Shown here piece after piece: positions 1 through 26,596 of a stretch of 26,596 bases of DNA. Origin of the DNA: a virus; the IMG/VR virus record IMGVR_UViG_3300037427_003166, positions 1 through 26,596 of that record. One strand, written 5' to 3'. The notes beneath the pieces are model-generated. The model worked only from the letters and a program-made list of their open reading frames with translations. It ran no database searches and had not been told where the DNA came from. A program made the position numbers and the translations under genes. Position 1 is the first letter of the stretch, and every line of letters begins with the position of its first letter.

Positions 1-693
1 AACCCCAGCGGTCTTTGTGTCCTCTTGGACACTCTCATCGGTTTGTTCGTCAGTACCAAGTGCTGCATTCAGCACATCAGCAAGACTTTGATCTGCGGCT
101 GCTGCCTTGATCGCTGCCTCACCATCTGCCTCATTTGAGTCAGATTCGTTCTCGCTATCCATATTATTATCATTATTATCTGAGTAGAAGCTCCGAGCAA
201 TAACATCCTCTACCTCTTCCGGGGTAGAGTCGTTGAACTCGTTCTTCAACTCGTCAACATCGCCTCTTAACTCAAGAAGCTTCCCTAGAACGCTTTCTGC
301 GATCTGAGAGCCACGTTCTTCAATTGCAGCGCTTTCAGCCTCACGGCGGGAAGCAAGCTTTGTTTGAAGCTTGGTTTTTAAGAGTTCTGAGATTTTAGTC
401 ACAGAGTTAATATCGGCCTCTACTACTGCCTCAGCCGGAACTTCTTCCACTGGTGCAGCGGTTTTGACCGCAGTATGATTATCTAGCTCTGGTCGAGCGG
501 TGGTCCCGACCTCTTCCGGCTCACTTCCCCAGGTATCGATAATAAAATCGACCGCAGAGGCCAATTTCTCGACATACACGGGGTCCGTTAGCGTCGCTTC
601 CTTGCTAGGTGGGTTTGCCGAAGAGGATTCGGACGTGGAAGCGGAAGAGGCGGCCCCAGCAAGCTTTTGTATAAGTGTGTCTAAAGATGACAT
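1..693 (-). CDS. Acidic coiled-coil virion or scaffold-like protein (3' end outside window)
   Basis: Open frame of 231 codons that starts at ATG 693 and runs off the left edge without a stop. An AGGAG ribosome site lies 10 nt upstream of the ATG. The product begins MSSLDTLIQKLAG, then has a Ser/Ala-rich stretch, a predicted helical, charged middle (about residues 95-155, coiled-coil-like) and a very acidic Asn/Asp/Glu-rich part around residues 170-200. It contains several K-[TLV]-A tetrapeptides (QKLA, EKLA, VKTA, TKLA, TKTA), shared with other genes here. Its place downstream of the prohead protease is where tailed phages often encode a scaffold or capsid-associated protein just before the major capsid gene, but I recognise no family. 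The reading frame is secure; the function is inference from position and composition. Confidence 0.8.
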   Translation of the reverse strand, partial: MSSLDTLIQKLAGAASSASTSESSSANPPSKEATLTDPVYVEKLASAVDFIIDTWGSEPEEVGTTARPELDNHTAVKTAAPVEEVPAEAVVEADINSVTKISELLKTKLQTKLASRREAESAAIEERGSQIAESVLGKLLELRGDVDELKNEFNDSTPEEVEDVIARSFYSDNNDNNMDSENESDSNEADGEAAIKAAAADQSLADVLNAALGTDEQTDESVQEDTKTAGV

Positions 694-716
694 ATGTGCT
701 TTTCTCCTGGGGACTC

Positions 717-744
717 CCCCCGCCCGAGTTTCCCCGAGCGGGGG
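717..744 (-). promoter_or_regulatory. GAAA-tetraloop hairpin between two genes
   Basis: Read on the minus strand, this is a 12-bp stem (ten Watson-Crick pairs and two G-U wobbles) closed by a GAAA loop at 732-729. The outer part is five C-G pairs. It lies between the stop of the 63-aa gene (755) and the start of the acidic protein (693). The bases after it on the minus strand are GAGTCCCC, not a T-run, so it does not look like a simple intrinsic terminator. An RNA processing or stability element, or a partial transcription barrier, fits better. On the plus strand the stem is followed by TTGTCTCTT, but no plus-strand gene precedes it. Confidence 0.6.
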
Positions 745-754
745 TTGTCTCTTA

Positions 755-946
755 TTATCGCTTCTGCGATTTACTCCTGTTGATTATATTACCAGCTAAT
801 AAGGTAAACAAGGCAGACCTGTCAGGGTTATTTTTAAGCTCCTTAGAGCCCTTTTTTAGAGAGTCTTCACCCTCTTCCTGCGCTTTTCGAAATGCTTTCT
901 TGAGCCTTTCGATCTTCTCCTGCTTTTGTTTATCCCTCTTAGACAA
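755..946 (-). CDS. Small basic highly charged protein, 63 aa
   Basis: Unrecognised. The frame opens with TTG at 946, five bases after the stop of the upstream 203-aa gene, with a weak GGCGAG ribosome site overlapping that stop. No internal ATG offers an alternative start. The protein is dominated by Lys, Arg and Glu (MSKRDKQKQEKIERLKKAF) and looks like one or two amphipathic helices, with a short hydrophobic patch (LFTLLAGNI) near the C-terminus. The close packing with its neighbour and the protein-like composition argue that it is real. Possible roles include a small internal head protein or nucleic-acid-binding protein; nothing in the sequence decides this. Confidence 0.6.
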   Translation of the reverse strand: MSKRDKQKQEKIERLKKAFRKAQEEGEDSLKKGSKELKNNPDRSALFTLLAGNIINRSKSQKR

Positions 947-951
947 AGTAA

Positions 952-1563
952 TTACTCGCCAGTGAGTGCCGCAGAAATTGCCTCTACGTCATAACCAGCC
1001 TCACTGAGAAGCTCTCCGGCACGCTCGGTGACAGCAGAGTCAAGCTCTTCGTCATCGTACGCAGCAGAAGACTGCTTAACTTCACCGCTGTCGAGATATT
1101 CGATAATCTCAGAAGCGCGAGCCATAGCAGCGTCCTCAAAAGCCTGAGCCATTTCAGGGTCAATCTCATCAGCGTTGACCTCATCAGCAGCAACCTTCAA
1201 GAAGTTGTCGCTGTTGCGAGCGGCGGTCTTCTCAGTGCCACCATGCTGAATGGAGGTAAGTTCATCGTAGAACGAGTGAGCCATGGTTCGGCCAAGGAAG
1301 TCAGCTTCAGCCAATTTGGCCTCGCCCTCTTCAGCAACCTCTTCAGTCTCTTCAGTGGCAGCGGCCACCTTCTCGGTCTCACCAAGCGCTTCGCCGATAA
1401 TTTCCATGATGTCATTATCGTCGAATTCGTTGAGGTCAATGCCCTCAGCGCTTGCGATTTTTTCAAGTTCTTCAAGTAGTGCGGCCTCGGCAGTCTTCTC
1501 TACGCCAGAGTTGATCTGGATATTGTCGGCTGTTCCGTAGGCCTGTGCTAACAGTTCGTTCAT
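952..1563 (-). CDS. Very acidic virion- or scaffold-like protein, 203 aa
   Basis: ATG at 1563 with an excellent AAGGAGGG ribosome site 8 nt upstream. The protein is strongly acidic and Ala/Glu-rich, mostly predicted helix, without cysteines or membrane segments. It carries six copies of a short K-[TIVL]-A motif: EKTA at 22-25, EKIA at 34-37, EKVA at 64-67, AKLA at 82-85, EKTA at 111-114 and LKVA at 122-125. It sits directly after the prohead protease in transcription order, the usual place of a scaffold or prohead core protein, and its acidity and helicity fit such a role. I recognise no named family. The spacious leader and strong ribosome site suggest high expression. Confidence 0.85.
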   Translation of the reverse strand: MNELLAQAYGTADNIQINSGVEKTAEAALLEELEKIASAEGIDLNEFDDNDIMEIIGEALGETEKVAAATEETEEVAEEGEAKLAEADFLGRTMAHSFYDELTSIQHGGTEKTAARNSDNFLKVAADEVNADEIDPEMAQAFEDAAMARASEIIEYLDSGEVKQSSAAYDDEELDSAVTERAGELLSEAGYDVEAISAALTGE

Positions 1564-1662
1564 CGTTTTACCCTCCTTAAGGGATTTGAGTTTTCAAGTT
1601 TTAACACGGTCCTGCCGGGGCACCATCTTTGGCCGATATTCAGCCTAAATACCACATGGCGT
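1564..1662 (-). other. 99-bp leader before the acidic 203-aa gene
   Basis: One of the few non-coding gaps in the minus-strand operon. It separates the protease stop (1663) from the acidic protein start and contains the AAGGAGGG ribosome site at its end. It is AT-rich in the half next to the gene (GTTAAAACTTGAAAACTC on the minus strand). I see no convincing -10/-35 pair or T-tailed hairpin. A promoter for the downstream capsid genes would be expected here in many phages but is not proven. Confidence 0.35.
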
Positions 1663-3345
1663 TTAATCGATTTTAGCAAGGAGCTTCTCCAGTCCCTGTT
1701 TGAACATACCCGCTGAAGACATTTTTGCCCCAAGCCGTGTCAATCCAAGGAAAACAGAGGATGCTAAAACCGGATGTTTTTCCACAAAAGTATCAAGAGC
1801 ACTTAGTGATTGGCCGCGACCTCGCTTAGTTCGTGCGTGGGCCCCGTAAAGATAAGCCATAGGAAGTACACCCAACAAAGCGAACGGCAGCGTTGCTTCT
1901 TTAGTCATGGGGTCTCCGGTAAAGGCATCTTCTAATCCTGTGCCATTGTCGATTGCGGAAAGCAATTTTATATCACCTCTCGTAATATTATCAACTATAG
2001 ATCCTATTTTCTCTAATAGTTGCTCGCGGTAACCATTGTAACTTGCACCGATCTTATTAAGAAGAGCCTTTTCCCCACTTGATAGATTGGTATCTTTAAT
2101 GCCACTTAATTTCCGCATCCCTAGCATATGCTGTGGGTGGGCCTCTGTAGAAGGCCCCATCTTCTTAATAATGATAATGCGTTTACGCAATACCGGTCCG
2201 AACATACTCCTTTGTTGGAGAATATTCATCAATAAATCTCTAATGCCATGAGAATGGTCATGGGGTCTACCAATAATAACGCTTCGGTCAACATTTGACG
2301 ATTCTGGGAAAATTTGCCCGGACCTGTCAAGTCTATCAGCCAAAGGCTTGTGCCCCATCCTAACAAGTACAATTCTCTGGAACTCTTGCGGCTTCAAAAC
2401 AATCCCGCTAGACGCAGAGGTTGTTAGGACTTTCTGGAGCGGTTGCTTTCCAAGCTGGTTTAAGCATGAGCACCCGATATTAGGCTCCGCCCTGGTTATC
2501 GGGGGCATAACCTTTGCCGACATGGCGGGCACCTGCTTAAGTATTTGAGACACTTTCTGCTTCTTTGCCAGCTTCTCTTTGAGCATTGAAACCGTATCCC
2601 CGTCCCGCAAACCTTCCGCTTCTGCGGCATAGGCAGATGAGCCACCATACACGCTGGCGACCTTTGCCATTGCGTAACTTGTTCGGTCTGCACCAATAAC
2701 AACAAAGCTTAGGTCGAAAAACCTTGGCCTAGGATTGTATACGAAAACCTTTCTACCGTCTGGGAACACCTTACCCATCATTGTTTTAGCGTGTACGCAG
2801 TAGTCGGCCCTAGTCTTGGACTTGTGGCCACATATTGAGCACACATCGTACTTAACCTTACACCCCATACTGACCGCAGGGTGTTCACCCGCATCAAGCC
2901 TACGGACAAGATCCGAATGGCCCTCTGACTCCGCTTTTGTCCTATCAACCCGTATGATCAGCTCAACTCGGTGCATTACGGGGTTGTAATTTGAGAACAC
3001 AACCTGACCCATAGACTTAGCTATGTCTTTATTCTTATGGTGCCTGTAGATGCCCGCGTTAGCGAAAGTCTTGTACCCTGCCAAATCTGTGGGGGTTTTG
3101 GGGTTTAGCTCAGACTCCTCAAAGTAATCACCGTTAATATTACTACCGTAATACTCACCAGCCCCCAAAGCGTTAACTAGAACAAACAAACAGCCGGGGC
3201 TGCTTTTCAGCGTGGAGATGTGATTCGAGATCTCGGGGGAAAGGGTCCCGTCGGCGACTTTAGTTAAGTCTTCTGCCGGGTTGATGGCTTGAACAAAAAT
3301 GTTCCCATCATCGTCTGACCCTGGGAATGTAAGTAATTTAAGCAT
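1663..3345 (-). CDS. Prohead maturation protease with long C-terminal extension
   Basis: Likely serine protease that trims scaffold and capsid proteins during head maturation (T4 gp21-like prohead core protease group). The N-terminal ~230 residues carry the family's look: NGDYFEESEL (71-80), a catalytic-type His in YRHHKNKD (H102/H103), the VELIIRVDR strand, and a Ser in HPAVSMGCKV (S159). A cysteine cluster follows (C162, C169, C172, C183 with nearby His), which may bind zinc. Residues ~230-560 are an extension well beyond the roughly 200-aa T4 protease. The extension has a hydrophobic segment near ATLPFALLGVLPMAYLYG and a basic tail. The ATG overlaps the stop of the upstream gene by one base (TAATG), implying translational coupling. 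Family assignment is by eye; the catalytic residues are inferred. Confidence 0.75.
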   Translation of the reverse strand: MLKLLTFPGSDDDGNIFVQAINPAEDLTKVADGTLSPEISNHISTLKSSPGCLFVLVNALGAGEYYGSNINGDYFEESELNPKTPTDLAGYKTFANAGIYRHHKNKDIAKSMGQVVFSNYNPVMHRVELIIRVDRTKAESEGHSDLVRRLDAGEHPAVSMGCKVKYDVCSICGHKSKTRADYCVHAKTMMGKVFPDGRKVFVYNPRPRFFDLSFVVIGADRTSYAMAKVASVYGGSSAYAAEAEGLRDGDTVSMLKEKLAKKQKVSQILKQVPAMSAKVMPPITRAEPNIGCSCLNQLGKQPLQKVLTTSASSGIVLKPQEFQRIVLVRMGHKPLADRLDRSGQIFPESSNVDRSVIIGRPHDHSHGIRDLLMNILQQRSMFGPVLRKRIIIIKKMGPSTEAHPQHMLGMRKLSGIKDTNLSSGEKALLNKIGASYNGYREQLLEKIGSIVDNITRGDIKLLSAIDNGTGLEDAFTGDPMTKEATLPFALLGVLPMAYLYGAHARTKRGRGQSLSALDTFVEKHPVLASSVFLGLTRLGAKMSSAGMFKQGLEKLLAKID

Positions 3346-4031
3346 TATTTTCCGCCTTCCGCCCTAATCTTCTTCATCGTAGAGAGCAGCCGCTTCTCAG
3401 CGGGCAGAAGATCTTTACCGCTACTGAGCCTACTTGCTAAGGCTCTGGTTTGAATTTCTTTTCTTATTGTGGCCTCACCCATCATGGTTGGGAAACTAAG
3501 AAGAGCTTGCCCCGCAGCCACCCTGGGCGTGAATGACCACCCTCTACCCATGGATCCAGACACTAAACTACCGAGCCCTGTCGATGCTGCCATCGCGGCC
3601 CCCCATTTCTTAGGAGACCAGTACACATCATTAAAGCCGGTTTTAGACTTCTTCTTCCGCGCCTTCGGGGCTTCCCCCCCAAACAAGCGCTTCCGCTCCG
3701 TCCGGGTAAGTTTTCCACCAGAGAGTAGTCGCTTATTCAGATTGTTCGCGTAGGTACTCTTGTCTGGTCCAGCAAACGCAGCGCCCATAATTGCGGATAA
3801 CCCGGAGGCGCTTCTGAGGTCTTTGTTTGAAAGACCCCGAACATCCCCCTTCATATCCTTGAACGATGTGGGCAATCTTTTTCGGATGCCCCTTGTTCTC
3901 AGGATTTTCCTAAGTCCGACAAGAGAAACCCCTGTAAACGCAGCGGAAGACAAAGCTTTCCCAGCAGGGGACGCTAGAAACTCAGCAGCCCTTGACTCTT
4001 GGAATCGCTTATTCTTTTTCCCACTGCTCAT
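3345..4031 (-). CDS. Basic protein of unknown function, 228 aa
   Basis: Unrecognised. It is rich in Lys and Arg, with Gly/Ala/Ser hydrophobic stretches (SSAAFTGVSLVGL near residue 30; WGAAMAASTGLGSLVSGS near residue 145) that could be weak membrane or amphipathic segments. A strongly basic patch with an Ala-Arg-Lys-rich core lies mid-protein. It overlaps the protease start by one base and follows the 160-aa gene by a few bases, so it belongs to the same operon. Together with the neighbours at 4035, 4528, 6266 and 11233 it forms a set of small basic, glycine-rich proteins. Such proteins may be internal head or ejection proteins, but this is inference from composition and position only. Confidence 0.75.
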   Translation of the reverse strand: MSSGKKNKRFQESRAAEFLASPAGKALSSAAFTGVSLVGLRKILRTRGIRKRLPTSFKDMKGDVRGLSNKDLRSASGLSAIMGAAFAGPDKSTYANNLNKRLLSGGKLTRTERKRLFGGEAPKARKKKSKTGFNDVYWSPKKWGAAMAASTGLGSLVSGSMGRGWSFTPRVAAGQALLSFPTMMGEATIRKEIQTRALASRLSSGKDLLPAEKRLLSTMKKIRAEGGK

Positions 4032-4034
4032 TGT

Positions 4035-4517
4035 TTACCCTGGCAAGCTTGAGCCAAACATGGCCTGAAGTAGCGTTTCTTTTCGCTTACCGTCTGAGTG
4101 TAGCTTCCTAACTTCAGCCAAAGTCTTCACATCGACTGGTTGAAGGCCCTCATCTTTGAACTGGAGTGCTCTACGCATAAAAGACCCGGCAACCAGAGGA
4201 TCACTCGCCATCTCTGGGTTGAAGGTGTGCAGCGTATTAAAGATACGGGCGACATCCTTTGTGTTCTCTTTCTTGAGGGTTGGGTTATCCTCGATCATAT
4301 CATTAAAAGCCTTACGCTTTTGCCTGGGTACACGCACCGAATCGATGGCCGCATCCATACCGCGAATACCTGCCGTAAGGCCAGCCGCACCGGTTCCCCA
4401 GACAAGGCCTTTCTGGAGGCCTTCTCTCACAGATGGTGTCATGGCCCCCCTGTACATACGGGCAATGCCGGAGTTCTTGAGGGCTTTCATGAGTCGAAAT
4501 TTAGCTTCTTTATCCAT
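4035..4517 (-). CDS. Protein of unknown function, 160 aa
   Basis: ATG at 4517 with an AAGGAGT ribosome site 6 nt upstream. The N-terminal third is basic and has a glycine/alanine-rich hydrophobic stretch (LVWGTGAAGLTAGIRG, about residues 38-53). The middle has a compact, conserved-looking block with MIEDNPTL followed by VARIFNTLHTFNPEM and DPLVAGSFMRR. I have the impression that this block recurs in phage proteins next to head genes, but I cannot name the family. The gene sits in the tight operon between the 222-aa and 228-aa genes. A virion or head-assembly role is a guess from context. Confidence 0.75.
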   Translation of the reverse strand: MDKEAKFRLMKALKNSGIARMYRGAMTPSVREGLQKGLVWGTGAAGLTAGIRGMDAAIDSVRVPRQKRKAFNDMIEDNPTLKKENTKDVARIFNTLHTFNPEMASDPLVAGSFMRRALQFKDEGLQPVDVKTLAEVRKLHSDGKRKETLLQAMFGSSLPG

Positions 4518-4527
4518 TGTGGACTCC

Positions 4528-5196
4528 TTATCCCCAGGCCTGTTCAGACAGCGGGTTTTTGTAAGACAGTTGCTGGGACCATTCTTTTTGAACGTCCTCG
4601 GTTGGGCCCTTCGGCATACCTGGAAGCATACCTCCGACCGCTTGCCCAGCAGCCTGCCTGTTTTCTTTCTTTGCGAGCCAGTAAAGAGCTAGGGCTCCTA
4701 GCGCCGACTTCCCTGGGTGACGCATCATCACACCAGCGAGGCCTCCTGGTCTAAACTTACGCTTAAAATAGAACGTCTTACCGCCAATTTTGCTTGCGGA
4801 GACCTGCCCCTTCTTCGAGCCTGCCTTGATGGCATCATACTCAGCCTTCTCGATAACCTTAAGTCCACCATGGTACCCGCCAGGGCCACCCTTGACTGGG
4901 TGCAGGCGGGAGCCTTTGTGTGGGCCGTGCGTAGCTTTCTCGCCGAGGAGAAGCTCTTTGGCACGCTCGGTTCCAGACTTGATCGGAGCGGCGACTACTT
5001 TCGACGGACCAGCCCATGCGGCACCGTGCGCCCTACTCATCATCTTGTTTAGGGAGGGGCCGCCCATGACTGGCGCATTCTTCATCCTGTCAACGCCACC
5101 ACGAATAGAGGATTTAATATTATCCCAGCTATCCCCAGGGGCGGCTCGCTTCTCAAGCTCCGTAAGTAGGGCAATCTTTCTTGCTGGATCGATCAT
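4528..5196 (-). CDS. Basic glycine-rich protein with one possible membrane segment, 222 aa
   Basis: Unrecognised. The start (ATG 5196) overlaps the stop of the 353-aa gene in an ATGA arrangement, so the two are probably translated together. It is Gly/Lys/His-rich through the middle, with a short hydrophobic segment (SALGALALYWLA, about residues 164-175) preceded by a basic RHPGK. One K-[TVIL]-A-like site (EKRAAPG) lies near residue 18. It lacks cysteines and recognisable enzymatic motifs. It belongs to the group of small basic proteins between terminase and protease, possibly internal virion proteins. Confidence 0.75.
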   Translation of the reverse strand: MIDPARKIALLTELEKRAAPGDSWDNIKSSIRGGVDRMKNAPVMGGPSLNKMMSRAHGAAWAGPSKVVAAPIKSGTERAKELLLGEKATHGPHKGSRLHPVKGGPGGYHGGLKVIEKAEYDAIKAGSKKGQVSASKIGGKTFYFKRKFRPGGLAGVMMRHPGKSALGALALYWLAKKENRQAAGQAVGGMLPGMPKGPTEDVQKEWSQQLSYKNPLSEQAWG

Positions 5197-6254
5197 CTAT
5201 TACCTCCAAATAATTGACCTAACCCACCACCCTGTGCTTGGGGTTCGGGGGAGGTAGGTGCCCCGGCTGCGCCCTGCGAGGGGGGAGAGGCCGACGGTGT
5301 CTCCTGGGGAGGAGCGCCAGCCGCTTGCGGAGCAGCCGGGGCTCCTGGGGGAGGCGCGGGCTGAGAGCCCATACCGCCTGGGTTGAAGACTGTGTTGGCC
5401 ATATCGCTTCCCGGAGCGGGGCCTCTAAGGATTCCTAAAAGTTCGGTCATGGCCATCTGGACTCGGTGCATAGCTTGCTGCGCTGTAACCAGCTTCCCGC
5501 TAACGCCTTCCAGGTCCTGGGTGAGCCCAGTGACCGGGTTCCCCGGCATAACAGCCATGCCGCCAAAGGCGAGCTTGTCCATATGCCCGAAAGAAACCGA
5601 ATCCTCAAAGTCAGTCTTAATGACGGAGAGGAGACCATCGGAGGGGTTCGCCGACTCAATGGCAGCCCCAATAGTGCTCGGGGTGTACCCGCTATTGGCT
5701 GCTTCTTTACACAAGTCTTTAAGACCGTGCAGCTTGATGGCAAACTCATCGGCGGCCAGCTTAATTTCACTATCCAGCCTGTCCGATTCCCTTTTTAGGT
5801 CTAAAAATTCTAGCGCTTTAACATGTCGTTCCGTGTCAGAGATGCCTGCAACCTTTTCAAGGTCTTCGGACGCCCCGAAAGCGTCGTCGATGCTGACGTA
5901 CTCCTGTCCTGGAATATACTTGCTCTCTGGGATATATGGCTTAGTTGAGGCGGTCTTGGTGACCGTTGAGTCCTTCTCCTGCATGATCGCGGAGGCGTCA
6001 GCCATGGGGAAGGTGATGTTTTTTTCGTACCCGTTCTTGAACAGGTGGGCGAATGTAGCATTATTAGCGTACTCCGCCACACGTCTAACCTGCTCAATAT
6101 TCAACCCAGCTTCCTTAGCCATAGAGGCTATAGAATGGTTTAGCGGGGCTTTTTCCTGAACAAAGCGCACTGCGGCACGGCTACCCAGTTGGCGGAGAGT
6201 TTCTGGAGATGCGCCAGCATCTTCTTTAGATGATAAATATTGAACAAAATCCAT
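5193..6254 (-). CDS. Probable virion protein with Pro/Ala/Gly-rich C-terminal tail, 353 aa
   Basis: ATG 6254 with an AAAGGGG ribosome site. The first ~270 residues are mixed helical sequence with an N-terminal part resembling a small helical domain (LNHSIASMAKEAGLNIEQV). The last ~75 residues are a low-complexity Pro/Ala/Gly/Gln tail ending LGQLFGGNR. Several K-[TVL]-A motifs occur (TKTA, EKVA, IKLA, DKLA), as in the 203-aa and 658-aa proteins, which hints at a shared processing signal. The stop overlaps the next start by four bases. I recognise no family. A structural role is inferred from the context and the motif sharing. Confidence 0.8.
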   Translation of the reverse strand: MDFVQYLSSKEDAGASPETLRQLGSRAAVRFVQEKAPLNHSIASMAKEAGLNIEQVRRVAEYANNATFAHLFKNGYEKNITFPMADASAIMQEKDSTVTKTASTKPYIPESKYIPGQEYVSIDDAFGASEDLEKVAGISDTERHVKALEFLDLKRESDRLDSEIKLAADEFAIKLHGLKDLCKEAANSGYTPSTIGAAIESANPSDGLLSVIKTDFEDSVSFGHMDKLAFGGMAVMPGNPVTGLTQDLEGVSGKLVTAQQAMHRVQMAMTELLGILRGPAPGSDMANTVFNPGGMGSQPAPPPGAPAAPQAAGAPPQETPSASPPSQGAAGAPTSPEPQAQGGGLGQLFGGNR

Positions 6255-6265
6255 GGTATACCCCT

Positions 6266-6823
6266 TTACTTGATAACTCTGAGCTGGGGCTTCTCGCCGC
6301 TCACTCGCAGGTTAACGTTTATTTTCTTGCCCTTAAGTAGGCCTTCTTTACCCTTGAAGGCCCTTGAGAGCCCCTTGACCATATCCCTAGTAATAACTTC
6401 TCCAGCAGCCGCCGCCCCAGGATTCTCCAGAATCTCAGATCTGGTTAGACCCAGCGTCTTTGTTTTTTTGCTGCCTTTAGCTAGAAGCCCTTTAGCGATA
6501 TTGGACCAGTGTGGGTGATCAGAAATTAATTTATGCATCTCGGCCTCAGAGATGGCACCTTTCTCTCCGAGTTCATTAGCGGCAGCCAAGTAACCCTTAT
6601 CAGGGTTTCGGGCCGCAAGTCGTCCATGGTGGTGTTTCTTCAGACTTGTGAGGTCATCAGGGGTAAGCCCCTTAACCTTCTTTAGGGAGTCTGGGACCCG
6701 AAACATAGGGCTATTACCAAGCTCCTTAAAATCTAGCTTACCGCTACGCACGGACTTCAGGAGTCCTGCTTCACGCAGCTTTGCTTTAAGCAAAGATCTT
6801 AATTTGGCTTGCTTGCTGAACAT
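6266..6823 (-). CDS. Basic protein of unknown function, 185 aa
   Basis: ATG 6823 follows immediately after the terminase stop codon (TAG then ATG), with a GGAG ribosome site 11 nt upstream inside the terminase gene. The protein is Lys/Leu-rich and mostly predicted helix, with a His cluster (KKHHHGRL near residue 63) and a C-terminal strand-like segment (KKINVNLRVSGEKPQLRVIK). It has no cysteine or clear motif. Tight coupling to the terminase suggests a packaging or head-assembly role, but no homology is recognised. Confidence 0.75.
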   Translation of the reverse strand: MFSKQAKLRSLLKAKLREAGLLKSVRSGKLDFKELGNSPMFRVPDSLKKVKGLTPDDLTSLKKHHHGRLAARNPDKGYLAAANELGEKGAISEAEMHKLISDHPHWSNIAKGLLAKGSKKTKTLGLTRSEILENPGAAAAGEVITRDMVKGLSRAFKGKEGLLKGKKINVNLRVSGEKPQLRVIK

Positions 6824-8521
6824 CTAGTCTTTGTCTCCACTCGGTGCTAATATATCAGGTCTTGGGTGCTTTATCATAGACGCTAGGAAACAGTAAGTCA
6901 TTGCGTGCAATGTATCGTCCGTAGTCCCAGGAGTCTTATTAATAATAGTCGTTCTTCGGGCCTCGTTGTACTCAGTAAATACAGAAAGCATGTCGCTTGC
7001 AAAGGGCGTCTCAAAAGTATCCCACCTGGGGAGCATGAATGTATCTTTCCTGTTTAACGCATTAATGACCGACATCAACGCTTCGGTTCTATTAACCATA
7101 AACCTTGCAAGCGTTTTGTCGAAGTATATGCGCCGCGTATTTACATACTGATATCTAGCGATACGTGTTATCCCAAAAGTTCGGATCAGCTTATCGTTGC
7201 GGTCAAACCCACCGCCGTAGTCAACGCCGATACATTCGCATTTAAATTGATGCACTAAGTTGACAATGTTTTTCATCATCACTTCTGGCTCAGCCTCAGG
7301 TCCAGAAAACTGCTTGAAGTAGATATATCTAAACTTATTACCGAAGTATTTCCCAACAGTAAGGACGGTGTAGGTGTTTTCTCCCGTTCCCCAGTCAATC
7401 CCCATGCAGCAGGCCCCGGTTCCTCGCGCATTGAGCTTTAGTGCTGTTTCTAGGTTATTCGGTTCATTGGAACAGTGTTCAATCAGAAGGTCTCGGGTAA
7501 TCGGCTTTTCACCAGAGTCGTAGCCAAGCCCAAGAACCTCGTTAAAGAACTGCGCCCTGCTGTAGCGCTTTTGTTTGTCTAGAATGTCGTTCCAGTTTAT
7601 CCACGGGGCGATCACCTGGGGGATCCTGTAACCCTCAAACGGAGTATTCACAGGCGGATTAGTAAGCCACTCCGGAGATCTCATGGATGCCCATTGCGCT
7701 CTTTGATGATCAGGATCTATAGACTTGCCGCACTTGTCGCAAATAAGCCCTACGGGGCCAATACTGTTCTCACCAATAACGTTCCACTTATTGCACGCCT
7801 CGCAGGGGATTACCCATTCGTTTTGGGTGGAAAACTGATTCCAGTAGTAGCTGATCGTATTGTCCAGGCTTTTGGGCGTGCCGGAATACCTAAGAATCTT
7901 AAACGGCGAGTGGGACAGGGACTCCTCAATAACAGGAATCACATCTGTCAAAATGTCCTGGATCTCATCTAGCAAGAGCATGTCTGCGGAGATACCACGA
8001 ACACGATCAGCGTGTAGGAAGGCGTATCTCAGCGTAATATCCGAACCGGTTACATACTTCTTGTACAATACGTTGTCTTTAGTCCCATCCCCACGAGTAA
8101 ACGCTTTAAGGGTTGACGAAAGCTCGGTAGGTGTAGCAATTCTATCCCTAGAGAATGTCTCAGTCTGCTGCTGCGTCGGGCTGACAAACAGTGATCTAAA
8201 GTGTCTGCGTAGCATTGAGTATGTTAGGATAATATTACCCAGGGTCGTACTTTTCTCAACCTGACGACCGCACTGAAGCAGAAGCCTCTTGGCGGGCGTG
8301 TCGTAGATAGGCACAAGGTACCTACGCCCCCTAAAGGAGAACTTCTCAAGCTCACCCAGGGAGGGGATGTTGAAGAAAGACCCAACAAACTCAGTAGGAA
8401 ACAACGACCGATCCGGGCTTTCCTCTGCTATTTCATACGGAAGCGACATAGCTAAAGACACCATCCATCGGCTTGCTGGCTCTCTTTCTAGAGCAGTCGG
8501 TAATGATTTTATCGAATACAC
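6824..8521 (-). CDS. terL: Terminase large subunit (ATPase/nuclease of the DNA-packaging motor)
   Basis: Pumps genomic DNA into the prohead and cuts it. Visible motifs, numbered from the GTG at 8521: a Walker A variant GRQVEKSTT (85-93), Walker B MLLLDE (181-186), a coupling-like RYSGTPKS (211-218), and a C-terminal RNase H-type nuclease with acidic residues in MGIDWGTG (D376), IGVDYGGG (D434) and TTDDTLHA (D535/D536). A four-cysteine zinc-ribbon-like insert (C240, C243, C261, C264) lies between ATPase and nuclease. The length of 565 aa is typical. The start is uncertain: GTG 8521 has no good ribosome site, and ATG 8464 or ATG 8449 (MSLPYEIA) are alternatives that would shorten an atypical N-terminus. 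No small terminase is recognised nearby. Confidence 0.93.
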   Translation of the reverse strand: MYSIKSLPTALEREPASRWMVSLAMSLPYEIAEESPDRSLFPTEFVGSFFNIPSLGELEKFSFRGRRYLVPIYDTPAKRLLLQCGRQVEKSTTLGNIILTYSMLRRHFRSLFVSPTQQQTETFSRDRIATPTELSSTLKAFTRGDGTKDNVLYKKYVTGSDITLRYAFLHADRVRGISADMLLLDEIQDILTDVIPVIEESLSHSPFKILRYSGTPKSLDNTISYYWNQFSTQNEWVIPCEACNKWNVIGENSIGPVGLICDKCGKSIDPDHQRAQWASMRSPEWLTNPPVNTPFEGYRIPQVIAPWINWNDILDKQKRYSRAQFFNEVLGLGYDSGEKPITRDLLIEHCSNEPNNLETALKLNARGTGACCMGIDWGTGENTYTVLTVGKYFGNKFRYIYFKQFSGPEAEPEVMMKNIVNLVHQFKCECIGVDYGGGFDRNDKLIRTFGITRIARYQYVNTRRIYFDKTLARFMVNRTEALMSVINALNRKDTFMLPRWDTFETPFASDMLSVFTEYNEARRTTIINKTPGTTDDTLHAMTYCFLASMIKHPRPDILAPSGDKD

Positions 8522-8543
8522 TCATACAGAAGAAAATACCTAC

Positions 8544-8681
8544 GTGTTAAAATTGTGGCCACCAATATCACACCATAATAAACAATTGATTGGCCAGTTA
8601 GTCAAAGATTTCATCCCAAGAGCCAAGATAACAATCAATAAGAAGACCGGTACTGCTATAATCACTCTTCGTCGCCGTTAA
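8544..8681 (+). CDS. Possible small plus-strand protein, 45 aa or longer
   Basis: An open plus-strand frame in the gap between the four-cysteine gene and terminase. With GTG 8544 as start it encodes 45 residues, including LIGQLVKDFIPRAKITINKK and ending IITLRRR, which reads like a strand-helix-strand-strand mini-domain. The frame stays open upstream through residues such as GNDFIEYTHTEENTY to an ATG at 8367. Using that start would overlap the terminase N-terminus antisense by 155 bases. Only a weak AGAAGA ribosome site precedes the GTG. Its 3' end overlaps the convergent four-cysteine gene by 20 bases. It is either a real opposite-strand gene, a remnant, or a chance open frame. Confidence 0.4.
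   Translation: MLKLWPPISHHNKQLIGQLVKDFIPRAKITINKKTGTAIITLRRR
8575..8605 (-). promoter_or_regulatory. Possible sigma70-type promoter upstream of terminase
   Basis: On the minus strand a TTGACT hexamer (8605-8600) is followed after 19 bases by TATTAT (8580-8575), or after 17 bases by TTTATT. It lies about 55-85 bases upstream of the terminase GTG at 8521, in a 140-bp stretch without a minus-strand gene. The 19-base spacing is long and the site overlaps a possible plus-strand reading frame, so this is only a candidate. Confidence 0.3.
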
Positions 8682-8826
8682 CGTCTTCCCACCCATCGCA
8701 CACAAAGTCTTCCCTAACAGGTGTGCGGTGCATAGAGCACTCCCCATCGCCCGAGTGGGCACGGCCAGCAGCGTACATAAACTGAGCACAGTTAAGACAC
8801 CGTTGGTCTGTTTGCGCTAATCGCAA
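8662..8826 (-). CDS. Small four-cysteine metal-binding-type protein, 54 aa
   Basis: The start overlaps the helicase 3' end by 35 bases. TTG 8826 is chosen because a CAGGT ribosome-site-like sequence lies 7 nt upstream; GTG 8844 is an alternative. The product has cysteines at 10, 13, 30 and 43 in a CxxC...C...C pattern, with GECSMHRTPVRE and DFVCDGWE around the last two. This spacing and the V-R-x-x-[FY]-V-C-D-x-W ending resemble small phage-encoded metal- or iron-sulfur-binding peptides I have seen described as rubredoxin- or HiPIP-like. The ligand is not decidable here. It lies between helicase and terminase in the operon. Confidence 0.65.
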   Translation of the reverse strand: MRLAQTDQRCLNCAQFMYAAGRAHSGDGECSMHRTPVREDFVCDGWEDVNGDEE

Positions 8827-10612
8827 GCTGGGTACCTGTCGCACGCCCAACTTGCTCAGCAGTTGGGACGGTGGGCTTTCTGGAGAAGAGTCTAGAAAAG
8901 ATTCCTGGCTTACTCTGCTGCTTTTGCTGCTTTTTGGGGTATACATATCGAACCCTCCCGTTCTTGTCTCTATACTTATAAATATGCTTAGGCGGCTCTC
9001 GGAAGGCCTTGTAGAACTGTTCCTGCTCTTTATGCTTCCGGCCTGCGACATCGTACATCCACTGGTCCGTTGTCTTAGGCACCTTTCTTCCGAACATCTT
9101 GCCGATGATCCCTGGGTGGGACGACTTCGGGACCACGCTCCTATACCTACGCGTGTCCACTGCCCGGTTCTTTTCTTCACGATGCTTCTGGCCGCCCAGC
9201 CGTCTTGCACGCGCTTCTGCCTGTAGAATACGCTGCGGGTTGAAGTGTCCATCCAGGGCGTAAAAAGCAGTGGAGTTCTTAAGGTCCAGGCCTTCAGCGC
9301 CCGCACCACTCAGAACAATTACTCGCTTCTTCCCGTCCTTGTACTCCTGAACGCCCTTCTGTCTGGTTATCCCAGTCACCTTCCTGCCACCGACCTCCTT
9401 GCCCTTGCCTACAAACAGTGCGTGATCAATGCCACGAGCCGTCAGCCCAGCAGAGAGGACATCAACCCCTCCCCGAACAAGGTTAGAATAGAGGACAACT
9501 TTGTTATCCGGCTTTGAAGCTAAATGAGACTCGGTGTCCGTCAGCAGCCTGTTCACCTTCGGGGTGATTCTGGACGATTTCTCAGGAGTGATGTCCTTGC
9601 GTCCCGTGTGGACTGAGTTTGCGACCTGTCTAGCGGCAGATATTTGCGCGAACAGGAACTCCGCCTCTCTGACTGAAACGTTTGGGTCGCTCCGAAGCAC
9701 CCGTTCTTTCAGGGGCCCGAGCTTGTCTAATGCCAGTTGGTACAGCTGGTACTGCTTGGGGGACATCTCAACATCAATGTTTTGGACATCTTTCCTGGGC
9801 ATAGTTTTGCCCTTCAGGTCGCCTGTCCGGACATGGTCGATCTTTGGCTGGGTACGAGCTTTAAGTTCCTCTACGTTCTTAAAGCCTTTGATTTTCTTTT
9901 TTCCGCCACCAAATCCTTTTGTGTAGCCAATGGTCTTGGTGAACCTTTTCCGAAATTCTGTTGGAGACATATCTCTGTTCTTCTCAGAGATAGTCATCAG
10001 CGTAGCCACTTCGCCTGGATTGTTATTAATCAGTGATGCTGTAAGCCCCATGAAGTTATGGGCGTACCTGCGGGCGGCGAGCGCTGCCTTAAACGTGGAG
10101 GCTCGCTCATTACGCGTCTTGTGGAACTCATCAAGGATGAGGGTGTCAGCCCCCGTTCTTTTCATGAATCCTTCAGGGTCTCGCCTGAACTGCGCGTAGC
10201 TGACAATCGTGTACGCTGCGCCACCTTCGCTACCGGGCCTAACATACCCAGCCTTCTTGGAGACCTCAGACGCTGAACCAACGACCTCGACAGAACTTGT
10301 CGTGAATTTCTGTACTCCGCCCTCAGCGAAGTTTGCTCTAAGCCCTGAGGGGCACACCACCAAGGCTTTCTTTGCTTTCCCTTCGTGACGGAGGCGCTCA
10401 AAGCCGTAGATAGACGCTGCGGTTTTTCCGGTCCCCATCTCGTGGGCCAGAATCATCTTGCCCTTGTTGGAGAACAGTCGGTCAATGGCTCTCTTTTGGT
10501 GCGGGTATGGGGCGAACCACTCCTTCATGGCAGGGATACCGGTGCCGTGAGGCTTCTTCTCCTTGCCAACGTCCGCAGCGGCGGATTTTATGAGGTAGTC
10601 GCCCAGGCTCAT
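8792..10612 (-). CDS. SNF2-like superfamily 2 DNA helicase/translocase, 606 aa
   Basis: ATP-dependent double-stranded DNA translocase or helicase of superfamily 2. Motifs in order: PHQKRAIDRL (Q-motif-like, 37-46), Walker A EMGTGKT (58-64), motif Ia VVCPSGLRANF (85-95), DEFH box (161-164), motif III GLTAS (189-193), then the second RecA domain with VVLYSNLVRGG (372-382), motif V AGAEGLDL (437-444) and motif VI QAEARARRLGG (464-474). A basic, Gln/Lys-rich C-terminal tail follows. The start overlaps the upstream stop by one base (TAATG). SNF2-type helicases are usually found among replication genes; here the gene lies in the structural and packaging operon directly upstream of terminase, so a role in packaging, ejection or remodelling of injected DNA is possible but unproven. 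Confidence 0.9.
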   Translation of the reverse strand: MSLGDYLIKSAAADVGKEKKPHGTGIPAMKEWFAPYPHQKRAIDRLFSNKGKMILAHEMGTGKTAASIYGFERLRHEGKAKKALVVCPSGLRANFAEGGVQKFTTSSVEVVGSASEVSKKAGYVRPGSEGGAAYTIVSYAQFRRDPEGFMKRTGADTLILDEFHKTRNERASTFKAALAARRYAHNFMGLTASLINNNPGEVATLMTISEKNRDMSPTEFRKRFTKTIGYTKGFGGGKKKIKGFKNVEELKARTQPKIDHVRTGDLKGKTMPRKDVQNIDVEMSPKQYQLYQLALDKLGPLKERVLRSDPNVSVREAEFLFAQISAARQVANSVHTGRKDITPEKSSRITPKVNRLLTDTESHLASKPDNKVVLYSNLVRGGVDVLSAGLTARGIDHALFVGKGKEVGGRKVTGITRQKGVQEYKDGKKRVIVLSGAGAEGLDLKNSTAFYALDGHFNPQRILQAEARARRLGGQKHREEKNRAVDTRRYRSVVPKSSHPGIIGKMFGRKVPKTTDQWMYDVAGRKHKEQEQFYKAFREPPKHIYKYRDKNGRVRYVYPKKQQKQQSKPGIFSRLFSRKPTVPTAEQVGRATGTQLAISANRPTVS

Positions 10613-11220
10613 TATGGTGTCTCCGTGCCCTGCGCTGTTCTTGCCCGGGCCCTATCTAGCCGTGCCTGAAAATTTCCCCCTCCTCGGGTGAACCTTTTCT
10701 GTCTTTTAATAGCGGCCTGCTGTGGGTCCGGGGCAGTATTACCTACTAACGCCCTTTGGGTATGCTCAGTTTTAGCTTGCTCTTTCCTCTGATCCTCTGT
10801 TGGAGGAGCGGGCTGTGCCGCTCCAGCTGCGAGAGCTACAGGAGGCTTTTTGATAGCCTGCTGGGGCGGGGCGGGAGGCGGAGGAGCGGGTTGCATACCC
10901 TGTGTCGCCGCCTGGGCGCTTCCCATTGGCGCTGCTGGTTGCGCTGCTGGTGCCGGTTGCGCTGCTGGCGCAGGCGGCGTGCCCTGGGTGTTTTTAGCCT
11001 GGGTGTTTTGGGCCATCATGTTTTTAACGCCAGCTTTCAGGTCCCCCTTATTCATCTTTTTGGCCTCAGCTACGGCTTGTTGAATCTTCGGGTCTTGCTG
11101 CAATTTACCCATATTCGGTGTGGGCTTGGCCTGCATAGGGTTCCCCGCCTGGACAGCCGCTGAGAGCTTCTCTTTTAGCGTTTGGGCTAAGGCAGATTTT
11201 TTGAGTTCTTTGTTATCCAT
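10612..11220 (-). CDS. Ala/Pro/Gln-rich low-complexity protein, 202 aa
   Basis: ATG 11220 preceded by an AAGGAT ribosome site. The N-terminal ~75 residues are Lys/Gln/Met-rich and helical (LKEKLSAAVQAG, IQQAVAEAKKMN). The middle is a Pro/Ala/Gln-rich disordered stretch with near-repeats of PAPAAQ, and the C-terminus is basic and Arg-rich (RFTRGGGNFQARLDRARAR). No enzymatic motif or cysteine is present. The stop overlaps the helicase start by one base, implying coupled translation. It could be a disordered virion linker or a DNA-binding head protein; I cannot name a family. Confidence 0.75.
   Translation of the reverse strand: MDNKELKKSALAQTLKEKLSAAVQAGNPMQAKPTPNMGKLQQDPKIQQAVAEAKKMNKGDLKAGVKNMMAQNTQAKNTQGTPPAPAAQPAPAAQPAAPMGSAQAATQGMQPAPPPPAPPQQAIKKPPVALAAGAAQPAPPTEDQRKEQAKTEHTQRALVGNTAPDPQQAAIKRQKRFTRGGGNFQARLDRARARTAQGTETP
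10937..10968 (-). repeat. Short in-frame direct repeat in the Ala/Pro-rich gene
   Basis: Two identical 14-bp copies of GGTTGCGCTGCTGG (plus-strand reading), at 10937-10950 and 10955-10968, with an 18-bp period. They encode the repeated Ala/Pro/Gln segment of the 202-aa protein. The period is a multiple of three, so changes in copy number would keep the frame. Confidence 0.7.
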
Positions 11221-11232
11221 CTTGAGTATCCT

Positions 11233-11964
11233 TTACTTGAGTGAGTCTTTAGCCATTGAGACAGCCTTGGACAAAATAAGCCCACCAAGCAGTCCACCAG
11301 CAGCGCCGCCACCGGCGGCACCCAAGACTTTCCTACCGAGCGCTTTATTAAAATTAATCTTCTTTCCTGAGGTAATCTTTCCGAACACCTTCTCACTAGC
11401 CACATCTCCAACACGGCTACCCGCGCCAGACAGAGCGCCCAAGAGGGCTACGTTGGCTAAACCTTTATTACCCTTGCCCTTCTTCTGCCCATCAGCCACG
11501 GCTTTTGCCATCAGTAAGGCGGCAGGAACTTTGTAGGAAAGCCTTCCAAGACCAAGCCCTAATCCACGCTTAACGGCGGCACCCCTACCTTTCCTGGCGT
11601 GCTCGAAGAACCCCTCATTAACGCCTTTTTGAAGCTGGTAAGCTCCTGTGACGCCTGAGATTAGGGCCATACCTTTTTTCTTGTCCGAGCGTTTCTTCGA
11701 GCTAAGAAGACTCAACCCTTTAAGGTACAGGGGCGCTGTAAGAACCCCAGTAAGTCCGCCAACAGCTCTGCCAAATCCACGGCCCTTTACCCCCTGCTTG
11801 AGTCCGCGCTTCATGGGAGTGTTGCGTTCGATCTTTAATTGGACAGCCTTTTCTAACGCGCCTTTAGGGAGATCGCCGATGATTGCCTTCGCGCCAAAGA
11901 CGGGAGCTGATGCCGCAAGCGCCTTGAAATACGTTGGGTCTTGCTTTTTTGGTTTACTAGCCAT
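11233..11964 (-). CDS. Basic glycine-rich hydrophobic protein, 243 aa
   Basis: Unrecognised. It is strongly basic and Gly/Ala-rich, with several moderately hydrophobic segments: GGLTGVLTAPLYLKGLSLL (about 68-86), YKVPAALLMAKAVA and AGGGAAGGLLGGLILSKAVS near the C-terminus. The last is a glycine-zipper-like stretch of the kind found in membrane-inserting or pore-forming proteins. It overlaps the 3' end of the 107-aa gene by eight bases. With other small basic proteins here it may belong to a set of internal virion or membrane-active ejection proteins; that is inference from composition. Confidence 0.75.
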   Translation of the reverse strand: MASKPKKQDPTYFKALAASAPVFGAKAIIGDLPKGALEKAVQLKIERNTPMKRGLKQGVKGRGFGRAVGGLTGVLTAPLYLKGLSLLSSKKRSDKKKGMALISGVTGAYQLQKGVNEGFFEHARKGRGAAVKRGLGLGLGRLSYKVPAALLMAKAVADGQKKGKGNKGLANVALLGALSGAGSRVGDVASEKVFGKITSGKKINFNKALGRKVLGAAGGGAAGGLLGGLILSKAVSMAKDSLK

Positions 11965-12280
11965 CAGCTTTTTTTACCTCCGCCGCTATTTTTTTAAGCA
12001 GGCTCTCTATCAGCATCTCACTAAGTCCGATTCCGATTTCTTTTATCTCGGCATACCAACTATCAACTTCGGGGACATACTCAACAATTAGTGTTTCTTT
12101 TGGGAACCTTCCCCAAGCCTTAAGTATGTGGTCCCCTAGACCCTCAGGAAACTCAGGGTCTTTCCAAAGATGGAACTTGATACCATTATCCGTTAAATAG
12201 TACTCAGATCGAACCCCTGGAATTTTGGTCTTCGCCGGTTTGAATATAATTGCCTGTATAGACACGTCACTCCCGAACAT
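11957..12280 (-). CDS. Protein of unknown function, 107 aa
   Basis: The frame stays open upstream to 12373, but ATG 12280 is chosen because a perfect AGGAGG lies six bases before it and because the longer version would overlap the upstream gene by 107 bases. The product starts MFGSDVSIQAIIF and is a compact alpha/beta-looking protein (strands such as KFHLWKDPEF and ETLIVEYVPE, then a C-terminal amphipathic helix rich in Lys/Glu). It has no cysteines or known motif. It overlaps the upstream stop by 14 bases and the next gene by eight, so it is embedded in the operon. It could be a small tail-completion or head-tail joining protein, without direct evidence. Confidence 0.75.
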   Translation of the reverse strand: MFGSDVSIQAIIFKPAKTKIPGVRSEYYLTDNGIKFHLWKDPEFPEGLGDHILKAWGRFPKETLIVEYVPEVDSWYAEIKEIGIGLSEMLIESLLKKIAAEVKKADG

Positions 12281-13082
12281 CACTGTCCTCCTCATCTGCT
12301 GGGTCAGCCAGTTCGTGGATGCTAGATATGTCCCGCTTGCCCAATTTAATTGCAATGTCACGTAGGCCGTCAACCACCTGCTGAACAGCGTCCCCGGTCC
12401 TATTTAATTCTTCTGTAGCTCTAAATATATTTTCAGCCCAAAGCTTCGCCGTCATCGCCGTGTCTTTGCCGTTGGGCATGGCAGTGGTCTCAAAAAAACG
12501 CATGGCAGATTCATCAAACAGGCCCTTAATGACCTCCTTCTGCTGAAGCTCTGGTCGGTATCCTGATTTCCAAAGCGCAAACTTCGGGCCTTGTGCGTAA
12601 CACGCCTTAAGGGTGATGTTTTTAGGATGGCCCTCTAGGTAGGAGTACCACTGCCTAGTTGATAATAAATCGCGATTCCAGAAGTAGTGCTGGAACATTT
12701 CGAGCGTGCGTTTGGAAACCTGTGCCCCCGTGATAATCTTAGTATATGAAGACACCTCGTCATGGGGCATGTCTGATAAAATTAATGCCTCTACGATTGG
12801 GCGAACTCGTGTGTCCCCAAGAAGGTCCCTCGCTTTTACAGCGTACTTATCTTCTTTGACCAACGACATAAACCTCTGCCTACGCACCCATGCTCGGGCT
12901 TCGGTAGAGGTTATGCGAAATGGTGTCGGGCGCGTTTCTAGGAGTTTGTCCCTAAGCGCGGACAGATACGTTGTATCCGGCGGCGTCATCTCGTACATGA
13001 TCGCCATTTCGGCAATCTGCTCCAGGGTCAGGCCCGAGAACATCAGCATATATTTTAGCCAATATTCGTTCGGTTGCTTCAT
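12267..13082 (-). CDS. Protein of unknown function, 271 aa
   Basis: ATG 13082 comes five bases after the stop of the 658-aa gene. It is a mostly helical, soluble protein with many aromatic residues (LEMFQHYFWNRDLLSTRQWY near the middle), an N-terminal helix pair (LTLEQIAEMAIMYEMTP) and an acidic C-terminus (DPADEEDSDVRE). The pattern around VSSYTKIITGAQVSKRTLE loosely recalls a DNA-binding helical region, so a small terminase subunit is conceivable given that none is otherwise visible. I would not assign it. The stop overlaps the next start by 14 bases. Confidence 0.8.
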   Translation of the reverse strand: MKQPNEYWLKYMLMFSGLTLEQIAEMAIMYEMTPPDTTYLSALRDKLLETRPTPFRITSTEARAWVRRQRFMSLVKEDKYAVKARDLLGDTRVRPIVEALILSDMPHDEVSSYTKIITGAQVSKRTLEMFQHYFWNRDLLSTRQWYSYLEGHPKNITLKACYAQGPKFALWKSGYRPELQQKEVIKGLFDESAMRFFETTAMPNGKDTAMTAKLWAENIFRATEELNRTGDAVQQVVDGLRDIAIKLGKRDISSIHELADPADEEDSDVRE

Positions 13083-13087
13083 ATCTA

Positions 13088-15064
13088 TTAAATCGTCGCA
13101 TTTGACCTGATTTGGAGCTTCTTGAGCCCTTGGACTGCACGCTCCATTCCACGAAGCGCAGAAGATACCGCTGCCTCAGGAACATCAGATAAACCGAGCC
13201 GAACCCCAACAAGTAGTTCAGCAAGTTTCGACGAAGACTCCTCAAAAGTTGGTAGTGCGTCAATATACCCCTGAACATTCTCCGGGGTAATAAAATTAAG
13301 CGATAATACTGAGTCCACGGTGTCTGCCCCAGATAGCGCAGCGGCCTCCTTTACCAAATCTAGTCTGATAATATTTGCAATATTAGCGATTTCCTCGTCA
13401 GCGTCGGACCCCGGTAAATCGTTAATAATTCTATTACTCGGAACAAACGTTACCTCTTCCCCTCGGGATGCCGCAGCTAATTTCTTCAGCGCTCCCTCTG
13501 AGGAGTCCCCAAGCAGGCCAATACGCAAAAGGGTGTCTTCGGAATTGAGATTCGCGTTCTTCTCAAGATGCTCAACGGGCTTCCCGGAAAAGGAGAACTC
13601 AGATCCGTTAGATACGATCCTAACCTTATTGATAGCATCTCTTCGGCTGGCGATCTTTTCTACGGAGTCAATCTCTTCTCCGTATCTAGCCCCAAACTCA
13701 AGAGGCAGGAACACGGTATCACTAGGGACTAAGAAGGAGTTATCGGTTTCCTGTGTAGGCCTGACAACATTCGCGGTCTTGACCGTAATATTACCAAGCA
13801 TCGGGTGGTCACAGATAAACTCAGGCGCACTACCCTGCGTGAGAACTGCGTGCTTAACCTCAACAGGTGGGGACACAGCGTTAGCAGACTTAAAAAGAAA
13901 GACGCCATCACCATGAGGATTCCCGCCAGCCAGCTCAGAGAAGTTCAATTCTCCGCACTGGACACCGGCGACTTTCTCCTGGATTGCGGCACCGGACTTA
14001 CCAACCACAAGGTTGACGCCCATGCTCTTGCCGCTCAAGGATATTACGTCCGTAATAATTGCTGCCCGTTGGGCACTCCCGTGCTTATTGATGACAGAAT
14101 AGACCCCAGAATCAACTACAGACTCAAGGCCATAGGTAGGCAGGACGCCAAGAAGTTCATCATTATTACCGGATAATAAAACCGATCCGTGCTTAATGAT
14201 GGCTTGGCGAAGATCCACTGGGATTGTTTCTGCGTTCTTGTTCTCAATAAAGATCTCGTTAGTAAAGTTCCCGTTAGCTACCGCTGTCTTTACGCGATAT
14301 CCACCAGAGACCTTCGAGATAACAGCCGCATCAAAATCGCCAATCGTATCAGCGCTTTCTTCAGCGGCCTCTTCGGGGGTGGCTGACGCTAGTTTAGTGA
14401 GAGCCTCGGCGAAGCTAGAATTAATAGACGCTGCGTCAACAAGGGTCTGATCAACCGCGATCTTGTTCAGGAAGTCATTCACACTTTCCTTAGAGATTCT
14501 CACGAAATCCAAGGAAGACATCTTGCTTAGGGGGGTACCACCACCCGCTGAGCCGTCCGCTGACGTAGGCATCTCTGGACTGATGTTTTGGGACGCTGCT
14601 GAAGGATTAGCAGTGTCTTTCAGGGCCGGGGCCACTGAGTACGGCGAGGAATCAAACATTGCCGAAGCGACCCGCTCCTCACTGAGGGGTAGAAACCTTC
14701 CGTCTGGAGTAATGAAAACGTCGTAGGAGTACGCTCTCTTATTCTCAACGATAATGGGTATTCTAACGCTCTCTTTAGGGTCCGCTGGTGGCTGGCCCTG
14801 ACTAATGACCTGTCCCATCTGCTGCTGCCCGCTCGGGGGCGGGACATCAGAATTCTGACTAACCAGAAAAACCCCGTACAAGAACCCCATGCTTTGGTCT
14901 TGCCCCTGGATGGAGATGTTCACCTGATACTGCCCCAAGTAAGGGTGTTGTTTGTACAGGTGTGCGATCAACTCGCTTGCGTACGTATTCGGGTTATCCC
15001 CGAGCAGGAATTTGCCCGCTGTTTTTTCAAACGCTGGTCCCTGCAATTTTCTAATTAGTTCCAT
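13088..15064 (-). CDS. Probable large virion structural protein, 658 aa
   Basis: ATG 15064 with AGGAG seven bases upstream and a ~97-bp leader. Long soluble protein of mixed strand and helix, with a Pro/Gln/Gly-rich loop around residues 75-95. At least eight short K-[TVIL]-A motifs are spread through it (EKTA at 13-16, then NKIA, TKLA, VKTA twice, EKVA, EKIA, KKLA, SKLA). It has no membrane segment or catalytic motif. Size, position between spike-like and packaging genes, and the strong ribosome site suggest a structural protein made in quantity. No family is recognised by eye. Confidence 0.8.
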   Translation of the reverse strand: MELIRKLQGPAFEKTAGKFLLGDNPNTYASELIAHLYKQHPYLGQYQVNISIQGQDQSMGFLYGVFLVSQNSDVPPPSGQQQMGQVISQGQPPADPKESVRIPIIVENKRAYSYDVFITPDGRFLPLSEERVASAMFDSSPYSVAPALKDTANPSAASQNISPEMPTSADGSAGGGTPLSKMSSLDFVRISKESVNDFLNKIAVDQTLVDAASINSSFAEALTKLASATPEEAAEESADTIGDFDAAVISKVSGGYRVKTAVANGNFTNEIFIENKNAETIPVDLRQAIIKHGSVLLSGNNDELLGVLPTYGLESVVDSGVYSVINKHGSAQRAAIITDVISLSGKSMGVNLVVGKSGAAIQEKVAGVQCGELNFSELAGGNPHGDGVFLFKSANAVSPPVEVKHAVLTQGSAPEFICDHPMLGNITVKTANVVRPTQETDNSFLVPSDTVFLPLEFGARYGEEIDSVEKIASRRDAINKVRIVSNGSEFSFSGKPVEHLEKNANLNSEDTLLRIGLLGDSSEGALKKLAAASRGEEVTFVPSNRIINDLPGSDADEEIANIANIIRLDLVKEAAALSGADTVDSVLSLNFITPENVQGYIDALPTFEESSSKLAELLVGVRLGLSDVPEAAVSSALRGMERAVQGLKKLQIRSNATI

Positions 15065-15118
15065 GATTTAACTCCTACGACTTTGAGTCCACGGTTGCTT
15101 GGCTCTTAGTCCGTTTTA

Positions 15119-15147
15119 ATAATACAGCGTATTTATCAGTTGTTGAA
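15119..15147 (-). promoter_or_regulatory. Candidate promoter in the leader of the 658-aa gene
   Basis: The 97-bp gap 15065-15161 is one of the few breaks in the operon. On the minus strand TTCAAC (15147-15142) is followed after exactly 17 bases by TATTAT (15124-15119), a good -10 and a poor -35. An 11-bp perfect dyad, AGTCACTGACT, lies at 15147-15157 and touches the -35, so it could be an operator. The region also holds GCTGTATTA (15128-15120), similar to a sequence before the polymerase gene. Confidence 0.35.
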
Positions 15148-15161
15148 GTCACTGACTACTC

Positions 15162-15632
15162 CTATGTCCATGGGGGCGTAGGAATAGGACTTCCTGGTCC
15201 CGGAGGCGGTACCGCCACGGTTCCAGCATTAACCCACGTGGTTAAATCTGCCAAAAGTTGTGTCACCTGCGCGTCCACAGTGTCTGCCGGAGCACTCCAC
15301 GTAAAAGTGGGCGGGTTTGGTGGCGGCGCTATGGGCGGGATAAATCCGGGGAGTCCTGGTGAGCAGCTCGCTACACAGGTTCCCGCAAAAGCCGCCCACG
15401 CGTTAGCGAAAATAATAGCAGCAGCGGGCATCGGGTCAGCAGGAATCTCCTGGCCCATTGTCGCGGCAAACTGGGCCTTGCCCGCGCTTAGGTCAGCCCA
15501 GACAGGGTTGGTTCCGTTCTGGAAATAAGCTTCCGCTACCTTTGCCCACTCATTACCGGCATGAAATCCGGGCGACAGGTCAAAGGACAATATAGCTTGT
15601 TTCATATCATTAAAAGCGCCAGCTAATGGCAT
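15162..15632 (-). CDS. Small virion-associated-type protein, 156 aa
   Basis: ATG 15632 is preceded by AAGGGG and lies four bases after the spike-like gene's stop. The first ~85 residues are Ala-rich helical sequence (MPLAGAFNDMKQAIL, FANAWAAFAGTCVA). Then comes a Pro-rich stretch and a C-terminal LLADLTTWVNAGTVAV with a proline-rich end. The ending resembles the C-terminal LLDDLATWLTTSFS of the adjacent spike-like protein, suggesting the two interact or share a domain. Small proteins following a spike gene are often tail or baseplate components. No family assignment. Confidence 0.75.
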   Translation of the reverse strand: MPLAGAFNDMKQAILSFDLSPGFHAGNEWAKVAEAYFQNGTNPVWADLSAGKAQFAATMGQEIPADPMPAAAIIFANAWAAFAGTCVASCSPGLPGFIPPIAPPPNPPTFTWSAPADTVDAQVTQLLADLTTWVNAGTVAVPPPGPGSPIPTPPWT

Positions 15633-15636
15633 AATA

Positions 15637-17103
15637 CTACCCCTTCTTTGCCTTCACACTGGCTGACGCAATGTCCGACTGTGTGGGTGGTGTGATAACA
15701 GGTCCACTGGGGCCCCAAGCGGTCATGCAGGAAAAGCTTGTGGTAAGCCAAGTTGCCAGATCGTCCAAAAGAACTACCGATTGATCCGCGCCGCCTTGTC
15801 CTTTTTTACCTAGCTGCACCTCAGCCTCTCCTTCGATGTAAACCTCTTTGGGGGACTTTAGGTGATAGCCCTCCATGCACTCTATAACCATATTCTTAAC
15901 AAACGCCTTGAAATCATTATCCTGTAATAATTCAATTATGGACTGTTTGTTTTCCTTGGTTTCCTTGCTACCGCCCTTGTCTCCGTACACGATCTTAATG
16001 CCTTCACGGACATTTGCATATACGGTCTGGGATACTTCGGCGTGAATATTTCCACGCGTAAAGATTAGATTATCACCATCCCTGTTAAGTTGGAATACGT
16101 ACCTAACGCGTTCCTTGTCATCTACACCATCATCATGCTGGTATATCGTGAAACTTAGAACGCCCTTTTCTTCTTTTATAATGCCCTTGTCACCAGAAGA
16201 CGCCTTGACAGGTTTTTCTACTCTCGGGTCCGAGGACGCCTTGTGGTCCGCCTGACCGAACACATGCTCAGGGTCTTCTTCGGGATCAAGCTGTTCCGCC
16301 GTAAGCCTTCCAACCCTAAGCTCAACTGTGTACTTGCCTTCAGTGACATCTTCTTGGCACAGGTCTTTAATATTGTACTTAACAAGAACAGGGGTCTTCT
16401 CAGCGACCTCTAAGACCTCGCTGGGGATATTGTCGTCTTTTAGGTCTTTAGCGAGATACCCGCCCTGTTGCGTGGGCGTCTCGCCCTCCACTAAAATAGC
16501 GTGCCCCCAGTCGATCTCCCCTACAGGGCTTACTGCTTGGTATCTCTGAAAGTAATCTCTTATGACGTTCTCGACCGGCAGATAGATGCGTTGCGCTAAT
16601 GACGTAGACCCGATTTGGACCATCCCACCCCTTCGAACGATAACGCTGTTACCGTCCAGGGTGCCCAGGAAAATATCCCCAGGCTCCAGGTGCCCACGAG
16701 CGCCCTTAAAGCTTGGTCCCTTGTCTGCTGTTTCCGTTATCAGTTCCGCTGTTGAGCCCTCAACGGCTGCGTACTCTTCAGGCACTATGGTAACGGGGTT
16801 GTTAATAAACCCTAAGACAAAAGATGTCCCATCCTGGCACTGGCACACGTAACAGTACGCGTCTCTCTCCGGCATAGCGTACATGCCGCCGCGATGATCT
16901 CGGTGGCATAACGGCGAAGCGAACGGGAGGTCAACCAACGCCTTATGCGTGTAGGTCGTCATCACATCGACAGTGTACTCTTCCGGGTTAACGTTAGTTA
17001 TCTGAGCGAGCTGAATGCTTGCGGGCCCGTCCGATTGGGCTCCTGTTTTTGTATATGAGTCCTCAAACGACCCCTCCGGGTTTGCGCTGGTTAGATCATC
17101 CAT
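15637..17103 (-). CDS. Probable baseplate/tail spike protein (gpV/gp5-like), 488 aa
   Basis: Likely central spike or baseplate hub component that pierces the host envelope. The N-terminal region (about 30-110) looks like the OB-fold of gpV/gp5/VgrG spikes: a strand IQLAQITNV, then ASPLCHRDHRGGMYAMPERD and YCYVCQCQDGTSFVLGFI, matching the usual 'G-x-Y-x-x-P-E-x-D' turn followed by two strands. Later parts are strand-rich and repetitive (IFLGTLDGNSVIVRRGGMVQ; IHAEVSQTVYANVREGIKIV), compatible with a beta-helical needle. Its start overlaps the polymerase stop (ATGA). Assignment is by pattern only; a contractile tail is implied but not shown. Confidence 0.6.
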   Translation of the reverse strand: MDDLTSANPEGSFEDSYTKTGAQSDGPASIQLAQITNVNPEEYTVDVMTTYTHKALVDLPFASPLCHRDHRGGMYAMPERDAYCYVCQCQDGTSFVLGFINNPVTIVPEEYAAVEGSTAELITETADKGPSFKGARGHLEPGDIFLGTLDGNSVIVRRGGMVQIGSTSLAQRIYLPVENVIRDYFQRYQAVSPVGEIDWGHAILVEGETPTQQGGYLAKDLKDDNIPSEVLEVAEKTPVLVKYNIKDLCQEDVTEGKYTVELRVGRLTAEQLDPEEDPEHVFGQADHKASSDPRVEKPVKASSGDKGIIKEEKGVLSFTIYQHDDGVDDKERVRYVFQLNRDGDNLIFTRGNIHAEVSQTVYANVREGIKIVYGDKGGSKETKENKQSIIELLQDNDFKAFVKNMVIECMEGYHLKSPKEVYIEGEAEVQLGKKGQGGADQSVVLLDDLATWLTTSFSCMTAWGPSGPVITPPTQSDIASASVKAKKG

Positions 17104-20100
17104 CAGTAGGGGCCCTCCTTACCTTTCCCAAACTCTGCCGAATAGGCGATGCCTGGGGTTGGGTGCACTCCATGTATATCAGATTCCCAGCCCTCGTTGG
17201 CGGCCCTAATAAATGTCTCCTTTAACTTCCGGTATTGAAGCCTTGCCAGCCAGTCCGTTGTTTGGTCTAGGGGAAGGGTCTCAATTCCACGAAGCGTTGG
17301 CTCAACCACCAACGGCTCCTTCAGCTTCCCAGATCTATTTAGGGCATTAGCGTGTGATATAGAGATGTAGTCATTTTTGATAAAATCAGACCCGCCAGGG
17401 TTAGTTACTCTGCCGAGATTAGTTATCGCCTTAGTCACCACTTCGATGTTTCGGCGCTTAATGCCCTCTGCTTTATAAACCCTATTAATCTCATCAGCGA
17501 TGTATGCCTGTACGGTATCTACGTTGGTTTTAGATAGAAGATCCCGTGGGTCAATTACACCACTGGAAATCTGCTGCCCCTTCTTCACCTTGGAGCCCTT
17601 AGTTACCTTCAGGGTTCTCCCGGCAGGGACGTAAATATCCTCATTCCCGATTGTCATATCAAAACCACCCACGGGGCTTTCTTTGATACTGGAAACAGTC
17701 GCGGTTGCTGGGGAGAGAACAGCAGCGTTGGGGAGAGTTGCTGGCATCTTGAGTAGTTGGCTAATGCGATCTATCCCACCAACGACTCCGCCGGATGAGC
17801 CAGCGACACCACCAGTATGAAAGGTTTTCATAGACAACTGGGTCCCCCGCTCTCCCAGCGCGGTACCGGCTATAACGCCAATATTCGTACCTTTTGAGAT
17901 CGGGAGTCCGTTGTCTTGTAGCCCGTAGCACTTTGAGCACAGCCCTTTTTTAGCCTCACACTTGAGAGGGGACTTAACGACAATCTTAGACACCTTAGCG
18001 CTCTTTATCCGTGACACTAGGGCAGGAGTTAGTGCGGTGTTGGCCGAAACTCGTAACCCTTTAGCGCTTATAGGCTTAGCCGTAAATCTATCAACAAGGT
18101 CTGAGTCAGCGGCATCTAGGGCGATGCCCTTAGTTGTCCCGCAGTCATCTGCGGTGACGATGTACGACATCATTGTATTTGCAAGCTGTTTGTTCAAAGC
18201 TCCAGGCTTTTGCACAGACTGGACTTTTTCAATAAGGCCTTTTCGAGCGCCGGAGGAGGCAACCCAATAGTCGGATGACCGCAACCCTTCCGAGTATGAT
18301 CGATCAACAGGCACTGGGATGACGCGCCCTTTAGCGTTCTCCAACAGCATCGGACCAATAAGCATCTGCTGCAACTGAGCCCAGGCGGGCTTCACCCCAG
18401 CTTTCTCCATCGTCCTCAACTTGTTGCCTTTCTTGTCCAAGATCTTTTTCGCCTCTGTGGATAAATCCTGTGTGACCTCCGTGTACAGATCTATGATCTT
18501 CTTTTCTGCGGCCTCCGGGGATATGAGCTTCATCCGCTCTTGCTTGCGGATAACCGCCTCCTTAGCGTGCGCCCCCTTCATCTTCTTTTCCCGAAGATCT
18601 CTCATCGCGTCAAAGTCTCCGAGGTTGAACGAGAACCCGATATTGTAAGCGTGCCCAAACCCAAGATCTTTAATCTTATCAACCGCTACCTGAAACTCGG
18701 CTGGCGACTTGGTAGCAATGCCACGAAGGACTGCCTGGAGATTCTTCTTCCCCATAACCATGTCTGGATCAGTAAGAAGCTTGTCTGAACGGACTTTAGA
18801 GGGCAGCGCATTATTGAATAATAATCTACCTGCCGTAGTCTTTTTCCCGCCAACAGAAACAACGTCAGACATAGCGGTGTCCCCCGCTTTCGCAGAGGCT
18901 ATCGCTTCCTTTTCCGAGCCAAAGCTCTTCTTGGTATTCTTCCCCATCTGCGTAAGCAGGAACAGTCCAAGCTGCCCCTCCAATGTGGGCTGGTACATGA
19001 CCTTTCCAGTGGCGGGGTTAAACAGGTTCTTGGACGGGAGTAGTTTTTCCGCTTCGTCGATAGACTCCTGGGACACAGGAAGAAACACAGCCATCGTGTC
19101 GCCGTCAAAGTCGGCGTTAAAGCCGCCGGTCACCAGGGGGTGGATATGAATAGATGATTCGTCGTGAAGCTTGGGGCGGAAGGCCATAATCCCAAACTTA
19201 TGCAGGACAGGGTCTCGCTTAAAGAACACGGGCCGCTTCTTTACGGCAACCTCAAGCGCTCTATCCGCAAGGGGCGTTTTCTTCTCGATCTCCTCACGCG
19301 CCCTAAGGGGCGTGTACCCCATTCTAACAAGCTCTTTCACCACAAATGGTCTGTATATTTTCATGGCCCCTTTTCTAGGAAGGCCGATTTCATCCAAGTG
19401 CAGATCCATGTTGGGAACAATCACCGACCGCATAGAAATGTCCTGCTTTCGATCCAAGATGCGCTTATGAAAAAAGCTCTGCTTGGGCGACTGCCTGCCG
19501 GACAGGATGGTGAGGATTCCGGGTGGGCGGGCTTGCCCGTCCGTCATGGTGGCCGACTCAGAGGGCGTGGATGTCCCCATCAACGCATCAACAGCGTCAT
19601 ACAGGTCGCCTCGAAGGGCGGAGATGGCTTCCTCGGGAAGGACCCCGGTGGACTCTTTGAGCTTTTGGCTGAGGATGGCGATGTCTCTGTAAAGCATGTT
19701 TGTGCCATCGATGTTTAAGTCACCGCCCTCCATAGCCGTGATTGGTCGGAATACGGGGGGTAGAACCGGAACAACTGATGTCGTGTACGCCTCTTTTGGC
19801 GAAAGACCATTTTTCTTAAGCATGAGAAGATACTTGATCTTCTTGTTCAGCTTATCCAAATTGTTCCTACGAGCTGTTTTTATGTCTTTCTTGGCGCTCG
19901 CTAAATCTTTATCTACGTTGATGCTACCCAGCGCCCTCGTTAATGCCTCGGGCCCCGTCTGAATGCCATCGGCTGCTGGCACAACATCCCCGTTCTCATC
20001 AAACCCCAGAGAGCCATCGACAATGCCGTCGTACTGCTTCCCGGTGATACCGAGTAATGATCTGACTGACTTCTCAAACATCGGGTTGGGCATGGACATC

Positions 20101-23100
20101 CCAAGCACCATATGTGCCCAGTGCTTCCCGCCGGGACCTCCGGTCACGGTCTCATCAAAAAGACCGCCCTTTTCAGGCTTCAGGTCTTTCCCTCTGATCA
20201 CCTTGCTTCCGTCTTTGATCTCCCCGTTAGACGCTTCTTTAATCTGCTTTTCCGTGAGAGGACTGACAACTAACCCGTTGCCCTCCTTCTCCACGTTGAG
20301 GCCTAGTCCCTGCATGTACGCAAGGAACTTTTCATATGCGAACGAGGATTTTGGTGCCGGTAAGATCGCCCCTGTCTGCACAGCTGTCCAAACTTCGTCT
20401 TGCGCCTTATCGCTCTTGTAGGTCAGTGCCTCTCGTATATTTGAGGTCGCGCCGTGTGCAAGCATTGCATATAGACCTAGTTCCCCAAACCTCTGAGCAG
20501 CACCGGACTCCCCGCCGCCCTTAGGGACGAGGTTGGCATCATAGTCGTGCCCGTACCCATGCGCCCTTGCTCGAAGCTTCTTATCCACCTGATGCATTAA
20601 CTTAAGAGTGTAGTGCTGGCCTACCAGTACCTCTCCCAGACTCTTTCCAGTCTCGGGGTCAAATAGTTCAGTTGTCTCAGACACACCCTCTTCGGCCAAA
20701 ATCTGCTTAACTCTTTCTTGGTAACCAAGTTCCCTAGTGTGCTCTTTAACGGTGATTTCTTTAGTGTCACCACTTGTAGTTTTAACGGTGCGCTTATGCT
20801 CACGTACGGTAACGACTTTCTTGCTGTCATTAGATTGAAAGTTCTCAACGGCATAAGGCTCCCCGCGCTTTTTAGCCACCTTGCCCAGACTGGTCTCCAG
20901 AACCTGTCCCAGGTTGATTCGTCCAGGAACCCCCGATGGATTTAAGATCAATTGGACGGGGTTGCCGTCAGCGTCCCTCGGCATTTCCTCATCAGGAACT
21001 ACGGCTGTAATCACACCCTTGTTACCGTGTCTCCCAGTAAGCTTATCGCCAACATCTGCCGATTCCTCGGTCTTGACGTACGCAACAATCTCGCGACCAT
21101 TCCTAACAACATCCGTTACGACGCCAGTATACGGTTTGTCCCAAGTCACAGACTTGTTCTTGTAGGGCCTTATTAGTGACTTATGGATCCCCTTAAGAAG
21201 TAGCTGCTCCTTAGAGGGCTCCGTCTTTTGCAGGACTGTCATTAATACGTCACCTGGGTCAACTTTTTGACCCTTCTTTATCACGCCATCTTCATCGAGC
21301 TTTGCGGCGTTATCCTCGGTCACGTACCCAGGGAAATTTGCCCTGAACTTCTTCAGACCAACTCCCATGGATTTCTCGACATACGCCCTGTTTTTATGGA
21401 GGTGCTCACTGATAAGCTTATTTGAAGCGGTCTCAGATATAACGATACCATCCTCAAACACTAACCCCTTATATGGTAGATAGGCGACGCGTAGGTTTGT
21501 CCCCATCGCCAACGTCCCATTCTTAGTGAAGTTCGTATCCGCCACAGCTTGACCGGCCTTAACCTTGTCCCCCTTTGCAACCGTTGGGGTGCTTGAAATA
21601 AAGGCCTTCTTGTCGTTTAGTGGGAAGTTGTCATAGAGGGGAACCTCGTGCTTCTCACCGTCGCTCCCGCGAACCACAATCTTGTTCTTCCCGACGGTCT
21701 CAACCGTCCCGGAGACGCGGCTTGTGTGGCTCGTAAAAGACCCCACAATCTTCTCCCAGGTCTTGTACTTCTCACTAGGGTTTCCGGATGTGACCTGAAC
21801 CAAGGGCTCCTCACGGTCTTTTAATGAGATCGCCTGCTCTAAGTGGCGGGTGGCCATACCGGCGCGGTTGGCTTGATCCGACGGAAGGAACGGCACTAGG
21901 TTAGCTGTTATCGAGAACAGCTGCTTAGGGGTCTTTATGATGTAATCGACTTCGGAGGGGCTGATCTTTTCAGGGTCGCCTCCATCCTTCCTGACTACCG
22001 TAACCAGATCACTGATAGCCTTGGGCGCTTTGCCACTAAAAGAATACTGATCAGGGAACGCGACCGCTTTCCCGACAAGCTCTCCAGGGCTCCGTGCCGC
22101 GAACTTTTTCTCCTTAACGTCGTACACCTGTATCTTTGGCGTGGTGCCGTGCTTCTCTACCCCAAGAGAGAGGTGGCCACTGATGCCAGACCTCTTTCCT
22201 TCAGGAGTGTGTACCGGATCAATAAACCCTAGGTAACTAGAGTCGATCAGCTTGGCGTCTTCGGACACGGCGTTTTCGCTCACGATACCGCCTTGCCCCA
22301 TGATTGTCGTACGGAGAAACCCGCCCATCATGTCCACAGGATTAACCTGGGATGTCTGCTGCGACAGGCTCGTTGACGTAAAGAACGTCTTAATGGGGAT
22401 GTTGAAGATATCAGACGTGATAATAGATCTGACGCTGTCTCTCCGGTCCACATTGTTTCCGAGCTTGTATTTGATCCTGCGCTGAGAGTTCTGAATTCGT
22501 TCCGGAATATGGTCATTTATTGACCAAAGCTCCTTAAACCGTAGAGAGTCTCGGTTATCAACATCCCTCTCTCCCCTATTAACGCCTAATAACTTAGACG
22601 ATGTAGCCAGGAGAGCGTCCCCATTTACCGAGTCAAACGCTGACCCCAGGGTGATTTTGGTTGTGTCAGGGAGCAGCTTGGTACCAGCGTAAGCTTCCTT
22701 AATTATACTTGCCGCTTCAGTATCGTTCGCCGGGGCTGCCCCGCGTGACAATACTTTGGCCAGCTTTACAACCTCGCCGCGTTTCTTGTCGGCCATGCTC
22801 CGTGCGTACAGGGTGTCACCCCACGCCTCCCTGATTTTATCATCAGGAACGCCTAGCGCTTGAAGGACCGGGAGAAGCTGCACGTTCGAGGACCCATAAG
22901 TGACCAGAAACCGGCGCTTAGACGGGTCAAATCCCATGCGGAATCCACGGCCCTCGGCAAGGTTAAACTGGCTTTCAAGCTCCCCGTTGGCTTTTCTTCG
23001 GGTATACACGCCTGACTTCAGACGCCACTGGTTGTCTACTTGGTATTCTGTTCCGTCTACGATGTAGCTGTATCGGCGGGTTATCTTTGGGAGGCTCGCG

Positions 23101-23372
23101 ACCTTGAGTCTTTTAGCCGTATCTATGGTTTTACCGGTCTCTTTGTTTATTAAAGAGAAGTCCCCGTAAAGGCCTTGCGCCCACGTCCTACCTCTAAGTC
23201 TCGCGTTCTTTTGGCTACTGATATCATCTAGGTCTACTTCCCCGCCAGAGTAGATTTTGTCTGCGACCAAGGCATGTTTCTTACCTTCCAAAGGAAAGAA
23301 GCTACTAATTTGCTCTATGGTCCCGTCTTCGAGGGCTTTCATCACCCTCTGGGGATCTAGAATATTCGACAT
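17103..23372 (-). CDS. rpoBC: Single-chain fused RNA polymerase beta/beta-prime, 2089 aa
   Basis: DNA-dependent RNA polymerase of the multisubunit (bacterial) type with both large subunits in one chain. Beta part (about 1-1030): rif-region-like LSQQTSQVNP with Q338 at the E. coli Q513 position, HTPEGKRSG, FEDGI (E640/D641), GDK K777 and GRHGNKG (780-786), QRFGE (960-964) and a C-terminal anchor. Beta-prime part: GLF at 1070-1072, switch region SMRSVIV, catalytic NADFDGD (1419-1425; D1421, D1423, D1425), bridge helix GARKG (1708-1712), zinc site C1744/C1805/C1812/C1815, trigger loop TQLSMKTFH (1844-1852). The N-terminal beta-prime zinc finger is absent. GGAGG lies five bases before the ATG. 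The stop overlaps the spike start. E. coli beta plus beta-prime total about 2750 aa, so this is a reduced but complete core. Confidence 0.96.
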   Translation of the reverse strand: MSNILDPQRVMKALEDGTIEQISSFFPLEGKKHALVADKIYSGGEVDLDDISSQKNARLRGRTWAQGLYGDFSLINKETGKTIDTAKRLKVASLPKITRRYSYIVDGTEYQVDNQWRLKSGVYTRRKANGELESQFNLAEGRGFRMGFDPSKRRFLVTYGSSNVQLLPVLQALGVPDDKIREAWGDTLYARSMADKKRGEVVKLAKVLSRGAAPANDTEAASIIKEAYAGTKLLPDTTKITLGSAFDSVNGDALLATSSKLLGVNRGERDVDNRDSLRFKELWSINDHIPERIQNSQRRIKYKLGNNVDRRDSVRSIITSDIFNIPIKTFFTSTSLSQQTSQVNPVDMMGGFLRTTIMGQGGIVSENAVSEDAKLIDSSYLGFIDPVHTPEGKRSGISGHLSLGVEKHGTTPKIQVYDVKEKKFAARSPGELVGKAVAFPDQYSFSGKAPKAISDLVTVVRKDGGDPEKISPSEVDYIIKTPKQLFSITANLVPFLPSDQANRAGMATRHLEQAISLKDREEPLVQVTSGNPSEKYKTWEKIVGSFTSHTSRVSGTVETVGKNKIVVRGSDGEKHEVPLYDNFPLNDKKAFISSTPTVAKGDKVKAGQAVADTNFTKNGTLAMGTNLRVAYLPYKGLVFEDGIVISETASNKLISEHLHKNRAYVEKSMGVGLKKFRANFPGYVTEDNAAKLDEDGVIKKGQKVDPGDVLMTVLQKTEPSKEQLLLKGIHKSLIRPYKNKSVTWDKPYTGVVTDVVRNGREIVAYVKTEESADVGDKLTGRHGNKGVITAVVPDEEMPRDADGNPVQLILNPSGVPGRINLGQVLETSLGKVAKKRGEPYAVENFQSNDSKKVVTVREHKRTVKTTSGDTKEITVKEHTRELGYQERVKQILAEEGVSETTELFDPETGKSLGEVLVGQHYTLKLMHQVDKKLRARAHGYGHDYDANLVPKGGGESGAAQRFGELGLYAMLAHGATSNIREALTYKSDKAQDEVWTAVQTGAILPAPKSSFAYEKFLAYMQGLGLNVEKEGNGLVVSPLTEKQIKEASNGEIKDGSKVIRGKDLKPEKGGLFDETVTGGPGGKHWAHMVLGMSMPNPMFEKSVRSLLGITGKQYDGIVDGSLGFDENGDVVPAADGIQTGPEALTRALGSINVDKDLASAKKDIKTARRNNLDKLNKKIKYLLMLKKNGLSPKEAYTTSVVPVLPPVFRPITAMEGGDLNIDGTNMLYRDIAILSQKLKESTGVLPEEAISALRGDLYDAVDALMGTSTPSESATMTDGQARPPGILTILSGRQSPKQSFFHKRILDRKQDISMRSVIVPNMDLHLDEIGLPRKGAMKIYRPFVVKELVRMGYTPLRAREEIEKKTPLADRALEVAVKKRPVFFKRDPVLHKFGIMAFRPKLHDESSIHIHPLVTGGFNADFDGDTMAVFLPVSQESIDEAEKLLPSKNLFNPATGKVMYQPTLEGQLGLFLLTQMGKNTKKSFGSEKEAIASAKAGDTAMSDVVSVGGKKTTAGRLLFNNALPSKVRSDKLLTDPDMVMGKKNLQAVLRGIATKSPAEFQVAVDKIKDLGFGHAYNIGFSFNLGDFDAMRDLREKKMKGAHAKEAVIRKQERMKLISPEAAEKKIIDLYTEVTQDLSTEAKKILDKKGNKLRTMEKAGVKPAWAQLQQMLIGPMLLENAKGRVIPVPVDRSYSEGLRSSDYWVASSGARKGLIEKVQSVQKPGALNKQLANTMMSYIVTADDCGTTKGIALDAADSDLVDRFTAKPISAKGLRVSANTALTPALVSRIKSAKVSKIVVKSPLKCEAKKGLCSKCYGLQDNGLPISKGTNIGVIAGTALGERGTQLSMKTFHTGGVAGSSGGVVGGIDRISQLLKMPATLPNAAVLSPATATVSSIKESPVGGFDMTIGNEDIYVPAGRTLKVTKGSKVKKGQQISSGVIDPRDLLSKTNVDTVQAYIADEINRVYKAEGIKRRNIEVVTKAITNLGRVTNPGGSDFIKNDYISISHANALNRSGKLKEPLVVEPTLRGIETLPLDQTTDWLARLQYRKLKETFIRAANEGWESDIHGVHPTPGIAYSAEFGKGKEGPY

Positions 23373-23454
23373 TTAATCCTCCGTGCTAACCCGGCCTCCA
23401 TATTAGGTATAAGAATTATGGGTAATACTGCCCTAAACAAACAGGAGAGTTTAT
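23373..23454. promoter_or_regulatory. Divergent intergenic region between polymerase and small plus-strand genes
   Basis: 82 bp separating the polymerase start (minus) from the first plus-strand mini-gene. It must carry signals in both directions unless the plus genes are silent. It contains GGAGG for the polymerase, AGGAGAG for the mini-gene, and an AT-rich centre (TATTAGGTATAAGAATTATG). No -35/-10 pair matches sigma70 well on either strand. The minus strand holds GCAGTATTA (23431-23423), similar to GCTGTATTA before the 658-aa gene. Confidence 0.45.
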
Positions 23455-23550
23455 ATGAGTTGTTCCGCAAAAAATAGTGCTACAACGTATGTTAATACTT
23501 GTGCGGAAGTGGCGAACGCCGTTAACGCAGCGCTGGTACCTTCCGGCTAA
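23455..23550 (+). CDS. Plus-strand mini-gene, 31 aa
   Basis: ATG 23455 follows a strong AGGAGAG ribosome site with a 6-base spacer, and the frame ends at TAA 23548-23550. The peptide begins MSCSAKNSATTYVN and ends ALVPSG, with two cysteines (3 and 16) and a short Ala/Val/Asn helix-like stretch. It is followed after 12 bases by the cysteine-rich gene, so the two look like a bicistronic unit. I recognise no family. It may be a leader peptide for the downstream gene or an independent micropeptide. The clear ribosome site is the main evidence. Confidence 0.55.
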   Translation: MSCSAKNSATTYVNTCAEVANAVNAALVPSG

Positions 23551-23562
23551 AGAGAGTAGCAA

Positions 23563-23793
23563 ATGAGTACCCGCGCACCAAAACCCATTGCTTGCGACGT
23601 TGCCAGCATGTGGTGCAACGAGCCAAAGAACTGCGGCGAGTGTATCCACTTTCTTGAAAACACTGGTTGTGTTGCGTGGGTATGTTCTGTTTGCATTAAA
23701 CAAGTGGACCATCCTTCCGCATTCTACCAACGTGGTAGATGCGACCGGTGTAACAAGAAGTCCGCAATGTTAATAGCAATTCAAAACACATGA
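23563..23793 (+). CDS. Plus-strand cysteine-rich zinc-ribbon-like protein, 76 aa
   Basis: ATG 23563 with AGAGAG upstream. Nine cysteines in 76 residues, including three CxxC pairs (24/27, 41/44, 60/63) and others at 11, 18 and 36, plus nearby histidines (29, 50). This suggests one or two zinc-binding knuckles. The basic, aromatic surroundings (PSAFYQRGRC) would allow nucleic-acid or protein binding. The TGA stop abuts the portal stop with no base between (TGA|TTA on the plus strand), so plus and minus transcripts must overlap if either passes its end. Being divergent from the polymerase, it could be a polymerase partner or regulator, but that is speculation. An alternative minus-strand frame in the same bases looks like a shadow. 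Confidence 0.7.
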   Translation: MSTRAPKPIACDVASMWCNEPKNCGECIHFLENTGCVAWVCSVCIKQVDHPSAFYQRGRCDRCNKKSAMLIAIQNT

Positions 23794-25824
23794 TTAGATC
23801 TGCGCCCTATCAGGGTTCGCTCTAGATGGAAGCTTCTCGGGTAAAGGCTGCATAGTCTTTATTCCAGCGCCGGAAAGAGCGTTGTTAACAAGCATATATA
23901 GATCCGGGCTACTGGCGCGTAATTGCGCCATAGCTCGGTATCTATCTACTTCATTCATCTTTTTTATCTGTGAGGAGACACGCTTAGCTTGGGCGAACAT
24001 GTCTACCATTTGGCCGGTATTTGCTGCCCCCATAGGGCTCTGATCCGCCCCTGCGGTAGCCTCTTCTGGGAGAGGTGCGCCCTGTTCTGGAGATGGCTGG
24101 CCGCCGCCCTGTTGATCGGGCGGAGGCGCAGCACCTTCTGGTCCCGGTTGCTGCGCTGCTTCCGGGGGAGCCCCCTCCTGAGGCGGTCCTTGTTGTGGTT
24201 GACCCTCTTGCGGCTGACCCTGTTGGGGTTGGCCGGGAGGAGGGGCCATTCCAGAGGCTTGCTGTTGCTGCTGGGCCTCCATCTGTAATTCTTGAGACTG
24301 GATCTGGTATCTAGTCTGGATAAGCATTGCTTCGCCCTGAGATTCAGCGTTGGCGATCATGCCCTCACGTTGTGATCTATTTAGCTTCTTACCCTCTTCG
24401 TGGATAAGCTCTTGCTCCGTGTCGAAGTTGAAGTCCCTCGACTCCAAGAAGCTTCTTCGGCTGATCATGCCCGCATTAGCGAGGTTCATATCAAAAGAGG
24501 CTCTCTGAATGTCATCAGCCATCTTGAAGGGCTTAAACTTGAGAGTCATCCTGGGCAGATCCAAGAATGCGCAAACGCGATCCCTGACAAATTCTACAAG
24601 CCTGAGCATGTCCTGCCGGTTTCCCAAGAACTCGTTCTCAAGGGCGCGTAGGTTAACGGATGCCCCAGAGTATTGCTGCTCTCCGTAGAAAAACCCTGTG
24701 GGGACGCCCATGCCTGCGATAATCTGGTCGTTATAGACTCGCAGCTCTTGGTGAAGGAGGAGGGATTTTCCCTGCCCGCCGATCATTTGGTACCCAATCG
24801 GCACAGGCATGACGGGGATGTGGTTGTTGTCCATCCTCCACTTTTTGATCTGGCCTGAGACCTCGTCCTGCCAATCCTGTAGATTAACGTGGGCGTACGG
24901 ATTGTTCCCGTCCGTTGTGACTTGTGGGAACATTACTCGCATAGGAACAACGTGTTCCATTGCGACAGCTTCCTGCGCTTTCCGCAAGATCTGTAAGAAA
25001 AAGATGTCCTTCAGGACCGGGAGAATCAGAGGGGCTCCCCAGCCGCTATCCGAAGGGTCTCTAGAGACAGAGGCGCGTCGGCAGTGAAAAAGCTTAGAGC
25101 TTTCCAGGAGAATAGACCGCTTCTTTTTGAGCGACTCAATAAACACCTGTGGGATCGTTTCGATCATTGCCGGTTTGCCAAGCATGATGTCGTTTCTCAT
25201 GTGCCTCGGCATGTTGTAGTAATACTGGCTCTGCCCTGTTACCTCATTGTACTTAACCGTGATGCTTTTTGGATTCCATCTAATCAGCCGTATCTGCTGG
25301 GCCGACTTTATTGGCTCATCCTTCACATCGGCGAGGCCTACGTGCATACATTTTTCACAGGTCATATGGAACGCGAAGCTCTTCCATTTGTACTTAACTT
25401 CACGGGCAGGGTTAGCGTCACCACAGTTGCGGCATTTTAGAACCTTCTTGAACGGGAAAGATACGGACACAAAAGCGTTTCCATACGTGTACCTATCCAG
25501 GTTTGTTTCAATCAGAAACTGCCTTAAAAGGAACTGTCCCTCGAACATGCTCCGATACATCTCAACAAGACCTTCGTTATCATCTTCGTAGATGAGGTCT
25601 GTGATCGGGTATGTAGCGAGCTTGCTTGTCACCGCGCTGATCAACGGGTTGGTTAGCTGGTAGTAGAGGCACCAATCGAAAGTTTCTTTAATTGTCTTGG
25701 GCAGGTAGTTCTGGGCGACATCGAAAAAGGGGCTAGGATAAAACGACTCTGGCTTCCCAATAGTCTTTGCTCTGGATCTCGCGCCTAAAGAATATCGACC
25801 CGTTCTATTGTTTGAATACGCCAT
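23794..25824 (-). CDS. Portal protein with disordered Pro/Gln-rich C-terminus, 676 aa
   Basis: Dodecameric portal at the head vertex through which DNA is packaged and ejected. Portal-like features: N-terminal YYQLTNPLISAVTSKLATYP, TYGNAFVSVSFPF, the long central helix region, and IAGMGVPTGFFYGEQQYSG followed by LRALENEFLG, a pattern typical of phage portals. Unusual insert: a CxxC...CxxC zinc-knuckle-like loop (C131, C134, C156, C159). The last ~150 residues are a low-complexity Gln/Pro/Gly/Ala tail before a short helical end, longer than in most portals. ATG 25824 with AGGGAG upstream. The stop meets the convergent plus-strand gene exactly. Confidence 0.85.
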   Translation of the reverse strand: MAYSNNRTGRYSLGARSRAKTIGKPESFYPSPFFDVAQNYLPKTIKETFDWCLYYQLTNPLISAVTSKLATYPITDLIYEDDNEGLVEMYRSMFEGQFLLRQFLIETNLDRYTYGNAFVSVSFPFKKVLKCRNCGDANPAREVKYKWKSFAFHMTCEKCMHVGLADVKDEPIKSAQQIRLIRWNPKSITVKYNEVTGQSQYYYNMPRHMRNDIMLGKPAMIETIPQVFIESLKKKRSILLESSKLFHCRRASVSRDPSDSGWGAPLILPVLKDIFFLQILRKAQEAVAMEHVVPMRVMFPQVTTDGNNPYAHVNLQDWQDEVSGQIKKWRMDNNHIPVMPVPIGYQMIGGQGKSLLLHQELRVYNDQIIAGMGVPTGFFYGEQQYSGASVNLRALENEFLGNRQDMLRLVEFVRDRVCAFLDLPRMTLKFKPFKMADDIQRASFDMNLANAGMISRRSFLESRDFNFDTEQELIHEEGKKLNRSQREGMIANAESQGEAMLIQTRYQIQSQELQMEAQQQQQASGMAPPPGQPQQGQPQEGQPQQGPPQEGAPPEAAQQPGPEGAAPPPDQQGGGQPSPEQGAPLPEEATAGADQSPMGAANTGQMVDMFAQAKRVSSQIKKMNEVDRYRAMAQLRASSPDLYMLVNNALSGAGIKTMQPLPEKLPSRANPDRAQI
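24180..24240 (-). repeat. In-frame 15-bp near-repeats encoding GQPQQ/GQPQE in the portal tail
   Basis: Imperfect 15-bp units (plus-strand form GGTTGACCCTCTTGC, then GGCTGACCCTGTTGG and partial copies) encode a run of Gly-Gln-Pro-Gln-[Gln/Glu] pentapeptides in the disordered tail of the portal. The period is a multiple of three, so copy-number changes would keep the frame. Confidence 0.65.
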
Positions 25825-25835
25825 ACTTTAACTCC

Positions 25836-26513
25836 CTACGGAAGATGCTTCTTTAATTGGATTAGCAGCATCCTGGATGTTCCTTCAAGGAAGTCCTTTA
25901 CGGAAAGTGTTTTCATTAGCTGCACATCACTATCATTATTACCATCAAAGGTTGGTTTGCGGTTCTTACGCAACGCTTTTTTGACGGACTCTTGTTGAGA
26001 TATGCCATGCCCATCCAGAACGCTGGCCATTATACTGTTACACGGCTCCAGCGGGCCGGATCCATACACCATGCCGTAGTCAAGCATACAGGCGGAGACA
26101 TACTTATAGACTTCGCTAGAAACCTTGGCCTCTTCTTTAATCTGCGCAAGCACCTCAAGGGCGAATGCTGCTCTATGGGGAGTGGGCTTCTGTATAAGAT
26201 CAAACTTCGGTGGGACCCCGACCAATCCGGACGCAACAATGTCAAAGGCCTCCCAGCGCTCGTATGGCTGATCGGTTGTGTGACACATTCGAACGGCTTG
26301 GATCTTGTTCCTGTTCACCTCTGATATGGTGGAGTTCCACGTTCGTGCAATCTCAATCCAGCAGGTCTCAGGCTCCCAGGCGAGGTAGTCGGGACCAAAC
26401 TCTTTCACCATGATCAGATTCAAAACAAGCGGGTGCACATCCTTATTTGTAAAGGCTGTGCGTATTACCTCATCAGCAGGCTTCCCAACTTGTTTAGTCT
26501 TCTCAGCTTTCAT
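25836..26513 (-). CDS. Protein of unknown function upstream of portal, 225 aa
   Basis: ATG 26513 (MKAEKTKQVG) is chosen over the TTG one codon earlier; a GGATGA ribosome-like site precedes it. The protein is soluble and mostly helical, with blocks such as HPLVLNLIMVKEFGPDYLAWEPETCW and IVASGLVGVPPKFDLIQ; it has no membrane segment. A later part (SVKDFLEGTSRMLLIQLKKHLP) forms the C-terminal helix. It overlaps the upstream stop by 11 bases and ends 11 bases before the portal start, so it is the portal's immediate operon partner. The neighbourhood suggests a head-tail or packaging accessory role; no family is recognised. Confidence 0.8.
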   Translation of the reverse strand: MKAEKTKQVGKPADEVIRTAFTNKDVHPLVLNLIMVKEFGPDYLAWEPETCWIEIARTWNSTISEVNRNKIQAVRMCHTTDQPYERWEAFDIVASGLVGVPPKFDLIQKPTPHRAAFALEVLAQIKEEAKVSSEVYKYVSACMLDYGMVYGSGPLEPCNSIMASVLDGHGISQQESVKKALRKNRKPTFDGNNDSDVQLMKTLSVKDFLEGTSRMLLIQLKKHLP

Positions 26514-26596
26514 CAATCATCCGCGCTATAGCATTCCTATGGGTGACCGGTAGGCTTTTGAACACGTTTGCGGGGTCCTCTTTGAACTCCCCGGAA
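26503..26596 (-). CDS. 3' end of an upstream gene (partial)
   Basis: A minus-strand frame entering from the right edge and ending at TGA (26505-26503). Thirty residues are visible, including EFKEDPANVFKSLPVTHRNA and ending IARMIDES, a normal-looking helical C-terminus. Its stop overlaps the start of the 225-aa gene by 11 bases, as elsewhere in this operon. Too little is present to identify it. Confidence 0.6.
   Translation of the reverse strand, partial: SGEFKEDPANVFKSLPVTHRNAIARMIDES

Follow-up and report, generated by a model that had tools for sequence, protein, structure and literature searches.

A single-chain, bacterial-type RNA polymerase core among the structural genes of tailed phages, with a companion sigma-family gene and a candidate promoter element

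The window analysed here is an entire IMG/VR record of 26,596 bases. It carries, on the minus strand, a gene for a bacterial-type RNA polymerase (RNAP) core in which beta and beta' form one chain, read from a single open frame with an ATG start and no internal stops (Table 1). The first-pass annotation had the coordinates and the 2089 uninterrupted codons right, without giving the strand, and its positions for GRHGNKG, QRFGE and NADFDGD are exact; the bridge helix and trigger loop have now been located as well. The gene lies between a portal gene and a baseplate/spike-like gene, and the latter overlaps the RNAP stop by one base (TGATG). The baseplate/spike-like protein gave no Pfam or PHROG match, the term 'spike' being that of the first-pass annotation. 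A head-maturation-protease-like protein is a further phage-type neighbour in the window. Between portal and RNAP, a 104-aa frame was weighed as a possible omega and rejected: a similar frame is open in L002, the longest sense frames differ in most other relatives, and the frame mirrors an antisense cysteine-rich frame present in 4/10 relatives. A longer record, G004 (148,364 bases), encodes an identical RNAP protein (100%).

Table 1. Features of the window, with positions counted from its first base
Feature	Position	Strand	Basis or remark
Terminase large subunit (TerL)	6824..8521	-	PF05876; phrog_675 E 2.5e-69
SNF2-type helicase	8792..10612	-	PF00176 E 8.5e-19
Baseplate/spike-like protein, downstream neighbour of RNAP	15637..17103	-	gene context
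One-chain RNAP core of 2089 aa (beta-beta' fusion)	17103..23372	-	frame; Pfam, NCBIfam, PHROG
beta' part, ~residues 1046-2089	17106..20237	-	Pfam Rpb1_1/2/3/5; PDB profile E 2.1e-181; model
Trigger-loop FHTGG, residues 1851-1855	17808..17822	-	sequence; alignment with cellular sequences
Second beta' zinc site, Cys 1744, 1805, 1812, 1815	17928..18143	-	aligned to four cellular cysteines
Bridge-helix SGARKG, residues 1707-1712	18237..18254	-	sequence; alignment with cellular sequences
Catalytic NADFDGD, residues 1419-1425	19098..19118	-	sequence; alignment with cellular sequences
Site of missing beta' N-terminal Cys4 zinc-binding domain, ~residues 1070-1087	20112..20165	-	alignment with cellular beta'
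beta/beta' junction, ~residues 1029-1045	20238..20288	-	approximate; profile matches and sequence
beta part, ~residues 1-1028	20289..23372	-	Pfam Rpb2_3/6/7; NCBIfam PRK00405 (rpoB) up to 1028; model, Foldseek
beta motif QRFGE, residues 960-964	20481..20495	-	sequence; alignment with cellular sequences
beta motif GRHGNKG, residues 780-786	21015..21035	-	sequence; alignment with cellular beta
Promoter-like GGTATAAG	23406..23413	+	points away from RNAP gene
Portal protein, upstream neighbour of RNAP	23794..25824	-	32% to annotated Arash portal, E 1.8e-90

Pfam domains follow one another along the chain in the order Rpb2_3, Rpb2_6, Rpb2_7, Rpb1_1, Rpb1_2, Rpb1_3 and Rpb1_5, with E-values of 8.6e-58 for Rpb2_6, 1.4e-26 for Rpb1_2 and 9.5e-24 for Rpb1_5; the Rpb2_7 and Rpb1_3 matches fall under the curated cut-offs. 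NCBIfam models for fused beta/beta' (E 1.3e-177), rpoC (2.7e-164) and rpoB (1.5e-126) also match, all under their curated cut-offs. Among the top models are PRK09603 and PRK14844, which we take to be the fused RpoBC of Helicobacter and Wolbachia, with scores far under the cut-offs of those models. Similarity to the cellular subunits is thus full-length in Pfam, PDB-profile and NCBIfam comparisons and reaches beyond the DxDxD region. Alignment with cellular sequences recovers the catalytic triad and the bridge helix, the His of the trigger loop, the flap region and the second of the zinc sites. A clamp-helix region is present, in a stretch that differs from the cellular one. Neither the profile matches nor the sequence revealed an additional linker domain at the junction. 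A stray Peptidase_M23 match, under its curated cut-off, covers residues 1882-1936.

The chain has both barrels of the cellular-type enzyme, the DFDGD triad and, in beta, the GRHGNKG region. AlphaFold models of the separate halves have a mean pLDDT of 81.4 and 80.8, and the best solved structures found by Foldseek are bacterial beta and beta' (E 7e-69 and 2.8e-66). Matches of the isolated beta' half-model in Foldseek and VIA have a high rmsd (~20 Å), with a Z of 34.8 over 949 residues. In quick trees (the joint tree under LG+G4, no mixture) built with 24-25 bacterial sequences, a set without archaeal, Helicobacter or Wolbachia members, both halves fall outside the bacterial sequences, and the equivalog cut-offs of cellular rpoBC are not passed. 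The position of L162, L163 and L323, the deepest fused members, is uncertain: the beta' tree (100) and the joint tree (91) put them in the phage clade, the beta tree (75) puts them with cells, and the beta data do not reject a single phage clade (AU p 0.288). Profiles, folds and phage neighbours thus agree with the first-pass description of a full-length, clearly bacterial-like single-chain core in a phage structural block; its two suggested refutations, a place within a cellular clade with cellular genes alongside and a missing catalytic barrel, both failed.

Single-chain RNAP phages are a large and widespread group. All 122 complete relatives among the matches listed in IMG/VR scans have the one-chain form (103 clusters at 90% identity), two of these contigs only if TGA is decoded as sense. 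Since the scans retain best matches (the best 80 of 128 in one scan), this count applies to relatives of at least ~27-28% identity and not to all phage RNAPs. The catalytic elements are kept throughout the family, with an exact ADFDGD in 120/122 and an insert interrupting the motif in L045 and L144. The N-terminal zinc motif of beta' was found in 0/122 relatives and in 25/25 cellular controls. Among the matches listed, the portal gene lies upstream of RNAP on the same strand in 113/113 unique contigs with a portal match, and the same baseplate/spike-like gene lies downstream on that strand in 107/108 with a match. In the cultured phages Arash (Salmonella) and D69 (Vibrio) the chain is re-split within beta', the break after the catalytic loop yielding a beta+beta'N gene and a beta'C gene; D181 is broken further. 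The gene is neither an assembly chimera nor rare, and the rarity proposed at first pass has to be given up. The Arash record labels many proteins as structural, and the RNAP genes are not among these.

Several known systems resemble this enzyme in part. Deep-branching phage beta and beta' subunits that resemble those of cells have been published as mReC, the multi-subunit-RNAP-encoding Caudovirales (Weinheimer and Aylward 2020; PMC7481178). Like the present RNAP, they align with cellular subunits and are surrounded by phage hallmark genes. They form a deep clade apart from cells; the present RNAP, separate from the 24-25 bacterial sequences in the trees, may belong with them. By description they are beta and beta' subunits as against one chain here, and wording on fusion occurs twice in the main text, both times about crAssphage and not for beta with beta' (PMC7481178). 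Neither the capsid family (PF07068) nor the TerL family (PF03237) given for mReC in that account was detected among the proteins searched: the capsid candidate of G004 has no PF07068 match at E 0.1, and at E 0.01 the window TerL matches PF05876 only. L130, from metagenome 3300017989, the source of mReC1 and mReC3, is fused. RNAP1 of rep_vMAG_21, one viral genome, is placed basally in the mReC clade and described as a 'gene encoding RNAP' with beta and beta prime, and may be a fused gene; it is likened to the present RNAP by description, and the available text mentions neither sigma nor promoter (PMC10159854). The novelty suggested at first pass is therefore narrower: deep phage beta/beta' is published, while the literature searched holds no account of the fused form together with a sigma and a promoter.

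Relatives in known phages include Arash gp206/gp216 and the RNAPs of Vibrio phages D69, D181 and D148 (~31% identity to the present RNAP); Arash shares with the fused phages the portal-RNAP order, the sigma type and the early motif. RNAPs of the phiKZ group are likewise phage two-barrel enzymes without alpha and omega, but their core is split over at least 4-5 polypeptides and has no sigma, in contrast to one chain and a companion sigma gene here. Single-chain phage polymerases are also known from crAss-like phi14:2 (gp66), YonO and P23-45 (gp64/gp96, gp96 being a virion enzyme); these have diverged so far that they mostly resemble the cellular subunits just around DxDxD, whereas the present RNAP retains the bacterial domain set (PMC10770324). 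The Helicobacter and Wolbachia RpoBC are one-chain beta-beta' fusions as well, but cellular enzymes, and the phage chain lacks the zinc domain. Phages of the Carin-5/GN1/Rhizobium TM30 type also encode beta and/or beta' similar to those of cells, and in Carin-5 a sigma gene adjoins the RNAP genes. Their subunits, however, are separate, retain the zinc motif in 5/5 tested proteins and are distant in the trees, and the Carin-5 genes lie on the replication strand, unlike the present RNAP.

Partners of the core were sought in 41 records, of which Arash is deposited as a complete genome and many others may be incomplete. Alpha (PF01000) and omega (PF01192) were each found in 0/41, with controls positive in 13/14 and 14/14. 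A divergent sigma-70-family gene is present in 35/41, some of these records being near-identical, and its best sigma-profile match is on the RNAP strand in 35/35. In Arash this late-block sigma is gp10, and G004 contains only the end of its companion sigma gene. The first-pass framing around host alpha and sigma therefore needs amending for sigma, which most of these phages supply themselves. In four companion proteins sigma region 3 is above the Pfam cut-off (4/4), with weak matches to region 2 in 3/4 and to region 4 in 1/4, all under cut-off and in the correct order. Every PDB match with E no greater than 0.1 (31 in number) is a sigma factor (best 4.5e-5), and residues 128-298 match the PHROG sigma family (E 1.3e-13). 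Profiles of regions 2 and 4 alone miss the companion sigma in close relatives of the window or detect it weakly; that of Arash is touched by the region 2 profile at E 2.2e-4. The sigma profile gave no match in 6/41 records, including G044 and G045, the two deepest fused members. Weak second matches occur in G038 and G043 on the other strand from RNAP. A 309-aa protein considered as sigma-like was rejected, its sequence reading by eye as ParB-like. PF00940 (T7-type polymerase) was found in 0/31 records, a search in which the controls were silent too.

The promoter-like GGTATAAG, first found in G004, has counterparts in other phages of the group. In all 10/10 close relatives examined, GGTATAA lies in the same orientation at most ~55 nt ahead of the RNAP start. 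In Arash, no 8-mer ranks above GGTATAAG in the upstreams of other-strand genes (8/58 vs 0.10 in shuffles), and it is found in 0/31 late-strand upstreams. The pattern was widened to G-N-N-ATAAG after the data had been seen, which leaves Arash and GGTATAAG as the sole clean test. The widened pattern is enriched on the strand opposite RNAP in 8/11 fused-clade phages (at most 1/200 shuffles as high) and not in Carin-5, the one control phage. Enrichment on that strand is not clear in G003, G018 and G045, and G018 and G032 have some on the late strand; in Arash the control pattern G-N-N-ATAAC is also rather high (4/58 vs 1.0; 4/200 shuffles). G044 and G045, for which no sigma was detected, still have a related element. 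D69 has the companion sigma and a similar motif, GTTATAAG. The other strand in Arash and D69 is that of the DNA replication genes. Ordinary sigma-70 promoters (-35/-10) were no commoner in G004 upstreams than in shuffles, and a shared late-promoter word was not found in G004, G003 or G007.

These observations favour, at a probability of roughly 0.58, a gene for an active DNA-dependent RNAP core that would join a phage sigma in a two-protein holoenzyme, made late and carried in the virion. The fusion would perform the role of the cellular alpha dimer in uniting beta and beta', and core plus sigma would therefore suffice. The position of RNAP among shell and tail genes, with a sigma of its own, suggests a largely host-independent transcription machine. 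Because core and sigma lie on the structural strand and the candidate promoters mainly on the opposite one, the most likely course is late synthesis, packaging and reading of early promoters in the next cell. Carriage of the holoenzyme in the virion is probable from gene order and promoter placement. Such a course would match that of the virion polymerases of phages N4 and P23-45, which enter with the particle and read early promoters.

The strongest competing explanation, possible though a good deal less likely, is that the host RNAP reads extended -10-like early promoters and the fused enzyme, made during infection, uses the same or a second sigma to read late genes from different promoters. 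The bacterial extended -10 is TGN-TATAAT, which TGGTATAAG resembles, and host RNAP could read an element of that kind. A different word, TAAAATAT, marks the late-strand upstreams of D69 (7/21 vs 0.2), and both Arash and D69 possess a second sigma-like gene. However, a polymerase produced only from the late block would be unable to start that block itself. TATAAT proper has no other-strand enrichment in any of 12 phages (0/12), and a similar element ending in G turns up repeatedly, in phages that infect Salmonella or Vibrio and in others without an assigned host.

It is improbable that the fused core borrows a host sigma, and perhaps alpha. The clamp-helix and flap regions, the missing alpha and omega genes and the six records in which no sigma was detected would fit such a hybrid; the co-occurrence of the companion sigma in the other 35 and the unusual clamp-helix stretch speak against it. 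Far less credible still is an inactive or purely structural relative retained in the virion: the place between portal and baseplate-like gene would suit it, but the near-invariant ADFDGD and the family-wide catalytic elements would not. A cellular rpoBC joined to phage DNA during assembly, which the cell-like sequence might suggest, can be dismissed in view of the 122 fused contigs with their phage neighbours, the re-split form in cultured phage genomes and the position outside cellular sequences in the trees.

If the holoenzyme reading is correct, it would represent a minimal bacterial-type transcription machine of one core chain and one sigma, producible from two genes, and would help to work out the functions of alpha and omega and of the zinc domain in beta'. 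More tentatively, and with somewhat less than even odds, a whole lineage of tailed phages would carry the fused core and its sigma in the virion, need no host subunit and start infection at G-N-N-ATAAG promoters; it may keep an early bacterial-type RNAP branch that did away with alpha and omega along with the zinc domain of beta'. With core, sigma and candidate promoters named and Arash and D69 in culture, how this lineage starts transcription is now directly testable. The SNF2-type helicase of the window is a possible RapA-like partner of the phage RNAP.

The fused RNA polymerase (RNAP) gene of the window is a single complete frame (see table), as the first-pass annotation had proposed, and the motif positions given there are all exact on re-checking the sequence. 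The window, at 26,596 bases, takes up the whole of its IMG/VR record, and the RNAP protein recurs at 100% identity in G004, a record of 148,364 bases. Pfam places Rpb2 domains 3, 6 and 7 and then Rpb1 domains 1, 2, 3 and 5 on the one chain, confirming beta followed by beta'. Alignment with cellular beta and beta' locates the NADFDGD triad, bridge helix, trigger-loop histidine and GRHGNKG region, the flap and clamp-helix region, all four cysteines of the second zinc site and the C-terminal element that is close to omega in cells. The one missing cellular part is the N-terminal Cys4 zinc-binding domain of beta', which is replaced by a short turn. Searched from residue 850 to the catalytic motif, this zinc motif is found in 0/122 complete relatives versus 25/25 cellular controls, nor is it found in two split sequences (beta' broken into separate genes) and the three deepest fused ones; it is kept in 5/5 separate-subunit phage beta' proteins (TM30, Carin-5, GN1, Vibrio 1.031.O and Va2). 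AlphaFold models of the halves (mean pLDDT 81.4 for beta, 80.8 for beta') find their best solved matches in bacterial beta (E 7e-69, TM 0.70) and bacterial beta' (E 2.8e-66, TM 0.65), in line with the bacterial-type core claimed at first pass, and a 40-relative profile matches bacterial beta' in the PDB with an E of 2.1e-181. At positions taken as rifampicin-pocket counterparts by E. coli numbering, several aligned residues differ from cellular sequences, from which one might guess that the phage enzyme is rifampicin-insensitive.

Coordinates of the RNAP gene and of other frames discussed in the text
Feature	Record	Position	Strand	Size	Basis or setting
Fused beta-beta' RNAP frame, complete	Window	17103-23372	minus	2089 codons	Uninterrupted frame and Pfam
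Cysteine-rich, zinc-ribbon-like frame	Window	23563-23793	plus	76 aa	Portal-RNAP interval, antisense
Second sigma-like gene, Arash	L075	5522-6559			Region 2 above cut-off
Second sigma-like gene, D69	L074	4858-5634			Region 2 above cut-off

The first-pass annotation had left room for a cellular rpoBC gene joined in by assembly; in both the beta and beta' trees the chain lies outside the cellular (bacterial) sequences. The beta' tree (58 rows) splits off its 25 cellular sequences, all bacterial, by a starred branch (98*) and holds 28 fused and split phage sequences in another group (100*). In the beta tree (54 rows) the 24 cellular sequences are again separate (100*), and fused (23 rows) and split (2 rows) sequences form one group (100*). 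There the three deepest fused members join the cells with a support of only 75; the beta data do not reject constraining them to the phage group (p-AU 0.288), and the joint tree places them with the phages (support 91) and the split pair inside the fused group (support 73). The simplest reading would be a single basal fusion followed, in the Arash/D69 line, by a re-split at another point of the chain. The deepest members, L162, L163 and L323, are 2244-2329 aa long, the first two at ~27-28% identity. Some phage-type RNAP contigs are binned in bacterial MAGs. L171 (Deltaproteobacteria) and L238/L323 (uncultured Bacillus) have the complete fused gene, and L170 is a short contig; because ordinary rpoC is present in two of these MAGs (G047, G048), the contigs may be phage DNA or misbinned. 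Three records filed as Acinetobacter, Staphylococcus and Enterococcus phages (L290, L168, L291) cluster with bacterial rpoB/rpoC and look like bacterial contigs.

The phage transcription system is real, common and coherent. Two IMG/VR scans (72 loci, and the best 80 of 128 loci) gave 137 contigs after removal of 14 repeats of contigs already counted. The gene is complete in 122, every one a single frame, and is cut by the contig end in the remaining 15; the complete relatives form 103 clusters at 90% identity. The type had first been supposed rare, which it is not. Two of the 122 (L139, L154) are single frames only with TGA read as sense; their RNAP frames are interrupted several times by TGA and by no other stop codon, and both loci carry tmRNA genes, which suggests TGA-recoded phages. 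A portal homologue lies upstream on the same strand in all 113 contigs that have one, and is found in 102/110 with at least 4.5 kb of upstream sequence. The baseplate/spike-like gene (found in 108 contigs, and in 95/106 with at least 7 kb of downstream sequence) is downstream on the same strand in 107/108. Cultured relatives at ~31% identity are Vibrio phages D69, D148 and D181 and Salmonella phage Arash. In D69 and Arash a first gene encodes beta with the first part of beta', and a second gene the remainder of beta', the break lying 3' of the catalytic loop. D181 additionally has a homing endonuclease between beta pieces.

Neither alpha (PF01000) nor omega (PF01192) is detected in any of 41 records, with control genomes positive in 13/14 and 14/14, respectively. 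A search for sigma region 2 is positive in 8/36 records and negative in all eight close relatives of the window; region 3 is found in 6/7 close relatives at E <=0.05, three above cut-off. The companion sigma gene encodes ~300 aa. In four such proteins region 3 exceeds the Pfam cut-off in 4/4, with a weak region 2 in three and a weak region 4 in one, in the correct order. It matches the PHROG sigma family (E 1.3e-13), and at E <=0.1 it has 31 PDB matches, every one of them to a sigma factor (best 4.5e-5). The profile finds a homologue, some near-identical, in 35/41 records, including Arash (gp10), D69 and D181, and none in G012, G016, G031, G040, G044 and G045; in G004 just the last 63 model positions remain, at the contig end. 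The best match is on the RNAP strand in 35/35 (tallied by hand), and two weaker second matches are on the other strand. The companion sigma of Arash sits among proteins annotated as structural. The second sigma-like genes of Arash and D69 are separate from this late-block sigma.

A promoter-like word, GGTATAAG, occurs in excess upstream of genes in G004 (7 vs 0.17); 13/23 GGTATAA sites are intergenic though ~90% of the contig is called coding, and 12 of the 13 share a G fourteen bases past the first G. In 10/10 close relatives the element is found at most ~55 nt ahead of the RNAP start and faces away from the gene. In Arash (RNAP 32% identical) GGTATAAG is the top word upstream of genes on the strand opposite to RNAP, within 120 nt of 7/58 (0.03 expected) and within 150 nt of 8/58 (0.10 expected), with 0/31 on the late (RNAP) strand. 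In the other phages the leading other-strand words are variations on GGTATAAG: GTTATAAG is the top word in D69 and G044 and GTATAAGA in G045, and GGGATAAG and GGCATAAG rank among the top in G028 and G042, respectively. The L162 and L163 records give no companion sigma match in the profile search, yet GTTATAAG or GTATAAGA mark their other-strand genes. The pattern G-N-N-ATAAG, widened after inspection of the data, was called enriched where at most 1/200 shuffles was as high, in 11 fused-clade phages and one control. Other-strand enrichment appears in 8/11: G004 7/44, G007 9/51, Arash 9/58, D69 19/85, G042 5/50, G028 8/45, G032 4/49 and G044 11/47. None is seen in G003 (2/48), G018 (0/48), G045 (6/56; 26/200 shuffles) or the lone control Carin-5 (2/66; 150/200). 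On the late strand the pattern occurs in G032 (4/66; 1/200) and G018 (3/51; 2/200), and in Arash the control pattern G-N-N-ATAAC comes out somewhat raised (4/58; 4/200). None of the twelve phages shows other-strand enrichment of TATAAT. Late-strand genes are preceded by TAAAATAT in D69 (L420-L423; 7/21 vs 0.2) and by TATAAT in G045 (L412-L419; 12/29 vs 4.9), possible late promoters. The cysteine-rich frame of the window lies downstream of the GGTATAAG element. Similar frames occur in L002, L003 and L004, and L015 has a related one.

What is observed is the fused gene with its anatomy and the order of its neighbours, the co-occurring sigma and the motif; beyond this, a mechanism can be proposed. 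The fused core and the phage sigma would form a two-protein holoenzyme (probability about 0.75), the fusion taking over the role of the alpha scaffold, and a sigma whose region 3 is strong would read an extended -10-type element. Late synthesis of RNAP together with early promoters would imply an enzyme carried in the virion, for which the odds seem about even. An SNF2-type helicase gene lies downstream in 19 of the unique contigs, and a helicase gene adjoins the beta'C gene in Arash; by analogy with RapA the SNF2-type helicase may recycle the phage RNAP, an idea raised for phiKZ-group phages (PMC7824862).

The literature compared comprises PMC7481178, PMC10159854, PMC7598289, PMC7824862, PMC13282480 and PMC10770324. 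The main-text passages covered describe no family of fused, cell-like phage RNAPs that has a sigma and a promoter class of its own; PMC10770324 speaks of 'derivatives with fused' barrels among enzymes of the multisubunit type, without names in the section covered. The suggestion of an undescribed type holds within those passages for the fused form with sigma and promoter and not for the deep lineage, known as mReC (PMC7481178), of which the system is probably a new variant.

In-frame inserts of 338-517 aa interrupt the fused RNAP in 11/63 complete relatives (L040, L045, L049, L057, L060, L073, L050, L051 and L061-L063), and 18/122 RNAP proteins exceed 2350 aa. The inserts occupy four sites, after residues 392, 778 and 789 and inside NADFDG/D at 1424. 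LAGLIDADG_3 is found in 8/8 inserts tested, seven above cut-off, and Intein_splicing matches 4/8 below cut-off; from these domains the inserts are likely inteins with homing endonucleases.
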